A DNA stretch of 64,000 nt from assembly GCA_016867265.1 (NCBI GenBank), contig VGJW01000004.1, positions 1-64,000 on the forward strand. The letters run 5' to 3'. Within the stretch, counting starts at the first letter, position 1, and each line of letters opens with the position of its first letter. The position numbers and the translations under genes are program-made. Of this stretch, positions 1 to 64,000 are shown one piece after another. The notes beneath the pieces are model-generated. The model did no database searches, was not told where the DNA came from, and was given only the letters and a program-made list of their open reading frames with translations. The DNA comes from Candidatus Tanganyikabacteria bacterium (GTDB taxonomy: Bacteria; Cyanobacteriota; Sericytochromatia; S15B-MN24; VGJW01).

Positions 1-160
1 AGATGGCCCTGTGGACTCGATCGAACCCCGCCAGCAAGCCGGCGGTCGACCGCGCCTGCAACGCGGCATCTGCCGAGGCAGGACGTACCGTCGCTACAGG
101 GCCTGCAATGCCACAGGCGGCAAGCAACGTGACAGATGCGAGCAGAAGCTGGACTTTCAC
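1..160 (-). CDS. N-terminus of an unrecognised lipoprotein (runs off the left edge)
   Basis: A GTG at 158-160 on the minus strand opens a frame that stays open to the window edge (53 codons). A GGAG lies nine bases upstream. The N-terminus begins VKVQLLLASVTLLAACG, a short charged start, a hydrophobic run and a lipobox LAAC, so it is a lipoprotein signal with the acylated Cys at about residue 16. The visible mature part has no recognisable domain. Its good promoter (189-217) shows that it starts its own transcript rather than continuing from the amidase gene upstream. The family cannot be named from 53 residues. Confidence 0.7.
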   Translation of the reverse strand, partial: MKVQLLLASVTLLAACGIAGPVATVRPASADAALQARSTAGLLAGFDRVHRAI

Positions 161-188
161 AATCGGGCACTCCGTGGTTGTTAACTTA

Positions 189-217
189 AGAATAAGAAAA
201 ACCCAAGACGGAGTCAA
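189..217 (-). promoter_or_regulatory. Sigma-70-type promoter of the left-edge lipoprotein
   Basis: On the minus strand TTGACT (-35, 212-217), 17 bases and TATTCT (-10, 189-194) match the vegetative consensus at 5/6 and 4/6 with ideal spacing. The predicted start lies about 25 bases before the GTG at 160. The local AT-rich patch stands out from its surroundings. Confidence 0.7.
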
Positions 218-234
218 ATATAGGGAAGATCGGT

Positions 235-873
235 TCAGGGCTCCTGAGCGCCGGCAGCCAGCGCGGACGGCAAGGACGCCCAAAGTGCCGCCGTGAAGGC
301 GGGCCAAGGGAAGTTGGGAGCGGGATCGCGCTTGAGATGCGGCCTGAGCGTGATGTCGTGATGGCCCACCACGCGATCCGCCGGGATGGACCACCGGACG
401 CACAGGTGGCGCACCAAAGTGACGAGAGTCGTCATCTGGGCCGCGGGAAAGGGGTCTGACCCGGTCTGGCCGTTCACCAGCTCGACGCCGATGGAAAAGT
501 CGTTCACGCGGCTGCGGCCGCGAAAGAGGCTGGGTCCGGCGTGGAAGGCCCTGTCTGCCTCCCGGACACACTGCACGACCTCTCCGTCCTTGCCGATGAT
601 GTAGTGGGCGGACACTCCGCTGGCCGGATTGAGGAACCATCGGGCGACCACTTCGGCCTTGCGCACTCCCGGCGTCTCGGTATCGTGGAGAACGATGGTG
701 TCGATGACCGTGCCGGCGGGACGTGCATCGGCATGCGGGGAGAACCGGACGGCAGCTCCGGGAAAGTCAGCCTCGCCATCCTGGGCGCGAGCCGCCCCGC
801 CCCACGCCTGCAAGCTCAGGATACCGACGGTGACCGTCAGCCACGCGCCGCGCCCAGCTCCGGACCAAGCCAT
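235..873 (-). CDS. N-acetylmuramoyl-L-alanine amidase (Amidase_2 / AmpD-like), exported
   Basis: A 212-residue protein expected to cleave the bond between N-acetylmuramic acid and L-alanine in peptidoglycan. The Amidase_2 hallmarks are visible: IVLHDTETPG with the first zinc His, SAHYIIGKDGEVVQ, AFHAG, and the C-terminal VGHHDITLRP followed by KRDPAPNFPW, which supplies the second His and the Asp. The first 40 residues contain a hydrophobic stretch ending in GGAARA, a signal peptide, so it should act outside the membrane. The ATG at 871-873 follows a run of G residues (ribosome site) with about seven bases spacing. The reading frame extends further upstream, but only as a shadow of the divergent gene. 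Its start codon overlaps that of the plus-strand neighbour in a CATG palindrome. Wall recycling or remodelling is the likely role. Confidence 0.9.
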   Translation of the reverse strand: MAWSGAGRGAWLTVTVGILSLQAWGGAARAQDGEADFPGAAVRFSPHADARPAGTVIDTIVLHDTETPGVRKAEVVARWFLNPASGVSAHYIIGKDGEVVQCVREADRAFHAGPSLFRGRSRVNDFSIGVELVNGQTGSDPFPAAQMTTLVTLVRHLCVRWSIPADRVVGHHDITLRPHLKRDPAPNFPWPAFTAALWASLPSALAAGAQEP

Positions 874-1540
874 GAAGCAGCCCCCCAGTGTCCCCCTGCC
901 CCGGTCCCCCGAGGCCACGGGAGCCCGACCGATTGTAGGCCATACCCGCTGTTCCCGTGCCGCCGCAGCCTGCGCGGTGCTGCTCGCATCGCTGGGCCTG
1001 AGCCCCCCCGTCGAGGCGCGCCCGGCCCCCATCTTGCTCGACCGGCTCGTCCTGTCGGACGAAGGAGATGCCGTTCGCATCTCCGCCATGGCCGCCCGGA
1101 TCCCGATGGATACGCTCGCGGTCCTGCTGGGCGCCGGCGCGACCGCCCTCGAGGATGTCCGACTCGAGCCTTCCGGCCCCGACCAGGTCACGCTCAAGGC
1201 CAGAGCCTTGGGACTGCCCCTGGAAGTGGGTTGCGGCTTGTGGGCCGAATCCGGCCGTCTGGTCCTTACGTTGGACGCCGTCAAGTTTGCCATGCTGCCT
1301 GTGGGCGGTGCCTGGATCCGCGATCGAATCGTTCAGGCTGCCGATCCCGATCTGTTCCGGCGGGACCTCTGGAGAAAGCGCGGCCCCAATGGCCTGTCCA
1401 TCAATCCCTCGTACCTGCTGGGGTGGGCCATCGCGAATCGGCGGACACCCTCGGGCCGGACGGTGGGGGGGCACCCCCTTCGCGTCGATCTGGGGGCGCT
1501 CGCCCTCTCCCCGGGCCACGTCAGTATCAGGGTTCCCTGA
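872..1540 (+). CDS. Exported protein of unknown function
   Basis: 222 residues from the ATG at 872. A hydrophobic segment around residues 30-50 (CAVLLASLGL) followed by PPVEARP reads as a signal peptide behind an unusually long n-region, so the true start could be later, but no better ATG, GTG or TTG was found before the hydrophobic core. The mature part alternates beta-like stretches (LLDRLVLSDEGDAVRISA, VTLKARALGLPLEV, LVLTLDAVKFAM), loosely recalling LmeA/DUF2993 lipid-binding proteins. I do not make that assignment. The gene diverges from the amidase and its ATG shares the bases CATG with the amidase ATG. The only ribosome-site-like sequence is a weak CGGA seven bases upstream. Confidence 0.65.
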   Translation: MKQPPSVPLPRSPEATGARPIVGHTRCSRAAAACAVLLASLGLSPPVEARPAPILLDRLVLSDEGDAVRISAMAARIPMDTLAVLLGAGATALEDVRLEPSGPDQVTLKARALGLPLEVGCGLWAESGRLVLTLDAVKFAMLPVGGAWIRDRIVQAADPDLFRRDLWRKRGPNGLSINPSYLLGWAIANRRTPSGRTVGGHPLRVDLGALALSPGHVSIRVP

Positions 1541-1545
1541 GGCCG

Positions 1546-1554
1546 TGCTAGCAT
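1546..1554 (+). promoter_or_regulatory. Candidate extended -10 promoter for the TPR-like gene
   Basis: TGCTAGCAT is a TG-n-TAGCAT extended -10 element just after the stop codon of the preceding gene and 38 bases before the next start. No convincing -35 is seen, as is usual for extended -10 promoters. Confidence 0.4.
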
Positions 1555-1591
1555 TTGCGGCTGCCCAGTCCTGAACAACGGAGATCGGACG

Positions 1592-2020
1592 ATGCCTTCG
1601 ACTGAAGCCCCGCAAGAACTCGAACAGGCTTATGAGGCCGGCCTGCGCCGCTATCTGGATGGCGATCCGCTCGGCGAGGTCCTCGCGGACTTCGAGGCAC
1701 TGGCGCGCCTGCATCCCCGTGACCCGCGACTCGTGCTGTCCCTGTCCTGGCTCTACACCCTCGAGGGCCACAAGGAGCCTGCGCTGCGGTACGCCAAGCT
1801 TGCCCGCACCAGCGCTCAGGGTCGGTTCAATCAGGTGCTGGCGATGCTGACCTTCGGCGAGAAGGGTGTCCGCGACCGCTTCGAAGAGGCCCTCCACTCC
1901 GCGCATCCCGACGAGATCCAGGACGCCATCGACAACCTGAACGATGCGCTGGCCCGCAAGGGTGGCCAGTATCCTGCGGCCACCAAGATGCTGGACTGGC
2001 TGCAGCATCGCCACCACTAG
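1592..2020 (+). CDS. Small TPR-like helical protein
   Basis: 142 residues, no signal peptide, predicted all-helical and cytoplasmic. The stretch from about residue 10 to 75 (ALARLHPRDPRLVLSLSWLY, then GHKEPALRYAKLAR) has the spacing of one or two tetratricopeptide repeats, which usually mediate protein contacts. The C-terminal half (DRFEEALHSAHPDEIQDAI) continues as amphipathic helices. ATG is preceded by ACGGAG with a 9-10 base spacer. The next gene, with its own ribosome site, begins 72 bases downstream and may be cotranscribed. No specific family was recognised and no enzymatic motif is present. Confidence 0.75.
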   Translation: MPSTEAPQELEQAYEAGLRRYLDGDPLGEVLADFEALARLHPRDPRLVLSLSWLYTLEGHKEPALRYAKLARTSAQGRFNQVLAMLTFGEKGVRDRFEEALHSAHPDEIQDAIDNLNDALARKGGQYPAATKMLDWLQHRHH

Positions 2021-2079
2021 CATCGGACGCGCACGTCCGGTTCGTTTCCTGCCGATAACGGGCATGAAACCGATGTTGC

Positions 2080-2084
2080 GGAGG
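2080..2084 (+). promoter_or_regulatory. Ribosome binding site that fixes a TTG start at 2093
   Basis: GGAGG lies eight bases before TTG 2093-2095. The alternative GTG at 2084 overlaps this site and cannot use it, so TTG 2093 is the better start for the next gene. Confidence 0.6.
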
Positions 2085-2092
2085 TGTCCCCC

Positions 2093-3586
2093 TTGATTCG
2101 TGACGACCAGCGTGTGACCCCCGGTGCGCGTCCGGCCCGCTTGCCGCGGGAGGCCATCGAGGCCGTTCGCCGGCCAGCTGCCACGCCCACGGGGCCCATC
2201 GCGACGGACCAACTGACCGTGCAGCCCGTGGGTCCCGTAGCGCCGCAAGGCACCGGGGACATCCGCGCCAAGGCCCTCGAGGCCATTCGACAGGACATCC
2301 AGGTACTGGGGGCGCATGACCCGGCAGGCCAGTCGGGCAGGCTGCTCGAGCTTCTCCGGCTCCTGCCCGAGGGAGACCCCGTACGGACCGAATGGCTGGC
2401 ACGCCTCGCAGGAGCCGCACCGCTGGCGGGTGCAGGCGGTGGCCTTGCCGTTACGGCACCCCCGCCAGCCTCTCCCGAGGGAGCCGTCCTCCTGCCTTCC
2501 TTCGATACGGCACGCAAGCCCGAGCCCCAGCCAGCCGCAGCTCCTGCCACGACCGTCACGCAGACCGTGATGACCGGGCCGACCATCCGGGCGGGTGGCA
2601 GTGCGCCCGCTCCGGAGACGCTGTTCGCGGACCTCGATCGCCTGCTGGCGGAACACGACGCGGCCGTGGGGAAGGCCAACGATCTCGGGGCGATGGCCCG
2701 GGCCGTCGAAGACCTTGCGACGAGGGTCGCGCCGTTGTGGAGCGCACTGAGAGACGCCCTTGCAAGTCGCCCCGACATCGCGGCCACCGTCGACGCCTAC
2801 GCCCAGCGCCTGAAGGACCTGGGCGTGGCGCTGCCGACTGAAGGCAAGGGTGGGGGAGGCGCGTCCGCGGCCCCGACACCGGGCACCATGGCCGCCTTGG
2901 GCCCTCTCCCCGGGCCGGTATCCCAGGGCAACCCGTCCGCCCCGCCGCAGTCGCCCCCCCCGCTGCAGGACGCCGTACCCGTCTTGCCCCTGCTGGTCGA
3001 TCCGGTCGAAAGCCACAATCTTTCCAAGGCAGACCGTGATGCCCGTGACCAACTTGGCAAGATGCTGCCCAAGATGAATGCAGGCCAGGTCGAGCAGTTG
3101 CCCCGTCAGACGCTCGAGGCTGCCTCGGGCGAGCAATTGGCCGCGATGGCCAAACTGCTGATCGACCATTGGCGCCTCAAGGACAGCAACCGGGACAATA
3201 CCAGCTACCTGCTGATGGTCGCCTCGACCCGGGGACGCATGGACACCATGCTCCGCACGCTGGATCGCCAGATGGGCAACAAGGGCATCGACAAGCTGAT
3301 GGACAGCCTCAAGGGTGAGGTCAGGGCCCAGTCCGTCGATGCGATCTTCCGGGACCTCCAGCGGACCAACGTCGTGGGGTCGGATGTCCTTCAGAAGGTC
3401 GCCATTCAGCTGAACAAGGACGACGTTCGCCTTCTCCTTGAACAGCGCGGATCTTCGACTTCGTCGTCGTGGTTCCGGGCCCTGCCTCCCGAAGTCAAGA
3501 CGGTCTTCCACGACACCCTGAAACGCGGAGGCTTCGGCAAGACCGCCAAGGATCAGGCGCTGCTTGCCGCACTCAAGGCCGGCTAG
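2093..3586 (+). CDS. Large cytoplasmic protein of unknown function, Pro/Ala-rich linker plus helical C-terminal domain
   Basis: About 497 residues from TTG 2093. No signal peptide or membrane segment. Residues 1-60 are basic and proline-rich. 60-135 is helical (IRAKALEAIRQDIQVLG). 135-210 is a low-complexity Pro/Ala/Thr linker, followed by a helical segment (about 175-255) and a second Pro-rich linker to about 300. From 305 to the end is a well-ordered helical domain with KADRDARDQLGKMLPKM, QLAAMAKLLIDHWRLKD and a C-terminal TAKDQALLAALKAG. Armadillo- or FliG-like superhelices come to mind but no family is recognised. It is probably a scaffold or adaptor. It ends five bases before the end of a convergent small gene. 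Confidence 0.75.
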   Translation: MIRDDQRVTPGARPARLPREAIEAVRRPAATPTGPIATDQLTVQPVGPVAPQGTGDIRAKALEAIRQDIQVLGAHDPAGQSGRLLELLRLLPEGDPVRTEWLARLAGAAPLAGAGGGLAVTAPPPASPEGAVLLPSFDTARKPEPQPAAAPATTVTQTVMTGPTIRAGGSAPAPETLFADLDRLLAEHDAAVGKANDLGAMARAVEDLATRVAPLWSALRDALASRPDIAATVDAYAQRLKDLGVALPTEGKGGGGASAAPTPGTMAALGPLPGPVSQGNPSAPPQSPPPLQDAVPVLPLLVDPVESHNLSKADRDARDQLGKMLPKMNAGQVEQLPRQTLEAASGEQLAAMAKLLIDHWRLKDSNRDNTSYLLMVASTRGRMDTMLRTLDRQMGNKGIDKLMDSLKGEVRAQSVDAIFRDLQRTNVVGSDVLQKVAIQLNKDDVRLLLEQRGSSTSSSWFRALPPEVKTVFHDTLKRGGFGKTAKDQALLAALKAG

Positions 3587-3590
3587 GACC

Positions 3591-3797
3591 TCACCGGACA
3601 CCCTCGAGCAGCCCCTGCGCCCAGCCCATCGCCAGGATAGACAAGGCCAGAGGAAGCAGGTCCTGCCACAACGGGGGATCAACCGGAATCGACCCCTCAG
3701 CCAAGTCCGTGCGCCCTCCCTGAAGGACTTCGACGCGAGGCTTCTGCGCGACCTCTCGACGGCTCGAAGTTGCCTGCGCACGCATCCGGATGGCCAT
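3591..3797 (-). CDS. Small protein with a C-terminal membrane segment
   Basis: 68 residues starting at the ATG at 3795-3797, chosen over an upstream in-frame ATG because GGGGGA sits four to five bases before it. The first 35 residues are basic and polar; residues 41-60 (PPLWQDLLPLALSILAMGWA) form a single hydrophobic helix, so the protein looks tail-anchored with its N-terminus in the cytoplasm. It is convergent with the preceding gene and backs onto the rnpB promoter region. Function unknown. It is small enough that reality rests on the ribosome site and the hydrophobic segment. Confidence 0.5.
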   Translation of the reverse strand: MAIRMRAQATSSRREVAQKPRVEVLQGGRTDLAEGSIPVDPPLWQDLLPLALSILAMGWAQGLLEGVR

Positions 3798-3883
3798 GGA
3801 TTCCCCCTGGAACAAATGATCGATGCCTTTACGAATACTTGTTCGAACGCCGGTCATCGGTGGTGTCGATCACCAAGCTCGCC

Positions 3884-3912
3884 TTGACGCCCCGGCGACC
3901 CGGCGGCACGAT
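3884..3912 (+). promoter_or_regulatory. Promoter of the RNase P RNA gene
   Basis: TTGACG (3884-3889), 17 bases, CACGAT (3907-3912). The expected start, six to seven bases later, coincides with the 5' strand of the P1 helix of the RNA (3919), which supports it independently of the weak -10 match. Confidence 0.6.
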
Positions 3913-3916
3913 GCGA

Positions 3917-4258
3917 ACGTGGGCCGGGTGACCGCGGCGGAAACGTCGAGGAAAGTCCGGACTCCAAAGGGCAGGATGCTGGGTAACGCCCAGTGGGGGA
4001 GACCCCGAGGACAGTGCCACAGAAAAAAACCGCCCCGGCCCTCGTGGTCGGAGCAAGGGTGCAAAGGTGGTGTAAGAGACCACCGGCAGCCGGGTGACCG
4101 GCTGGCCAGGCAAACCCCATCCGGAGCAAGATCGAACAGGGGAAGATGACGCTGCCCGCCGATTCCCCGGGTTGTATCGCTTGAGGTCCGGGGCAACCCG
4201 GATCCCAGATAGATGGTCACCCCCCTCGCGGGGACAGAATCCGGCTTACAGGCCCACC
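3917..4258 (+). ncRNA. rnpB: RNase P RNA, bacterial class A
   Basis: The catalytic RNA of RNase P, which trims the 5' leaders of tRNA precursors. Universal landmarks occur in order: GAGGAAAGTCCGGACTCC (CR-I, about 3948-3965), the ACAGAAAAAAACCGCC segment (about 4017-4032), the GTAAGAGACCACCGGCAG region (CR-II/III, about 4073-4090), AGATAGATGGTCACC (CR-IV/V, about 4208-4222) and GACAGAATCCGGCTTACAGG at the 3' side. P1 can be paired directly: GTGGGCC at 3919-3925 with GGCCCAC at 4251-4257, which sets the ends. Length (about 340 nt) fits class A. It sits immediately before the dcw operon with its own promoter and a hairpin behind it. Confidence 0.95.
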
Positions 4259-4259
4259 G

Positions 4260-4291
4260 GAAGAGGGACGGACTGCGGTTCATCCCTCTTC
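4260..4291 (+). terminator. Hairpin after rnpB, possible terminator
   Basis: GAAGAGGGA (4260-4268) pairs perfectly with TCCCTCTTC (4283-4291) around a 14-base loop, directly after helix P1 of RNase P RNA. No U-tract follows, so it may be a 3' stabilising or processing hairpin rather than a classical terminator. Confidence 0.5.
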
Positions 4292-4327
4292 TGCACTCCA
4301 TGCCACTACAGCACGAATCACAATTTG

Positions 4328-4356
4328 TTGACATTTACCACAGCGTGATGGACGAT
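4328..4356 (+). promoter_or_regulatory. Candidate promoter of the dcw operon
   Basis: A perfect TTGACA (4328-4333) is followed after 17 bases by GACGAT (3/6 to the -10 consensus, 4351-4356). The predicted start falls at about 4363, only a base or two before the rsmH ATG at 4365, implying a leaderless or nearly leaderless transcript. No mraZ gene and no MraZ-box repeats are visible upstream. Confidence 0.5.
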
Positions 4357-4364
4357 ACCGCGTC

Positions 4365-5303
4365 ATGAGGCCCGATCCATCCATGCTCCCCGAGGATGCC
4401 CGGCACCTGCCCGTGCTGCTCGAGGAGGTCCTCGAGGCACTGGCTCCCTGTCCGGGGTCCGTCTTGCTCGACGGGACACTCGGGGCCGGAGGACACGCGT
4501 CAGCCCTCATGGCCAGGATGGGTGCCACGGGGCGCTACATCGGAGTGGATCGGGACGCACGCATCCTGAAGGCGACAGCTCATCGCATCGGGGGCCCTGG
4601 GGGGGTCCTGGAAATCCTTCACGCTACCTTCGACCAAGCCCTCGCCCAGCAGCCGCCCGGCTCGCTGGACGGCATCCTGCTGGACCTGGGCGTCTCGAGC
4701 ATGCAGCTGGACCAAGCCCAGAGAGGCTTCTCGTTCCAGCGCGAGGGTCCCGTCGACATGCGCATGGACCCGGATTCCGGGGAGTCGGCGGCTGAGCTCA
4801 TCGCCCGGCTCGACACGGATACGCTGACACGCATCTTGAGGGAGTACGGCGAGGAACCGCGTGCACGCCGGGTCGCCGAGGTCCTCCACACCCGGCAACC
4901 TTTCGCGGACACGCGCGCGCTGGCCGAAGCCGTCGCCCCTGTTGCGGCGCGACCGAAGAAGGGCCACGCGGCCACGCGGACCTTCCAGGCCTTGCGCATC
5001 GCCGTCAACGACGAACTGGGCTGCCTCGACCGGGCGCTGGATCTGGCCCTCGACCGCCTGCGTCCTGGTGGCAGGCTCGCCATCATCAGCTTCCACTCTC
5101 TCGAGGACCGTCGCGTCAAGCAGGCGATGCAGGAAGCGACCCGTGGCTGCATCTGCCCACCGCGCCTGCCCGCATGTGGCTGCGGCCGGGAGCCGGTCGC
5201 CCGGTGGCTGCACACCGGCGCGCGCAAGGCCGACGCCGAGGCCGTAGCCCTGAACCCGAGGGCACGCAGCGCCCGCCTGAGAGCCGTGGAACGCATCCGA
5301 TGA
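4365..5303 (+). CDS. rsmH: 16S rRNA (cytosine-1402-N4)-methyltransferase
   Basis: 312 residues, the usual length for RsmH (MraW). It methylates N4 of C1402 in the ribosomal P site using S-adenosylmethionine. Visible signatures are HLPVLLEEVLEAL near the N-terminus, the SAM loop LLDGTLGAGGHA at about 35-46, LLDLGVSSMQLDQAQRGFSF, RTFQALRIAVNDEL and FHSLEDRRVKQ. It is the conventional first gene of dcw clusters lacking mraZ. The ATG at 4365 has no ribosome site, in keeping with leaderless translation. The start overlaps the end of a meaningless six-codon ORF. It overlaps ftsL by four bases (ATGA). Confidence 0.97.
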   Translation: MRPDPSMLPEDARHLPVLLEEVLEALAPCPGSVLLDGTLGAGGHASALMARMGATGRYIGVDRDARILKATAHRIGGPGGVLEILHATFDQALAQQPPGSLDGILLDLGVSSMQLDQAQRGFSFQREGPVDMRMDPDSGESAAELIARLDTDTLTRILREYGEEPRARRVAEVLHTRQPFADTRALAEAVAPVAARPKKGHAATRTFQALRIAVNDELGCLDRALDLALDRLRPGGRLAIISFHSLEDRRVKQAMQEATRGCICPPRLPACGCGREPVARWLHTGARKADAEAVALNPRARSARLRAVERIR

Positions 5304-5689
5304 GCACAGCCCAGAAGCCTCAAGTCCGCGGGGAACGCCGACGTCCACGCGCGGTTCGCAGCCTGGAGGCGCGCAGTCCCTTGCGCCGTCATCCCATCCT
5401 CTCGTTGATGGCCCTGCTCTTCATCGTGGAGATGGTCCTCGTGATCCAGGTCGTCATCCGCCAGCATGGCTTGGCGGACATGCGCGCCCAGATGAAGGCC
5501 AAGGCCCAGGACATCGCAGACATGGAGAATGAGTTGGCCCAGCGCGAGTCTCTCGGGCAGATCGGACAACGTGCCCGTCAGCTCGGACTCGGCGACGCCA
5601 CGCGCATCGCCTACTTCCCACCGCCTGCGAGCCTCCCGCCCGCCCGCCGCAAGCCATCGCCCGCGATCGGGGCCCGCGCCGCGTGGTGA
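5300..5689 (+). CDS. ftsL: FtsL-like divisome protein
   Basis: 129 residues with the FtsL layout: basic cytoplasmic tail (1-31), one membrane segment (about 32-53, LMALLFIVEMVLVIQVV), then a periplasmic coiled coil (about 58-85, MKAKAQDIADMENELAQRES) and a Pro-rich C-terminus. FtsL proteins are barely conserved in sequence, so identification rests on this topology plus position between rsmH and ftsI. It is expected to pair with a DivIC/FtsB partner (not in this window) and with FtsQ to activate FtsW-FtsI. The start at ATG 5300 overlaps the rsmH stop (ATGA) and the stop overlaps the ftsI start (GTGA). Confidence 0.88.
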   Translation: MSTAQKPQVRGERRRPRAVRSLEARSPLRRHPILSLMALLFIVEMVLVIQVVIRQHGLADMRAQMKAKAQDIADMENELAQRESLGQIGQRARQLGLGDATRIAYFPPPASLPPARRKPSPAIGARAAW

Positions 5690-7395
5690 GAACCCGCCGC
5701 GTCTCGCTCAGGCGTCGCCAGGCGTGGCTGGCGAGCGCATTCGGCGTCTACAGCCTGCTTCTGGTGGGACAGTTCGCAAGGCATGGACTGTTCCAGGGAG
5801 TCGACCACAGCAGAAAGGCCGAGAGCCTGCGGGTCAAGGCCTTCGCGCTTGCCCCCGATCGCGGGGATCTCGTCGACCGCCGCGGCCAGGTGCTGGCCAT
5901 CTCGTTGCAGCGCGAATCCATCAGCTACGCGGGCAAGGAGCGCCGCATGGCACCGGGCCTCATGGCTGCGCGCCTCGCGCCGGCGCTCGGTCGCGACGAA
6001 GCCGAGTTGCGCGTCCAGCTCGCGCGTCCCAAGTGGACGTGGCTCAAGCGCCGGATCACGAAAGGAGAAGCAGACGCTGTCCGCAAGCTGAAACTGGGCC
6101 ACGAGGGCATCGGCATCCGTCCCGAGGCCTTGCGATCCTACCCTCGGGGCCGCCTCGCCGCCTCCCTCCTGGGTTGGGTAGGCCAGGACAATCAGGGCCT
6201 CTCCGGTCTCGAGCATGCCCAGGATCGCCTGATTCGGGGTCCGCGGCAGTTCGCCCGCGTCGAGTCCGACCGATGGGGAAATCCGCTGTTCAGCTCGCGG
6301 GAAGCCGCCAACCTGCCGGCAACGGCCCGAGGCAGGCGAATCGTCCTCACCCTGGACGCGCGCCTGCAACACCATGCCGAGGCTGCCCTGGCCCGCGCCG
6401 TCCATCTGCAGAAAGCCCAAGGCGGCACGGTCATCATCATGGAGCCGCACACGGGCGAGGTCCTCGCCTTGGCATCCTATCCGGACTTCGACCCCAACCA
6501 TGGTCGCGAGGCGGCACCCGACATCACCCGCGTCAAGGCGCTCACTGACGTCTTCGAGCCGGGTTCGATCATGAAGCCCTTCACGCTGGCCGCGGCCATG
6601 GAGACGGGCCGTCTCAAGGCCACCGACCACTTTTCTTGCCCGGCCAAGCTTCATATCGGCACGGCGACCATCGGAGACCACGACCCCCCGGCAGCCATCC
6701 GGACCCTCAGTGTCCCGGAGATCCTCAAGGTCTCCAGCAACGTTGGTACCACGCAAATTGGCTGGCGCATGCCATCCTCGGTGCACGCCGCCCAGTTGGA
6801 ACGCTTCGGATTCGGCCGCAGGACGACCCCGGAATGGCGCGGGGAATCCGCGGGACTCGTGCCGCCCCAGCCTTGGTCGCGCCTGACTCAGGCCACCGTC
6901 TCCTACGGCCAGGGCATCGCGGTGACGGCCATGCAACTGGCAACGGCCATGTGCATGGTCGCGAATGGCGGCCTGCAGGTCGCACCGCGCTTCGTGGACC
7001 GCGTCGAGGACGAGGGGGGACACCTCATCCAGCAATTGCCCCCGACCACGGGCAAGCGAGTCCTGGCTCCCGATGTGGTGACCGAACTGCGCCGCATGCT
7101 CGAGGGCGTCACGGAAGAGGGTGGAACGGGCGTTGCCTCGCGGGTCCCCGGCTACAGGGTCGCCGGGAAGACGGGAACTGCGGACAAGGTGGGGCCTGAC
7201 GGCCGCAGCTACGGTGGCGAGGTGATTGCCTCATTCCTCGGTTTCGTACCGGCCGAGGCCCCCCGGGTCGTCATCCTGGCCTCACTCGACAGGCCAACCA
7301 TGGCACACTTTGCCAGTCAGACCTCGGCGCCCCTCTTTCGGGAGGTCGCCATCGCCACCCTGCGTGCACTGGGAATCCCGCCAAGCCGCCCATGA
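5683..7395 (+). CDS. ftsI: Septal peptidoglycan transpeptidase (class B penicillin-binding protein, FtsI/PBP3)
   Basis: 570 residues. It cross-links glycan strands at the septum. One N-terminal membrane segment (about 15-33), a PBP dimerisation domain starting at PDRGDLVDRRGQVLA, and a transpeptidase domain with the three catalytic motifs: SIMK (nucleophile Ser about 295), SSN (351-353) and KTG (496-498). No PASTA repeats, unlike many Firmicutes and Actinobacteria homologues. Two adjacent GTG codons (5683, 5686) could start it; the second gives the GTGA overlap with ftsL and is preferred for that reason. The next gene, murE, overlaps by four bases. Confidence 0.97.
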   Translation: MVRTRRVSLRRRQAWLASAFGVYSLLLVGQFARHGLFQGVDHSRKAESLRVKAFALAPDRGDLVDRRGQVLAISLQRESISYAGKERRMAPGLMAARLAPALGRDEAELRVQLARPKWTWLKRRITKGEADAVRKLKLGHEGIGIRPEALRSYPRGRLAASLLGWVGQDNQGLSGLEHAQDRLIRGPRQFARVESDRWGNPLFSSREAANLPATARGRRIVLTLDARLQHHAEAALARAVHLQKAQGGTVIIMEPHTGEVLALASYPDFDPNHGREAAPDITRVKALTDVFEPGSIMKPFTLAAAMETGRLKATDHFSCPAKLHIGTATIGDHDPPAAIRTLSVPEILKVSSNVGTTQIGWRMPSSVHAAQLERFGFGRRTTPEWRGESAGLVPPQPWSRLTQATVSYGQGIAVTAMQLATAMCMVANGGLQVAPRFVDRVEDEGGHLIQQLPPTTGKRVLAPDVVTELRRMLEGVTEEGGTGVASRVPGYRVAGKTGTADKVGPDGRSYGGEVIASFLGFVPAEAPRVVILASLDRPTMAHFASQTSAPLFREVAIATLRALGIPPSRP

Positions 7396-8885
7396 ACCTT
7401 CGCGAACTCGCCCTCCTGCTGGGCCAACCCACGCTGCCCGATTCGGCCCCGGCCGACGCCGCCGTCCGCGGCATCCGGCTGGACTCCCGGGCCATCCTTC
7501 CCGGTGAAGTCTTCGTCGCCCTCAAGGGGACACGCGTCGACGGCCACGACCACCTCGCGGAGGCACTGGCCCGAGGCGCCGTGGCGGCCGTGGTGGACGC
7601 CCGCCGCCTCGACAGCCTGCCCGCAGGACCGTGGATTGCCGTCCCAGACACGGCACCGGCGCTCGCCAAGGCAGCCGCGGCGCTGCACGGCCATCCCGCG
7701 GACCGGCTCGACATCGCAGGCGTGACGGGTACCAACGGCAAGACCACCGTGACCCACATGCTCGAGGCTGGCTGGCGCCAGGCAGGCATTCCATGCGGCG
7801 TCCTCGGTACGCTTGGAGCGCGCCACGACGCCGGTGGCCTTCTCACCCATGTCGACGTGGGCTTCACCACCCCTCAGGCGGATGTCCTGCATGCCCTGCT
7901 CGCCTTGATGGCCGACGCCGGCGTCGACAGGGTCGCGATGGAGGTCAGCTCGCACGCCCTGGACCAGCACCGCGTCGGCGAGGTGACCTTCCGGACGGCC
8001 GTCTTCACCAATCTCTCCCAGGACCACCTCGACTATCACGGCACGATGGAAGCCTATGCCGCGGCGAAGGCGAGGCTCTTCACGGGCCTTCGGGATGATG
8101 GCACGGCGGCGGTCAATCACGATGACCCGGCTCACGTCCGGATGATTCGGGATACCCGCGCGCGTGTAATCACGTTCGGACTCAAGGCCGGCGCAGACGT
8201 GGGCGCCGAGGACCTCGTCATGACGGCGGAGGGTACCAGGGGAACCTTGGTGACTCCTTCGGGCAGGTACCCGCTGCACCTGTCACTGCCGGGCGGATTC
8301 AACCTCGCCAACGCTCTGGCCGCCCTGGCTGCCGAGGCAGGCCGGGATCGCGACCCCGCCCCTCTCCTGGCGGCCCTCGCGCGGATGCCTGCGGTTTCCG
8401 GGCGTCTGGAACGCGTGACCCCCGCGGACCACCCTTTCCACGTCCTCGTCGACTACGCGCATACCCCTGACGGGCTGGTCAAGGTGCTGGAGGCGGTCCG
8501 GCACGTGACGGCCGGACGCGTGATCGTCGTCTTCGGCTGCGGAGGAGATCGCGACCGGGCCAAGCGCCCCTTGATGGCCAGGGCGGCAAGCGCCGGTGCC
8601 GACCTCGTCATCGCGACCAGTGACAACCCGAGATCCGAAGACCCCATGGCCATCCTCGCCGACATGGCGCCCGGCCTCCCCGGAACCGCCATCATCGAAC
8701 CGGATCGGGGACAGGCCATCCATCGGGCCGTCACGCTGGCGCAACCGGGAGACGCGGTGGTCATTGCCGGCAAAGGTCACGAACCGTGGCAGATCATCGG
8801 GGACCGGCGCATCGCCTTCGATGACAGGGAAGTCGCCAGGCTCGCCATCCGTGGCCTGCTGCCCGACGGGAGCACCCACCCGTGA
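7392..8885 (+). CDS. murE: UDP-MurNAc-L-Ala-D-Glu:meso-diaminopimelate ligase
   Basis: 497 residues. The third amino-acid-adding Mur ligase, cytoplasmic. GVTGTNGKTTVTHM is the ATP P-loop (residues about 113-126), MEVSSHALDQHRV and FTNLSQDHLDYHG are family signatures, and the central domain carries the modified-Lys context. The third-residue selectivity loop reads DNPR (411-414), the motif of enzymes that add meso-diaminopimelate rather than L-lysine, so this organism probably has DAP-type peptidoglycan. The ATG at 7392 overlaps the ftsI stop in ATGA, and its own stop overlaps the murF start, so translation is coupled on both sides. Confidence 0.98.
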   Translation: MNLRELALLLGQPTLPDSAPADAAVRGIRLDSRAILPGEVFVALKGTRVDGHDHLAEALARGAVAAVVDARRLDSLPAGPWIAVPDTAPALAKAAAALHGHPADRLDIAGVTGTNGKTTVTHMLEAGWRQAGIPCGVLGTLGARHDAGGLLTHVDVGFTTPQADVLHALLALMADAGVDRVAMEVSSHALDQHRVGEVTFRTAVFTNLSQDHLDYHGTMEAYAAAKARLFTGLRDDGTAAVNHDDPAHVRMIRDTRARVITFGLKAGADVGAEDLVMTAEGTRGTLVTPSGRYPLHLSLPGGFNLANALAALAAEAGRDRDPAPLLAALARMPAVSGRLERVTPADHPFHVLVDYAHTPDGLVKVLEAVRHVTAGRVIVVFGCGGDRDRAKRPLMARAASAGADLVIATSDNPRSEDPMAILADMAPGLPGTAIIEPDRGQAIHRAVTLAQPGDAVVIAGKGHEPWQIIGDRRIAFDDREVARLAIRGLLPDGSTHP

Positions 8886-10264
8886 TGCGTCCGGATGAGA
8901 TCGGCCAAGCGACCGGTGGCCAAGCGACGGGTCCCGAACCGGCCATCGACTTCGACCGCGTGGTGACCGACAGCCGTCAAGCCTGCGAGGGCGCGCTCTT
9001 TCTGGCCCTGCAGGGCCCCAACTTCGATGGGCACCGTTTCCTGACGGAAGCCATGGCCAAGGGCGCGCGAGGCGCCATCGTGTCGCGCACCGATGCCTTG
9101 CCCGAGGGTCTTCCGGCCTGGGTCGTCCCGGATACCCTCATGGCCTATGGCCACCTGGCCCGGCACGTCCGCCGGCGCGAAGGGTGGCGGGTGGTCGGCA
9201 TCACGGGTTCTTCCGGCAAGACGACGACCAAGGAACTTATTGCCGACCTCGCAGCGCGATCCCTTTGCGTGGTGCGCAGCCCCGAGAACCACAACAATGA
9301 GGTCGGTGTCCCCCGCACCCTTCTTTCGGTGCCCCGAGGTACGGATTTGGTGGTGCTCGAGATGGGCATGCGCGGTTCCGGCCAGATTGCCTGGCTGGCC
9401 GAGATCGCCGAACCCGAAGTCGGCGTCATCACGACGGTAGGGACGGCCCACATCGGCCTCCTGGGAAGCCAGGAGGCCATCATGGAGGCCAAGGGCGAAC
9501 TGCTGGCGGGCCTGCCCGCGGCGGGTCGTGGCATCGTGGACGGGGACAATCCGTGGCTTGCCCGCCTGGCGGCGAGGCACGAGGGAACTTGGCAGACCTC
9601 GGCATCCGGGCGCCCGGATGCGCACCTGCGTGCCACGGCGCAACCTGTCTCCGATGACGGTGCCTGGCACCTGCCCGTGGCGTGGGACCTGCCCGACGGC
9701 CGACGGGGCAGGGCGCGGCTCGCGATGCCCTTGCCCGGACGCCACCACGCCGTGAATGCGCTGGCAGCCGTGGGGACCCTGCTGGCTCTTGGCCTCGAAG
9801 TGCCCGACGTCCTCGACCTGCCTGGCCTCGGCGTGGGCGGACGAGGCCAAGTGCTGACGGCCGGAGCCATCGATGTCGTCGACGAGAGTTACAACGCCAA
9901 TCCCGAGAGCATGCGCGCCAGCCTCGAGACGTTCTGCACCGTACCCGCGCCCCGGCGCCGCGTGGCCGTGCTGGGCGGCATGGCCGAGTTGGGTGAGCAC
10001 GCGGCTGCGGCTTGGCAGGACCTGGGGCGCTGGCTTGCAGACGCCCCCATCGACCTGATCGTCGCCGTCGGGGACGAACCCGCGATGCTTGCAGAGGCTG
10101 CAGGCAAGCGGGTCGTCCGGTGCACCACCCCCGGTGAAGCCGTGCGCTGCCTTCAGGAACGCCTGGGGCCGGGAGATCGGGTCCTGATCAAGGGTTCCCG
10201 CGCGGCCCGCCTTGACGAGGTCGTCGCAGGGCTGGTGCTGCACCATGAGGAGGATCACGGATGA
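8882..10264 (+). CDS. murF: UDP-MurNAc-tripeptide:D-alanyl-D-alanine ligase
   Basis: About 460 residues. Adds D-Ala-D-Ala to the UDP-MurNAc tripeptide, the last cytoplasmic amino-acid addition. P-loop ITGSSGKTTTKE at about 105-116, then ENHNNEVGVPRTLL and VLEMGMRGSGQI, GTAHIGLLGS, and VDESYNANPESMRA, all typical of MurF. Either GTG 8882 (GTGA overlap with murE) or ATG 8885 (one-base TGATG overlap) can start it, a one-residue difference. The stop overlaps mraY in ATGA. Confidence 0.97.
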   Translation: MMRPDEIGQATGGQATGPEPAIDFDRVVTDSRQACEGALFLALQGPNFDGHRFLTEAMAKGARGAIVSRTDALPEGLPAWVVPDTLMAYGHLARHVRRREGWRVVGITGSSGKTTTKELIADLAARSLCVVRSPENHNNEVGVPRTLLSVPRGTDLVVLEMGMRGSGQIAWLAEIAEPEVGVITTVGTAHIGLLGSQEAIMEAKGELLAGLPAAGRGIVDGDNPWLARLAARHEGTWQTSASGRPDAHLRATAQPVSDDGAWHLPVAWDLPDGRRGRARLAMPLPGRHHAVNALAAVGTLLALGLEVPDVLDLPGLGVGGRGQVLTAGAIDVVDESYNANPESMRASLETFCTVPAPRRRVAVLGGMAELGEHAAAAWQDLGRWLADAPIDLIVAVGDEPAMLAEAAGKRVVRCTTPGEAVRCLQERLGPGDRVLIKGSRAARLDEVVAGLVLHHEEDHG

Positions 10265-11253
10265 TGCTGACCATGGCGACCGGCTGGACCTTCCTGCCCC
10301 TGACATGGGCGCTGGTCGTGGCCATGAGCGTGGCCATCATCGGTGGCCCCTTGGCCGTACGGGCGTTGACGGCGCTCAAGACGGGCCAGTTCATCCGGGA
10401 GGAAGGCCCCAGCAGCCACCAGGCCAAGGCCGGCACGCCCTCGCTCGGGGGACTCTGGATCGCGGCATCTGCGCTTGCGGGCGCGCTGCCGTTCATGGAC
10501 AGGGACCCCCAGATGCTCGTGGTCGCCGGCACGTGGCTGGCCTTCACGGCCATCGGTTTCCTCGACGACTGGCTGAGCCTGCGCCGCGGCCGCAACATGG
10601 GCCTGAGCGCCCGCCAGAAATTCGCCGCGCAATGGGCCTTGGCGGCAATCGCTTGCATCCTGCTGGCGCGCCTTGGCCACGCCCCCTGGATCATCCTGCC
10701 CGGAAGCCACCAGGTCCTCGATCTGGGCATCGGTTACTGGTTCCTGACGGCCCTGCTTCTGGTTGGCTTCAGCAACGCCGTCAACCTTACGGATGGCCTG
10801 GATGGCCTTGCCGCAAGCACCGCGGCCGTCGCGTTCCTGGCCGTGTCCGGCGTCCTGATGCGCATCGGCCTGCCCAGTGCTCACCCCGGGATGATCCCGC
10901 TCGCACAGGCCTTGGCAGGAGCGTGCCTCGGCTTTCTCTGGATCAACGGCAATCCTGCCAAGGTCTTCATGGGAGACACCGGTTCGCTCGGCCTCGGTGC
11001 CGCGCTGGTCATGCTCGCCGTCCTTGGACATGCCCATGCCTACCTGCTGCCAATCGGCATCGTCTTCCTGGCGGAAACGGGTTCCGTGATGCTCCAGGTG
11101 GCCTGGTTCAAGGCGACCAAGGGTCGTCGCATCTTCAAGATGTCGCCCCTGCACCATCATTTCGAGCTTGGCGGGATGGCCGAGACGCGTGTCGTGAGCC
11201 GTTTCGCAACCGTGGGAGTCCTGGGGGCCATCGTGGCCCTGCTTGTGGGGTAG
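10261..11253 (+). CDS. mraY: Phospho-MurNAc-pentapeptide transferase
   Basis: 330 residues, about ten membrane segments. Transfers phospho-MurNAc-pentapeptide to undecaprenyl phosphate, forming lipid I at the inner face of the membrane. Signatures: KAGTPSLGGL near residue 60, AIGFLDDWLSL with the Asp pair, the NAVNLTDGLDGLAA loop, GNPAKVFMGDTGSLGLG, and the C-terminal MSPLHHHFELGG His loop, all strongly conserved in MraY. Its ATG overlaps the murF stop. murD starts nine bases after its stop. Confidence 0.98.
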   Translation: MMLTMATGWTFLPLTWALVVAMSVAIIGGPLAVRALTALKTGQFIREEGPSSHQAKAGTPSLGGLWIAASALAGALPFMDRDPQMLVVAGTWLAFTAIGFLDDWLSLRRGRNMGLSARQKFAAQWALAAIACILLARLGHAPWIILPGSHQVLDLGIGYWFLTALLLVGFSNAVNLTDGLDGLAASTAAVAFLAVSGVLMRIGLPSAHPGMIPLAQALAGACLGFLWINGNPAKVFMGDTGSLGLGAALVMLAVLGHAHAYLLPIGIVFLAETGSVMLQVAWFKATKGRRIFKMSPLHHHFELGGMAETRVVSRFATVGVLGAIVALLVG

Positions 11254-11262
11254 GCTGGCAGG

Positions 11263-12606
11263 ATGCAACTGAAGGACCGCGTGGTGGCCATCCTGGGTCT
11301 GGGCCGATCCGGCTTGGCGCTTGCCGAAGTCCTGCACGGACAGGGTGCGCGGGTCATCGTCTCTGACCAGCGGTCCGCAGAGACCCTGGCCGGGATCTCG
11401 GCGAGCCTGCCGGAGGGAGTGCTGCTCGAAGCCGGCAGCCACGTCCAGGCCACGGCCGAGGCCGACCTTCTCGTCCTGTCCCCCGGGGTGCCCCGTGCCC
11501 TCGCTGCCGTCCAGGCGGCCGAAGCAGACGGGGTCGAGGTCACGGGCGAGGTCGAGATGGCCTTCAGGTTGGGCCAGTCCCCGTGGGTCGCGATCACCGG
11601 TACCAACGGGAAGACGACGACGACGAGCCTCATCGGGGCCATACTGGCCGAAGCTGGTCTGGATGCGCCCGTCTGCGGAAACATCGGGGACCCGGTCATC
11701 CGCCATTGCCTCGACCCGCATGACGCGCTCGTGGTCGAGGTTTCAAGCTACCAACTGGAGACTGCCGAGACCCTGAAGCCCAAGGTTGCCGTTTTTCTGA
11801 ATCTGACAGACGACCACCTCGAGCGCCACGGCAGCATGGAGGGATACTTTGCCGCCAAGGCACGACTCTTCGCGCATCAGGACCCCTCGGATCATACGGT
11901 CCTGAAGGCCGGAGACCCCTGGGCGGAACGGCTTGCCGAACAGGTTGCGGCACGGCTGTGGCGCTTCTCGCCCGATCCGCTGGAGACCGGGGTCTGCATC
12001 CGTGAGGGCGAGGCCGTCTGGGTCGAGGGAGGTCACATCACCCGACTTTGGTCGTTGGCGGACCTGCGCCTTCGGGGTGCCCACAACGTCGAGAACGCCC
12101 TGGCCGCCTCCGCAGCCGCCTTGGCCCTGGGTGTCGCGCCGGAGGTCATAGGCCGGGCAGTCGGGTCGTTCGAAGCCGTCCCCCACCGCATCGAGACCGT
12201 GCGGACAGCCCGTGGGCGCACGTTCGTCAACGACTCCAAGGGCACGAACTATGACAGCACCCTCAAGGCCATCGCGGCCTTCAGCGAACCGCTGGTCCTG
12301 ATTGCCGGCGGCCGCGACAAGGGAGGGGATATCTCGCCGCTCCTGCAGGCCATCGTCGATCGGGTCCGCCACACCATCCTGATCGGCGAGGCCGCCCCTT
12401 ATTTTGCCAGGTGCCTCGAGGCCCACGGCCATCACGCCTTCACGCTGGCCGCGGACCTTGCCGATGCGGTCGCCAAGGCGGCCGAGGCCTGTCCGGACGG
12501 TGGCGTCGTCCTGTTCTCCCCGGCTTGCGCCAGTTTCGACATGTTCCGGGACTATGCGCATCGGGGCGATGTCTTCCGTGAAATCGCGGGGTGCTGGGAG
12601 CCATGA
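11263..12606 (+). CDS. murD: UDP-MurNAc-L-alanine:D-glutamate ligase
   Basis: 447 residues. Adds D-glutamate to UDP-MurNAc-L-alanine. N-terminal Rossmann-like domain (VVAILGLGRSGLALAE), the ATP loop ITGTNGKTTTTSL at about 111-123, CGNIGDPV, VEVSSYQLET and NLTDDHLERHGSM in the central domain, and VNDSKGTNYDSTLKA plus LIAGGRDKGGD in the C-terminal domain are all MurD-specific. Start ATG 11263 lies nine bases after the mraY stop, the first non-overlapping junction of the operon. It overlaps ftsW by four bases (ATGA at 12603). Confidence 0.98.
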   Translation: MQLKDRVVAILGLGRSGLALAEVLHGQGARVIVSDQRSAETLAGISASLPEGVLLEAGSHVQATAEADLLVLSPGVPRALAAVQAAEADGVEVTGEVEMAFRLGQSPWVAITGTNGKTTTTSLIGAILAEAGLDAPVCGNIGDPVIRHCLDPHDALVVEVSSYQLETAETLKPKVAVFLNLTDDHLERHGSMEGYFAAKARLFAHQDPSDHTVLKAGDPWAERLAEQVAARLWRFSPDPLETGVCIREGEAVWVEGGHITRLWSLADLRLRGAHNVENALAASAAALALGVAPEVIGRAVGSFEAVPHRIETVRTARGRTFVNDSKGTNYDSTLKAIAAFSEPLVLIAGGRDKGGDISPLLQAIVDRVRHTILIGEAAPYFARCLEAHGHHAFTLAADLADAVAKAAEACPDGGVVLFSPACASFDMFRDYAHRGDVFREIAGCWEP

Positions 12607-13727
12607 CCCGACCGAAGCCTGACCTCCCGTTGGTCTTCACCTGCATCCTCCTGCTGGTCTTCGGCCTCGCGATGGTTTTCTCGGCTTCGGCACCCACGGC
12701 CGTTCACTGGGGGAAGGGCATCTTCTACGTCCTGAAGAACCAGGGCGTCTACGCCCTGATCGGCCTTGCGGGCGGCTTCGCTGCCTGGAAGGTAGGCATA
12801 CGAAGCGATCTCAGCCGCATCGCCGCGCTATTCCACTGGTTGGCATTCGGGGTTACGGCCATGACGCTGTTCTTCGGCGTGCGCACGCTGGGAGCCACAC
12901 GCTGGCTCAGCTTCATGGGCGTGAGCCTGCAACCGTCCGAGTTCCTGAAGCCGACCATGGTGCTCTGGCTGGCGAGTCGATGCCTCGTTCCCCACGACAA
13001 GCCCTTGGAAATCGGAAGAACGTTGCTGCTCGTCGTCGGTCCTCTGGCCCTCATCATCATCGGCCAATCCGACCTCGGGACAGGCCTGTGCGTGGCAGCG
13101 GGCGGCTTCATCGCAGGCGTGATGGCCGGCATGCCCTTGTGGATCATCGGCGGGACGCTTGCCGCCGGCGTTGCGGGTGTCCTCGCGGTCTTCCTGGCCG
13201 GGGGGTACCGCGCCACGCGCATCCAGGAATGGCTTCTCATCGGCCATGCCCATCCCGGTCCACCCACCCAGGCCGAGCAGTCGCTCATGGCCATCGGTCA
13301 TGGCGGGCTGGGCGGCGAAGGCTTCGGCATGGGTACCCAGAAGTTCGGCCACCTTGCCATTGCCCACACGGACTTCATCTTTGCCATCGTTGCCGAGGAG
13401 GTCGGCTTCATCGGCGGGCTGCTGCTGATCTTGGCCTTCCTCTACCTCGTGCTTCGGGCCTTCCAGCTGGCGCAGCGTACCGAGGACCCCTTCGCCCGGG
13501 CAGCCATGGTCGGACTGGCCGGGGGCATCACGGGCCAGGCCCTGCTGAACATCGGCGTGGCCGTCGCGTTGGTGCCCGTGACCGGTGTGCCCCTGCCCTT
13601 CATCAGCCAGGGGGGCTCGAGCCTGGTTGGTACGTGCATCTCCATGGGCCTCTGTCTGGGACTCGCGGCACGCGTCGAGCGACGACGCAAACCCCGCGCA
13701 CCCTTCGCCACGGAGGAACCCGCGTGA
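12603..13727 (+). CDS. ftsW: Septal glycan polymerase FtsW (SEDS family)
   Basis: About 374 residues from ATG 12603, chosen because it makes the ATGA overlap with murD; an in-frame GTG 12591 would add four residues. About ten membrane segments. SEDS hallmarks: LVFGLAMVFSAS, GATRWLSFMGVSLQPSEFLK, GQSDLGTGL, YRATRIQEWL, HTDFIFAIVAEEVGFIG and the C-terminal GVPLPFISQGGSSLVGT. SEDS proteins polymerise lipid II together with a class B penicillin-binding protein, here ftsI in the same operon. Position between murD and murG favours FtsW over RodA. Its stop overlaps the murG GTG. Confidence 0.96.
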   Translation: MTRPKPDLPLVFTCILLLVFGLAMVFSASAPTAVHWGKGIFYVLKNQGVYALIGLAGGFAAWKVGIRSDLSRIAALFHWLAFGVTAMTLFFGVRTLGATRWLSFMGVSLQPSEFLKPTMVLWLASRCLVPHDKPLEIGRTLLLVVGPLALIIIGQSDLGTGLCVAAGGFIAGVMAGMPLWIIGGTLAAGVAGVLAVFLAGGYRATRIQEWLLIGHAHPGPPTQAEQSLMAIGHGGLGGEGFGMGTQKFGHLAIAHTDFIFAIVAEEVGFIGGLLLILAFLYLVLRAFQLAQRTEDPFARAAMVGLAGGITGQALLNIGVAVALVPVTGVPLPFISQGGSSLVGTCISMGLCLGLAARVERRRKPRAPFATEEPA

Positions 13728-14863
13728 TTCTGCTGGCTGCCGGGGGAACGGGTGGCCACCTGTACCCGGCCCTCGCGGTGGCCGAGGCACTGGGGGACGT
13801 GGCCCCCGGTCTTCCGATCCACGTCGTCGGTACCGCCGACCACCTCGAGGCCCGGGTCGTACCCCAGTTCGGCCTGCCTTTCCACGCCGTACCGGCCGCC
13901 CCCTTTCCGCGGCGACCGGACGGCCGCGCCCTGCGGTTCCTCAGGGAATTCCCGCGCGGCCTCGTCGCCTCGCACCGCCTGCTGGCCGAGCTAAAACCAC
14001 GTGTCGTCGCGGGCTTCGGTGCGTACCTGACCGTCGCGCCACTTCTTGCAGCAGCAAGATCGGGGATCCCCGTCGTCCTCCACGAGGCCAACGCCTCTCC
14101 GGGTATGGCCAATCGCCTCCTCGCACGCTGGGCATCGAAGGTCCTCGTCGCCCACGCCGAGGCTACCGGACACTTTGCTCCGAGACGCGCCGTCGTGACC
14201 GGGACGCCCCTTCGATCGACATTCGTGCCGGCCGCGACGCCTGCTGGCCGGGACGCAGCCCGGAGTCGGCTCGGTTTGCTGGCGGACGATCGTCTGCTGG
14301 TCGTCACGGGCGGTTCCCTTGGAGCACGCATCCTGAACGAGGCGGCCATCCGCCACCGTGAGAGCTGGCTGGCCCGTCCCGGTTGGCGCTTGGTTCACCT
14401 GACGGGCCCCGCGCAGTTCGCGGAGGCGCAAGCCTCCATGCCCGAGGGCACGCATCGGGGAGATTGGGCCGGTGGGCCGGCGTGGCAGGATGCCAGCGGC
14501 CGGAGATTGCTGGCCCCTTACTGCGATGCGATGGCCGACCTGCTTGCTGCGTCGGATCTGGTCATCAGTCGGTCCGGGGCGACGACCGTCGCCGAACTGA
14601 CCGTCCTTGGAAGGCCCGCCGTGCTGGTGCCCCTCGCCCTCAATCCCGACCAGGCGGCCAACGCGATGGCCATGGCGCGGGCCGGTGGTGCCGTTGTCCT
14701 CGCTCAGGAAGCCGTTGCCGCCGAACTGGGTGAAACGGTCGCACGCCTGCTCGACGACGAGGCGAGACGCCTCGACATGGGCCGCGGGGCGATGGCCATC
14801 GGCTACCCGGATGCGGCGCGGGCAGTGGCCGAACATCTGCTCGCCCTATGCGCATCGCCATGA
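13724..14863 (+). CDS. murG: UDP-GlcNAc:lipid I N-acetylglucosaminyltransferase
   Basis: 379 residues from GTG 13724, supported by GGAGG (13712-13716) seven bases upstream, the GTGA overlap with ftsW, and the start of the glycine-rich loop LLAAGGTGGHLYPALA directly after it. Converts lipid I to lipid II at the membrane face. Further GT-B/MurG signatures: GFGAYLTVAPL, LHEANASPGMANRLLA, GTPLRSTF, VTGGSLGARILNEA, YCDAMADLLAASDLVISRSGATTVAEL and LNPDQAANA. A 246-base gap separates it from murC, the largest break in the dcw run. Confidence 0.97.
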   Translation: MILLAAGGTGGHLYPALAVAEALGDVAPGLPIHVVGTADHLEARVVPQFGLPFHAVPAAPFPRRPDGRALRFLREFPRGLVASHRLLAELKPRVVAGFGAYLTVAPLLAAARSGIPVVLHEANASPGMANRLLARWASKVLVAHAEATGHFAPRRAVVTGTPLRSTFVPAATPAGRDAARSRLGLLADDRLLVVTGGSLGARILNEAAIRHRESWLARPGWRLVHLTGPAQFAEAQASMPEGTHRGDWAGGPAWQDASGRRLLAPYCDAMADLLAASDLVISRSGATTVAELTVLGRPAVLVPLALNPDQAANAMAMARAGGAVVLAQEAVAAELGETVARLLDDEARRLDMGRGAMAIGYPDAARAVAEHLLALCASP

Positions 14864-15109
14864 CAAGGACGTGACAACGCCGCGAAGCGTCTGAGCTAGG
14901 GTGATGGCGCTCACCTACGCCTTCTTCGCCGCTGGCGATGATGACAAGGGTGCGTCGGCCATCCGGGCGCCAGCCAACTGAAAGCATGGGCCCGCATGGA
15001 CGGAAACACCCTGCCGGAGGCGTGGCAGACTTCGCAACATCGCCTCACGAACGGCTCCCCCCCGACCCACCGGATGAATGCCCTGGGCTCCAAGCACAGA
15101 GGACCCCTC
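14864..15109 (+). other. Gap between murG and murC
   Basis: This stretch breaks an otherwise tightly overlapping operon. A possible -10 (TAGGGT, 14897-14902) lacks a properly spaced -35. A 25-codon ATG ORF at 14904-14981 has no good ribosome site. An in-frame ATG at 14996 would extend murC by 38 poorly conserved-looking residues. A secondary promoter for murC onward is plausible but not demonstrated; nothing else is seen. Confidence 0.4.
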
Positions 15110-16513
15110 TTGAGGATTCCTACCAACCTCCACTTCGTCGGCATCGGCGGCGTGGGCATGAGTGCCGTCGCCTCGGTCTGGCACGATCTCAACGGGCGTT
15201 CCAGCGGCAGCGATCTGAACGCGTCTGCCCTGGTGCGGCGCCTGCAGGATCAGGGCATCCCCGTAGGCATCGGCCACGATGCCGCCCACCTTGCGCCCTT
15301 GCTCGTGGACGGTCGTCCGGCACATGCCGGCCTCGTGGTCTCGACGGCTGTCCCACACGACAATCCGGAACTGGTCGAGGCCCGCAGGCTTGGCATGCCC
15401 GTCTTCCACCGCTCGGAAATCCTGGCAGCCCTGATGACGGGCCATCGGTCCGTCGCGGTCAGCGGGACCCACGGCAAGACCACCACAACAGGCATGCTGG
15501 GCACCTTGCTGCTCGAAGCAGGGGCAGACCCCACGCTTCTCATCGGTGGGGACATGCCAGGCATCGGGGGCAATGCGCGCACCGGACAAGGTCCGTGGCT
15601 CGTTGCCGAGGCCGATGAGTCGGACAAGTCGATGCAACGCCTCACGGCGGACTGGGTCATCATCACGAACCTCGAAGGCGACCACCTCGAGCACTACCGG
15701 GATCTCGACGACATTCTCGACACGATGGCGATCTGGATTTCGCGCCTGCCGGCACATGCCGTCATCATCGCCTGCATCGATGATGCCGGAGTCCGCAGCC
15801 TGCTTCCGCGCATCGACCGCACCGTCGTCACCTATGGCTGCTCCCCCGAGGCCGACCACCGCATCGACCAGGAGCATCTCACGGCACAAGGCTCGACCTT
15901 CGCCCTCAATGGCCGGAACTGGACCGTGGGGGTCCCCGGGCACCACAACGTGCTCAACGCCAGCGGAGCCATCGTGACGGCCATGGAAATGGGCTTTGCA
16001 CCCGAAACGCTCGGCAACGGCCTCGGTCGGTTCAACGGCGTGGGCCGCCGCTTCCAGGACCGTGGCACCGTTGCCGGTGTCCAGGTCCTCGAGGACTATG
16101 CCCACCATCCCTCCGAGATCAAGGCGACGCTTGCCGCCGCGAAGCTCCTGAACAGGCCCATCTGGGTCGTCTTCCAGCCCCATCGCTACAGCCGGACGAG
16201 CGCCCTTTTCGAGGGGTTCGCACGCGCCTTCGATGAAGCCTCGGGCGTGGCCTTCCTCGACATCTACGGCGCGGGAGAAGCACCCACGAGCGTATCCTCA
16301 TCGCAACTGGCCGAAGCCGTTCGTGCCGGCAACCCGGCGCTCAAGGTCTGTTACTGGCCTGATCCGGCTGGCGCGGCCCACCAGGCGGAAAGCATCGTTC
16401 AACCTGGTGACTTGCTGATCCTGATGGGAGCCGGCAACGTCAATCGCCTGGCGGAACCGCTCCTCGAGGCGCTTGAGGCCCGCGAACAGACGACCCGGCC
16501 CCGTTCCGCCTAA
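15110..16513 (+). CDS. murC: UDP-N-acetylmuramate:L-alanine ligase
   Basis: About 467 residues from TTG 15110. I prefer this start to ATG 14996 because AGAGGA sits six bases upstream and the MurC N-terminus normally begins just before the Rossmann motif, here LHFVGIGGVGMSAVA. First amino-acid-adding Mur ligase. ATP loop VSGTHGKTTTTGML, then AEADESDKSM, NLEGDHLEHY, GVPGHHNVLNA, the GRFNGVGRRFQ arginine region, DYAHHPSEIKATL and VFQPHRYSRT, all diagnostic of MurC. It is followed six bases later by murB, the usual partner order. Confidence 0.96.
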   Translation: MRIPTNLHFVGIGGVGMSAVASVWHDLNGRSSGSDLNASALVRRLQDQGIPVGIGHDAAHLAPLLVDGRPAHAGLVVSTAVPHDNPELVEARRLGMPVFHRSEILAALMTGHRSVAVSGTHGKTTTTGMLGTLLLEAGADPTLLIGGDMPGIGGNARTGQGPWLVAEADESDKSMQRLTADWVIITNLEGDHLEHYRDLDDILDTMAIWISRLPAHAVIIACIDDAGVRSLLPRIDRTVVTYGCSPEADHRIDQEHLTAQGSTFALNGRNWTVGVPGHHNVLNASGAIVTAMEMGFAPETLGNGLGRFNGVGRRFQDRGTVAGVQVLEDYAHHPSEIKATLAAAKLLNRPIWVVFQPHRYSRTSALFEGFARAFDEASGVAFLDIYGAGEAPTSVSSSQLAEAVRAGNPALKVCYWPDPAGAAHQAESIVQPGDLLILMGAGNVNRLAEPLLEALEAREQTTRPRSA

Positions 16514-16519
16514 GTAACC

Positions 16520-17398
16520 ATGCCCTCCGCCCTCGCGCCGAAGACGCTTGCCAGCCTGACGACGTGGCGCGTGGGAGGTCCGATTCGCCGCTTGGTGGAG
16601 ACGTCTGACCCCGCCGTCCTTTCGGACGAAATTAACGGAGCCCTGGACCGGGGGGAGCCGTGGACCATCCTGGGCAAGGGCAGCAACCTGCTTGCCGCCG
16701 ACGAGGGCTTCCCGGGCACGATCCTTCGCCTGCAGGACGATGTCCGTCGCATCCGGATTTCGGGTCACGAGATCCACGCCCCTGCGGGGCTGACCAACAG
16801 CCTGGTGGTCAAGGCGGCCATGAATGGCGGACTGGGTCACCTGGCTTTCCTCTCGAGCATTCCGGGCTCCCTCGGCGGGGCGGTCTTCATGAATGCCGGC
16901 GCACACGGTCTCCAGACCCACGAGGTCTTGTCGCGGGCCCTCGTCCTGATGCCCGGGGCAACGCCCGAGTGGGTTCCCGCCGAGGAAATGGCCTTTGCCT
17001 ACAGGCATTCGATCCTTCAGCAACGCCAGGGCATCGTGCTGGAAGTCGTCCTCAAGGGTCGCCCGACCTCACCGGATGAAACGCGCGCCGAGATCCAGGC
17101 ACTGGCGGCCTGGCGCAGGAAGCGCCAACCGCAGGAACCCAGCGCGGGCTCGGTCTTTCGCAATCCGGAAGGGACCTCGGCAGGCCACCTGATCGAGTCT
17201 GCCGGCCTGAAGGGCTTGCGCATCGGTGACGCGATGGTCAGCCCCATGCACGCGAACTTCATCGTCAACATCGGTGAGGCGACCGCAACCGACACGAATC
17301 GCCTGATTGCGACGGTGATGGACCGTGTCGAGGAGGTCCACGGCATCCGGATGCATCCCGAGGTGCGCGGCCTCGGGCTCGAGGTGGGCTGCCCGTGA
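16520..17398 (+). CDS. murB: UDP-N-acetylenolpyruvoylglucosamine reductase
   Basis: 292 residues. FAD- and NADPH-dependent reduction of UDP-GlcNAc-enolpyruvate to UDP-MurNAc. FAD-binding signatures TTWRVGGP near the N-terminus, ILGKGSNLLAADEGFPGT, and LAFLSSIPGSLGGAVFMNAGAHG; the proton-donor Ser lies in GSVFRNPEG and the C-terminal Glu in MHPEVRGLG. This is the short form typical of Gram-positive bacteria. ATG 16520 has no obvious ribosome site and follows the murC stop by six bases, so it probably relies on readthrough of ribosomes from murC. Its stop overlaps the ftsQ GTG by four bases. Confidence 0.96.
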   Translation: MPSALAPKTLASLTTWRVGGPIRRLVETSDPAVLSDEINGALDRGEPWTILGKGSNLLAADEGFPGTILRLQDDVRRIRISGHEIHAPAGLTNSLVVKAAMNGGLGHLAFLSSIPGSLGGAVFMNAGAHGLQTHEVLSRALVLMPGATPEWVPAEEMAFAYRHSILQQRQGIVLEVVLKGRPTSPDETRAEIQALAAWRRKRQPQEPSAGSVFRNPEGTSAGHLIESAGLKGLRIGDAMVSPMHANFIVNIGEATATDTNRLIATVMDRVEEVHGIRMHPEVRGLGLEVGCP

Positions 17399-18357
17399 AG
17401 GTCAGGGCCTCACGCAGGGCAAGGCGCCTGCGAGGCCTTGTCCGGACCGCCGGCATTGTCCTCCTGCTGGGCTTCTGGGCGGCACCGGGCTGGCTATGGC
17501 GGGGAGAGGTCCATATCACGGGTGCGGCCGATTCCGCCCAGGAGCAGCGGGTGCGTCGCCTTTTGCCACGCCCCGACGTGCCCTTGTGGGCCCTCGATGC
17601 CCCGGGACTGGCCGGGCGACTGGCCAATCTGCCCGGGATTCGGCGCGCCTTCGTCCATCGTCTGGCCTGGCCGGCGCGCCTCGAGATACGCATCGAACCG
17701 CGCAAGCCACTGGGGCTGCTGGAGACTCCTGCAGGCCGTATGGCCCTCGATGCCGACGGGGTGATTTTTCCAGCAAGCTCCGCAAATCGGTCGCTGCCCC
17801 GCATCACGGGCCTGCACGTCGGCAGCCGTCCGGAACAGCATCTGGCCGCAGCCGAATGGTTGGCGCTGCAAGGCGCGGGGCCGGGGCAGCTGAGCCGGGC
17901 TGGCGAGGACTGGCGCTGGTCGCGCGGGGGCCAGACCGTCGTCATCGGCCGACTCGACGAGATCTCGCGCAAGGACCGGGTCGCCCGCCACGTGGCCCGA
18001 CTGGCGGGGGCCAAGGGGGAACCTGTAACATGGGTTGACGTCAGCTTCCCGGACGCGCCAGCCTATCGGACGAGTGAGCCGGCCGAAGGGGGACCAGGTG
18101 AAAAAGGGGTGGGAGCTCCCCGTGATGTCCATCACGGTGATCCTAGGAGCCCTGCTGTCGACTCAGTTCCGCAGCCAAGCCGTGTTCGCGCGCCAAGACC
18201 TGCCGAGCCGCCGCAGCGAGGACCTGCTGCAGATGCTCAAGCAGGCAGAATCCGAGAAGGACGCGCTGAGCCGGGAAGTGACGCAACTGCGGGAACTTCG
18301 TCGCAACCCGGGCCAGACCGACGCACGACAGCAGCAACACGCGATGCCCGCCCTTGA
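17395..18357 (+). CDS. ftsQ: FtsQ/DivIB-like divisome protein with an abnormal C-terminal tail
   Basis: FtsQ scaffolds the divisome and binds FtsL. Basic N-terminus, one membrane segment (about residues 17-37), a POTRA-like domain (VHITGAADSAQEQRVRRLL, LAWPARLEIRIEPRKP) and a beta domain ending in VTWVDVSFPDAPAYR at about residue 226, which matches the normal FtsQ C-terminus. The frame does not stop there. It runs 94 more codons, the last 260 bases overlapping the DUF881 gene (from 18098) in another frame, as a Gly/Pro/Arg-rich tail with no domain character. A TGA at 18075 would end the protein normally if one base were inserted upstream. GTG 17395 overlaps the murB stop. Confidence 0.85.
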   Translation: MKVRASRRARRLRGLVRTAGIVLLLGFWAAPGWLWRGEVHITGAADSAQEQRVRRLLPRPDVPLWALDAPGLAGRLANLPGIRRAFVHRLAWPARLEIRIEPRKPLGLLETPAGRMALDADGVIFPASSANRSLPRITGLHVGSRPEQHLAAAEWLALQGAGPGQLSRAGEDWRWSRGGQTVVIGRLDEISRKDRVARHVARLAGAKGEPVTWVDVSFPDAPAYRTSEPAEGGPGEKGVGAPRDVHHGDPRSPAVDSVPQPSRVRAPRPAEPPQRGPAADAQAGRIREGRAEPGSDATAGTSSQPGPDRRTTAATRDARP

Positions 18358-18775
18358 AGGGCCCGGGATCGAAGTGGTCCTGACAGATAGTGAAAAGCCG
18401 ACAGGCAAGGGTGAAGACCCCAACATCGCCATCGTGCACAACGACGATCTGCTGCGCCTTGTCAACGAGCTGCGTTCCGCTGGCGCCGAGGCCATCTCCA
18501 TCAACGACCAGCGCATGGCCGATTCGTCGGAAATCGCCTGTGCCGGCACCACCATCCTCGTCAACAAGTCCCGGATCGCGCCGCCGTTTACCGTAAGGGC
18601 CATCGGCGGCGGTGAGGGCTTGCGGTCCGCGTTGGGCATGCGGGGCGGCATCATCGAGTACCTGCGGTTCTACGGCATCCAGGTCGACGTGCGTGTCCGC
18701 GAGCAGTTGACGGTACCCGCCTACTCCGGCAGTGCCATCCTGCGTTTCGCGCGACCGGCAAGGGAACGCTCGTGA
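18098..18775 (+). CDS. DUF881-family membrane protein
   Basis: 225 residues from GTG 18098, chosen because AGGGGGA lies five bases upstream and the hydrophobic anchor begins just after it. An N-terminal membrane segment (about residues 9-25, VMSITVILGALLSTQF), a coiled coil (about 37-75, SEDLLQMLKQAESEKDALSR) and a DUF881 domain: GPGIEVVLTDSEKP, NDDLLRLVNELRSAGAEAISIND, RIAPPFTVRAIGG and the C-terminal LTVPAYSG. DUF881 genes sit near ftsQ/ftsZ and sbp in Firmicutes and Actinobacteria; biochemical function is unknown, a role linked to the wall or division is inferred from context. Its stop overlaps the sbp GTG in GTGA. Confidence 0.9.
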   Translation: MKKGWELPVMSITVILGALLSTQFRSQAVFARQDLPSRRSEDLLQMLKQAESEKDALSREVTQLRELRRNPGQTDARQQQHAMPALEGPGIEVVLTDSEKPTGKGEDPNIAIVHNDDLLRLVNELRSAGAEAISINDQRMADSSEIACAGTTILVNKSRIAPPFTVRAIGGGEGLRSALGMRGGIIEYLRFYGIQVDVRVREQLTVPAYSGSAILRFARPARERS

Positions 18776-19122
18776 AGGCGGTCATCCTGATCGCGGGCGC
18801 CTTGCTGGCCGGCATCCTGCTGGGTGCATACGCGCCCATCACCATCCCCAAGGAGTGGTCCAAATACGTAGCGGTGGCCATCCTTGCCGCCCTCGACACG
18901 GGCCTTGGCGGCGTCCGATCGGGCTTGGACGAACGATTCGACCTCGCGGTCTTTGCCAGTGGCTTCACGGCAAATTCACTTCTGGCCGCCGGCCTGACCT
19001 TACTTGGTGATAAACTTGGGATCGACTTGTACCTTGCCGCGATCGTGGTTTTCGGGACACGACTCTTCGAGAACCTCGCCAAGATCCGGCGGTTGCTTCT
19101 GGACCGCTACTGGTCCGCCTGA
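18772..19122 (+). CDS. sbp: Small basic protein family (Sbp, DUF1290)
   Basis: 116 residues, three predicted membrane helices (about 3-20, 28-45 and 72-92). The conserved segments of the family are present: ILLGAYAPITIPKEWSKYVAVAILAALDTGLGGVRS near the N-terminus in outline, FASGFTANSLLAAGL, and the end VVFGTRLFENLAKIRR. Known from Bacillus, where sbp lies next to ftsA-ftsZ and the DUF881 gene. Function unknown, presumed division-associated. GTG 18772 overlaps the DUF881 stop; ftsZ follows 33 bases later. No ftsA is present between it and ftsZ. Confidence 0.88.
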   Translation: MKAVILIAGALLAGILLGAYAPITIPKEWSKYVAVAILAALDTGLGGVRSGLDERFDLAVFASGFTANSLLAAGLTLLGDKLGIDLYLAAIVVFGTRLFENLAKIRRLLLDRYWSA

Positions 19123-19155
19123 TACGCCACAACACCCACAAGGGAGCCCAGCACC

Positions 19156-20268
19156 TTGTCAGAATTCCTCGAAGCCCTTCCCGTAGACATCAAGGTCTGC
19201 GGAGTCGGTGGCGGCGGCGGTAATGCCGTCAACTCCATGGTCAAGGCCCAGATTGAGGGCGTGTCGTTCGTCGCACTCAACACGGACGTTCAGGCCCTGA
19301 AGTACAACGACGCGGAACACCGCATCCAGCTTGGGCGCAAGCTCAGCCGGGGACGCGGCGTCGGTGGCGATCCCGAGAAGGGGGCCAAGGCTGCCGAGGA
19401 GTCCGCCGACGAGATTCGCGAACGCCTTCAGGGTGCCGAGATGGTCTTCGTGACCGCAGGCATGGGCGGTGGCACCGGCACGGGTGCCGCACCGGTCATC
19501 GCCAGCATCGCCCGGGAGTTAGGCGCTCTCACGGTCGGCGTCGTGACCCGGCCGTTCCACTTCGAGGGGCCGCCCAAGGCGGAATCGGCGGCCCAAGGCA
19601 TCAGCAACCTGCTGGCCGCCGTCGATGCCCTCATCGTGATCCCGAACGAACGGCTTCGCGAGCATTTCGGCGACATGCCCCTGGTCGACGCCTTCAAAGC
19701 CGCCGACGACCTGCTGCGCCAGGCCGTGCAGACCATTTCGGACGTGGTGGTGGCTCCCGGCTACCTCAATATCGACTTCGAGGACGTCAAGAAGATCATG
19801 GCGCGCGCCGGCTCGGCCCTGATGGGCATGGGCATGGCGACGGGCAAAGACCGTGCCGCCGAGGCCGCACGGCAGGCCATCGCGTCTCCGCTGCTCGAGT
19901 CCAGCTTCCAGGGTGCCTCCGGGCTCATCGTGAACATCCGTGCTGCACAGGCGGATTTCAAGCTTCACGAGATGGACGAGGCCATGGCCGTCATTCGCGC
20001 AGAGAGCCATCCCGAGGCCCACACCAAGGTCGGGCTCATCTGGGACGAGACCTTGGGGGGTGCCGTCCAGGTCACCGTGATTGCCACCGGCTTCAAGGGC
20101 AGGCAAGAGGGCGTGGGCTATCGCACCGCCTACGCTGCGGCCCCCTTGCACACGACCCAGAGCGCTTCTTCGGCCTCGGCCAGCGTTGCCGAGGACAGTG
20201 ACGGCGGTGCCCAGCTCCCGGCGTTCCTCCGGACGCACGCCCCATCGTCCGCGAGGCCCCGCTCCTGA
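19156..20268 (+). CDS. ftsZ: Cell division GTPase FtsZ
   Basis: 370 residues. Polymerises into the Z ring. N-terminal KVCGVGGGGGNAVNSM, the tubulin signature GGGTGTGAAPVIA at about 103-115, NTDVQAL, DFEDVKKIM and GASGLIVNI all present, with a linker of only about 30 residues (315-345) before the conserved C-terminal peptide AQLPAFLRTH, which recruits membrane tethers. No ftsA lies nearby, so a SepF-like or other tether is expected elsewhere. Start is TTG 19156, with AGGGAG about nine bases upstream. Its last bases overlap the probable ileS start by four (CTGA). Confidence 0.98.
   Translation: MSEFLEALPVDIKVCGVGGGGGNAVNSMVKAQIEGVSFVALNTDVQALKYNDAEHRIQLGRKLSRGRGVGGDPEKGAKAAEESADEIRERLQGAEMVFVTAGMGGGTGTGAAPVIASIARELGALTVGVVTRPFHFEGPPKAESAAQGISNLLAAVDALIVIPNERLREHFGDMPLVDAFKAADDLLRQAVQTISDVVVAPGYLNIDFEDVKKIMARAGSALMGMGMATGKDRAAEAARQAIASPLLESSFQGASGLIVNIRAAQADFKLHEMDEAMAVIRAESHPEAHTKVGLIWDETLGGAVQVTVIATGFKGRQEGVGYRTAYAAAPLHTTQSASSASASVAEDSDGGAQLPAFLRTHAPSSARPRS
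20253..20256 (+). promoter_or_regulatory. Ribosome binding site supporting a CTG start for ileS
   Basis: GAGG eight bases before CTG 20265, located inside the 3' end of ftsZ. It is the only ribosome-site-like sequence with proper spacing to a start codon that preserves the conserved IleRS N-terminus. Confidence 0.45.
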
Positions 20269-22982
20269 AGGAGACGCTGCACCTCCCGCGAACGGACTTC
20301 CCGATGCGGGCAAATGCCGCAGAACGCGAGCCCGCCTTGCAGGCGCGCTGGCGAGAGATAGGCCTCTACGAGGCCTTCCTGGGGGCCCGCAGGGGCAAGC
20401 CGACCTTCGTACTGCACGACGGACCGCCCTACTCCAGCTCGGGTCGTATCCACATCGGGCACGCGCTCAACAAGGTTCTCAAGGACATTGTCATCAAGTC
20501 CAAGGCCATGTCGGGCTACCAGGCGCCCTTCGTGCCAGGTTACGACACGCACGGCCTGCCGACGGAAGTCGCGGCCCTCAAGGAACTCAAGGCCCGGAAG
20601 GACCTCGATCCGCTGGCGTTGCGTGCCCTGTGCCGGGACTTTGCCATGCGTAGCATCGCGGGTCAGAAGGAAGCCTTCGGGCGCCTTGGGGTCCTTGCCG
20701 ACTGGGAAAATCCATACGTCACGCTGGACCCTGCTTTCGAGGCCGAGCAACTCCGGGTATTCGGCAGGATGGCTGCCAACGGCCATATCTACAAGGGGCT
20801 GAAACCCGTGCACTGGTGTGCGACTTGCCGGACCGCCCTCGCGGAAGCCGAAGTGGAATACGAAGACCACGTCTCCACCTCGGCCCACGTAGGCTTTGCC
20901 GTCGAGACCGCACCGCTGGCTGCCGTTGCGGATGCCAGCCTGCTCATCTGGACCACCACGCCGTGGACCCTGCCGGCCAATCTCGCCATCTGCGTCCACC
21001 CCGACTTTGCCTACGTCGTCGTGGCTTGCGCCAAGGGCCGCTTCGTCGTGGCCGAGGGGCGGCTCGAGGCCCTGCGCGCGGAGGTTCCCGAATTGGCCGA
21101 CGCCGTCGTCGTCGCCGGACCGTTCCCGGGTCGTGATCTGGAGGGGACCCATTACCGGCACCCCTGGATCGACCGGGTCAGTCCCGTTCTCACCGGAGAC
21201 CACGTCACGCTCGAGGCAGGCTCGGGCCTAGTCCACACCGCCCCGGGCCACGGCCACGACGACTACAACGCAGGTATTCGACACGGACTGGCCATCCTGG
21301 CCCCCGTCGACGACAAGGGCGTCTTCACCGACGAGGCAGGGCCCCTCGTGGCAGGACAATCCTTAAAGGACGGTGGCGCCGTCATCCTGGGCACCCTCGA
21401 GGATCAGGGCAGCCTGCTTGCATCCTCTGCCTACCGTCACAGCTATCCCCATTGCTGGCGCTGTCACCAACCCGTCATCTTCCGTGCCACCGAGCAGTGG
21501 TTCGCCTCGGTCTCGGGCTTCCGTGACCAGGCCCTGGCCGCGATCGGCACGGTCAAGTGGCAGCCTGGCTCGGGCGAGAATCGTATCCGTCGCATGGTTG
21601 AGGGCCGCACGGATTGGTGCATCTCCCGCCAACGGACCTGGGGAGTGCCGATTCCCGTCGTCTATTGCGTGTCGTGCCGGACACCGCGGATGGACGCGTC
21701 GACCGTCGCCCACGTCGCGGATGTCGTCGCCCGAGAAGGCACGGATGCCTGGTGGGCCCGCCCGGTGCGGGACCTGCTTCCAGAGGGCACGGCGTGTCTT
21801 TCGTGTGGCGGCACGGAGTTCCGCAAGGAGACGGACATCATGGATGTCTGGTTCGACTCCGGGGTGACGCACGAGGCCGTCTGTCGTGCGCGTGGTCTGG
21901 GCTGGCCCGTCGACATGATTCTCGAAGGCTCGGACCAGTACCGCGGCTGGTTCCAGAGCTCACTGCTCACGGCGGCTGCGACCACGGGTCGCGCTCCCTA
22001 CCGCACGGTCGTCAGCCATGGCTTCGCCTTGGACGGCCAGGGGCGCAAGATGTCCAAGAGCCTGGGCAACATCGTGGATCCCGATGCCGTCATCGGCAAG
22101 GTTGGCGCGGATGTGCTGCGTCTGTGGGTCAGCAGCGTCGACATCACCAATGATGTCCGGATTGGCGACCTGATCCTGCAGCAACTTGCCGAGGTCTACC
22201 GCAAGGTCCGCAACACGGCCCGATTCCTGCTGGGCAACCTTGACGGCTTCGATCCGAGAACGGACAGCGTCCCCTTTGCCGAGATGCGCCTGATGGACCG
22301 GATGGCACTGGTGCAGCTTGGCGACGTCATCCGCAAGGTCCGCGCGGCCTATGACGAAGTGACCTTCCAGGGTCTCTATCAGGTCCTGCAGAATCATTGC
22401 GTCGTCGATCTCTCGGCTTTCTATCTGGACGTGACCAAGGACCGCCTCTACGCCTCTGCATTCGATGCCCCCGGGCGTCGGGCCGCGCAGACCGTGATGG
22501 CCCACGAACTGATGGCCCTGATGACCCTAATCGCCCCGGTGTTGTCCCACTTGGCCGAAGACATCCATGACCATCTCCCCGGCCCCTTGCGTACGGGAGC
22601 CTCGAGCGTGTTCCTGCTCGATCTCCCCGAAGTGCCCGGAGATTGGCAAGCCGGCGCGTCCGACCAACTGCTCTGGGACCGCCTGATGACGATGCGTCAG
22701 GAGGTTCAGGGCCTGCTCGAACATGCGCGGCAAGCCAAGACCATCGGGTCTTCCGTCGAGGCCGCGGTACAGTTGCCGGAACTGCCCTTGCCGGCAGAGG
22801 AACTTGCCGAATTCTTCAACGTGTCGCGGGTGACACAAGGCCCGGCCTTGACCGTGGCGCATGCCGGCGGCGAGAAGTGCCCCCGCTGCTGGAAGCAGGT
22901 CGTCGACCTGACTCCGGAACGCGGATGCTGCGCACGCTGCGACAGCGTGCTGTCGGTTCCTGCCGCCACGCACGCCTCGTGA
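20265..22982 (+). CDS. ileS: Isoleucyl-tRNA synthetase
   Basis: About 905 residues from CTG 20265 (892 from ATG 20304). Charges tRNA-Ile. Class I signatures HIGH (63-66, in GRIHIGHALNK) and KMSKS (595-599), an editing domain (about 185-390, including LIWTTTPWTLPANL), and a C-terminal zinc finger CPRCW ... CARC at about 872-892. The conserved IleRS N-terminus (KETLxLPxTDFPMRAN) begins before the first ATG; the only possible start that includes it is CTG 20265, since TGA at 20199 closes the frame upstream. That CTG has GAGG eight bases upstream and overlaps the ftsZ stop. The shorter ATG form cannot be excluded. Confidence 0.95.
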   Translation: MKETLHLPRTDFPMRANAAEREPALQARWREIGLYEAFLGARRGKPTFVLHDGPPYSSSGRIHIGHALNKVLKDIVIKSKAMSGYQAPFVPGYDTHGLPTEVAALKELKARKDLDPLALRALCRDFAMRSIAGQKEAFGRLGVLADWENPYVTLDPAFEAEQLRVFGRMAANGHIYKGLKPVHWCATCRTALAEAEVEYEDHVSTSAHVGFAVETAPLAAVADASLLIWTTTPWTLPANLAICVHPDFAYVVVACAKGRFVVAEGRLEALRAEVPELADAVVVAGPFPGRDLEGTHYRHPWIDRVSPVLTGDHVTLEAGSGLVHTAPGHGHDDYNAGIRHGLAILAPVDDKGVFTDEAGPLVAGQSLKDGGAVILGTLEDQGSLLASSAYRHSYPHCWRCHQPVIFRATEQWFASVSGFRDQALAAIGTVKWQPGSGENRIRRMVEGRTDWCISRQRTWGVPIPVVYCVSCRTPRMDASTVAHVADVVAREGTDAWWARPVRDLLPEGTACLSCGGTEFRKETDIMDVWFDSGVTHEAVCRARGLGWPVDMILEGSDQYRGWFQSSLLTAAATTGRAPYRTVVSHGFALDGQGRKMSKSLGNIVDPDAVIGKVGADVLRLWVSSVDITNDVRIGDLILQQLAEVYRKVRNTARFLLGNLDGFDPRTDSVPFAEMRLMDRMALVQLGDVIRKVRAAYDEVTFQGLYQVLQNHCVVDLSAFYLDVTKDRLYASAFDAPGRRAAQTVMAHELMALMTLIAPVLSHLAEDIHDHLPGPLRTGASSVFLLDLPEVPGDWQAGASDQLLWDRLMTMRQEVQGLLEHARQAKTIGSSVEAAVQLPELPLPAEELAEFFNVSRVTQGPALTVAHAGGEKCPRCWKQVVDLTPERGCCARCDSVLSVPAATHAS

Positions 22983-23836
22983 TGGCGAAGCTCCCCGACG
23001 GGTGGAGCTGGACGACGGGGGGCCGGCTGCTGATCTGGACCGGCCCGGATGCCCCGGCCCACGGATTCACGACACGGAACGGCGGACTCTCGACAGGCCC
23101 GTTCGCCAGCTTGAACATCAGCCTCCGCCACGGGGATGAACCGGCCCACGTCGATGGGAACTTGCGGATGATCCGGCAGGACCTGGGCCTGGAGCGCCCA
23201 TGGCTGGCGACCGATCAGGTCCACGGTGCCGAGACCTTCGTGGTCAGGGGGGATTCGGGCGTTCCGGCCGGTACGCGTGCTGACGCCCTGCTGACCAACA
23301 TGCCGGATACTGCGATCGCGGTCGGTGTGGCGGATTGCACGCCCCTGCTGGCGTGGGCACCTGACCCCGAGGATGGACGTCCGCACGGTGTCGTTCTTGC
23401 CATCCATGCCGGCTGGCGCGGCACGGCAGCCGGTGTCGTGCCCGGGACGCTTGCCCGCGCGGCGCGTGATCTGGGGATCTCTGCCGCCTCACTGACCTTC
23501 CTCATCGGGGCATCGGCACGCAGTTGCTGCTACGAGGTGGGCGATGAGGTGGTATCGGCCCTCGACACGGCGCTGGTCCTCGCGGGCGGGCTGTCTCACG
23601 AAGACGAGCAAGGCTCTCCCCCCTGGCTCGACCGTAGCCGCGGCAAGGCGCGTGTATCGCCAGCCGTCGTGGCCCGGGCCCAGCTTCGCGCCGGTGGTGT
23701 GCCCGTCGCACGGATTCACGATGTCGGCCTCTGTACCCTGTGCCATCCGGACATCTGGTTTTCGTACCGCCGCGATGGCGTGCGGTCCGGCAGGGCGCTG
23801 GGGATCATCAGCAGTGCCAAGGGCCACCGGACCTGA
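22982..23836 (+). CDS. pgeF: PgeF/YfiH family protein (peptidoglycan editing factor, former laccase domain)
   Basis: 284 residues. In the characterised bacterial members this enzyme hydrolyses aberrant UDP-MurNAc-L-Ser, keeping L-Ser out of the stem peptide; earlier annotations call it polyphenol oxidase. Signatures: HGFTTRNGGLS, DQVHGAE, VADCTPLL with the metal-binding Cys, AIHAGWRGTAAG with its His, and SCCYEVGDEV, followed by CTLCHPDIWFSYRRDG at the end. Position directly after ileS, one base overlap (TGATG), at the end of the dcw region fits the wall role. GTG 22979 is an equally possible start one residue earlier. Confidence 0.93.
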   Translation: MAKLPDGWSWTTGGRLLIWTGPDAPAHGFTTRNGGLSTGPFASLNISLRHGDEPAHVDGNLRMIRQDLGLERPWLATDQVHGAETFVVRGDSGVPAGTRADALLTNMPDTAIAVGVADCTPLLAWAPDPEDGRPHGVVLAIHAGWRGTAAGVVPGTLARAARDLGISAASLTFLIGASARSCCYEVGDEVVSALDTALVLAGGLSHEDEQGSPPWLDRSRGKARVSPAVVARAQLRAGGVPVARIHDVGLCTLCHPDIWFSYRRDGVRSGRALGIISSAKGHRT

Positions 23837-23852
23837 AGCGGCCCAAGGTAGC

Positions 23853-24869
23853 ATGGGTGTCATGCGCGAATCATCCGCCCCGGATCAGCCCCAGACGGAA
23901 CAGGGCCCTGCATCATCCGTCGTTGCCGTGCAGCCGGGCTCACTGCCCGTCCGCGCCCTCGGCAAGACAGGACTCGACCTGCCTGTCCTGTCCTTCGGGG
24001 GCTGGGCCATCGGCGGCAACGACCAAGGCAACTCCTACGGTCCGACAGACGACGACGAGAGTCGACGGGCCCTCCAGCGGGCGTGGGCGATGGGCTGCCG
24101 CCTCGTCGAGACCGCGGACGTCTACGGGCACGGCCACTCGGAATCCCTGATTGGCGAAATGCTGGGGGACAAGTCCGAAGTCCGGTTCTGCAGCAAGGTC
24201 GGGGCAGACTTCTACGGCCAGTTGGATACGGTCAGGCTCAATTTCTATCCCAGCTACATTCGGTTCGCGCTCGAGAAGAGCCTGAAGCGGCTTCGCCGCG
24301 ACGTGCTGGACTTGTACATGCTCCACAACCCGCCGCCCCAGGTAGTCGGAGACGAGCGTCTGTACGAGACGCTCGAGATGCTTCGCCAAGAAGGTCTGAT
24401 TCGGCACTATGGCGTCTCGATCCACCAGATGCAGGAAGGCCTGGACGCGATCAGGACTGGCGCTCCCGCTTTTCTGCTCGTCCCTTACAACCTGATGCAT
24501 CGGGCGGCCGATGAGACCCTGCTGGAAGAGGCCAGGCAGGCAGGAGTCGGCATCATCGTTCGCGAGGCCCTCGCCAATGGCTTTCTCGCCGGACGCACCG
24601 AGGGCCATCATCGGTGGGCCCACGGGGATATCCGGCACACGTGGCCGGCCCAGTACGTGGCGGATCGCGCCCGAGCCGCGGCAGGCTGGCGCAGGCTCGA
24701 GCGACCGGGAAGGACGCTGGCGCAGGCCGCCCTGCAGTTCCCCCTGATGCACCCCGGCGTGACCACCGTGTCCGTGGGATGCAAGACCGTCGCGCAGGTC
24801 GAGGAGAACTTCCGTGCGCTCGATCTGCCCCTGTCCCCCGAAGACGTGCGGCCGGACCCGAACGCTTGA
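23853..24869 (+). CDS. Aldo/keto reductase
   Basis: 338 residues, TIM-barrel NAD(P)H-dependent oxidoreductase; substrate unknown. A 30-residue disordered extension precedes LGKTGLDLPVLSFGGWAIGG. Catalytic residues: Tyr91 in ADVYGHG, Lys115 in FCSKVG, and His in LYMLHNPPP. The Asp usual five residues before the Tyr (DTAxxYG) is Glu86 here (ETADVYG), a conservative change. C-terminal VTTVSVGCKTVAQVEEN is the cofactor-binding region. Start ATG 23853 has AAGG five bases upstream; ATG 23862 is an alternative. Its stop overlaps the TTG of the next gene. Confidence 0.92.
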   Translation: MGVMRESSAPDQPQTEQGPASSVVAVQPGSLPVRALGKTGLDLPVLSFGGWAIGGNDQGNSYGPTDDDESRRALQRAWAMGCRLVETADVYGHGHSESLIGEMLGDKSEVRFCSKVGADFYGQLDTVRLNFYPSYIRFALEKSLKRLRRDVLDLYMLHNPPPQVVGDERLYETLEMLRQEGLIRHYGVSIHQMQEGLDAIRTGAPAFLLVPYNLMHRAADETLLEEARQAGVGIIVREALANGFLAGRTEGHHRWAHGDIRHTWPAQYVADRARAAAGWRRLERPGRTLAQAALQFPLMHPGVTTVSVGCKTVAQVEENFRALDLPLSPEDVRPDPNA

Positions 24870-25627
24870 GTCGCAGGCCGGCGTGGCTCGGAACCGAACC
24901 AGGCCATCCCGTTGTCATAGGTCACCGGGGCATGGGTCGGACGCCGGGCCACGGGGAGAATCAGCTCGAGGCCTTCGAAGCGGCATGGAGCCAAGGCTTG
25001 GCTGTCGTCGAGTGCGATGTGCGCCGTATGGCCGACGGCAACTGGCTCGTGGTGCATGACCCGACGATGGACAGGACCCACGGTCTCGCCTGCGAGGTCG
25101 CCGCGTTGGATGGCGTGGCAGGGCGCGCGTGGGTTGCGGAACCACCGCCGTTGCTCGCGTCCGTGCTCGCAAGGACGGGGAGCGGGCGTGGGCTCGTGAT
25201 CGAGGTCAAGCCGGCCCACGGCCATGATGCCGACGCCTGTGCTGCTCTGGCGGGCATCATCCGGCAAGCGCCGGACGCCCGAGAGCTGATGGTCATCAGC
25301 TTTGACGCAGACATTCTCCGTAATCTGCGGCCCCTGCTTCCGGATATGCCCCTCGGCTTCCTCGAGGACGCACCTGGCCCGGACCCTGTGGGCGATCTCT
25401 CCAGACTCGACGCCGATGCATGGTGGCCCAGAGCCGACGCGGTCACGCCGGAAGCCGTTGCTGCCTGCCGGGCAAGGGACTTCCCGGTCATCGCCTGGAC
25501 GGCCCGGCATGATGGCGACTGTCAGGCACTGGCCGCGCTGGGCGTCGCCGCCTTCGGGTCCGACGATCCCGTCCGCCATTGGCACATGCTCCGAAAAACG
25601 TGGCCTGCAGAAACCGGGAACCGCTGA
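24866..25627 (+). CDS. Glycerophosphodiester phosphodiesterase
   Basis: 253 residues from TTG 24866, which overlaps the upstream stop in TTGA; no closer start codon fits. Hydrolyses glycerophosphodiesters to glycerol-3-phosphate and an alcohol. GDPD signatures: VIGHRGMG (His20, Arg21), ENQLEAFEAAW (Glu31), VVECDVRRMADGNWLVVHDP (Glu49, Asp51, His64) and the C-terminal AWTARHDGD and FGSDDP. There is no signal peptide, so it is a cytoplasmic (UgpQ-like) form. Coupled to the aldo/keto reductase gene but no metabolic link is obvious. Confidence 0.93.
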   Translation: MSRRPAWLGTEPGHPVVIGHRGMGRTPGHGENQLEAFEAAWSQGLAVVECDVRRMADGNWLVVHDPTMDRTHGLACEVAALDGVAGRAWVAEPPPLLASVLARTGSGRGLVIEVKPAHGHDADACAALAGIIRQAPDARELMVISFDADILRNLRPLLPDMPLGFLEDAPGPDPVGDLSRLDADAWWPRADAVTPEAVAACRARDFPVIAWTARHDGDCQALAALGVAAFGSDDPVRHWHMLRKTWPAETGNR

Positions 25628-25655
25628 CTTTCGCCGGCGGCGGGTATGGGAGGGC

Positions 25656-25676
25656 TGGTTCCCGATTCGAGAACCA
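25656..25676. repeat. 21-bp near-perfect palindrome, candidate operator
   Basis: The site reads TGGTTC C CGA T TCG A GAACCA: nine of ten flanking pairs are symmetric around a central base. It sits between the phosphodiesterase stop and the small ORF that leads the two-component operon. It could bind a dimeric regulator. A transcriptional hairpin is the alternative, but no U-tract follows. Confidence 0.5.
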
Positions 25677-25691
25677 CGATACGGAGATGAC

Positions 25692-25850
25692 ATGGCCGCT
25701 TCCTCGCCGCTGATTCGCACCCGACCAATCGCGTCCAAGGGTCTCAAGACCCGCCTTCGCCATCGCGTGGCCGCAAGAGGCGGCAGCCGGCACGTGGCCC
25801 GGGGAGTCCTGCGACTCGAGTATCCCGAACCGCAGACCCGCACCATTTGA
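25692..25850 (+). CDS. Small basic protein upstream of the histidine kinase
   Basis: 52 residues, about a fifth Arg/Lys (RLRHRVAARGGSRH), no membrane segment or signal. GGAG lies about six bases before the ATG and its stop overlaps the TTG start of the histidine kinase in TTGA, which argues that it is translated and drives translation of the kinase. No family was recognised. It could be a leader peptide or a partner of the kinase. The nearby palindrome at 25656-25676 may regulate it. Confidence 0.5.
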   Translation: MAASSPLIRTRPIASKGLKTRLRHRVAARGGSRHVARGVLRLEYPEPQTRTI

Positions 25851-27844
25851 ACCTGCTGCGCCCGATACGCGGGCGACCGCTCAGACTCTGGCTGTTCCTG
25901 CTGCTCTTGGGAGCGATGTTGGTGCCGCTCGGCATCTCCAGCTACGCCACGATCCAACAGCACCGTCGTGAGCTGTCACGAATCGAGGGTGCCAGCCTGT
26001 CTCAGGCCATGGGCACGGCGAGACTGGCCGAAAGGTACCTGGTCTTCGCCTTGGCGCAGGCGCGCCACGCCGTCGAGGGGTTGTCGCTTGCTGAAAGGCG
26101 GTCGCCGGCGGTCCTTCGACGCCTGGTTTCCGAACTGCCCATCCTCGCCGCGATCGATATCGTGGACAAGTCGGGACGGCCGGTGGCGTCCTCACGCACG
26201 GGTCCTGACGCGGGGGCGGTGGAAGACCGGCTCATGGCCGCGGCAACCGTGGTCGAGCGGCGGCCGCGCGCCAGTGGCTACGTCGAATCCCTCAGCCTCG
26301 GCCGACCTGTCGTGTCCCTCTGCCTCCCCTTGCCTCGCCCGGCAGGCGGGAATCTCGGTGCCTGCCGGCTGGTCCTGCGCCTCGACTTCCTGCTGCAGGA
26401 GTTCGTCAGCCAGACCCGCAGCACCGATCAGTTCTACATTTTCTTCGTGGACCAACGCGGAACCCTCATCGCGGCCCAGAACTTCCGTCCTGGCCGCAAC
26501 CTGCAGAACCTCGAACCTGTAAGCCGCCTGCTTTCCGGAAAGGATGGCAGCGTCAAGTACGTCTCTAACTTCTTCGGCGACCTGGTCGACGGTGAGGAGA
26601 GGCTCGGCGCCTACCGGCACATCGGGGATACGGGGTGGGGGATTGTCGTGAGCCATCCGGCGACGTCCGTCGGATCGCCCGTCCTGCAGGACCTTCGCGC
26701 CATGCTGCTAACCATCGCCGTGTCCGGCATCGTGAGCCTGCTGCTGGCCTTCTGGACCGGAAGATGGCTGCTCGGCCCGCTCGAGGACCTGGCTCGCCGC
26801 ATGGACCAGGCTGCGGCTGCACCGCCTGCCCCCCCGGACACCTTGCCTCGTGCACCCGAAGGCGTCACGGAGTACCGTCAGCTCGAGATGGCCTATGCAA
26901 GCCTCACGGCCCGTATCCATGCCCAGTTCCAGCAACTGGCCGAGACCAACGAGGGCCTCGGCACGCTCGTTCAGGAACGGACGCGTGCCCTCGAGGATGC
27001 CAATGCCAACCTGCTCGAGCGTGGACTCGCCCTCGAGGAGGTCAACGAGCGCCTGACGGCACTCGTCTGCGAGTTGCGCCGGATGGATGCGCTGCAAACG
27101 GACTTCCTCGCCAATGTCAGCCACGAGTTACGCACTCCGATCACGTTCATCACGGCCTACGGATCGAGCCTTGAAGATGGCCTGCTGGGCAGCCTGACTC
27201 CCGCGCAACGCGAAGCCGTCGGCTTCATGCTCGAGGGCGCCGACCGACTGACCAGCCTCGTCGACGATCTGCTGGACCTGAACCGGCTCGAATCCGGCGT
27301 GCTCGCCCTGCACCCCGAAGCGGTCGCGCCGCGTGCCCTGATTGAAGGTGTCGTGGCAGCGATGCGCCCTCTGGCAACCAAGCGTGCCCAGCGGCTGACC
27401 TCGGCCATCGAGCCCGACTTGCCCGACCTGCTCGCCGATGGCGAGCGCTTGGCCCAGATTCTCCGCAACCTGCTTTCCAATGCCATGAAATTCACGCCTG
27501 ACGGTCGCAGCATCACCGTTCGGGCGCGACAGGAGGGAGAGCACGCCATCCTCTCCGTCTGTGACGAAGGCATCGGCATTCCCGCTCAAGCACTGCCCCA
27601 TCTCTTCGAACGGTTCTATCAGGTCGACGGATCCTCGACCAAGGCCTTTGCGGGCGCGGGAATCGGCCTCAACATCGTTCGCCATCTCACCGAGCTCATG
27701 AACGGCAGGGTCACGGTGAGCTCGACGGAAGGCGCCGGAACCACGGTCGACCTGTTGATCCCGTTGGCGGGTCCGGCGGCCGATCGAGGCGGGGAGTCCC
27801 GCGGAAGTGGCGCATTCGTGCCGTTCGGGAGCTACCCGGCATGA
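25847..27844 (+). CDS. Sensor histidine kinase, membrane-bound
   Basis: 665 residues. Membrane segments at about 12-32 and 282-305 flank an extracytoplasmic double-Cache-like sensor (about 33-280, with LAAIDIVDKSGRPVASS and YIFFVDQRGTLIAAQNF). A HAMP-like linker and a long coiled coil (about 345-415) lead to HisKA with the phosphorylated His426 in NVSHELRTPITF, then an HATPase domain: NLLSNAMKFTP (N box), CDEGIGIP (G1), FERFYQ (F) and GAGIGLNIV (G2). It should autophosphorylate in response to an extracellular ligand and pass phosphate to the next gene product. TTG start overlaps the small ORF stop; its own stop overlaps the regulator ATG. Confidence 0.95.
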   Translation: MNLLRPIRGRPLRLWLFLLLLGAMLVPLGISSYATIQQHRRELSRIEGASLSQAMGTARLAERYLVFALAQARHAVEGLSLAERRSPAVLRRLVSELPILAAIDIVDKSGRPVASSRTGPDAGAVEDRLMAAATVVERRPRASGYVESLSLGRPVVSLCLPLPRPAGGNLGACRLVLRLDFLLQEFVSQTRSTDQFYIFFVDQRGTLIAAQNFRPGRNLQNLEPVSRLLSGKDGSVKYVSNFFGDLVDGEERLGAYRHIGDTGWGIVVSHPATSVGSPVLQDLRAMLLTIAVSGIVSLLLAFWTGRWLLGPLEDLARRMDQAAAAPPAPPDTLPRAPEGVTEYRQLEMAYASLTARIHAQFQQLAETNEGLGTLVQERTRALEDANANLLERGLALEEVNERLTALVCELRRMDALQTDFLANVSHELRTPITFITAYGSSLEDGLLGSLTPAQREAVGFMLEGADRLTSLVDDLLDLNRLESGVLALHPEAVAPRALIEGVVAAMRPLATKRAQRLTSAIEPDLPDLLADGERLAQILRNLLSNAMKFTPDGRSITVRARQEGEHAILSVCDEGIGIPAQALPHLFERFYQVDGSSTKAFAGAGIGLNIVRHLTELMNGRVTVSSTEGAGTTVDLLIPLAGPAADRGGESRGSGAFVPFGSYPA

Positions 27845-28233
27845 CGGCACCCCGCATCGTGATCGTCGAGGATGAGCCCATCACCCTGCAGGCCTTGCGC
27901 ATGATCGTCATGGCGCTGGGCTGCGAGGTCCTGACGGCGAGCACGGCGGAAGAAGGGCTTGAACTGGCTCTCCAGACGCCTCGTCCGGACGCCGCCTTGG
28001 TCGACCTCAAGCTGCGCGGCAGCAGCTACGACGGCCTGGAGCTCATCAGACGTCTGGTCAAGCACCCTGTCCTCGAGGGTCTGCGCGTCCTTGCCCACAC
28101 GGCTTCCGTTTCCGAGGACCAGCGTCGCGCGGCACAGCAGGCAGGAGCACACGGCATCCTCCTGAAGCCCTTCCGCGCCCGAGACGTAGCGGAGGCCCTC
28201 GGCCCCGCCGTCACGGAGCGCGAGCGTTCCTAG
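27841..28233 (+). CDS. Single-domain response regulator (CheY-like)
   Basis: 130 residues, only a receiver domain. Acidic pair in VIVEDEPITL, phosphoacceptor Asp55 in AALVDLKLRG, Thr in LAHTASV and Lys in ILLKPFRARD. It has no DNA-binding output domain, so it acts through protein contact or as a phosphorelay intermediate. ATG overlaps the kinase stop (ATGA), so the two are a cognate pair. Its TAG stop overlaps the TAG of the convergent peptidase gene within CTAG (28230-28233). Confidence 0.95.
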   Translation: MTAPRIVIVEDEPITLQALRMIVMALGCEVLTASTAEEGLELALQTPRPDAALVDLKLRGSSYDGLELIRRLVKHPVLEGLRVLAHTASVSEDQRRAAQQAGAHGILLKPFRARDVAEALGPAVTERERS

Positions 28234-29603
28234 TGGAATCGACGCGGATTGACGGCCCTGCCGTGAATCCGGACTTCGTAATGCAGGTGGGGACCAGTCG
28301 TGCGTCCTGTCATGCCGACGTGGGCGATGACATCCCCTGCATCGACCCTGTCGCCAGACGTGACGATGATGCGGCTGGCGTGGGCGTATCGCGTATGAAC
28401 ACCCCCCCCATGGTCGATCTCGACCATCTTGCCGTAGGCACCTTCCCAGCCGGTACTCACGACCACGCCGCCACGTGCCGCATGAATGGGCGTTCCCACG
28501 GGAGCGGTGATGTCGATACCGGGATGGTAGTGCGCCCCCCGAGGACCAAAGCCGCTCGAAACCGAGTGACGGCTCATCGGCCAGCGGAAAGCGCCACCGA
28601 CGGCGCGACCGATATCCTCGAACAGGCCCCGATGGGAAACGGTCAGGCGACGAGGCCTGACGGGCGAGGTCCCCTCGAGGCTGGGCACGAAGACCACGGA
28701 GGCGCGCTTGAGGCGCCGGAGGCCTGGATTGTAACGCAGGAAGTCCTCGCGGGTCACCTTGTACCGGCGCAGCAGAGCGGGAAGGGTCTCACCACGGGCC
28801 ACGGTGTGATAAAACCCGTCTGTCGGGGGAACCGTCAGGACCCGCCCGACACGCAGGACAGATGCAGCGTGTATGTTGTTGGCGAGATGAATCGTCCTGA
28901 CCTTGAGGCCGAACCGCCTCGCAATGCGCTCTGCCGTGTCACGGGGGCGGAGCTTGACCTTGCGCGCCTTGACGGAAGGTGCACGGTCCAAGGTGCCCTC
29001 ACGAAGCCCCGGCAGCGGCGGTGGCAGCGGGCGATCGATAGCCGATCCGGAACTGAGTCCGGGCAACGGCCCGGCAGCAGGCCGCTGCTCCATACGGGGT
29101 GTCGCCGTGTCAGCCAACACCGCAGAGGGCGCCTGCTGGGGAGCGGCGATATCGCCATCGGGAAAGCCTTGCCCGAGGAACCCCTTGACGACCAGCGCGA
29201 TGACGATTGAACCCGCAAGGCCCCCGCCCACCCACGCAGCCATGCGATCCTGCTGCTGCCGGCGCACGCGGACGGACCGCCAGTCGGCCTGGGTCCGGAA
29301 GACTGGCACGTCTCCGGACGCAACCTCGACGGCAGGCGCCATCGCCGCACCGCTCCTGGTCACGGGCGGACGCCACCGTCCCCTGAAGATCATGCGACTG
29401 GCGTCCAGCAATCCGCCCTGTGTACGGCCAGTGGCACGGCTGAGCCCCGCCAGATTGACCGGGACGGTGGCGCCGGGGGCTTGGACGTAACGAAGCGCAC
29501 CGAGCACCGGCAACTCGTCGAGTTCGGCGGAACGCTGCTGTGTCGGTGCTTGCATGTCGGGAATGGGATCAGACAGCCCAAGATGGTGACGCCAGAAAGA
29601 CAC
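28230..29603 (-). CDS. LysM and M23 peptidase domain protein (cell wall endopeptidase)
   Basis: 457 residues from a GTG at 29603 (ATG 29555 is an alternative). Cytoplasmic region of about 120 residues, one membrane segment (about 122-142, GGGLAGSIVIALVVKGFLG), a Pro-rich linker, two LysM-like repeats (about 212-260 RDTAERIARRFGLKVRTIHL and 266-310 GETLPALLRRYKVTREDFL), then a lysostaphin-type M23 domain with GAHYHPGIDI and GPHLHYEVR zinc motifs. A type II membrane protein that should bind peptidoglycan and cut stem-peptide bridges. The long N-terminal cytoplasmic part is unusual for this family. It is the last gene of a minus-strand run but has its own promoter. Confidence 0.92.
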   Translation of the reverse strand: MSFWRHHLGLSDPIPDMQAPTQQRSAELDELPVLGALRYVQAPGATVPVNLAGLSRATGRTQGGLLDASRMIFRGRWRPPVTRSGAAMAPAVEVASGDVPVFRTQADWRSVRVRRQQQDRMAAWVGGGLAGSIVIALVVKGFLGQGFPDGDIAAPQQAPSAVLADTATPRMEQRPAAGPLPGLSSGSAIDRPLPPPLPGLREGTLDRAPSVKARKVKLRPRDTAERIARRFGLKVRTIHLANNIHAASVLRVGRVLTVPPTDGFYHTVARGETLPALLRRYKVTREDFLRYNPGLRRLKRASVVFVPSLEGTSPVRPRRLTVSHRGLFEDIGRAVGGAFRWPMSRHSVSSGFGPRGAHYHPGIDITAPVGTPIHAARGGVVVSTGWEGAYGKMVEIDHGGGVHTRYAHASRIIVTSGDRVDAGDVIAHVGMTGRTTGPHLHYEVRIHGRAVNPRRFH

Positions 29604-29606
29604 GCC

Positions 29607-29635
29607 AAGTTAGCAGAAAGCTAACAGTTCGTCAA
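29607..29635 (-). promoter_or_regulatory. Promoter with internal inverted repeat, upstream of the M23 peptidase gene
   Basis: On the minus strand TTGACG (29630-29635), 17 bases, TAACTT (29607-29612). Between and partly over the -10 lies a perfect inverted repeat GTTAGC-5-GCTAAC (29609-29625), well placed for a repressor. Transcription would start at or just inside the GTG at 29603, so translation is leaderless or begins at ATG 29555. Confidence 0.55.
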
Positions 29636-30093
29636 ACAGCCGAGGACGTCGTCTCCAGCCGGTCTGAACCGGCGATCCTTCGGAGCATGCGGCGAATGGT
29701 CGCCGCCTCGTCACGGCGCGGCTCCGTGACTCTACGGGTCGTTCTGCCCGTCGCGACTCCGGCCGCATCGGCAAGCAACTGACGGTACCCCGACAGCACG
29801 TCCTCCTGCCCGGCCACGAAGTCGAGGCGCCATACCCTGGCGTGTCCTCGGATCTCCCAATGGACCTTGACCGTCACAAGACCTTCTGGACAAGGCAAGG
29901 CAAGATTCATCGGCTCGAAACCATGCCACGCAACGGGGTCATGGGCGATGAAGACCAAGCCCCGGGCATCGAGCTCGGCCGAGACCCCCTTGTAGACCTG
30001 ACCGCCATCGGGACTCGAAAGCACGAGCGGCAGTTGGATCCGGCCCGTACGCGAGGCCCCGCAGATGACATGCAGCATGATCCCAGCGTGCAC
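29632..30093 (-). CDS. Possible PilZ-like domain protein
   Basis: 153 residues, cytoplasmic. A beta-rich central part starts with GASRTGRIQLPLVLSS and contains VSAELDARGLVFIAHDP, resembling the arrangement of PilZ domains (basic residues, then D/N-x-S-x-x-G-like turn), which bind cyclic di-GMP; the canonical RxxxR and DxSxxG are not exact, so this is tentative. The C-terminal third is basic and polar (GRTTRRVTEPRRDE). GTG 30093 or ATG 30078 may start it; neither has a good ribosome site. It lies between the transaldolase and the peptidase genes on the same strand. Confidence 0.6.
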   Translation of the reverse strand: MHAGIMLHVICGASRTGRIQLPLVLSSPDGGQVYKGVSAELDARGLVFIAHDPVAWHGFEPMNLALPCPEGLVTVKVHWEIRGHARVWRLDFVAGQEDVLSGYRQLLADAAGVATGRTTRRVTEPRRDEAATIRRMLRRIAGSDRLETTSSAV

Positions 30094-30157
30094 CGAGGAC
30101 GACCAGCCTCGCAGGTACGTGCGTCACCGAGTGCCGCCCGCAACCGAATCTGCGGCC

Positions 30158-30817
30158 TCAGGGCCGGGCGAGGGCCGTCCGGTGGTGCTCCCAGTCCTTG
30201 AGAAACTTCTGGATCCCCACGTCCGTCAGGGGATGCTGGTAGAGCTGCTCGAGGATCTTGTAGGGCATCGTGCAGATATGGGCACCGAGCAGTGCCGCCT
30301 GAGCGACGTGCTGGGGGTGGCGCACCGAGGCCACGAGCACTTCGGTGGCGAATCCGTATTGGCGATAGACCTCCAGAATCTCTCCAATCAGGGCCATGCC
30401 TTCCTGGCCGACATCGTCGACCCGGCCCACGAAGGGACTCACCATCGTGGCACCGGCCTTGGCAGCCAGAAGGGCCTGGTTCACGCTGAAGCAAAGGGTC
30501 ACGTTGGTCCGAATGCCCTCGGCGTGGCAAGTCCGCACCGCCTTGAGGCCCTCGGGCGTCAAGGGCAGCTTCACGACCACATTGGGGGCCCAGGTCACGA
30601 ACCGGTGGGCCTCAGCCATCATGCCGTCGTGATCGAGGCTGATCGCCTCCGCACTCACGGGGCCCGGACAAAGGGAGACGATCTCGCGGATCAGCGCCTC
30701 GTGGTCCACGCCTTCCTTGAGCACGAGCGATGGATTCGTCGTGACGCCATCAAGCATGCCGAGGTCGGCGGCCTTGCGGATTTCGGCGACATTGCCGGTA
30801 TCAAGGAAGAATTTCAT
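30158..30817 (-). CDS. tal: Transaldolase of the small (TalC/Fsa-type) family
   Basis: 219 residues, the length of the short transaldolase / fructose-6-phosphate aldolase family. Begins [16 protein letters not shown] with Asp6, then GVTTNPSLV, the Schiff-base Lys83 in [29 protein letters not shown] and SPFVGRVDD, and the tail [12 protein letters not shown]. It moves a dihydroxyacetone unit in the pentose phosphate pathway. Whether it is a transaldolase or an Fsa aldolase cannot be settled from motifs alone; the SPFVGRVDD context is common to both. AGGA lies seven to eight bases before the ATG. Confidence 0.94.
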
Positions 30818-30885
30818 GGGGCAATCCTACCCGATCCGGCTAGGGTTCGCAGGCCCCTGCGACGGTAAGCGTCTCCCCATAGGCC

Positions 30886-31482
30886 TCAGTAGCCGGGATA
30901 ACCACCAGGCATGCCCGGGACAGCACCGACCTGCCCGGACCCAGCCGGGGACGACTCATCCTGGACCGTGACGGTCGCGCCATCGATCTTCCAGTACTTG
31001 TCGGTGAACTGCACGATCTGGACGGCTCCCGGCGCGACTTCGACGGCACGGGTCTGGATCCGATCGGCCAGCGGAGCGCCATTGTCCGTAAACTGGACCT
31101 TGAGGGTCGCACGCAGCGGCACCTGCGTCGGGTTGCGCAGCTCGACGTGGGCCACCTTGGTGCCCAGCAAGCCGAAGGCAATACCTTTGTCGAATTTGGA
31201 GACGGCAGCCAACAGGCGAGGCATCTGCAGGACAGGCGTCGCAACCGGCGTAGACGCGGGTGGCGCCGAGATGGGCATGGACCCGGGGTAAGTCACGGGT
31301 GCCGGCGTCTGGACGGCCTGGCTCGGCTGACGATAACCGGCGGGCAAGCCACCACCGACGGGCACCTGGGTTGCCACGTCGACCTTGCCGCAGCCGGGGA
31401 GTAGCACCCCGGCCGCGAGCACGACCGACCCGAGGATCTGACGGAGACGCATCTTCATGGTCGGGTTATCGGCCATGGCCAC
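30886..31482 (-). CDS. Lipoprotein of unknown function
   Basis: 198 residues from ATG 31482, or 190 from ATG 31458 (MKMRLRQILGSVV), which gives the more natural signal. Lipobox LLPGC, then a Pro/Ala-rich linker (about 40-95) and a compact beta domain (about 100-175: HVELRNPTQVPLRATLKVQFTDN in part, then VEVAPGAVQIVQFT). The domain resembles the YcfL-like or DUF1425-like lipoprotein pattern, with a relaxed confidence. Ends in a Gly/Pro tail. It is divergent from the patatin gene. Confidence 0.75.
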   Translation of the reverse strand: MAMADNPTMKMRLRQILGSVVLAAGVLLPGCGKVDVATQVPVGGGLPAGYRQPSQAVQTPAPVTYPGSMPISAPPASTPVATPVLQMPRLLAAVSKFDKGIAFGLLGTKVAHVELRNPTQVPLRATLKVQFTDNGAPLADRIQTRAVEVAPGAVQIVQFTDKYWKIDGATVTVQDESSPAGSGQVGAVPGMPGGYPGY

Positions 31483-31649
31483 GCGTCATCCGCCCAAGGA
31501 CAGGTTAAGAATCCCTGAAACCCAGACAAAGGCGCATCGAGAAGCGGACAGGGATCACCACACCGTGTCCACACTTGGGGTACAAACAGAGGCATCCCTT
31601 CTGATGGCGCCGGGGTCGCGGAAGCAGCATTCATGGACGGGTGGTAGTC

Positions 31650-32897
31650 ATGGGCAAGGTCGCGCTGGTCCTCACGGGCGGTGTGGCCAAGGGCGCCTAC
31701 GAGGCCGGGGTCATCCAGGCACTGGCGGAGCGGCAGGTCACGCCCGACGTGATCGTCGGCATCTCCGCCGGGGCCATCAACGGCACCTTCGCCGCAAGCG
31801 CCATCGCACACGGCAACTTCAGGCCTGAGGTCGTGGCCGAGGATCTCTGCTGGCTCTGGGAGCACAAGGTCAACGCCCGCAACCTCTACGACGGTGGCCA
31901 ACGCGCGCCCGACACGGACCTGGCGACCCGTTCGCTGGCAAGCATCTTCGGACGCTTGGGCATCGACCCGCTGCGCAGGCAATACCTGCCCCGCATCGGC
32001 TGGGATACCCTCGTGGCCTTCGAGAAGCTGGTCCGCGGCGAGTTCGCAGCCCTTATCTCGCACGACTTCCTGCAGACGCTCCTCGACGCCCGGCTCTTTC
32101 CCGTGTCGGAGGTCGTCCGCGAAGTCACGCTCAGCGTGGTGACGACCAACCTGCAAGGCGCGACGGTCATGACGGACAACATGGACATCGACGCCCGGTT
32201 CTCCCACTACGAGGATTTCATCTGGCGCCAGCGGACCCTCGAGGAATGGCAAGAGTTCCTGCCGCGCCTCACCAATCGCCTGTTGGCTTCCAGTTCGTTC
32301 CCGTTCGTCTTTCCGCCCCGGACCGTGACGGACGAGACCGGTGAAAGCCGATACCACGTGGATGGCGGCATGATGGACTGCGCGCCCATCGGTCGGGCGA
32401 TCAAGCTGGATCCCGAAGTCGACACCATCCTGGTTTCCCTCGGCCCGACCATCCTCTCCGAGGACCTCGACATGGCCCCGACCCTTCCCAATATGATGGG
32501 CAGGGTCATGACCGTCATGGCGGGGCGTTTCATCATCGCGAACTACCGCAAGGTCGTCAGGGTCAATAGGCAAATCGAGCTCCTCGGCCCATTCCTGGAC
32601 AAGGACTCCAAAGGCAAGACCCGGCGGTCGGATCGCAATGATGCGCTGTGCCGCGCTGCAGGCTTCAAGGGCCTCGAAGATTTCCTTTCGCGACGTGTCG
32701 TTCGCCTCGTGCCCATCGCCCCTGCCGGAGGCCTTAACGGCGGAGTCTTCGACGGTTTCTTCAAGCCGGCGCTGCTGCGCGAGTACATCGCGCAAGGCTA
32801 CAAGGACACCTTGGAGGCCATTCGCCCCGACGACCCCCTCGTCCCCGTCGCCAAGCCGCGGCGCGCGACGGCACGCCGCAGCAGGCCGGAGGCCTGA
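31650..32897 (+). CDS. Patatin-like phospholipase
   Basis: 415 residues, cytoplasmic or membrane-associated lipid acyl hydrolase. LVLTGGVAKGAYEAGV is the oxyanion loop, the nucleophile is Ser39 in VGISAGAING, and the catalytic Asp238 sits in HVDGGMMDCAP, completing the Ser-Asp dyad. The C-terminal 130 residues are outside the core fold and end in a basic tail. ATG 31650 is preceded by GGTGG; GTG 31641 is an alternative. Followed at one-base overlap (TGATG) by an exported protein. Confidence 0.93.
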   Translation: MGKVALVLTGGVAKGAYEAGVIQALAERQVTPDVIVGISAGAINGTFAASAIAHGNFRPEVVAEDLCWLWEHKVNARNLYDGGQRAPDTDLATRSLASIFGRLGIDPLRRQYLPRIGWDTLVAFEKLVRGEFAALISHDFLQTLLDARLFPVSEVVREVTLSVVTTNLQGATVMTDNMDIDARFSHYEDFIWRQRTLEEWQEFLPRLTNRLLASSSFPFVFPPRTVTDETGESRYHVDGGMMDCAPIGRAIKLDPEVDTILVSLGPTILSEDLDMAPTLPNMMGRVMTVMAGRFIIANYRKVVRVNRQIELLGPFLDKDSKGKTRRSDRNDALCRAAGFKGLEDFLSRRVVRLVPIAPAGGLNGGVFDGFFKPALLREYIAQGYKDTLEAIRPDDPLVPVAKPRRATARRSRPEA

Positions 32898-33502
32898 TGC
32901 GCCTCGCGGACCTCGCCGTCGCGGCGATAGTGACCGCAGCCCTGCCGGAAGCAGCCACGCTGCCGGACAAGGCCAGTCCTGCCCACGTGGCCATGTCCAC
33001 CCAGGAAACCAGCCCCTCCCCGCTGCCCGACACAGCGCCATCCGCCCCATCGGCCGAAACACCCGAATCGATGTCATCGGCCACTCCCGCGATCGCTGTG
33101 GGGGACAGTTGGCCTGAGCCCGTGCTGGACTACGAAATCACCTTCGAGTCGGAGCTTGGCCCTGGCCTGCTGGCCCTCCCCGGAAGCGGATCCTTCCGAC
33201 TCCGCGCCCGAAACCAGACACAGGCCGATATCGGCGCCCTCCGACTGGACTATACGGCCCTTAGGCCTTGTCCCGGCTTGCCTGCCACGGGTTCCGTCAT
33301 CCTGCCCCCGCTCGAATCGGGCCAGGTCGCCAACCTGCGCTGGGACTTCGCGAGCCTGCCCGACGGTGGCGATGCGACTGGCGGTCCTTTGCCCGAGGAA
33401 ATAGACTATGTCTTCGAGGTTGTCGACAACGCGACAGGCTTCATCCCACCGGCAAGGGTCCACGTCGTCCTGCAGGACAACCGGGAGACGCCGCAACCCT
33501 GA
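32897..33502 (+). CDS. Exported protein of unknown function
   Basis: 201 residues. A hydrophobic N-terminus (LADLAVAAIVTAALPEAA) reads as a signal peptide without a lipobox. A Ser/Pro/Thr-rich spacer (about 35-70) is followed by a beta-sandwich-like domain (about 78-190) with FRLRARNQTQADIGALRLDY and SGQVANLRWDF, in the style of CARDB or Ig-like domains. The ATG overlaps the patatin stop by one base, so they are coupled. lgt follows after a 9-base gap (or 27 bases if GTG 33530 is used). Confidence 0.75.
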   Translation: MRLADLAVAAIVTAALPEAATLPDKASPAHVAMSTQETSPSPLPDTAPSAPSAETPESMSSATPAIAVGDSWPEPVLDYEITFESELGPGLLALPGSGSFRLRARNQTQADIGALRLDYTALRPCPGLPATGSVILPPLESGQVANLRWDFASLPDGGDATGGPLPEEIDYVFEVVDNATGFIPPARVHVVLQDNRETPQP

Positions 33503-33511
33503 CATCACGGC

Positions 33512-34396
33512 GTGTTAAACTGGCAGGCTGTGCATTCCGTCGCCGTGGAACTCGGACCGCTGTCCCTGCACTGGTACAGCCTGATGTTGCTTGCCGGGAC
33601 CTTGGCCGGCCTCTGGCTCTCGCGGATGCTGGCAGGTCATCGCGGTCTGAATCCGGACCTCGTGACGGACGTCGTCCTGTGGGGAGGCGCGGCCGCCCTG
33701 ATCGGTGCACGCCTCTGGTACGTGGCCTTCAAGTGGGAGGACGTCTACAGGCATGCCCCTCTCGAGGCCTTGATGCCCTGGCGGGGCGGCCTTGCCATCC
33801 ACGGCGGGATCCTGGCCGGCACGCTCGCCTGCTGGTTCATGGCGCGGCGCCAGCACCGGCACCCGCTGCACCTGCTGGACGTGGTCGCACCCGGCTTGCT
33901 GCTGGGCCAAGCCATCGGTCGCTGGGGCAACTGGTTCAATCAGGAGGCCTATGGCCTACCGGCCCTCGCGCCAGTACGCTGGCCTGCCTGGCTGCACGAT
34001 GCCACGGGTTACTTGCCCTGGGGTATCGCCATCGAGGGCCACCGTCGTCTCCCACCCTTCGACGACATGCTGGCCTGGCCCGACACGACCCGATTCCACC
34101 CCACGTTCCTGTACGAGTCCTTCTGGGATCTGGCTGGCCTGCTGGGTCTCATGCACCTGGCCTTCCGGTATCGGCCGGCACCAGGCATGGTCACGGGCCT
34201 GTACCTGCTCGTCTGGAGCTCGGGCAGATTCTGGATCGAGGGGCTGAGGACCGATGCCCTGATGTTCAGCCTGCCCTGGGGACCGGTTCGGGCCGCACAG
34301 GTCGCCTGCGTCCTTGCTGGTTTGGCGGGCCTCCGGCTCGTTGTGCGCAGCTTCACCCCACGCCCTGCCCACGCTCTCGAGGAAAACCCGGCATGA
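33512..34396 (+). CDS. lgt: Phosphatidylglycerol:prolipoprotein diacylglyceryl transferase
   Basis: 294 residues from GTG 33512; GTG 33530 (six codons later) is equally good and is preferred if the extended -10 here is real. Membrane protein with about seven helices; first enzyme of lipoprotein maturation, moving diacylglycerol onto the lipobox Cys. Signatures: LSLHWYSLMLLAG, the essential His in RGGLAIHGGILAG, and GQAIGRWGNWFNQEAYG (the Lgt signature), plus FHPTFLYESFWDL near the C-terminus. The window encodes at least six probable lipoprotein substrates. It overlaps the zinc-ribbon gene by four bases. Confidence 0.96.
   Translation: MLNWQAVHSVAVELGPLSLHWYSLMLLAGTLAGLWLSRMLAGHRGLNPDLVTDVVLWGGAAALIGARLWYVAFKWEDVYRHAPLEALMPWRGGLAIHGGILAGTLACWFMARRQHRHPLHLLDVVAPGLLLGQAIGRWGNWFNQEAYGLPALAPVRWPAWLHDATGYLPWGIAIEGHRRLPPFDDMLAWPDTTRFHPTFLYESFWDLAGLLGLMHLAFRYRPAPGMVTGLYLLVWSSGRFWIEGLRTDALMFSLPWGPVRAAQVACVLAGLAGLRLVVRSFTPRPAHALEENPA
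33513..33521 (+). promoter_or_regulatory. Candidate extended -10 promoter of lgt
   Basis: TG-T-TAAACT just after the upstream stop; same layout (TGTTA) as the pepA promoter. It overlaps GTG 33512, which favours GTG 33530 as the actual lgt start, with a leaderless transcript. No -35 seen. Confidence 0.35.
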
Positions 34397-34707
34397 TCTG
34401 CCCGTCTTGCGGTTTCAAGGATGAAGGCCGCTTCTGCAAGCACTGTGGTGCACCCCTCGTGGCCGAGGATGTGGCCAGCCATCGGCAAGCCCCCCGGCAC
34501 GCCGGCATCACGCTGCCCCCACCGAGTGCGGAGGAGGGTTTCAAGGCCGAGCAGATGGTCGATGACGGAACGCCACTTGGAGAGGAAATCCCGACGGAGC
34601 CCGAGGGCGCGCACGGGCAAGGCAATTCCTTCGGCCTGTTTCTGGTCATGCTGCTGGTCGTCGCCTTCGTCGCCTTTGCCGTGAAGATGGTGGGTGGCAA
34701 CGGTTGA
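34393..34707 (+). CDS. Small zinc-ribbon membrane protein
   Basis: 104 residues from ATG 34393 (ATGA overlap with lgt; GAGGAAA upstream). An N-terminal zinc ribbon (CPSCG at 3-7, CKHCG at 15-19), a Pro/Glu-rich linker, and a C-terminal membrane helix (about 80-99, FGLFLVMLLVVAFVAFAV). Many short zinc-ribbon/TM proteins occur in bacteria without known role. Its stop overlaps the TTG of the next gene, so it is cotranslated with the ATP-grasp-like protein. Confidence 0.82.
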   Translation: MICPSCGFKDEGRFCKHCGAPLVAEDVASHRQAPRHAGITLPPPSAEEGFKAEQMVDDGTPLGEEIPTEPEGAHGQGNSFGLFLVMLLVVAFVAFAVKMVGGNG

Positions 34708-36158
34708 GCGACGCCCGAACAACCGCAGTGCAGGGGGATTGCCCGGCACCGGACGCCGAGGAGGCGCGCCGCATCGCCCAGGCCATCAACGATGCGGCTG
34801 GACGCCAGCCGGTGTTTCGCCAAAACCGTCGGGACCTTCCCGAAGGCCAGAATACGGCGTGGCGCATCGCACCGGAGCCCTTTTGCATGACAGCGGGCCT
34901 GGTTCGGGCCCTGCAGGACCTGGGGCCCGTCCTGCTCGCGTTCCTAAAAGGGGCCAATCGCCTCTATGGTGAAAGCGTCCACGGCAGGGCCCCGGGGTGG
35001 ATCGCCGATTGGCTCGACCTCGGCAAGCCGCGACATCTGGTGGCCTACAGCAGGATGAACCGCTTCAAGCACGACCTGCCCGCCGTCATCCGTCCGGACC
35101 TGATCGTGACGGAAGAGGGCCGGCTCGCCTGCTGCGAGTTGGATTCCGTCCCCGGTGGCATCGGCTTCGTGGATTCGATGAGCCGCATCTACGGACCGCT
35201 CGGCTACGAAATCGTCGGCGGGTCCGACGGCATGGTGACGGGCTTTGCCCGCATGATTCGGGCACAGACCACAACGGCCGACCCCTTCCTCACCATCGTG
35301 ATTTCGCAAGAAGCCTCCGATTACTGGGAGGAGATGGCCTGCCTGGCGGAGCGCCTGAACGAGATCGGACTCGCCTGCGCCGTCGTGCGACCGGAGGCCC
35401 TGGGCTTCACCGAAGAGGGCTTGCACCTCGAAGGCCGCCGAATCGATGTCGTCTACCGTTTCTTCGAGCTCTTCGACCTCGCCAACATCCCCAAGGCCGA
35501 GATCATCCAGTACCTGGTGAAGAAGCAGAAGGTGGCAGTGACCCCGCCCTTCAAGCCTCAGTTGGAAGAAAAGGGGCTCTTTGCCCTGCTCCACCATCCG
35601 CACTTGCAAGCCTGGTGGAGCAAGGAGCTGGGTGAGGAACGTCTGCAGCAGCTGCGCACGCTGCTGCCGCGGACGTGGCTGCTGGACCCCGCACCGATGC
35701 CCCCTCAGGCTGTCGTCCCGGACCTGTTCGTCGGCGGACGGCCGGCTGGCCATTTCCGGGACCTGACGGCGGCCACCAAGCGCGAGCGCACCTTCGTGGT
35801 GAAGCCGTCGGGCTTCTCGCCACTCGCCTGGGGCAGCCGTGGTCTGGCTTTCGGTCACGACTTGCCGCAGGCCGAATGGGAGAGTGTGCTCGAGAAGGCC
35901 TTGGGACAGTGGCACGAAGGTACCGCCTACCTGTTGCAAGCGTTCCACAAGCCGGGCAGGGTCGAGGTCCGTTATTACGACACGCCGACGGACACGATCC
36001 GGTCCATGAGAGGCAGGGCACGGATTTGTCCCTTCTACTTTGTCGCAGGGGACGAGGTCACGCTGGGTGGCGTTCTCGTGACCGTCTGCCCGGCCGACAA
36101 GCTGGCCCTCCACGGCATGGTGGATGCTGTCATGGTCCCGGCGAGGATGCCGGGCTGA
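34704..36158 (+). CDS. ATP-grasp-like protein of unknown function
   Basis: 484 residues, cytoplasmic. RPDLIVTEEGRLACCELDS followed by PGGIGFVD resembles the substrate-binding half of circularly permuted ATP-grasp enzymes of the glutathionylspermidine synthase type, and RTFVVKPSGFSPLAWGSRGL resembles the ATP-binding Lys-containing loop. DVVYRFFELFD lies between. Such enzymes ligate a carboxylate to an amine; the substrate here is unknown. Start TTG 34704 overlaps the zinc-ribbon stop. It ends in a hairpin shared with the convergent HD-GYP gene. ATP-grasp assignment is inference from motif layout, not certainty. Confidence 0.7.
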   Translation: MSDARTTAVQGDCPAPDAEEARRIAQAINDAAGRQPVFRQNRRDLPEGQNTAWRIAPEPFCMTAGLVRALQDLGPVLLAFLKGANRLYGESVHGRAPGWIADWLDLGKPRHLVAYSRMNRFKHDLPAVIRPDLIVTEEGRLACCELDSVPGGIGFVDSMSRIYGPLGYEIVGGSDGMVTGFARMIRAQTTTADPFLTIVISQEASDYWEEMACLAERLNEIGLACAVVRPEALGFTEEGLHLEGRRIDVVYRFFELFDLANIPKAEIIQYLVKKQKVAVTPPFKPQLEEKGLFALLHHPHLQAWWSKELGEERLQQLRTLLPRTWLLDPAPMPPQAVVPDLFVGGRPAGHFRDLTAATKRERTFVVKPSGFSPLAWGSRGLAFGHDLPQAEWESVLEKALGQWHEGTAYLLQAFHKPGRVEVRYYDTPTDTIRSMRGRARICPFYFVAGDEVTLGGVLVTVCPADKLALHGMVDAVMVPARMPG

Positions 36159-36173
36159 CGCCCGAAGGCGTCA
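36156..36173. terminator. Shared bidirectional hairpin containing both stop codons
   Basis: TGACGCC (36156-36162) and GGCGTCA (36167-36173) form a perfect 7-bp stem with a CGAA loop; in the minus-strand transcript the loop is UUCG closed by C-G, an exceptionally stable tetraloop. The outer TGA on each strand is the stop codon of the ATP-grasp-like and HD-GYP genes. No U-tract follows, so it may protect 3' ends as much as terminate. Confidence 0.55.
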
Positions 36174-37433
36174 ACTGGCGACGGTTCCGGTCCCTCCGGA
36201 GGCGGCATCCCCGAGGGGGGGGCGGTACAGGTCCCGCACGACCAAGCCTTGCTGGCCGGCCAAGTCTACCTGGGTACCATCCTCAATGTCGACGACAGGC
36301 CTGAGCGGATCGTTCTTGTTGACACGCCGGACCTTGGCAACATCGCCATTTGAAAGCACGACGACGGCGTTGCACGGGTAGGGGACGATGAGGTTCTGGA
36401 AAGCCCAGACCATCCGGGCCTCGAACTGGCTGTTCATGCCCGAGAGGATGAGCTGGTAAGCCTGATCGGGCGGCATGGGCTCCTTGTAGACACGCCGTGA
36501 GACCAACGCATCGTAGACATCGACAACGCTGACGATGCGGGCCATCTCGGGAATGTCCTTGCCCTTAAGGCCATGGGGATAGCCACGGCCATCCCACCGC
36601 TCATGGTGATGGAGGATGACGGCCTGAATATCCGGGGACGCCCAGCGGTGATGCGCAATCATCTTGAGGCCGCGCTCCGGGTGGGTCTTGATGACATCGA
36701 ATTCGGCAGGCGTCAGGCGGCCTGGCTTGTTCAGGATGAAATCCGGAATCATCGTCTTGCCGATGTCGTGCAACATGGCGCCGACGCCCAGGACACGCAA
36801 CTTCTCGTAGTTGAAGCCCAGCGTCACCCCCATGAGCAACGCCAGGCTCATCACGTTGGCCGAATGGGCGTAGGTGTACTCGTCGTAGACTCTGAGATCC
36901 ACCAAGGACTCGAGGATCTCACGATTGAGAACGATCTCGCGGAGCGTCGTCTGGACGCACCCGTCCACCTTCTGGAAGTCGACGCTGGATGACTGGTGGA
37001 ACTGGCGTTCTATTTCGCGGATCGCGGCAAAATTGCGCGTAACGACCTCGCGGGCCACGACTTCGAGCCGCTCTTCCGGGAAGGACGGCGCGTGCTTGCC
37101 CGGCCCCGGGATCGCGGCCGTGGGGGCCGGAGGCGGCGCGTCCACCTGCGACACGAACGCCGCGACGGGCGATGGAGAGGGCGGCAACTCGCTGATGCGG
37201 GCAGCAAAGGATTTGGATGGTGCCACCGTCCCCTGCAAACCCTCGAAATCCATCAACGCCACCTGCCGCACCCCGGACCGCACGAGCATCGAGATGGCCT
37301 GCGGCGTCAAGGGCGAACCGGCAGGCAGAAGCAGTTGCAAGGTCAGCGGATGGAAAGCAGGCTCGGCAAGGACGGAACCGGGCAGAACACGGTCAAGCGG
37401 TGTGCGAATCGTCAACGGCATCACCATGTCCAT
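36171..37433 (-). CDS. HD-GYP domain phosphodiesterase
   Basis: 420 residues, cytoplasmic. N-terminal region (1-110) has a PilZ-unrelated beta part (RTPLDRVLPGSVLAEPAF, typical of HD-GYP leaders) and a Pro-rich linker. The HD-GYP domain spans about 165-370, with AHSANVMSLAL, LHDIGK at about 220, HHERWDGRGYP at about 280 and VVDVYDALVSRRVYK. It should hydrolyse cyclic di-GMP, consistent with the possible PilZ-like protein elsewhere in the window. ATG 37433 or 37427 may start it. It diverges from pepA with a 77-base spacer. Confidence 0.94.
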   Translation of the reverse strand: MDMVMPLTIRTPLDRVLPGSVLAEPAFHPLTLQLLLPAGSPLTPQAISMLVRSGVRQVALMDFEGLQGTVAPSKSFAARISELPPSPSPVAAFVSQVDAPPPAPTAAIPGPGKHAPSFPEERLEVVAREVVTRNFAAIREIERQFHQSSSVDFQKVDGCVQTTLREIVLNREILESLVDLRVYDEYTYAHSANVMSLALLMGVTLGFNYEKLRVLGVGAMLHDIGKTMIPDFILNKPGRLTPAEFDVIKTHPERGLKMIAHHRWASPDIQAVILHHHERWDGRGYPHGLKGKDIPEMARIVSVVDVYDALVSRRVYKEPMPPDQAYQLILSGMNSQFEARMVWAFQNLIVPYPCNAVVVLSNGDVAKVRRVNKNDPLRPVVDIEDGTQVDLAGQQGLVVRDLYRPPLGDAASGGTGTVAS

Positions 37434-37468
37434 ACCCGGGAAGGCCCCGGTGCCCGCAACTTCTGGCG

Positions 37469-37477
37469 TGTTAGAAT
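37469..37477 (+). promoter_or_regulatory. Extended -10 promoter of pepA
   Basis: TG-T-TAGAAT (5/6 -10 match), 33 bases before the pepA ATG. No -35 at the proper distance. Confidence 0.55.
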
Positions 37478-37510
37478 CTGATGTCCGAATCGTCTTTCCG
37501 GGATTGACTC

Positions 37511-38998
37511 ATGCAACTTTCACGCAGCGCTTCCTTTAGCCTCGACACGCCGTCGCCCCTGCTCATTCTGGGCGCGTGGGAGGACAAGGTTCTGGACGGC
37601 CGGTTAGGCGAAGTCGACGTCAAGCTCGGCGGCGCCATCGCCGATCTTCAGGCGCGCGGCACCTTCAAGGCCAAGAAGAACCAGAGTGTGGACCTGCTGA
37701 CTCTGGGTCGCCTGGGTGCTCGTCGCGTCGTCCTGCTGGGCCTCGGCAAGGAAGCGGATGCATCACCGGAAGTCCTGCGGCAGCTCGCGGGCAGGGCCGC
37801 CAAGGCTGCAGTCGCCCACAAGGAACCGGCTTTCGTCCTCGTGATCCCGGCGAACCCCGTCGCGTCAAAAGATGCAGGCCAAGCCGTCGCCGAAGGCGCT
37901 GCCCTCGCCACTTGGCACTTCTCGGCCTATCGCACCGAGCAGGACGAACCGCCTGTTGAGCTTGGCAGCATCGACGTGGTGGCGGAAGAGGCTGATGCTA
38001 CCTTCGAAGCAGGTATCTCGGAGGGCTTGCTCATTGCCGACGCCGTGCGCTTCAGCCGCAATCTGGTCCAGGCTCCCCCCAACGAGGTGACGCCGACGGT
38101 TCTCGCTGACCGTGCCGCCGCGATGGCCAAACAGGTCGGGCTTACGTGCACCGTGCTGGACGAGAACCAGATCGCCGACCTCAAGATGGGTGCATTCCTC
38201 GGCGTGGCGGCCGGTTCCCGTGGCGCCCAGCCGCCGCGTTTCATCATCCTCGAGCACCGACCGGACGGCGCGACCGGCGACCCGCTCGTGCTTGTGGGCA
38301 AAGGCGTCACCTTCGATTCGGGCGGCATCTCGATCAAGCCGGCAGACGGCATGGAGAAGATGAAGTACGACATGGCTGGTGGTGCAGCCGTCATTGGCGC
38401 GATGCAGGCCATTGCCGCGCTCAAGCTGCCGGTGCCGGTCATCGGCCTCGTACCGGCCACCGAGAACATGCCGAGCGGCTCCGCGACCCATCCCGGGGAT
38501 GTCCTGACGGCCATGAACGGCAAGACCATCGAGATTGTGAACACCGACGCCGAAGGGCGCCTGATCCTGGCTGATGCCCTGGCTTATGCGACCCGTTACA
38601 AGCCTCGGGGCGTCGTCGACCTTGCAACCCTCACGGGCGCGTGTGTCGTCGCCCTCGGCCAGCAGGCCATCGGTCTCCTTGGCAACGACCAGGCGTGGAT
38701 CGATACGGTGCGCGCAGCCTGCGAGCGTGCCAACGAGCGTGCTTGGCAACTGCCGCTCTGGAAGGAATACAACGACCAGATCAAGTCGGATATCGCCGAC
38801 ATGAAGAACAGCGGTGGCCGGGCGGCCGGCACCATCACGGCAGCCGCGATGCTCGCGAAGTTTGCCGAGGACTACAACTGGGCCCATCTCGACATCGCGG
38901 GAACGGCCTGGGAAGACAAGGGTCGTCCCTACACCCCCAAGGGTGCTACGGGCGTTGGTGTCCGGCTTCTGGTGGAACTGGTCCGCGCACATGCGTGA
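37511..38998 (+). CDS. pepA: Leucyl aminopeptidase (M17)
   Basis: 495 residues, cytoplasmic, two-metal aminopeptidase removing N-terminal Leu and similar residues. Metal and catalytic signatures: LVGKGVTFDSGGISIKP, MKYDMAGGAAVIGAM, and NTDAEGRLILADAL (the M17 signature); GTAWEDKGRPYTPKGATGVGVRLL at the C-terminus in outline. N-terminal domain about 1-165. The ATG is preceded by no strong ribosome site (GGGATTGACTC). The gene has its own extended -10 promoter and its neighbours are the divergent HD-GYP gene and a subtilase. Confidence 0.97.
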   Translation: MQLSRSASFSLDTPSPLLILGAWEDKVLDGRLGEVDVKLGGAIADLQARGTFKAKKNQSVDLLTLGRLGARRVVLLGLGKEADASPEVLRQLAGRAAKAAVAHKEPAFVLVIPANPVASKDAGQAVAEGAALATWHFSAYRTEQDEPPVELGSIDVVAEEADATFEAGISEGLLIADAVRFSRNLVQAPPNEVTPTVLADRAAAMAKQVGLTCTVLDENQIADLKMGAFLGVAAGSRGAQPPRFIILEHRPDGATGDPLVLVGKGVTFDSGGISIKPADGMEKMKYDMAGGAAVIGAMQAIAALKLPVPVIGLVPATENMPSGSATHPGDVLTAMNGKTIEIVNTDAEGRLILADALAYATRYKPRGVVDLATLTGACVVALGQQAIGLLGNDQAWIDTVRAACERANERAWQLPLWKEYNDQIKSDIADMKNSGGRAAGTITAAAMLAKFAEDYNWAHLDIAGTAWEDKGRPYTPKGATGVGVRLLVELVRAHA

Positions 38999-39040
38999 TG
39001 CCCGGAGGCGCAGGGGGGCAAGCCCTTCACCTGTTCTTCC

Positions 39041-39046
39041 TATAAT
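39041..39046 (+). promoter_or_regulatory. Consensus TATAAT -10 of the subtilase gene
   Basis: A perfect TATAAT ends seven bases before GTG 39053, so the predicted start point is the GTG itself: a leaderless mRNA. No good -35 at 16-18 bases. Confidence 0.55.
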
Positions 39047-39052
39047 CATGGC

Positions 39053-40378
39053 GTGAGCTTGAGAATCGGCCGCTGGCCTGGCAGCCACCGCATCTTGCGG
39101 TCGCTGCCGGCGCTGCTGGCGCTTGTCTCGCTTTCAGCTTGCGGCGCCCCCCTCGTGACCCCGGCCCTGAGCCAGAGTTCTTCGGCCCGGGAAGCCGAGC
39201 GGCAGTTGTCGGGGCGCACCATCCTTCGGCGTGCCCCCGGCGTCGACACGGGGGCGTTCCGCCAGTGGCTGGGCAAGCAGGGCCTTCGCGAGGTGCGCAA
39301 CCTGCCTGAACTTGGTGCCTCGATCGTGGTGGGGCGCTCGATGGCGGCTTGGCCCAAGGCGTGGGTGGCAACAGCAGAGCCCGAGCGGGTACGACGCCTC
39401 GTGCGGCCGGCACGAACGAGCCGCACATCAAGGATCCTGCTGCCTGCCCGCGTCCTCGCGTCGCTCGGAGATCCGCTCGTCCCGCAGCAATGGGCCCTCG
39501 AGACACTTGGCGCACGCCGGGCGTGGCAAGTGACGCGAGGATCGCGTGACATCATCGTCGCCGTCATCGACACGGGCGTCGACCTTGGTCATCCTGACCT
39601 GCGCACCCGCCTGGTTGCGGGCATCAACACCCTGCCGGATGCAACGACGCCCGGGCAGGAGGGGCCAATAGGCCCTGCGGACGACAATGGCCACGGTACG
39701 CACGTAGCAGGCATCATCGCCGCCGAAGGAGGCAACGGCCAAGGCATCGTGGGCTTGGCGCCGGGCTGCAGGGTCATGCCCGTCAAGGTGCTGGCCGGCG
39801 ACACGACGGGTCGGGATGCGGACGTGGCAGCCGGCATCGTCTGGGCGGTTCAGCATGGGGCTCGGGTCTTGAACCTCAGTCTGGGCGGTGCCGGAGGAAG
39901 CCGATTGCTGGCCGATGCAATCACGATGGCCCACGCGCAAGGCGCCCTGATCGTGGCCGCCATGGGTAACGACGGCGTGGACCCCATGCTGGGCGATGAA
40001 CCCAACTATCCGGCAGCACTGCCCGAAACCCTGGCCGTGGGTGCGACGGGCCAGACAGACGAAGTCGCGGCGTTCTCGAACCGGGGTCGGTGGATGTCGG
40101 TTGCCGCCCCGGGCGAGGGGATCCTGTCCACGACGCCTACCTACCCCGTCTACGACCCCGTCTCACCCGACTACGACTACCTGGACGGAACGTCGATGGC
40201 GACGCCCTATGTCTCGGCCGCGGCCGCCTTGGCTTGGGCCGTTCGTCCCGATATGCGTGCGGACGCACTCAAGGATCGCATCGAGCAGACAGCGGTCGAC
40301 GTTGCCGCACCAGGCTTCGACCGGGTGGCAGGCCACGGCCGCTTGGACGCGGCCCGCCTGGTCGAGAGTCTGCGCTAA
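39053..40378 (+). CDS. Subtilisin-like serine protease, lipoprotein
   Basis: 441 residues from GTG 39053. The signal with lipobox LSAC (Cys at about residue 30) makes it a surface lipoprotein. Inhibitor-like propeptide region about 45-130 (SGRTILRRAPGVDTGAF, SIVVGRSMAA), then the S8 domain with Asp173 (AVIDTGVDLGHPD), His214 (NGHGTHVAGI) and Ser381 (DGTSMATPYVS). The triad is complete. A second paralogous subtilase lipoprotein is at 57916-59328 with almost identical triad spacing. Convergent with trxB, seven bases apart. Confidence 0.95.
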   Translation: MSLRIGRWPGSHRILRSLPALLALVSLSACGAPLVTPALSQSSSAREAERQLSGRTILRRAPGVDTGAFRQWLGKQGLREVRNLPELGASIVVGRSMAAWPKAWVATAEPERVRRLVRPARTSRTSRILLPARVLASLGDPLVPQQWALETLGARRAWQVTRGSRDIIVAVIDTGVDLGHPDLRTRLVAGINTLPDATTPGQEGPIGPADDNGHGTHVAGIIAAEGGNGQGIVGLAPGCRVMPVKVLAGDTTGRDADVAAGIVWAVQHGARVLNLSLGGAGGSRLLADAITMAHAQGALIVAAMGNDGVDPMLGDEPNYPAALPETLAVGATGQTDEVAAFSNRGRWMSVAAPGEGILSTTPTYPVYDPVSPDYDYLDGTSMATPYVSAAAALAWAVRPDMRADALKDRIEQTAVDVAAPGFDRVAGHGRLDAARLVESLR

Positions 40379-40385
40379 GGGCGCC

Positions 40386-41330
40386 TCAGGCTACGGGAAC
40401 ACCCACGGAACGCGCGGCGAGCCAGCGCTCCGCATCGAGTGCCGCCATGCAGCCCGTGCCGGCAGCCGTCACGGCCTGGCGATAGACGTGGTCCTGGACG
40501 TCACCCGCAGCGAAGACCCCTGGCACGTTGGTACGCGTCGAGCCGGGCTGAGTCTTGAGATAACCGTTCGCGTCCGTCTCGAGCCAAGAGACAAACAACG
40601 CCGTGTTGGGCTGATGGCCGATGGCCACGAAGACGCCATCGCAGGCCACATCGCGGACCTCGCCGGACACGATGTCGCGGACGCGGATCGCCTCGACCTT
40701 GGCTTCACCGACGATCTCGTCGACGACGGCATTCCAGATGAAGCACAGCTTAGGATGCTGAAGGGCGCGCTCCTGCATGATCCGCGAGGCCCGCAGGGAC
40801 TCCCGGCGATGGACGACCGTCACGCTCGCGCACATCTTCGCGAGGTAAAGCGCCTCTTCCATGGCCGTATCGCCACCGCCAACCACGACGACGTCCTTGT
40901 TGCGGAAGAAGAAGCCATCACAGGTAGCACAAGCGGAGACGCCCCTGCCCATGAGCGTCTGCTCGCTGGGCAGCCCCAGCCAGCGGGCCGTCGCGCCTGT
41001 CGAGATGATGACGGAGTCGGCCGTCCAGCTGCCCTGTCCCGAAACGACCTTGAACGGCGTTGAACCAAGGTCGACCTCCGTGACATACTCTGTCCGGATC
41101 GTGCAGCCCACACGCTCGGCCTGGGCCCGCATCTCCCCCATCAGCTGGGGCCCGGTCACAGGGTCCCTGAAGCCCGGGAAGTTCTCGACGTCGGACGTCA
41201 GCATGAGCTGCCCCCCGGGTTGCTCGCCCTCGAAGAGCAGGGGCGAGAGGTTGGCGCGCGCGGCATAGATCCCTGCCGTGTATCCTGCGGGTCCGCTGCC
41301 GATGATGATGACTTCGCGATGCTGGCTCAT
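40386..41330 (-). CDS. trxB: Thioredoxin reductase
   Basis: 314 residues, FAD- and NADPH-dependent. FAD motif IIGSGPAGYTAGIYAAR, redox-active disulfide CATC (Cys134, Cys137), NADPH motif VVVGGGDTAMEEALYL, HRRESLRAS, and the C-terminal FAD contact VPGVFAAGDVQDHVYRQAV. Low-molecular-weight type. It follows nadE by 45 bases on the same strand and may be cotranscribed with it. Confidence 0.97.
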   Translation of the reverse strand: MSQHREVIIIGSGPAGYTAGIYAARANLSPLLFEGEQPGGQLMLTSDVENFPGFRDPVTGPQLMGEMRAQAERVGCTIRTEYVTEVDLGSTPFKVVSGQGSWTADSVIISTGATARWLGLPSEQTLMGRGVSACATCDGFFFRNKDVVVVGGGDTAMEEALYLAKMCASVTVVHRRESLRASRIMQERALQHPKLCFIWNAVVDEIVGEAKVEAIRVRDIVSGEVRDVACDGVFVAIGHQPNTALFVSWLETDANGYLKTQPGSTRTNVPGVFAAGDVQDHVYRQAVTAAGTGCMAALDAERWLAARSVGVPVA

Positions 41331-41375
41331 GCTTTCCTCTTCCGGGATAGCTCCATCATACCGAAGCCGCGCCCA

Positions 41376-42236
41376 TCAGGTGCCCCAATCGCGCAGATGA
41401 TGGAAGTCCTTGTCGACAGTCCTTGGCGAAATCTTCGCAATGACCGGCGGACGTCGCTTGAATTGCATGGTGCGCACCCTGCGACCCACCCGGTCAAGAA
41501 AACCGGGATCGACGCCCAGCGCCAGCAACTCACCGGCCGTCCGGCGCTCATCGATGGAAGCGTGGAGCAACAAGTCGAGGTCCGCGTAAGTATTGCCCAG
41601 GTCACCCTCGTCCGTCTGGCCGGGCACGAGATCCGCGGTTGGAGCCTTGTCCACGACCTGTTTCGGCAAATCCAGAGACCTTGCCAACTGCCGAATCTGG
41701 GTCTTGTAGAGGTCACCCACGGGATTCAGGGCCGAGGCCATGTCGCCATGCAAGGTCCCGTAGCCCAGCAAGAGCTCCGTCTTGTTGCTGGTCCCCAGGA
41801 CCAAGGCATGCTCGGCGGCCGAGCGGTCATAGAGCACGATCATGCGGCAGCGGGCCATCAGGTTGCCCCGGCGCAGGTCCGAGGCCGATCCGCCTGCCGC
41901 CGCCAAGAAGGTATCGGCCATCGGCGTGATGGGCTGCACGACAAGCTCGAGACCGAGGGCATCCGCGACACCCTGCGCATCCGCCAGGCTGTCGGGCGAC
42001 GATGTCTTGTAGGGCATGGCTACGACCGTCACCGCCTCTGGCCCCAGTGCCGCCACGGCCAATGACGCCACCACGGCCGAATCGATGCCCCCGGACAAAC
42101 CGAGCACCACCCGACCGAAGCCTGCCTTGCCCGTCTCCTCACGCAGGAAGGCCACGAGGATTCGCCGCACGAGGTCGGGGTCGAGTTCGAGCGCAGCAGG
42201 ATCCAGTCGGCCTGTCAGAAGGGATGGCTTGGTCAT
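41376..42236 (-). CDS. nadE: NAD synthetase, ammonia-dependent
   Basis: 286 residues starting at ATG 42236. Final NAD step: amidation of deamido-NAD with ammonia, ATP-driven. PP-loop LGLSGGIDSAVVASL (SGGIDS 48-53), GTSNKTELLLGYGTLHGD, and NPVGDLYKTQIRQLA with the deamido-NAD contact, then TADLVPGQTDE. No glutaminase domain, hence ammonia as the nitrogen donor. Upstream in-frame codons are poor starts. It lies downstream of the rpoD terminator hairpin and upstream of trxB, both redox-related. Confidence 0.96.
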   Translation of the reverse strand: MTKPSLLTGRLDPAALELDPDLVRRILVAFLREETGKAGFGRVVLGLSGGIDSAVVASLAVAALGPEAVTVVAMPYKTSSPDSLADAQGVADALGLELVVQPITPMADTFLAAAGGSASDLRRGNLMARCRMIVLYDRSAAEHALVLGTSNKTELLLGYGTLHGDMASALNPVGDLYKTQIRQLARSLDLPKQVVDKAPTADLVPGQTDEGDLGNTYADLDLLLHASIDERRTAGELLALGVDPGFLDRVGRRVRTMQFKRRPPVIAKISPRTVDKDFHHLRDWGT

Positions 42237-42302
42237 GGCATGGCATGTTCCCCTTCCCGACACGCCCACGCAAGTCGGTCGGGCACGGGAGGCCTGACGA
42301 GA

Positions 42303-42336
42303 CCTGCGCCCCGTGCCGAGGGGCACGGGGCGCAGG
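42303..42336 (-). terminator. Strong hairpin downstream of rpoD
   Basis: A perfect 15-bp stem, CCTGCGCCCCGTGCC (42303-42317) with its complement (42322-42336), and a four-base loop. It follows the rpoD stop by 14 bases on the minus strand. The sequence after the stem has only a few T residues, so it may be a terminator with weak tail. nadE beyond it needs its own promoter or readthrough. Confidence 0.75.
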
Positions 42337-42350
42337 GAAGACACCAACCT

Positions 42351-43403
<1,053 letters not shown>

Positions 43404-43451
43404 GGGATTCCTCCAGGGTATCTATGGGTCCGGGGTCGTGCCCGGAACGGT

Positions 43452-43480
43452 TGTATACGAAACAGGAAGCAGGTTGACAG
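43452..43480 (-). promoter_or_regulatory. Promoter of rpoD
   Basis: Minus strand CTGTCA (43475-43480), 17 bases, TATACA (43452-43457), four of six matches each. Its -35 interlocks with the plus-strand TTGACA at 43474-43479. Confidence 0.65.
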
Positions 43481-43502
43481 CGTGTTGTGACTGGCGGACA
43501 AT
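43474..43502 (+). promoter_or_regulatory. Promoter divergent from rpoD, toward the methyltransferase
   Basis: A perfect TTGACA (43474-43479), 17 bases, GACAAT (43497-43502, 4/6). Predicted start about 43509, leaving a leader of about 130 bases before the GTG at 43641. Confidence 0.65.
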
Positions 43503-43508
43503 CTGCTG

Positions 43509-43640
43509 CGATGGGCCTTGGCGGCGATGATGCTGGCGGGGATGCTTCAGGACCCGGTAGGCACTCCTACATTAGGTACTTCGGGTTCGGGATGCCATAC
43601 GTCATTCATATTTCTTTAAATCATTCTGGGCAGGCGACTT
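43509..43640 (+). ncRNA. Possible structured leader or small RNA between the divergent promoter and the methyltransferase gene
   Basis: GGACCCG (43550-43556) pairs with CGGGTTC (43582-43588) and encloses a second hairpin GTAGG-CACT-CCTAC (43557-43570), giving a stacked two-stem structure. The tail from 43598 to 43625 is AT-rich, unlike the rest of the window. No riboswitch family is recognised. A 5S rRNA-like string here was considered and rejected. Confidence 0.35.
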
Positions 43641-44486
43641 GTGGCATCGATCAAGGATGCCCTGCCCACGAATGTGTTATCGGCTCCGGGGCCCCTGGTC
43701 TTGCTTGATTCCGGAGAAAGCGTGCGGAAAGACCGAGAACCGTACGACGGCTATGCCGGCATCTATGACCGGACGGGCCAGGGACGCTTTGGCTTGCGTA
43801 TGCTGCTGTGGGCGCGCGATTACTGGGCCGGAGCGTGGCCCGAGTCCGTGGTGGACGTGGCATGTGGCACGGGCCAAGTGGCCGTTGCTCTGGCCCTGCG
43901 CGGCGTCCGGACGGCCGGCGTGGATCGCTCGGAGGCCATGCTGGCCCGAGCATCCGACCGGGCCGAGAGGGCTGGAGTCGACGTACCATGGGTCCGGTCG
44001 GATCTGGCCGAATGCCCCGATGTCCCCGGCATGCCGTTCGATGCGGCCACCTGCTTCTATGACGCCCTCAACACTTGCCTTACTGAATCCGGGCTGGAGC
44101 GCTGCCTCGCCGGCATCGCCCGCCTCGTGCGCCCGGGCGGGGAGCTGGTGATGGACATGATCACCGACCATGGCATCCGGGAGGTCTGGGGCCACGGTGT
44201 CGAGCTGCGGGAGGCAGCCGGCATCCTCGGCGTCTGGCGCTCCGACTGGCATGCCTCACGTCGCGTCGGCACGCTGGATCTGTCCTACTTCGTCCGCAGT
44301 CCGGACGACCACTGGAAGCGTTTCGACGAACACCATGAACATCGGGGCTGGGACCCCGTCGAAGTGGGTGCTGCGCTGGCCGCGACGGGCTGGGAGTTGC
44401 TCCGCACGACCGAGGGCCTCTCCCTCGATCCGCCGACAGCCGACAGCTATCGCGTCGTGTACGTCGCCCGGAGAAGAGGACCCTGA
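43641..44486 (+). CDS. Class I SAM-dependent methyltransferase
   Basis: 281 residues. Rossmann methyltransferase: YDGYAGIYDRTGQGRFG opens the domain, VVDVACGTGQVAVALALRG is motif I, GVDRSEAMLARASD motif II, and LVRPGGELVMD a post-IV motif. Residues 33 to the end form the enzyme; the substrate is unknown. GTG 43641 has AGG six bases upstream; the first 33 residues look weakly structured, so a later start (GTG at 43720) is possible. It ends in TGATG where a mini-ORF begins and is the head of the kinase module. Confidence 0.88.
   Translation: MASIKDALPTNVLSAPGPLVLLDSGESVRKDREPYDGYAGIYDRTGQGRFGLRMLLWARDYWAGAWPESVVDVACGTGQVAVALALRGVRTAGVDRSEAMLARASDRAERAGVDVPWVRSDLAECPDVPGMPFDAATCFYDALNTCLTESGLERCLAGIARLVRPGGELVMDMITDHGIREVWGHGVELREAAGILGVWRSDWHASRRVGTLDLSYFVRSPDDHWKRFDEHHEHRGWDPVEVGAALAATGWELLRTTEGLSLDPPTADSYRVVYVARRRGP
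44476..44480 (+). promoter_or_regulatory. Ribosome binding site of the six-codon mini-ORF
   Basis: GAGGA, five bases before ATG 44486. It is the only ribosome site near, and the kinase ATG 44503 has none of its own. Confidence 0.55.
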
Positions 44487-44506
44487 TGCCGGGTCGTGCG
44501 CGATGA
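44486..44506 (+). CDS. Six-codon mini-ORF (MPGRAR) coupling the methyltransferase and kinase genes
   Basis: ATG 44486-44488 shares its A with the methyltransferase stop; the ORF ends with TGA at 44504-44506, which overlaps the kinase ATG at 44503 in ATGA. With a strong ribosome site in front and none for the kinase, ribosomes would reach the kinase only after translating this mini-ORF. The peptide is basic. Whether the coupling is regulated cannot be seen. Confidence 0.45.
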   Translation: MPGRAR

Positions 44507-45918
44507 ACCCGGTGCTTGCCGCCCTTGTCGTCCTGCTGCTCGCCTTCCCCGGCCTCGCTGTCGCAGCCGTTTCCGACGGAGATCCCCTGGGCAGGGCGCT
44601 GGCCATGGAGGCCGACGGGCGTCCCGGCGAGGGCTTGGCGTTGCTGGAGAGGGAAGGCAGTGTGCGGCGAGGCACGGAGGGGGCCGCGCTGATCCTGTCC
44701 GCGGCACGTATGGCCCTTCGGGCGGGAGACGAGGACGAGGCACGCAGGCTCGCGGGCGCTGCCCTGCCCGTCGCAACGGGCAACGGACGGGTCGCGCTCG
44801 AGGCGGCGCGCATCCTGCGTTCGGCAGGGGCACATCGGGAGGCATTGGCACTGGCAGCCCGAGCGGCATCGACAGACCCCACCGTCCGTTTCGCAGCCCA
44901 GGAACTGCAATTCGACATCATGGCCACGCTGCCCGGACGGCCGGCTACGCCGGGTGCACCGGGCGTGGCCTCGGTCCTTGCCGGCGCACTGGCCCTGCTC
45001 GCCATCCGGGCCTATTGGCCCCGCACGCCCGGAACGCCAAGGCATGTCCCCGGCACACCGCTCGAACTCGGCCAGCAGGTCGGTGACTGGGTCGTGGAGC
45101 GCGCCGTCAGTCAAAGCCTGCACGCGCGGCTGTTCCGAGGCCGCCATGTCCGCAACGGCACGCGCGTGGCCATCAAGCAGGCGCTCGTCGGCGGTCGGTC
45201 GGACGACCCGGCCTGGGCAAGATTTCGCCAGGAGATGAACACCCTCGAGGCCATTGGCCGGGACGAACCGGGAATCCCGAGGCTCGCGGGCACCTTCGGT
45301 CACGACATCATCATCAACGCCTGGGTCGAAGGTGAGACATTCGAGGCACTGGCTGGCAGGATCGCGTGGGACGAGGCCCTGGACATGGGGATCGCGACGG
45401 CTCGGACCTTGGCGCGCCTGCACGCACGGGGCGTCGTCCACCGGGACATCAAGCCCGCCAACCTGATCCGCGAGCAGGCCACCGGTAGCCCCATGCTGCT
45501 CGACTTCGGCCTTGCCCGGCTGGCAGCGGGCGAAGGTCTGACCATCGATGCCGCCCTGCCAATGGGCACCTTCGGGTTCATGGCACCGGAACAGTTCGCC
45601 TCGGCAAGCCAGGCCGGCCCCGCAGCCGACCAGTATGGCCTGGCCTTGACCCTGTACTGGCTGCTCACGGGGCGGATGCCGGCAGAACCCTGGCTCGGCC
45701 CGCGCACTTTCCAATACGTTCCTGCGGAAGCATTCCTGCCCCCGCAGCCACCGGCGGCCATACCCGGAGGCGAGCAGCCTTCACCGGATCGCGTGGCGGC
45801 CATCGGGGTCGTCCTCGCCCGCGCGTGGCAGGAACGGGCCGACGACAGGTTTCCGGACCTCGGCGCCTTCGCCGATGCATTGGAGCGCATTCGTTCCACC
45901 GGTCCCCGCCGGGTGTAG
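44503..45918 (+). CDS. Membrane Ser/Thr protein kinase with extracytoplasmic N-terminal domain
   Basis: 471 residues. Signal-like hydrophobic N-terminus (about 1-22), a helical repeat domain (about 25-140, resembling TPR), one membrane segment (about 150-172, GVASVLAGALALLAIRA), then a Hanks-type kinase (about 195-450). Lys225 in RVAIKQAL, HRD (313-315) in VVHRDIKPANL, DFG (334-336), and APEQFA all intact, so the kinase should be active. The order, sensor first and kinase last, is the reverse of the usual PknB layout. It lacks its own ribosome site. The NERD-pseudokinase gene starts 34 bases after its stop. Confidence 0.92.
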   Translation: MNPVLAALVVLLLAFPGLAVAAVSDGDPLGRALAMEADGRPGEGLALLEREGSVRRGTEGAALILSAARMALRAGDEDEARRLAGAALPVATGNGRVALEAARILRSAGAHREALALAARAASTDPTVRFAAQELQFDIMATLPGRPATPGAPGVASVLAGALALLAIRAYWPRTPGTPRHVPGTPLELGQQVGDWVVERAVSQSLHARLFRGRHVRNGTRVAIKQALVGGRSDDPAWARFRQEMNTLEAIGRDEPGIPRLAGTFGHDIIINAWVEGETFEALAGRIAWDEALDMGIATARTLARLHARGVVHRDIKPANLIREQATGSPMLLDFGLARLAAGEGLTIDAALPMGTFGFMAPEQFASASQAGPAADQYGLALTLYWLLTGRMPAEPWLGPRTFQYVPAEAFLPPQPPAAIPGGEQPSPDRVAAIGVVLARAWQERADDRFPDLGAFADALERIRSTGPRRV

Positions 45919-45952
45919 GATCACAAGGTCCCCAACCTGACGGAGCCCCCCC

Positions 45953-47308
45953 TTGGCCGAGATCATCGTCTCAGGCGAACCTGCCAATGCCTTCGAGAAG
46001 ACGGTGGCCCGCACGCTGGGGCATCTGCCCGACCCCTGCAAGGTCCTCACGAACCTCGTGCTGCCCAGCACGCAGAGCCGCTTCACGAACATCGAGATTG
46101 ACGCGGTGGTCCTGACGCCCCATGCCGTCTACGTCATCGAGGTCAAGTACTGGCAAGGAGAGGTCGAGGGCCACATCAATCGCAAGCATTGGCTGGTCCA
46201 TCGCGAAGGCCTCTCTCCCCATCAGGTCGAGAACCCCCTGCAGCGAACCGAAGTCAAGGCCAAGACGGTCAACACGATTCTTTCCCGCTGGCATCCGGGC
46301 CTGATGGGTCGGCTGCCCACCCGGGCGATGGTTGTCCTCCCTCCCCATACGCCTACCCGGGTGGACAATCCCACGGAGATCGTCTTGCTGGGCATCGAGG
46401 ACCTGCTTCCCCGTATCCAGGCGGATGCCGACCGCCTTGCCCACGAGGCCCGGCCGGAACAGCTGCCCCAGATGGTGGCGCTTCTGGCGGGTGAAGCCCA
46501 GGCAGGACTGCCCGCCCTGCCCTTTTCGAACCTCAAGGTCGACAAGGTTCTGTCGCAGCATGCGCGACGCCAGGCCTTCGCCGTCACGAATACCCTCACG
46601 GGACGCAAGCTCTTCGTGCGCCGCGTGCCTGGTGACGTCAACCTGGCCCCCCGGGCCGCGGACCTCGCCCGGGCGCGCGCAATCCGGGAAGCACGCGCGA
46701 CCATCGACCTGCGGCATCCCGGAGTCATTCCCGTGCTCGACGTGCTCGAGGAGCAAGGGGACATCTATATCCTGGCTCCGTGGATCGAGGGCAGGCCGGT
46801 GCTGGATTGCGTGCCCCCCGGGGATGCGACGGCAGCCTGCCGCCATGTCCGCGATGCCGCGCGTGTCCTCGCCGAGGTCCATCGCATGCAGCATGGCCTC
46901 GTGCATCGGAGCCTGACACCCGATTGCCTGCTGGTCACCGAACAGGGCATCCGCATCACGGGCTTCGGACTGGCCCGCGTGGCAGGCGACCCGACCATCG
47001 TCTTCGCCGACCTGATCGAAGACGAGGCCCTGCCCTATCTCGCCCCCGAACTGCTGCAGCCCGGCGTGGGGGAGCCGGACCCCCGGACCGACATCCACGG
47101 CCTCGGAGCCATTCTCTACCACCTGCTCTCCGGCCGAGCCCCCGTACCGTTCGTATCGAGGGAGCCACCCGTGCCAATAGCGAGCCTCGTCGCGATTCCC
47201 GAGGGACTCGCCGCGCTCGTGGCCGAGGCCACCCACCCGATACCCGGGCGGCGCCACGCGACGATGGACGCCTTGGCAGAAGCCCTCGGGCCCTACGCCG
47301 GGGGCTGA
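45953..47308 (+). CDS. NERD domain fused to a pseudokinase
   Basis: 451 residues, no signal or membrane segment. N-terminal NERD (nuclease-related) domain, about 8-125, with Glu15, Asp50 (NIEIDAVVL), Glu63 and Lys65 (VIEVKYW), the set expected for a PD-(D/E)xK-type site. From about 200 to 445 a protein-kinase-like domain whose catalytic residues are lost: the VAIK Lys position reads FVRRV, HRD reads HRS (318-320) and DFG reads GFG (337-339); the surrounding folds (GLVHRSLTPDCLLV, LIEDEALPYLAPELLQP) are clear. TTG start with CGGAG eight bases upstream. It overlaps the convergent ABC-F gene by 16 bases. Confidence 0.9.
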   Translation: MAEIIVSGEPANAFEKTVARTLGHLPDPCKVLTNLVLPSTQSRFTNIEIDAVVLTPHAVYVIEVKYWQGEVEGHINRKHWLVHREGLSPHQVENPLQRTEVKAKTVNTILSRWHPGLMGRLPTRAMVVLPPHTPTRVDNPTEIVLLGIEDLLPRIQADADRLAHEARPEQLPQMVALLAGEAQAGLPALPFSNLKVDKVLSQHARRQAFAVTNTLTGRKLFVRRVPGDVNLAPRAADLARARAIREARATIDLRHPGVIPVLDVLEEQGDIYILAPWIEGRPVLDCVPPGDATAACRHVRDAARVLAEVHRMQHGLVHRSLTPDCLLVTEQGIRITGFGLARVAGDPTIVFADLIEDEALPYLAPELLQPGVGEPDPRTDIHGLGAILYHLLSGRAPVPFVSREPPVPIASLVAIPEGLAALVAEATHPIPGRRHATMDALAEALGPYAGG

Positions 47309-49203
47309 CCGGCAGCCTCGGCTTCCTCGGCGAGTTCCAGCCAACGGGCCTCGAGTACGGCCTGCTCCCCCTCGAGGCGCGCCATCTCGCGCGCGGCTTC
47401 CCCTGCGTCCGGCCCGGGAACTCCCAGTCGGGCGAGGCAGGCGGCAAGGCCGGTCTCGACAGAGGCAAGCGCCGCCTCGACCTCGGCAACGGCCCGGGCA
47501 TGCCGGAACGCATTGAAGCGAACCTTGGGCGCCTGCTCCCTGAAGAGCTGCTGCGCGGGGCGGGACACAACCGTTCCCGCGGCGGGGAGCACACCCTGAT
47601 CCATGTGCTGGAACACCCGATCCCACGCATCGCCGTCCTCCAGATGGCGAAGGACCGGTCCGGGCCAGACGAGGGCGTGGGTCGCCACGGCCCGCAGCAA
47701 CCAGCGATCGTGGGACGAGAAAACGACGGCACCCTCGAACTGACAAAGCGCCTCAGCCAGCACCTCCCGTGCCCCCAGATCGAGATGGTTCGTGGGCTCG
47801 TCCAGCAACAGGGCGTGACGCGGGGAGAGCAACATGGCCGCCAAGGCAAGCCGTGCCCGTTCACCGCCAGAGAGCACGCCCGTCTTGCGATCGGCAGCCT
47901 CCCCCCGGAACAGGAACTCGGCGAGCAAGTCCCGCACATCCTGAACCGTCCAACCATCGGGCGCGGTCTCCCAGACATGGTCGAAGACGGTCTGATCGGG
48001 ACGGCTGGGCAACGGCGCGTGCTGGGCCAGGTAGCCGTGCGCGACACCTGAAGCCCACGCGACTGAACCGGCTCTCGGCTGCTCTTCCCCGGCAAGCAGG
48101 CGCAACAAAGTCGACTTCCCGGTGCCGTTGGCGCCTACAAGCGCGAGGCGCATGCCGCGCTCGAGCACGAGGTCGAGCCCCTGGAACACCTCTCGATCTC
48201 CGTAGCCGTGCGCAAGGCCCACCACACGGAGCACTTCCCTCGGTGCGCCTGCTGCGTCGCCGAGGTCCAACCGCAGGCGGGGCCCCTCGGCCTTGGCACG
48301 CACGACGCGAACCTCCCGCTCGAGCGCGCGTTCTCGGCTGCGGGCCTGGCTGCTCCGGCGGGCGGACGCCCGGAACCGTTCGATGAAACGACGCACCCGC
48401 GCATGTTCGCGATCCTGACGATCGGCAGCTGCGTCAAGAGCGGCATCCTCGGCCTCCCGCAGGGCGAGGTGGCGCGTGTAGTTGCCGACCCAGTCCCGGA
48501 CCTCGCCACGATCGACCGCCGTGACGCGGGTCGCCACGGCATCAAGGAACGTCCGATCGTGGGAAACCACCACGAGCCCCCAAGGGCGTTCGACCAGATA
48601 CCGCTCGAGCCAGGCAATGGCCGCGACATCCAGATGGTTGGTCGGCTCGTCGAGCAGCAAGACCTCCGGTGCTCCGATGAGCAGCCTGCCAAGCGCGGCC
48701 TTGACCCGCCAACCGCCCGAGAAGGCATCCATCGGGCGCGTCAGATCCTCGGGCGCGAACCCCAGGCCGTGGGCGACGCGACCGACGCGTGCGTCGGCAG
48801 TGTGGCCCTCGAGGCGCTCGAAGAGCTGCTGCAGGCGCTCCTGCTCGTGGATGCCCTCATCCAGAGCGGCGCCCTTCGCCGTCTGCAGCTTCTCGGCAAC
48901 GGCTTCGAGCGCCGAGGCCGCTGCCCGGACCTCGGGCAGCCCATCCCAGAGGACTTCCGACAGGGTCCTGCGGCCCAGATCGGGCGGTTCCTGGGGCAGC
49001 CAGCCCAGGCGCCACTGGGCCGGAAACTCGACCCGTCCGCAATCCGGTTGATCCGTACCGGCCAGCAAGCGCAGAAACGTGGTCTTGCCCGCACCATTCG
49101 GACCGACGAGTGCCACCCGCTCGCCTGGCAACAGCCGCCACGTCACGCCATCAAGAATGACCCGCTCGCCGTAGCCGCGGTGGACGTCCCGTAGGGAAAG
49201 CAA
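47293..49203 (-). CDS. ABC-F family ATPase
   Basis: 636 residues, two ABC domains and no membrane segments, so an ABC-F translation factor rather than a transporter. First domain: Walker A GPNGAGKTT, signature FSGGWRVKAALGRLL, Walker B VLLLDEPTNHLD. Linker about 240-320 with coiled-coil REHARVRRFIERFR. Second domain: Walker A GANGTGKST, signature LSGGERARLALAAML, Walker B LLLDEPTNHLD. C-terminal extension with coiled coil (about 555-630). Members relieve ribosome stalling or protect from antibiotics; which is not determinable. TTG start 49203; it lies 13 bases after prmC. Confidence 0.95.
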   Translation of the reverse strand: MLSLRDVHRGYGERVILDGVTWRLLPGERVALVGPNGAGKTTFLRLLAGTDQPDCGRVEFPAQWRLGWLPQEPPDLGRRTLSEVLWDGLPEVRAAASALEAVAEKLQTAKGAALDEGIHEQERLQQLFERLEGHTADARVGRVAHGLGFAPEDLTRPMDAFSGGWRVKAALGRLLIGAPEVLLLDEPTNHLDVAAIAWLERYLVERPWGLVVVSHDRTFLDAVATRVTAVDRGEVRDWVGNYTRHLALREAEDAALDAAADRQDREHARVRRFIERFRASARRSSQARSRERALEREVRVVRAKAEGPRLRLDLGDAAGAPREVLRVVGLAHGYGDREVFQGLDLVLERGMRLALVGANGTGKSTLLRLLAGEEQPRAGSVAWASGVAHGYLAQHAPLPSRPDQTVFDHVWETAPDGWTVQDVRDLLAEFLFRGEAADRKTGVLSGGERARLALAAMLLSPRHALLLDEPTNHLDLGAREVLAEALCQFEGAVVFSSHDRWLLRAVATHALVWPGPVLRHLEDGDAWDRVFQHMDQGVLPAAGTVVSRPAQQLFREQAPKVRFNAFRHARAVAEVEAALASVETGLAACLARLGVPGPDAGEAAREMARLEGEQAVLEARWLELAEEAEAAGQPPA

Positions 49204-49216
49204 CCCGGTTCCGGAC

Positions 49217-50128
49217 TCAGACCTGTGCGGATCGGGCCAGGACCACCCGCTCGATGCCCGCGAGGTCGTGTCGCACCTGTACCGAAGGCCAGCCCTCGAG
49301 CAGGTCCATCACCCTCGGGGCCTGACCGGCCATGACCTCGAGCGCCAGCCATCCGCCGGGCTTGAGGACCTGCTCGACCTCGGCCACGAGGCGACGGATG
49401 AGGGCAAGACCGTCAAAGCCCCCGTCAAGGGCCATGCGCGGCTCGTAGTCCCGGACCTCGGGCTCCAGGCCCTCGATGTCGACTGAGGGTATGTAGGGCA
49501 GGTTCGCGACCACGTAATCGAAGACCCGCCCGCCGCCGACGACGGGTTCGAGCAGATCCCCCAGGACAAAGCGGAGACGATCGGCGACTCCCAGGCGCTC
49601 CGCGTTACAGCGCGCGCGTTCGAGTGCCTCGGGCGAGCAGTCGACACCCGTCCCCTCAAGGACGCGGATATAGTTGGCGAGGGTCACCAGGATGGCCCCG
49701 GAACCGGTCCCGACATCGAGCACCCTCGGCCCCGACTCCTGCGTTCCGGCATCCTCGACCAGATCAAGGACGGCCTCGACCAGAATTTCGGTTTCGGGCC
49801 TCGGGATCAGGACCGCCGCATCCACGGCGAAATCCAGCGACATGAACTCCTGGCTTCCGACAAGGTACTGGAAGGGCTCGCGCGCTTCGCGACGCTTCAG
49901 CAAGAGGTCGTAGGTCGTCCACTCTTCGGCGGTGATGGCCCGTGCCGTATTCAGGATGAGTTCGAGGCGTGCGAGGCCCGTGGCCCGCCCGAGCAGCAAG
50001 GAGGCCTCGAGGTCGGCAGAAGGCATGTCGAGGCGCCTCAGGCGGCGACTGCCGAGGCGCAAGGCGGAGCCCAGGTCGGGCGGAGGTAAGGTGGCCGTCA
50101 CAAGGCCTGTCATGTACCCCACACGCAC
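49217..50128 (-). CDS. prmC: Release-factor glutamine methyltransferase
   Basis: About 303 residues from GTG 50128 (ATG 50113 is an alternative). Methylates the GGQ glutamine of release factors; it directly follows prfA, its substrate gene, on the same strand. N-terminal helical domain (1-95), then the methyltransferase fold with VLIPRPETEILVEAVLDL, LDVGTGSGAILVTLA (motif I) and VVANLPYIPS. The catalytic tetrad reads NLPY (209-212) where NPPY is more common, a known minor variant, as Asn, Pro and Tyr are kept. Confidence 0.96.
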   Translation of the reverse strand: MRVGYMTGLVTATLPPPDLGSALRLGSRRLRRLDMPSADLEASLLLGRATGLARLELILNTARAITAEEWTTYDLLLKRREAREPFQYLVGSQEFMSLDFAVDAAVLIPRPETEILVEAVLDLVEDAGTQESGPRVLDVGTGSGAILVTLANYIRVLEGTGVDCSPEALERARCNAERLGVADRLRFVLGDLLEPVVGGGRVFDYVVANLPYIPSVDIEGLEPEVRDYEPRMALDGGFDGLALIRRLVAEVEQVLKPGGWLALEVMAGQAPRVMDLLEGWPSVQVRHDLAGIERVVLARSAQV

Positions 50129-50151
50129 CGGACCCTACCCGCCCGCCCGGG

Positions 50152-51261
50152 TTAGAATCCGGATTCCGCCGCCGTGAGGCGGGCCAGTTGCTCCGCCTGG
50201 TCCGCTGCGATCAAGGGTTCGATGACCATGTCCATCTCGCCGTTCAACAGATCGGACAAGGCATGGACCGTGAGCTTGATCCGGTGGTCGGACACCCTGT
50301 TCTCGGGAAAGTTGTAGGTCCTGATCCGCTCGGATCGATCGCCCGTGCCGACCTGGCTGCGACGCGCGGCCGCCTGCTCGTTGGCGGCGCGCTGGTCCTC
50401 GATGTCCTTGAGCCTCGTCCGCAACAGCAGCATGGCCTTCTCGCGATTCTGATGCTGGCTGCGTTCATCCTGGCAGGCCACCGCGAGGCCAGACGGCACA
50501 TGGGTGATGCGGACGGCCGTCTCGACCTTGTTGACGTTCTGGCCGCCGGCCCCCCCCGCGCGAAACGTATCGATCACGAGATCCTTGGGGTTGATGGTGA
50601 CGTCGACCTCCTCGGCTTCCGGCATGATGGCCACTGTCGCCGCCGAGGTATGGATGCGGCCGGAGGCTTCCGTCACGGGAACCCTCTGGACACGGTGAAC
50701 GCCGGATTCGTACTTCATCCGCGAGTAGACCCGGTCCCCCTTGATCGCGAGGATGGCCTCCTTGAAACCACCAAGGTCCATCTCGCTGACGCTCAGCAAC
50801 TCGACCTTCCAGCCACGGCCCTCCGCGTACATGCGGTACATGCGGACAAGGTCCCCGGCAAACAGCGCCGCCTCGTCGCCGCCAGTGCCGGCCCGGACCT
50901 CGAGGACGATATTCCGCTCGTCCATCGGGTCACGCGGCAGTAGCAGGATGGTGAGATGCTTCTCAAGGGCGTTCAGGCGACCTTCGAGATCGGCAATCTC
51001 GGCTTCCACCATCTCGCGCATGTCCGCGTCCTGCTCGGATCGACGAAGCTCGAGCGCCCCGTCCAACTGACGCCGAAGGTCTTGCCACGCCCCGTAGGAG
51101 TCGACCGTCTCCTCGAGTGAGGCGCGCGACTTGGCGTAGTCCCGGTAGCGACCGGCATCCGAAAGGACATCAGGATCGGCCATCAGGAGGCCCAGATCAT
51201 CGTAGGTCTTGACGATCCCGGCCAACTTCTCTTCCTGGAGGCGTTCCAGCATGGTGCCCAT
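50152..51261 (-). CDS. prfA: Peptide chain release factor 1
   Basis: About 369 residues from ATG 51261, which has GGGG four to five bases upstream; ATG 51279 adds six residues. Terminates at UAA and UAG. PVT tripeptide (195-197 in [16 protein letters not shown]) identifies RF1, and the GGQ loop is at 239-241 ([11 protein letters not shown]) in the peptidyl-transferase-reaching domain. [16 protein letters not shown] marks domain 2. It begins the minus-strand prfA-prmC-ABC-F run. Confidence 0.97.
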
Positions 51262-51294
51262 GATACCCCGACGGGACATGGCCCGTGTCCCCGA

Positions 51295-51324
51295 TTGACG
51301 ACTTGGGGGAGGGGGTGGTAGCCT
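51295..51324 (+). promoter_or_regulatory. Promoter of tRNA-Gly
   Basis: TTGACG (51295-51300), 18 bases, TAGCCT (51319-51324); the predicted start is about 51331, a few bases before the tRNA. Confidence 0.45.
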
Positions 51325-51334
51325 TCCTTATCCC

Positions 51335-51406
51335 GCGGATGTAGTTCAGTGGTAGAACACAACCTTGCCAAGGTTGGGGTCGAGGGTTCGAATCCCTTCA
51401 TCCGCT
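51335..51406 (+). tRNA. tRNA-Gly, anticodon GCC
   Basis: Cloverleaf is complete: acceptor GCGGATG (51335-51341) pairs with CATCCGC (51399-51405), anticodon loop TTGCCAA reads GCC, and GGTTCGAATCC forms the T arm. The 3' CCA is not encoded (CTA follows the discriminator T), so a CCA-adding enzyme must complete it. Confidence 0.97.
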
Positions 51407-51448
51407 CTAACGGCCAATGCCTCGTCATTCATGGGGGGGCTTTTAACT

Positions 51449-53359
51449 TCAGGGCCCTGTGGACGCAAAGCGCCAGATGCTGACGCCACGGTCCCCGGCA
51501 ACCCACAACCGGCTGCCGTCGGGCGTGAAACGCAGGGCGCGGATGGGACCGACGTCAGGTTGAAGCGAACTGCGATCCGTGCCGGTACTCAGATCGATCA
51601 GGCGAACTGCCCCGTCCCCTTCGGCCAAGGCGCCAAGGAACGGGTTGCCGAGGCTCATGGCGATCGTGCCCACGGCGGCACCGAGGTCGCGCACCCAGAC
51701 GAGCTTGCCCGACGGATAGACCCACACGGTCATGCTGCCGTCTGCCTGGGCACCCAGCACCAGACCTTCCCCGGTCTGAAGGTTGACACCCCCGATCGCA
51801 AGGCCGATGACGGCCGAGGGCCGTGTGGTCCACGACGCAAGGCGATGCCCGTCGCCGCGGTCGAGAACGGTCACCGTGCCGTTGTCCAGGCCCAGAAGCA
51901 CCCTGCCATCCCACAGTTCGCCGCAAGTGGTGCGCCCCGGCCCGACATCCATGATGGCTGACTCGCGCATCCCCGCCACCTCGTGACGGACTTCACCGGC
52001 TCCGACCCAGAACCCCGTTCCGAGGACGTCTGGTCCGGCCCAGGCCAAGGGAGCCGACAACGTGGCCTGCACAACCATGTCCGGCTCGGGCTCCGTGCCG
52101 TCCGTCCGCACCCGGGTCCGTTCCATCCGGCCATCGGCATAGGCGACGAAAGCGTCCTCGTCCGCCGATCCGGGATGCTGTTGCAAGCCGATGGCACGCG
52201 CCATCCCCGGGGATGTCCAGGATGCAAGCAGCGGCTGACCGGAAGGCCCGACCATCACGACGACCTTGCCCCCGTTCCCGAGCATGGCCGCCATGTGGCC
52301 TGCTCGGGAGTGGGCCACGGCCACGACGGGTTCACCGATGTCCAGGCGGTTCTCGAGCGTGGCCAGGGCCTGTGATGGCCCTGCGGTCGGCGAGGGCGAG
52401 GGCAAGACGACAGAGGGTCCCCCTGCAGTCGGTTGAGGCATCGGCATCTCCGAGGGAGTGGCCACAGGGGACGGCGAAGGAGATGGAGTGACGGCGAGGG
52501 GTGGCCCGGACGTCGACACGGATCCTGATGCGGTCACCTTCACAGAGGGCACCGCAACCACGCGCCACGAAGCGCCCGGCTCTGGAACCTCGATCGCAGG
52601 AAGCGTGAGCGTCCCCGAGGGCAAAAGAACCAGGCCCTCCGGGGGGTAGCGCACCGCGCCTCGCTCGGGTTGCCAAATCACGAGAGGCAGCCTGCCGGAG
52701 GGCAGGTCCGACAGCACGAATGAACCATCTGCCAGCACGGGCGCCACGTAGGGAGAGCCGGGCACAAGGACCTCGCCTCGGGGTGGCGACGGTTCGCCCT
52801 TGTCCACCAGGACCGAGATGCGGCCCTTGACAGAGGCCGTCGCCGCCAGCGTCAGGGTCGGTCCAGGAGCCTCGGCAGCCGGCCAAGCGAACCCGGGCAA
52901 ACACGCCTTGAAGCCCGGTTTGCCCCTCGCCTCGAGGTTGTATCGACCGGCAGGCAGGGAGATGCGGAATATCCCCTCCCCATCCGTCAGGGTCGATCGA
53001 CTTGCCGCCGCTGGGACGATCGAGCCGTCCACCAAGCTTCGCCCGTCCGACACGCTTCGCTCGCCCGCCACGATACGACTGGCAACGTCGTTGGCCACAA
53101 GGCCAACTGCGTGGTTCGCGACAAGGGATGCAGCGTCGCCCGCTACCCGCCTGGCCACCGCGTCCTCAGGCAGGGATTCGGCAGGATAGGCGCGGACTTC
53201 GACGGCAATGACCGGCACCCCCTCCGGATCGAGGACCTTGCCGACCAGCACGTCCGTTGCTGCAGGCAGGACGGAAGGCACGACAGCCGGCAACGGCAGC
53301 ATGCTCTCCGCAAGGCGGGGAAGGCGACAGGAAGCCAGCAGGCACGCCGCGATGCCCAC
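51449..53359 (-). CDS. Lipoprotein with carboxypeptidase-regulatory-like and WD40-like domains
   Basis: 636 residues from GTG 53359; upstream in-frame sequence to a CTG just after TAG would give a better charged n-region (RPRHWHVLR), so the start is uncertain. Lipobox LLASC. Residues 35-75 and 115-155 look like a CarboxypepD_reg-like beta sandwich (LVGKVLDPEGVPVIAVEV, LTDGEGIFRISLPAGRYNL in part). A Pro/Ser linker (about 290-345) precedes a beta-propeller (about 350-636) with repeated WD-like blades such as LGLDNGTVTVLDRGDGHRLA and LRFTPDGSRLWVAGDRGVSI. A surface protein of unknown partner. Convergent with tRNA-Gly. Confidence 0.8.
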   Translation of the reverse strand: MGIAACLLASCRLPRLAESMLPLPAVVPSVLPAATDVLVGKVLDPEGVPVIAVEVRAYPAESLPEDAVARRVAGDAASLVANHAVGLVANDVASRIVAGERSVSDGRSLVDGSIVPAAASRSTLTDGEGIFRISLPAGRYNLEARGKPGFKACLPGFAWPAAEAPGPTLTLAATASVKGRISVLVDKGEPSPPRGEVLVPGSPYVAPVLADGSFVLSDLPSGRLPLVIWQPERGAVRYPPEGLVLLPSGTLTLPAIEVPEPGASWRVVAVPSVKVTASGSVSTSGPPLAVTPSPSPSPVATPSEMPMPQPTAGGPSVVLPSPSPTAGPSQALATLENRLDIGEPVVAVAHSRAGHMAAMLGNGGKVVVMVGPSGQPLLASWTSPGMARAIGLQQHPGSADEDAFVAYADGRMERTRVRTDGTEPEPDMVVQATLSAPLAWAGPDVLGTGFWVGAGEVRHEVAGMRESAIMDVGPGRTTCGELWDGRVLLGLDNGTVTVLDRGDGHRLASWTTRPSAVIGLAIGGVNLQTGEGLVLGAQADGSMTVWVYPSGKLVWVRDLGAAVGTIAMSLGNPFLGALAEGDGAVRLIDLSTGTDRSSLQPDVGPIRALRFTPDGSRLWVAGDRGVSIWRFASTGP

Positions 53360-53540
53360 GCGAAGAACGTGCCAGTGTCGGGGGCGGGGAAGACGGGCCG
53401 GGGGCAGCGTCTACAGATGTTCATACCCGATGCCCGTTCGAAAGGACCCCTTTGGCCGCCAGCGTGGACGGGGTGCGTCGATTTCGGTATCGTGGACGAC
53501 CGTCAGCCCCGCTGTCCCCAGCTACCGATCGAGCGCGTAC

Positions 53541-54554
53541 ATGAACAAGATTCAAGCCGAATACATCTGGATCGACGGGCAGAAGCCCACGGCCAAACTC
53601 CGGTCCAAGACCATGATCCTGCCCGGCCCCGTCGCCAGCGTGGACGACCTCCCCGGATGGGGCTTCGATGGTTCCAGCACCTTCCAGGCCGAAGGCCACT
53701 TCTCGGACTGCGCGCTGCAGCCCGTCCGTTTCATCGCGGACCCCATCCGCGGCGGGGACAACATTCTCGTCCTGTGCGAGGTCCTGAACGCCGACGGCAC
53801 CATCCACCCGTCGAACACGCGCGCAAGGTTGCGCGAACTGGCCTCGCACCACGCCGCTCACGAAGCCTGGTTCGGCATCGAGCAGGAATACACGCTGTTC
53901 GAAGGCAACCGACCCTTGGGTTGGCCAGATCGGGGCTTCCCCGCGCCGCAGGGTGGCTACTACTGCGGCGTCGGCGCCGACGAGGCGCTTGGTCGCGAGA
54001 TGGTCGAGGCGCATACCCGGGCTTGTCTGGACGCGGGTATCGGCATTTGCGGCATCAATGCCGAGGTTATGCCGGCCCAGTGGGAGTTCCAGCTCGAGGC
54101 AACCGATGCCCTCGAGCAGGCCGATCAGTTGTGGCTGGCACGCTGGCTGCTCTACCGTGTGGGCGAGGACTACGGCATCCACGCGACCCTGCACCCCAAG
54201 CCCGTCAAGGGCGACTGGAACGGTGCCGGCGCACACACCAACTTCAGCACCCGGGCAATGCGCGAAGCAGGTGGCCTGAAGGTGATCGAAGCAGCTTGCG
54301 AGAAGCTGCGCGCCCGTCATGAGGCGCACATCGCCGTCTATGGCGCCCATAACGAGGAGCGCCTGACGGGCAAGCACGAAACGTGCGCGATTCACCAGTT
54401 CCGCTATGGCGTCAGCGACCGTGGCGCCTCGATTCGCATCCCGATGGGTACCGCCCAGAAGGGCTTCGGCTACCTCGAGGATCGGCGCCCGGCCGCCAAC
54501 ATGGACCCCTATGAGGTCTGTGCCATGCTGATCGAGACCGTCTGCGGAGACTGA
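53541..54554 (+). CDS. glnII: Glutamine synthetase, type II (eukaryote-like GSII)
   Basis: 337 residues. ATP-dependent amidation of glutamate. The short length and motifs YIWIDG, GWGFDGSST, FGIEQEYTLF, NAEVMPAQWEFQL, GDWNGAGAHTNFST and DRGASIRIP are those of the type II enzymes shared by eukaryotes and certain bacteria, not the longer type I GlnA. ATG 53541 has only a weak ribosome site. It is an isolated gene divergent from the WD40-like lipoprotein. Type II in bacteria is scattered, so transfer in the past is possible. Any type I GlnA is outside the window. Confidence 0.95.
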   Translation: MNKIQAEYIWIDGQKPTAKLRSKTMILPGPVASVDDLPGWGFDGSSTFQAEGHFSDCALQPVRFIADPIRGGDNILVLCEVLNADGTIHPSNTRARLRELASHHAAHEAWFGIEQEYTLFEGNRPLGWPDRGFPAPQGGYYCGVGADEALGREMVEAHTRACLDAGIGICGINAEVMPAQWEFQLEATDALEQADQLWLARWLLYRVGEDYGIHATLHPKPVKGDWNGAGAHTNFSTRAMREAGGLKVIEAACEKLRARHEAHIAVYGAHNEERLTGKHETCAIHQFRYGVSDRGASIRIPMGTAQKGFGYLEDRRPAANMDPYEVCAMLIETVCGD

Positions 54555-54731
54555 CGGAGCGTGACGTGCCCTGCATGGCCGAACAAGGCTACGGGCGAAT
54601 CCCTGCCGGCCGGCAAGGTAGACACTCGGGTTCGACTTGCCTCGCTCGCAGTCCATGCAGCGTATCTGCCGGGCGGCCCCGGTAAGCCTTAGGCTGGCTC
54701 GTCCGTCCCCTCCCGGGGTACAGGATCCCGT

Positions 54732-56609
54732 GTGCGCTTGGAACCTATCCTTCACGGTTTCGTACTGGTCTTCGTCGTTGGGCCACAACTCGCGGGCTGT
54801 GCTCTCGATCGCGGGGGCGGGCTACCCGCCGGCCAAACACCGATGCTCCGGCTTGGGACGCCAGGGTTGCAGGTTCGCATGCCGCAGGCGCTTGCAGCAG
54901 GCGATGGCAGGCTCAGGCTCTGGACGACCTCGGGCACCTTGTTACTGGACGAGCAGGTCACGCTGCCGGATCTGGGCGCGTCGCTCAGCGTGGATGACCT
55001 CGGCACGTCCGGCGGCGTCGTCGTGGCCTGGGACCCCGCATCGACGTCCCGGCAAGCGCAATCGTGGGGCGGATTCGCCGTGTTGGTGCCGGGCGAGGCA
55101 ACCAAGGTCAGTCTCGATGACCGTACCACGGCTGCCGCAGCCATCTGGAGAGCCCTCTGGACCAAGGGCGGGGTGCCTGCCGGAGTCTCACCCGATGACG
55201 CCCGATCAGCGGTCCACGACCTGCTGTTCCGAGTCCCGGACAGCCATCCCCGCCTGCTGGACATATCCGGCATCGCCGACGACCTGCGGACAGGCGTCCA
55301 GACTTCGCTCGCCCGCGCACCGCGCACGGGGAGCGTGGTCTTCGGCTTCCGGGGCTGGCCCAGAGGCGCAGAGGCCACGGTTCGGGCCGACGACGAAAGT
55401 TCTCGGGCGCTGGCGTACGTCGACGCCGCGACCCAGGACGGCCGCAGCTTGCGATGGTCGGGTCTCGCGCCGGGTCGCCGCATCCTCGAGTTGCAGATGA
55501 CGCTGGGTATCGCCGGCACGTTGGTCGCGACGACAGCCGTCGACGTCCCTGCCGGCGGGGAGGCCACGGCATCATGGACGCTACCGCAGTGGGCCGACGC
55601 CCCCCCGCTTCCCGAGGCGCGCTCCGACATGGCAGCCGTGGCCGTGGACCGGGGCATCTGGGTGCTTGGCGGCAGCAGTATCAGTGAGGCAGGCAGCCTC
55701 ACCTCCCTCGACACGTGCCGGTGTCTCGAGATCGGGTCGTCGGCCGCGTCCTGGTCCGCGGTCCCATCACTCCCGTTCAGGACGGCACGCGGCTCGGCCG
55801 TGACGCATGGGGGACGCATCTGGGTCCTCGGCATCGAGGGCTATGTCGCCTCGATGGTCTTGGCCGACGGTCCCTGCAACCATGCCGGCGACTGGCGCCT
55901 GGAAACCGGTCGTGTCGACACGCAGCGCTATGAACCCCTGCTGCTTGCGGTCGACGGAACAGGACCGCGTGCACTGGTTCGGCAAGTGAACCCCGACCTG
56001 TCCAAGGGCCTTGCACATTGGCTGCTGGAGCGGGACGCCGCGCCGTGGTTGTGGCTGCGCCCCACGGCACAGGGTACGTGGTTGCCCGCCACGGCATCGA
56101 TCGTGCCCGAGCCCAGGGAGCGCGATGCCGCCTTGATGGCGAGCGGGGACCAGATCTTCGTCGCGGGGGGCCATTCCGTCACGAAGTACCTGGCTCAGGA
56201 AGACCCCCTGAACAGCAGGCGCCTCGCCGATGTCGAGGCGCTCGACCTGGCGCGCGACGTGCGCCGTGTGCTGCCTTCGCTGCCGGAACCGCTGGCGCTG
56301 GCGGCGCTGGCCCGGACCTCAGGGGGCCTCGTCGTCTCGGGTGGCGAATATGACGTGTTGCAGACGGGTGCTGCGAACTGGTACCTACCGGAGGGTGACC
56401 AAAGCTGGCGCCCCTTGCCCCCGCTCGAGACAGCCAGGGAACGCCACGCCTTGGTGAGCATCGGTAATGCCCTCTATGCCGTGGGCGGAACCCGGAGGTC
56501 CGGAACATCCCAGGACTTCATGCAGGAAGCCTTGGCAACATTTCCGCTCGAATCGGTCGAACGCCTCGATCTTGCCGCCTTGGCCGCGTTGGGCAGGAAG
56601 GCACCCTGA
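54732..56609 (+). CDS. Kelch-like lipoprotein 1
   Basis: 625 residues from GTG 54732 (AGGA six bases upstream). Lipobox QLAGC. N-terminal half (about 25-300) is beta-rich and unrecognised (LRLWTTSGTLLLDEQVTL). The C-terminal half carries kelch-type blades: DMAAVAVDRGIWVLGGSS, GSAVTHGGRIWVLGI, AALMASGDQIFVAGGHS, ARERHALVSIGNALYAVGG. A surface beta-propeller, likely binding polymer or protein. Cotranslated with the next gene (TGATG). Confidence 0.82.
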   Translation: MRLEPILHGFVLVFVVGPQLAGCALDRGGGLPAGQTPMLRLGTPGLQVRMPQALAAGDGRLRLWTTSGTLLLDEQVTLPDLGASLSVDDLGTSGGVVVAWDPASTSRQAQSWGGFAVLVPGEATKVSLDDRTTAAAAIWRALWTKGGVPAGVSPDDARSAVHDLLFRVPDSHPRLLDISGIADDLRTGVQTSLARAPRTGSVVFGFRGWPRGAEATVRADDESSRALAYVDAATQDGRSLRWSGLAPGRRILELQMTLGIAGTLVATTAVDVPAGGEATASWTLPQWADAPPLPEARSDMAAVAVDRGIWVLGGSSISEAGSLTSLDTCRCLEIGSSAASWSAVPSLPFRTARGSAVTHGGRIWVLGIEGYVASMVLADGPCNHAGDWRLETGRVDTQRYEPLLLAVDGTGPRALVRQVNPDLSKGLAHWLLERDAAPWLWLRPTAQGTWLPATASIVPEPRERDAALMASGDQIFVAGGHSVTKYLAQEDPLNSRRLADVEALDLARDVRRVLPSLPEPLALAALARTSGGLVVSGGEYDVLQTGAANWYLPEGDQSWRPLPPLETARERHALVSIGNALYAVGGTRRSGTSQDFMQEALATFPLESVERLDLAALAALGRKAP

Positions 56610-57919
56610 TGCGAAGGCGGAACGCTGGACTATTGCTTATGGTCTCCGCCTGTGCCGGCCAAAACGGCCTGCTCGTGACCGGACAAGGCACGCTCGCGAC
56701 ACCGGGCCCATCGGTGGTAGCCGATGCGCCCGGGACTGCCGTAGCCCCATCGACGACCGAATTTCGCTCCCCTGACCCCGTCACGACGACGCCACCCGGT
56801 CAGACCCCGGAGTCGGAGACGCCCGCAACCCAGGCCCCACCACCCGCCCGACTCGAGGCCATCATCGCGGCACGCGAAATCGGAGCGTGGCAGGACATGC
56901 CGCCGCTCAAGCATCCCCGCGCGTTCCACGGGATGTTCCGCTACCGCGGCACCGTGATGGCGATGGGTGGGGACACGCGCAACCAGGTGGAACGACTGGA
57001 TGAAACGACGGGCCAGTGGCTCGCGCGACCTTTCGCCGATCCGGGCACCGGCTGGGACCGCCCCCCGTATGTCCCGGCCGACATGCATCCGCTCAGCCCG
57101 CCGGTCCTCTTCGGTCCGTGGGTCATGTTGCTTGCAAACCCTCTCGAAATCGACGGCTTCACGATCGACTTTACGCCTCATCTCTTCAACCCCATCACCG
57201 GCCAGATGGGCCGGGGGCCCGCCTCCCTCTCCTCCTTCCACGCCCACCGCACGGCCGTTGGCGCCGTATCGGACGCCCTTGCCGACCATGTCTGGGTCGC
57301 GGGTGGGGAGGCCACGCGAGAAGGCCCCATCCCGACGCCTGCAACCAGTGACTTCCCCCCTCATCGCAGGGCAACCTTCCGCAGTTTCGAACGGGTCACC
57401 TTCAGCACCTTGAGCTGGCAGCGCCTTGCAGACCTGCCGGAGCCGGTCAGCGACCCGGCCGTGGCATGGCGCGACGGCGAGGTCCTGCTGGCAGGCGGTC
57501 TCTCGTGGCTGGATGAGAACGGCCAGCCAGGGGTGACGGAAGCCGGACACTTCGTGGTCGATGCAAACGTGGCGCGGCCTGCTGCGCGTGCGCATTGCTG
57601 GTCCTATGACACCAAGGCGGATACCTGGACCCGTTTGCCCGAGCTTCCGCTCGCCCGCCACGGCGCCCGAGCAGCCATCCTGGGCCGGAACCTGTGGGTC
57701 ATCGGGGGGCGAGACGGCAGTGGGCATACCGTCGCGCGCTGCGATGTGCTGGACCTCGACAGCCGCTCATGGTCGACGGGACCGACGTTGCGACGCGCCC
57801 GCAGCCACGCGGCCGTGAGGGCCGACGAGGCTGGCCAGCTATGGGTGACGGGGGGGCTGGATGCCGGGCGGCGCCCGATGGACACCGTCGAACTGCTTCG
57901 GAGCGACAAGCAACCATGA
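56609..57919 (+). CDS. Kelch-like lipoprotein 2
   Basis: 436 residues. Lipobox MVSAC. A Thr/Pro-rich linker (about 30-80) precedes a propeller with blades starting PRAFHGMFRYRGTVMAMGGD, VGAVSDALADHVWVAGGE, LPLARHGARAAILGRNLWVI and HAAVRADEAGQLWVTGGL. It contains a cluster of Trp-rich blades resembling its upstream neighbour, so the two are probably paralogues. ATG overlaps the upstream stop by one base and its stop overlaps the subtilase ATG by four. Confidence 0.82.
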   Translation: MRRRNAGLLLMVSACAGQNGLLVTGQGTLATPGPSVVADAPGTAVAPSTTEFRSPDPVTTTPPGQTPESETPATQAPPPARLEAIIAAREIGAWQDMPPLKHPRAFHGMFRYRGTVMAMGGDTRNQVERLDETTGQWLARPFADPGTGWDRPPYVPADMHPLSPPVLFGPWVMLLANPLEIDGFTIDFTPHLFNPITGQMGRGPASLSSFHAHRTAVGAVSDALADHVWVAGGEATREGPIPTPATSDFPPHRRATFRSFERVTFSTLSWQRLADLPEPVSDPAVAWRDGEVLLAGGLSWLDENGQPGVTEAGHFVVDANVARPAARAHCWSYDTKADTWTRLPELPLARHGARAAILGRNLWVIGGRDGSGHTVARCDVLDLDSRSWSTGPTLRRARSHAAVRADEAGQLWVTGGLDAGRRPMDTVELLRSDKQP

Positions 57920-59328
57920 GGCGAAGTCACCGTTCAACGCCCATTCTGGCCCTGCTCCTCGGTGCTTGCGCCACGACGCCCCCGCAGGCGCCCCCGACGC
58001 AAACCGTGGCGCGGGTGTCGGTCCAGCCCGGTGAGAAACCAAGTAAATCAGGCCTGCCCCCGGTCGACGCCGCGCTCTCGGCCGGCGCGCGGCAACAGGC
58101 TCCGGTCCGGACCGGACGCCACCTTGTCGGTTGGTCCTCTCCGAGGGAAGCCTCCGCGTGGAAGGAGGCCCATCCGACAGCGCGTGTCCTCGGCACTGTC
58201 ACCTTCCGGAAGACCTGGGCCCTTGTCGAGGGCCTCGCGCCGGCTGCCGCGTTGCTGGCCACGGCAGAACGCAAACTGAGCCTGCCCGTCACCCCTCGGC
58301 GGATCGCGACCGTGGAGCCGCTCGACAGCCTGCAGTGGTCCTTCAAGCCGGGCTACATGGACGTCGAGGGTGCGCACGCCTTGTGGCGTGCACAGTCGGG
58401 ACGACTTGGACGACCGCCTGTCGTCGCCGTCATCGACACCGGCACCGAAACCAGTCACCCCGACCTGGATGTGCTCTCCAATCTCGATGGCGCGAACAGT
58501 CTCGTCGACGAGGACGACATCCTGACGACCGAGGCAGATCCCGCCTCCGATCACGGAACGGCGTGCGCCGGCCTCGTCGGCTCCAAGGTCAACGGCCTCG
58601 GGGGGTCGGGAATGGCCCCCGGAGCCCGTATCCTGGGGATCCGGGTCACGGACGGCAATGGCAGCATCTCGGACTTCGCCATCCTGCAGGCGCTCAAGCT
58701 CGCCACACGCTATGGCCAAGCCGGAGAGCCCCATCCCCTGCTTGCGGACAATGGTGCAGGACCCGTCCGTGTCGTATCGATGAGCCTGGGCGGCTACGAT
58801 CCTGCGATCATCCCGGCCTACGTCGAGGCGTTCGACGTGCTCAAGGACAAGGGCATCCCTGTCTTCGTGGCCTCGGGCAACGAAGCCTGGACGGACAAGA
58901 TTTCGGCACCGGCGAACCAGCCGGGAGCCCTCGCCATCGGCTGCACCATGCGCTACCTCGATACGGAATGGCTGGCTCCCTACAGTTCGGCGGGTCCCGA
59001 GATGTTCCTGACTGCCGGGGGCAACATGGTCTATGCCCCCGTCTCCCTGTCGGTGCGGGGCGGCGGCGCCCAGTGGGCACTGTTCAACGGAACAAGTTCG
59101 GCCACCCCGATGGCGGCTGGCCTGGCTGCGCTTCTGACGTGGGTGCTCGCCGATACGTACGGTGACCTGCCCCCGCGCACGTGGGTCGATCGATTGGCAG
59201 CCCACATGGCGACCACGGCTGATGACCTGGGCAGCCCAAGATGGGATCCGTCCTACGGCTACGGCCGGATCAACGCCAGGAGAGCCCTCGAGACCCCTCT
59301 GGCCGAAGCCCTTCCGGAACGCCTCTGA
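57916..59328 (+). CDS. Subtilisin-like serine protease, lipoprotein (second copy)
   Basis: 470 residues from ATG 57916 (ATGA). Lipobox LLLGAC. Propeptide region to about 150, then S8 domain with Asp174 (VIDTGTETSHPD), His213 (SDHGTACAGLVG) and Ser394 (NGTSSATPMAAG). The Ser motif reads GTSSATP rather than GTSMATP, still with the catalytic Ser. The triad spacing is close to that of 39053-40378, so they are probably paralogues. It ends the kelch-kelch-protease operon; processing of a surface partner by this protease is inferred from gene order. Confidence 0.93.
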   Translation: MRRSHRSTPILALLLGACATTPPQAPPTQTVARVSVQPGEKPSKSGLPPVDAALSAGARQQAPVRTGRHLVGWSSPREASAWKEAHPTARVLGTVTFRKTWALVEGLAPAAALLATAERKLSLPVTPRRIATVEPLDSLQWSFKPGYMDVEGAHALWRAQSGRLGRPPVVAVIDTGTETSHPDLDVLSNLDGANSLVDEDDILTTEADPASDHGTACAGLVGSKVNGLGGSGMAPGARILGIRVTDGNGSISDFAILQALKLATRYGQAGEPHPLLADNGAGPVRVVSMSLGGYDPAIIPAYVEAFDVLKDKGIPVFVASGNEAWTDKISAPANQPGALAIGCTMRYLDTEWLAPYSSAGPEMFLTAGGNMVYAPVSLSVRGGGAQWALFNGTSSATPMAAGLAALLTWVLADTYGDLPPRTWVDRLAAHMATTADDLGSPRWDPSYGYGRINARRALETPLAEALPERL

Positions 59329-59472
59329 TTCCGGTCGCTTGTCCCGCAGCCAGGGTGGGGAACGCGGATCAAAGTCTTGCTGGAGTTTCGTGAAATCCCG
59401 GTAAGGATGGGCAGCCAGCGGGCATACGCTTCAATAAGATCAGTGGCAAACCCTTTCACGTTGGAGGACCGC

Positions 59473-60606
59473 ATGAGCCTTGACCGCAACCGCGGGCATC
59501 TGGGTCAACGGACCACGGCGTTGCTGGCACTCGTTGCCGTAACGCTGTCGGTCGGAACGTCAGCCCAGGCCCACAACTATCCGGACCCCGGAAGTCACCG
59601 CTGGCAACTTTACAATCAGGAAAGCGTCAACTACTCGGTTTGCGAGGACGCGATGACGACCACGTCCACCCGGCTGAAGGTGGGCGAGCGCGAACTCAGC
59701 AGCGTGCCCGAGGAGACGACCAAGGTCACGACGGAGGAGCGGCGCAACGATGCGGCCATCGTCGAGGTCTACGAGTACCCCGGCAAGGCCACCGATCCTG
59801 TCCGGACCGATCGCGAGGGACCTCGGACGACCTTCAGCACGATCTCGGGCCGCATCCAGAAGTTCTATTCGCGCCAGCGCATGGATCACTATCGCGTCAC
59901 GCGAACGATCCAGCCCTTCAAGCTGTATGACGTCACCCGATGGGAGCGTCGCTACCACAAGGTTTTTGAAGTCACGTACCGCGTGACGGACAATCTGACG
60001 TGGACGGACCCGCGCACCGGGGAGGTGCTCTCGCAGGCCGCACCTTCCTATGACGTGACGGCGTCCGAGCCCCGGACGACGGCTTGGGAAAATAAGTCCA
60101 GCGAAGTCCTGACCAAGGTCGACCGGGATCCTCCCGTCGATGTCGACACCTACCTCGGCTCCCGCAACATCGACACCCTGATCTACACCCGGGCCCTGAC
60201 GGCGTTGACCGCGGGCGGCGCCGGCTCCAAGGCCAAGGTCGGGGCCAACGCCTTCGCCGGAGACCGTTCGCGGTCCGTCGGCCAGGCCAAGGTCGCGAGC
60301 GGACGCGAAGCACGCACCATGCTCGGCCAGACGACCGTGGCCGCCAGGGCCCAGGCCACGACGGTCAATGTCTCGGGTCAGTCGGCCCAGGCCATCTCGT
60401 GGCCGGGTGCGTTCGTGGGCAAGTTCCTGTCCTTTGGCAACGGTGCCAATGACAAGGTCCAGGTCCTCGACAACGGCCAACTGAAGAAGGGTAATCAGCG
60501 GTTCAACGCCCTGGATGTCTCGGTCGTGGGCGGCGTGCTGCAGGTTCGCTTCAGCAACAACGGGCAAATCGTGACCGCCTCGCCCCGCGGCAACGGAAAC
60601 GACTAG
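59473..60606 (+). CDS. Exported protein of unknown function (mature start HNYPD)
   Basis: 377 residues from ATG 59473, with GGAGG five bases upstream. Signal peptide (about 1-42) with cleavage after SAQA, giving a mature N-terminus HNYPDPGS. The mature part is soluble, rich in Thr, Arg and Val, with repeated beta-hairpins (VFEVTYRVTDNLTWTDPRTG; VSGQSAQAISWPGAF). The one Cys near the N-terminus is not a lipobox. No family is recognised. The next gene codes for a protein whose mature N-terminus also starts with HxY. Confidence 0.72.
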   Translation: MSLDRNRGHLGQRTTALLALVAVTLSVGTSAQAHNYPDPGSHRWQLYNQESVNYSVCEDAMTTTSTRLKVGERELSSVPEETTKVTTEERRNDAAIVEVYEYPGKATDPVRTDREGPRTTFSTISGRIQKFYSRQRMDHYRVTRTIQPFKLYDVTRWERRYHKVFEVTYRVTDNLTWTDPRTGEVLSQAAPSYDVTASEPRTTAWENKSSEVLTKVDRDPPVDVDTYLGSRNIDTLIYTRALTALTAGGAGSKAKVGANAFAGDRSRSVGQAKVASGREARTMLGQTTVAARAQATTVNVSGQSAQAISWPGAFVGKFLSFGNGANDKVQVLDNGQLKKGNQRFNALDVSVVGGVLQVRFSNNGQIVTASPRGNGND

Positions 60607-60618
60607 GGGATAACAGAC

Positions 60619-62211
60619 ATGAAGAACTTCTCATCTCTCTCCCCGCGGGCTCGGCTCGCCTTGGGTGGCTTGGTCTCGATCACGGTGGGTCTCGGTCTTG
60701 CCCCGCAGGCCGGTGCGCACTACTACTCCAATGATGGAACCGCCGAGGCCGACAAGCACCTCAAGGGTCCCATTTCCTTGACGCGCGTCATCCGCAATGG
60801 CCAGGTCTGCTATCAAGTGGCCTACACCGATTTCATCTATCGGGATGTCTCGCCGTTGTTCTACCCTGCCGAGCAGGCCCTCCAGGCCCTCGAAGCGGCG
60901 TATTGCGCCGCGCCGAACAGCTGGGGCGCCGATCCCGACCAGTCGCTGAACTGCCATCCGTCGGACGGGGGGGCTCAGACAGCGCTCTACTCCGGTGCCG
61001 TCTCGCCGCACGGTCAGGCACTCCGCATCCCGCAGGACATGAAGGAATTCCAGTCCTACCTCGCGGGCTCCACCAACGGGGGCGGCAACAACCAGGGCGG
61101 TGGTTTCGCCCAGAACGCCACCGTGGCTGGCAGCCGCCTGAGCCAGATCAGCAACGAACCCCTGATGGATGCAGCGGTTGCCCGCATGTATGCCTTCCAG
61201 TTCGCGGCCCAGGCCACGGGCACGACGCCGAACTCGGTGGATGGCATGCTCAAGGGTGCCGATGCCTACACGAAGATGGCGCCTGCCGCGCAGGTCTTCA
61301 TGCAGGTAGCAGCGCTCTACAAGGGGCAAATCGACTTCCAGGCGAACGGCAATGTCGTCAGCAACGGCAACGGTGGCAACTACAACAACGGCACCTTGGC
61401 CAACCTGTTGAGGAGCAAGGGCATCCGGACAGGGGGGGGAGTCGGGGCCAACGATGTCGAGACCTTGGGCGCCATCGCCAAGGCGCTTGACGCCGGTCAG
61501 ATCTCGCTCAGCGAGATCATCAACTCGGGTGCCATTGGCGACCAGGCACGCTACAACCGGATCATCGACTTCGTCGAGTCCGGAACGTATGCGATGACCT
61601 TGGCGCAGTACGACCGGACCGCCTACAACCCGAACTCGAGTGCCAAGGGCAACCTCAACGGCAATACGGGCAACGCGACGTTCAACTCGGTCTCGCGGGC
61701 TACCCTCGCCAGCGACCAGTCTGCCAAGACCTCAGTCCTGCAGGCCGCCTACGCCATCTCGCCGAACCCCTCCCGGGCCGGCGCTCTGGCCGCGACGGAT
61801 CCCTTCTACCAGAAGGTCCTCGACCTGCACGACCTGAACGGCGTCGGCCGGATCTACGGCAAGGCCGAAGCCCAGAACTTCGCCTCGTCGATCCGGTGCT
61901 TCATGGCGATGGCGATGGACGGTGATCGTGTCTTGGCCAACCTGGACGCGCACGACCGCAACCACCTCGCTGCGTTCGACGCGGACAACAACGGCGTGGT
62001 CAGCGATGCCGAACTGGAGGCGGGCCTCAAGAAGCTGGCGACCTTCACGGTAGCCGTGGCCCAGGACGCACGCGAGCAGACCGGAGGCGTGGCCCCCGGC
62101 GGCACGAGGGACCAAGCTTGCGGCGTCGCCCCTGCTCCGGTCGTGACGCCCAGGCCGACGCCTGTCCCCACCCCGGTGCCGACCCCGGCGCCGCGGTCGG
62201 GCGGCTACTAG
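60619..62211 (+). CDS. Exported protein with an EF-hand-like loop (mature start HYYSN)
   Basis: 530 residues from ATG 60619 (AGGGGA upstream). Signal peptide to about residue 33 with cleavage after QAGA; mature start HYYSNDGT. Asn/Gly-rich middle (NGGGNNQGGGFAQN, NGNGGNYNNG) and a C-terminal calcium-like loop DADNNGVVSDAE at 454-465, with a weaker one before it (about 410). The end is a Pro-Thr-Val tail (PRPTPVPTPVPTP), suggesting wall or matrix association. Function unknown. It lies 12 bases after the preceding exported gene, before a strong hairpin. Confidence 0.72.
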   Translation: MKNFSSLSPRARLALGGLVSITVGLGLAPQAGAHYYSNDGTAEADKHLKGPISLTRVIRNGQVCYQVAYTDFIYRDVSPLFYPAEQALQALEAAYCAAPNSWGADPDQSLNCHPSDGGAQTALYSGAVSPHGQALRIPQDMKEFQSYLAGSTNGGGNNQGGGFAQNATVAGSRLSQISNEPLMDAAVARMYAFQFAAQATGTTPNSVDGMLKGADAYTKMAPAAQVFMQVAALYKGQIDFQANGNVVSNGNGGNYNNGTLANLLRSKGIRTGGGVGANDVETLGAIAKALDAGQISLSEIINSGAIGDQARYNRIIDFVESGTYAMTLAQYDRTAYNPNSSAKGNLNGNTGNATFNSVSRATLASDQSAKTSVLQAAYAISPNPSRAGALAATDPFYQKVLDLHDLNGVGRIYGKAEAQNFASSIRCFMAMAMDGDRVLANLDAHDRNHLAAFDADNNGVVSDAELEAGLKKLATFTVAVAQDAREQTGGVAPGGTRDQACGVAPAPVVTPRPTPVPTPVPTPAPRSGGY

Positions 62212-62220
62212 GACCGAAAC

Positions 62221-62252
62221 AAGGCCCCCGATCCCCCGGGATCGGGGGCCTT
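62221..62252 (+). terminator. Hairpin terminator after the exported protein pair
   Basis: A perfect 14-bp stem AAGGCCCCCGATCC with its complement and a four-base loop, followed by TTGCCATCCTTG, a short U-rich stretch. It ends the 59473-62211 transcript and lies 14 bases before the next gene. Confidence 0.75.
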
Positions 62253-62265
62253 GCCATCCTTGTTC

Positions 62266-64000
62266 ATGCCACGTGTTCTCTTCCTGAGTCCCCCGCGGCG
62301 CGCCGACGGGTCGCGCCCCCTGTTCAACCACGCGAGCCTGACGCTCGCTTCCTACCTCGTGCGGCATGGCGTCGAGGCGCGCATGGAGCCCCTGGTCGGA
62401 CCTGCTTGGTCGCGTCATCTCGAAAACATCCTCGCGGACTTCCGACCGGACCATGCCGCCATCAGTTGCAAGTGGTGGGATACGCTCCATGGCGCGACGG
62501 AAGTCGCAAGACGCATCAAGGCTCAAGACAGCCGCGTTGCCACGCTGGCGGGTGGGCAGACGGCCACGGCCTTTGCGGACGAACTCGTGCGTCGGGGCAT
62601 GCTGGATGCGGTTGTACGCGGCGACGGAGAACGTCCCCTGCTCGCACGGGTCCGGGGAGAGCCAGGCCCCAACCTGACATGGCTGCAAGACGGGATCGTC
62701 AGGACTACGGAACAGACCTATGTGCAGCGCCCGGCTGACGGGGAGAATCTGACGCTCCTCGATGACCTCACGCAGATCGCGGACCCCAGCCTGTTGGCGT
62801 GGATTGGCCGGGAAGTCCCGTTCGTCTGGACGGGCAAGGGCTGTAGGAGCACTTGCCTCTACTGCGCAGGCAGCGCCCTGGGCCACAAGCGGCTCTTCAA
62901 CCGCACAGGCTACGTCTACCGGCCCATCGACCAGGTCATCCACGACCTCGAGGTTTTCGGACATTGGTCCGGCGGCAGCTTCCTGTTCGACTTCGACCCG
63001 GTCACGGACCCCGACAAGGAACCCTACTACCTCGAATTGTTCAGCCGCCTGCCCAGGGGACGCTACCACGCGCTGTTCTATTGTTGGTCGGTGCCGAGCA
63101 GAAGTTTCATCGAAAGAATCTCCGACACCTTTGCCACCGCTGTCGTCGGCCTCGACGCCCAGACCTACTCCGAACCGCTGCGCCAGCGACTTGCCCAACG
63201 TGCCTGGATCAAGCCTTTCTCACCGGACGATGCCATCCTCGATCGGCTCACCGCCATCGGCGAGGCCCCCAACTTGACGGCCTCGGTCTACGGCATCCTC
63301 GGACTCGCCACCGAGTCCGCCGAGGACGTCCGGCGGGCGGAGGACCTTCTGGAGCAAATCCATGCCGCTCACGGCCCCCATCTGCATGAACTGGCCCTGA
63401 CACCCCTGTCGATCGAACCAGGTGCGCTCGTCAACGGTAATCCCCAGAAGTACGGCATCGTGCCGTTGCGCCATACGCTGGATGATTACCTCGCACACAC
63501 GGGCCAGGCATGGTCGGGACAGGCAGGATTTCACGGCCAGCCTTGGACGGCGGATGGCCCGCACCCCTTCGGGCTCATGCTGGCAGGTGACGCGCCCGAC
63601 CGCGTCTGGCGCGACTACCAGCGTCTTCAGGACAGGCTCGCCGCGATGGATACCGAGCGCCACCAAGCGCGTGCCGTGGGCAGCCTGACTTTCACTGAAA
63701 ATGCCGTCCGATTGGTGCTGCGCAACCGCACGGTGTTCGAACCCGTCTGGGAGTTGTTGCCCTGGGCCGTGGACAATGCTCTGGCGTGGGACCGGCCGCA
63801 GGTCCACATCGATGCGACCGACGCGTGGATCCACGTGCCGGACGAAGAAGCCTTGGCCTACGACGAACGTTTCCAGGTCACCGTAGAAGGACTCGGCCGT
63901 GCGCGCAATGCCCTTGCTTCCGGAAAAACACGGCTCCACCTCAAGACGAGACAGGGACAGCAATGGGGTGCGGTAGGCCAGTTGCCAATCGCCGGCACTG
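62266..64000 (+). CDS. Radical SAM protein with N-terminal B12-binding-like domain (runs off the right edge)
   Basis: Open frame from ATG 62266 to the window end (578 codons), so the C-terminus is missing. Residues 1-140 resemble a cobalamin-binding Rossmann domain (LFLSPPRRADGSRPLFNHAS, AAISCKWWDTLHG), without the canonical DxHxxG. The radical SAM cluster Cys lies in GKGCRSTCLYCAG (CxxxCxxC). A further 300 residues form the barrel and C-terminal part. Such enzymes methylate or rearrange unactivated carbons; substrate unknown. The ATG lacks a clear ribosome site; translation may depend on the hairpin-flanked leader. Confidence 0.85.
   Translation, partial: MPRVLFLSPPRRADGSRPLFNHASLTLASYLVRHGVEARMEPLVGPAWSRHLENILADFRPDHAAISCKWWDTLHGATEVARRIKAQDSRVATLAGGQTATAFADELVRRGMLDAVVRGDGERPLLARVRGEPGPNLTWLQDGIVRTTEQTYVQRPADGENLTLLDDLTQIADPSLLAWIGREVPFVWTGKGCRSTCLYCAGSALGHKRLFNRTGYVYRPIDQVIHDLEVFGHWSGGSFLFDFDPVTDPDKEPYYLELFSRLPRGRYHALFYCWSVPSRSFIERISDTFATAVVGLDAQTYSEPLRQRLAQRAWIKPFSPDDAILDRLTAIGEAPNLTASVYGILGLATESAEDVRRAEDLLEQIHAAHGPHLHELALTPLSIEPGALVNGNPQKYGIVPLRHTLDDYLAHTGQAWSGQAGFHGQPWTADGPHPFGLMLAGDAPDRVWRDYQRLQDRLAAMDTERHQARAVGSLTFTENAVRLVLRNRTVFEPVWELLPWAVDNALAWDRPQVHIDATDAWIHVPDEEALAYDERFQVTVEGLGRARNALASGKTRLHLKTRQGQQWGAVGQLPIAGT

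What the first reader, a model, noticed from the sequence alone, without database searches (positions are those of the whole stretch)
45953..47308. NERD nuclease-like domain fused to a catalytically dead kinase, beside an active membrane kinase
The sequence shows an apparently intact PD-(D/E)xK set (Glu15, Asp50, Glu63, Lys65) in front of a kinase fold with VAIK, HRD and DFG all altered (FVRRV, HRS, GFG). It directly follows an intact membrane kinase (44503-45918) and a methyltransferase. NERD domains are known to occur with kinases and helicases; a pseudokinase partner of a real kinase would make a regulated nuclease or DNA-linked signalling module. Function is inference.
Basis: partly seen in the sequence, partly recalled or inferred. 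Interest (0 to 1): 0.72.

Follow-up and report, generated by a model that had tools for sequence, protein, structure and literature searches.

The report
Membrane kinase paired with nuclease-like pseudokinase
In a little-known non-photosynthetic sister group of the cyanobacteria, a membrane sensor kinase and a dead-kinase protein carrying an intact-looking nuclease domain are kept, lost and changed together as a pair, which looks like a two-gene version of a module otherwise known as one large protein in phage-defence systems.

Summary
Window 45953-47308 encodes a 451-aa protein with a NERD domain (E15, D50, E63, K65 intact) followed by a kinase fold that has lost HRD-Asp and DFG-Asp. Orthologues exist in seven other Sericytochromatia genomes. 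All seven full-length sequences are dead at both aspartates, and all eight keep the four NERD residues. Every copy lies directly behind a TPR-TM kinase (44503-45918) with intact VAIK, HRD and DFG. The two kinases occur together in 8 of 18 class genomes and neither occurs in the other 10. In the window's lineage both sped up 2-3x while their neighbours did not. The methyltransferase is separable: in a sister family it stays beside the sigma gene without the kinases, and it did not speed up. The pseudokinase is sister to one inside a fused NERD-pseudokinase-kinase-TM protein next to uvrB in relatives. PglW (BREX type 2) and some DndF proteins carry the same NERD-pseudokinase-kinase order fused. 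Best reading: a split, membrane-anchored variant of that module, in which the receptor kinase controls a NERD effector through the pseudokinase. It sits in a fixed chromosomal place rather than a defence island. Nuclease activity, binding and phosphorylation are inferred. New variant of a known kind.

The parts
45953..47308 (+). NERD-pseudokinase protein, 451 aa, TTG start
45953..46492 (+). NERD (PD-(D/E)xK-like) domain, residues 1-180; E15 (45995-45997), D50 (46100-46102), E63 (46139-46141), K65 (46145-46147) invariant in 8 orthologues
   Evidence: Pfam PF08378 1e-16; alignments
46520..47305 (+). Pseudokinase domain, residues 190-451
   Evidence: Pfam Pkinase 4e-14; AlphaFold2 and Foldseek to PknB
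46619..46621 (+). beta-3 Lys position, Arg223 here, Lys in the 6 other full-length orthologues
46904..46912 (+). HRD replaced by HRS (HRN in the 6 other full-length orthologues)
46961..46969 (+). DFG replaced by GFG (NF[ASN] in orthologues)
46985..46999 (+). Conserved activation-segment motif GDP[ST]I, candidate docking or phosphorylation site (inference)
   Evidence: conservation; low pLDDT 339-358
44503..45918 (+). Membrane Ser/Thr kinase, 471 aa: N-terminal hydrophobic/signal segment, helical TPR-like region, TM, kinase
   Evidence: Pfam Pkinase 3e-22, alignment A2, AlphaFold2
44584..44928 (+). Helical TPR-like region, presumed extracytoplasmic
   Evidence: AlphaFold2 helices 28-142; weak Pfam TPR_19 0.029
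44965..45012 (+). Hydrophobic helix, presumed transmembrane
   Evidence: sequence and helix 155-170
45166..45510 (+). Kinase catalytic motifs VAIK (45166-45177), HRD (45439-45447), DFG (45502-45510), intact
43641..44486 (+). Class I SAM methyltransferase; conserved neighbour, judged not part of the kinase pair
   Evidence: Pfam Methyltransf_25 4e-19; kept beside sigma without the kinases in two relatives; no acceleration
42351..43403 (-). Divergent RpoD-like sigma factor, flank of the conserved locus
49217..50128 (-). prmC, downstream flank of the conserved locus (followed by prfA 50152-51279)

Best explanation
The two adjacent genes 44503-45918 and 45953-47308 form one signalling unit: a split, membrane-anchored version of the NERD-pseudokinase-kinase module that PglW and some DndF proteins carry in one chain. 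The TPR-TM kinase senses a signal at the cell envelope. Its cytoplasmic kinase domain pairs with, and probably phosphorylates, the pseudokinase domain of the second protein. The pseudokinase acts as an adaptor and switch that holds or releases the attached NERD domain, which probably cuts or binds nucleic acid. It is a fixed chromosomal, vertically inherited unit of this lineage rather than part of a BREX, Dnd or MADS defence island. The methyltransferase next door belongs to the older sigma-factor neighbourhood. Shown: domains, motif loss and retention, order, co-occurrence, matched acceleration, fused relatives. Inferred: physical contact, phosphorylation, nuclease activity, nature of the signal.
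For: Order sigma | MT - TPR kinase - NERD-pseudokinase is conserved in 8 genomes of three families (the sigma gene lies off the short contig of one), with prmC following in the genomes where it was found. Kinase and NERD-pseudokinase orthologues occur in the same 8 of 18 class genomes and neither occurs in the other 10. In two genomes of a fourth family of the order the sigma-MT pair is kept and both kinases are absent. In the window lineage the pair sped up together (membrane kinase 1.95-2.28x, NERD 2.90x, pseudokinase 2.81x) while sigma, prfA, prmC and MT stayed at 1.12-1.28x. The split pseudokinase is sister (94/79) to the first kinase domain of a fused NERD-pseudokinase-kinase-TM-ectodomain protein beside uvrB in relatives. 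PglW and some DndF have the same three domains fused (PMC12839542; PMC4365076), and a true PglW from relative G002 shows the same dead-then-live order. NERD catalytic residues are invariant in the split form, PglW and defence NERD kinases but decay in the fused uvrB-linked form. The NERD half is the most conserved part, 82% against 63% identity for the pseudokinase in G009-G004. No PglZ in the window genome and in only 1 of the 8 carriers.
Against: The partner kinase of the split form does not group clearly with the fused kinase 2, so the fused protein is a parallel rather than proof of direct descent by fission. Co-occurrence may reflect a single gain or loss event (tree unresolved). No NERD domain has been shown to be a nuclease in the papers found here. 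The membrane kinase lacks a normal glycine loop, so its activity is likely but not certain. No interface was modelled.
Confidence: 0.6

Rival explanations
1. It is an anti-phage defence unit: a reduced PglW/DndF-like abortive-infection effector in which NERD attacks DNA when the kinase senses infection.
For: Closest family models are defence proteins: MAD6 NF047741 (1.9e-51, 175 bits) and PglW NF033442 (4e-26); PADLOC hits to PD-T4-6, PglW, mad6; NERD-kinase genes elsewhere sit in defence-like operons.
Against: Far below the MAD6 (460) and PglW (990) cut-offs; neighbours are sigma factor, prmC and prfA; fixed position and vertical pattern across three families; no PglZ in the window genome; no DNA-modifying partner; the MT matches small-molecule or protein type SAM methyltransferase families, not DNA methylases.
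Confidence: 0.2
2. The NERD domain is a non-catalytic scaffold or DNA/membrane tether, and the pair is a purely protein-phosphorylation pathway.
For: The fused uvrB-linked relatives keep the domain order while losing the NERD catalytic residues; SmdA in Staphylococcus has a NERD domain lacking several conserved residues and acts in cell shape (PMC9040797).
Against: All four catalytic residues are invariant in 8 split-form orthologues even in the fast-evolving window lineage, and NERD is more conserved than the pseudokinase.
Confidence: 0.2
3. In the window's own lineage the system is decaying and no longer functional.
For: 2-3x faster evolution of both genes, loss of beta-3 Lys, and the uvrB-linked paralogue reduced to a 370-aa remnant in this genome.
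Against: Both frames are intact, all NERD and active-kinase motifs are kept, and both genes changed in step; decay usually breaks frames or catalytic motifs first.
Confidence: 0.12
4. Three-gene module including the methyltransferase.
For: MT precedes the pair in all 8 genomes.
Against: MT stays with sigma in the sister family without the kinases and did not accelerate with them.
Confidence: 0.1

Closest known systems
PglW (BREX type 2 / Pgl system)
   Same: NERD, then pseudokinase, then active kinase; the pseudokinase has lost HRD-Asp (HRS in relative G002), NERD residues intact
   Different: PglW is one soluble 1400-1600 aa chain with wHTH and iSTAND C-terminus in a BREX operon; here two genes, kinase membrane-anchored with TPR-like region, no C-terminal DNA-binding part, no PglZ in the window genome
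DndF subset with NERD-pseudokinase-kinase (DndFGH)
   Same: Same three-domain order as reported in PMC12839542
   Different: No Dnd-type neighbours here; no P-loop kinase-like domain
MAD6 (NF047741, MADS defence kinase)
   Same: Best family match, aligned over residues 2-446 (E 1.9e-51)
   Different: 175 bits against a cut-off of 460; no other MADS genes nearby; the match stops about 150 positions before the model's C-terminus; HRD and DFG lost
uvrB-linked NERD-pseudokinase-kinase-TM protein of Sericytochromatia (found here)
   Same: Sister pseudokinase; membrane-anchored; same domain order
   Different: Fused, NERD catalytic residues mostly lost, other ectodomain, next to uvrB
CP1 pseudokinases (cyanobacteria, proteobacteria; PMC12599244)
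   Same: Bacterial Ser/Thr pseudokinases with varied motif loss
   Different: CP1 pseudokinases are all linked to a COG3899 ATPase domain; none here

Membership tests
NERD domain (PF08378) | Score above Pfam cut-off (22.1 bits) | tested here: met
   61.9 bits
NERD domain (PF08378) | PD-(D/E)xK residues E-D-ExK present | tested here: met
   E15, D50, E63, K65 invariant in 8 orthologues and aligned with PglW and defence NERDs
NERD domain (PF08378) | Nuclease activity | not testable with these tools
   Needs an assay
Protein-kinase-fold pseudokinase | Kinase fold | tested here: met
   Pfam 53.1 bits against 31.7; Foldseek to PknB, TM about 0.70-0.74 by target
Protein-kinase-fold pseudokinase | Loss of at least one of beta-3 Lys, HRD-Asp, DFG-Asp | tested here: met
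   HRD-Asp and DFG-Asp lost in all 7 full-length orthologues; beta-3 Lys lost in the window only
PglW | NF033442 cut-off (990 bits) | tested here: not met
   91 bits
PglW | NERD-pseudokinase-kinase in one chain with C-terminal DNA-binding and iSTAND half | tested here: not met
   451 aa, kinase encoded by separate gene
PglW | BREX type 2 neighbours (PglZ, PglX, BrxC) | tested here: not met
   No PglZ in the window genome; neighbours housekeeping
MAD6 / MADS | NF047741 cut-off (460 bits) | tested here: not met
   175 bits
MADS | Full Mad1-8 neighbourhood | tested here: not met
   Neighbouring genes inspected; only a partial SAM-domain match of the MT to mad2
DndF with NERD-kinases | DndFGH operon and P-loop domain | tested here: not met
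   No such domain in the 451 aa; neighbours inspected

The most novel reading that the evidence does not exclude
A transmembrane receptor kinase controls a nuclease in trans through a pseudokinase adaptor as a normal (non-defence) signalling pathway, linking an envelope signal to DNA; the same lineage also has a fused form tied to uvrB, suggesting that NERD-pseudokinase-kinase modules have a genome-maintenance role outside phage defence.
Probability: 0.3. Interest if true: 0.75.

Novelty: new variant of a known kind. Interest (0 to 1): 0.52.

Why it matters
What the pseudokinase and NERD domains do in PglW and DndF is unknown. A two-gene version lets receptor, pseudokinase and NERD be expressed, mutated and mixed separately, so that a long-standing question becomes directly testable. 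It also shows the module outside defence islands, and gives a natural contrast: the split form keeps the NERD catalytic residues, the fused uvrB-linked form loses them.

Tried and rejected
Single-protein scan of genome contigs found no relative; the alignment scan found five Sericytochromatia-type orthologue loci and otherwise only weak, partial relatives. Plasmid tblastn found no NERD-pseudokinase covering 80% of the query, only kinases or NERD pieces; the best NERD hit belongs to a 1391-aa kinase in a DNA-methylase operon. A second NERD hit in the window genome (C4:152122) is a UPF0102 protein, not a NERD-kinase. Considered and rejected: one-genome decay as the origin of the dead motifs (all orthologues are dead), MADS or BREX membership, the MT as a DNA methylase. 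A tree to decide gain or loss of the pair was unresolved. Kwon et al. 2019 on pseudokinases is not held.

Full report
Observation. The ORF at 45953-47308 encodes 451 aa. Pfam gives NERD (12-129, 1e-16) and Pkinase (240-399, 4e-14). The TTG start is supported by exact N-terminal alignment with orthologues and by GGAG upstream. AlphaFold2 with seven sequences gave mean pLDDT 77, and Foldseek placed the C-terminal part on PknB-type kinases (E 1.7e-16).

Relatives. The genome belongs to Candidatus Sericytochromatia-type bacteria: orthologue loci in named records are S15B-MN24, UBA8530, a groundwater Cyanobacteria MAG and two unnamed MAGs. Orthologues (about 45-56% identical) occur in seven other genomes of three families of the order, and not in a fourth family of the order, the rest of the class, or the rest of the phylum sample. 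In all seven full-length sequences HRD-Asp is N or S and DFG-Asp is N or G. In all eight the four NERD residues are invariant. The other six full-length sequences still have the beta-3 lysine, so nucleotide binding without phosphotransfer is possible in them; the window has Arg.

Partner kinase. The upstream gene has an N-terminal hydrophobic segment, a helical TPR-like region, a hydrophobic helix and a kinase domain. VAIK, HRD and DFG are intact, but the glycine loop is replaced by V[SG]xSLHSxLY in all copies. Orthologues (609 to 862 bits; in two frame-shifted pieces in G001) are in exactly the 8 genomes that have the NERD-pseudokinase; the other ten class genomes give only generic kinase matches of about 160 bits or less. 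The gap between the two genes is 1-226 bases, all co-directional.

Locus. A divergent RpoD-like sigma gene, then MT, kinase and NERD-pseudokinase is the constant order, with prmC and usually prfA beyond (in the short contig of G003 only MT, kinase and NERD part are visible, and in G005 prmC was not found). In the window an ABC-F gene lies between the cassette and prmC. In two genomes of a fourth family of the order the sigma gene and MT are neighbours but neither kinase gene is there. Thus the two kinases come or go as a pair and the MT is separable. Whether this is one gain or one loss is unresolved.

Matched rates. Distances to family f3, window against its siblings: sigma 1.13x, prfA 1.12x, prmC 1.22x, MT 1.28x, membrane kinase 1.95x (its kinase domain 2.28x), NERD 2.90x, pseudokinase 2.81x. 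Only the pair accelerated. In the other genomes the NERD-pseudokinase is very well conserved (G009-G004: NERD 82%, pseudokinase 63%, against prmC 54%).

Fused relatives. In nine relatives of the order a tandem-kinase gene was found, in eight of them beside an identified uvrB on the same stretch (L050 shows no uvrB match, its contig being short; L048 carries only a 52-residue end of uvrB). Six of the nine have an N-terminal NERD-like domain: NERD - kinase 1 (HRN or HRD, DFG altered in most) - kinase 2 (HRD in most) - TM - C-terminal domain. Its NERD has lost ExK in five of six sequences aligned, and shorter class-wide relatives have lost most of the four residues. The kinase-domain tree puts the split pseudokinase as sister to this kinase 1 (94/79); the placing of the membrane kinase is unresolved. 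In the window genome the uvrB-linked gene is a 370-aa remnant with what reads as a kinase C-lobe fragment, a TM and the C-terminal domain; Pfam gives it no confident domain.

Known systems. PglW is described as NERD, inactive pseudokinase, active kinase, then wHTH and iSTAND domains, and a subset of DndF shares the first three (PMC12839542). In Streptomyces PglW only the second kinase has the catalytic site, K677A abolishes resistance and the protein autophosphorylates (PMC4365076). Relative G002 carries a true PglW (1476 bits) in a separate locus with a PglZ match, so the split cassette is not simply that genome's PglW. Scores to MAD6 and PglW models are far below their cut-offs.

Mechanism. 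The best reading is a receptor kinase and a NERD effector joined through a pseudokinase. Its confident part is the pairing; its weaker parts are nuclease activity, phosphorylation and the signal. The conserved activation-segment motif GDP[ST]I of the pseudokinase is a candidate contact or phosphorylation site (inference).

Noticed in passing
L043-L051 (relatives), e.g. L047:7873-10776, L044:3886-6702: A fused NERD-pseudokinase-kinase-TM-ectodomain gene (NERD missing in three) follows uvrB in relatives of the order; similar tandem-kinase genes follow uvrB in class members L013, L017, L018. Unexplained link of a membrane kinase with nucleotide-excision repair.
   Followed up: partly
L115:7119-8231 (window genome, contig C5): Apparent remnant of that uvrB-linked gene in the window genome: kinase C-lobe-like fragment, TM and C-terminal domain only, 370 aa.
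   Followed up: partly
window 44503-45918 and L035-L041: The membrane kinase lacks the glycine-rich loop in all orthologues, replaced by a conserved V[SG]xSLHSxLY motif, though VAIK, HRD and DFG are intact.
   Followed up: no
L066:486-15061 (G002): A BREX type 2 like locus with PglW and a PglZ match in a relative that also carries the split cassette.
   Followed up: partly
window 47293-49203: An ABC-F ATPase gene lies between the cassette and prmC in the window genome but not in the relatives examined; its 3' end overlaps that of the NERD-pseudokinase by 16 bases.
   Followed up: no
L068:3249-19901 (G011): NERD-pseudokinase-kinase gene of 1430 aa in a locus with a PAPS-reductase-like gene and a large ATPase-like gene; looks like a BREX type 4 or Dnd-type defence island.
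   Followed up: no
G000:C4:152122-152271: Second NERD hit in the window genome is a UPF0102 protein, a reminder that PF08378 cross-hits this family.
   Followed up: yes
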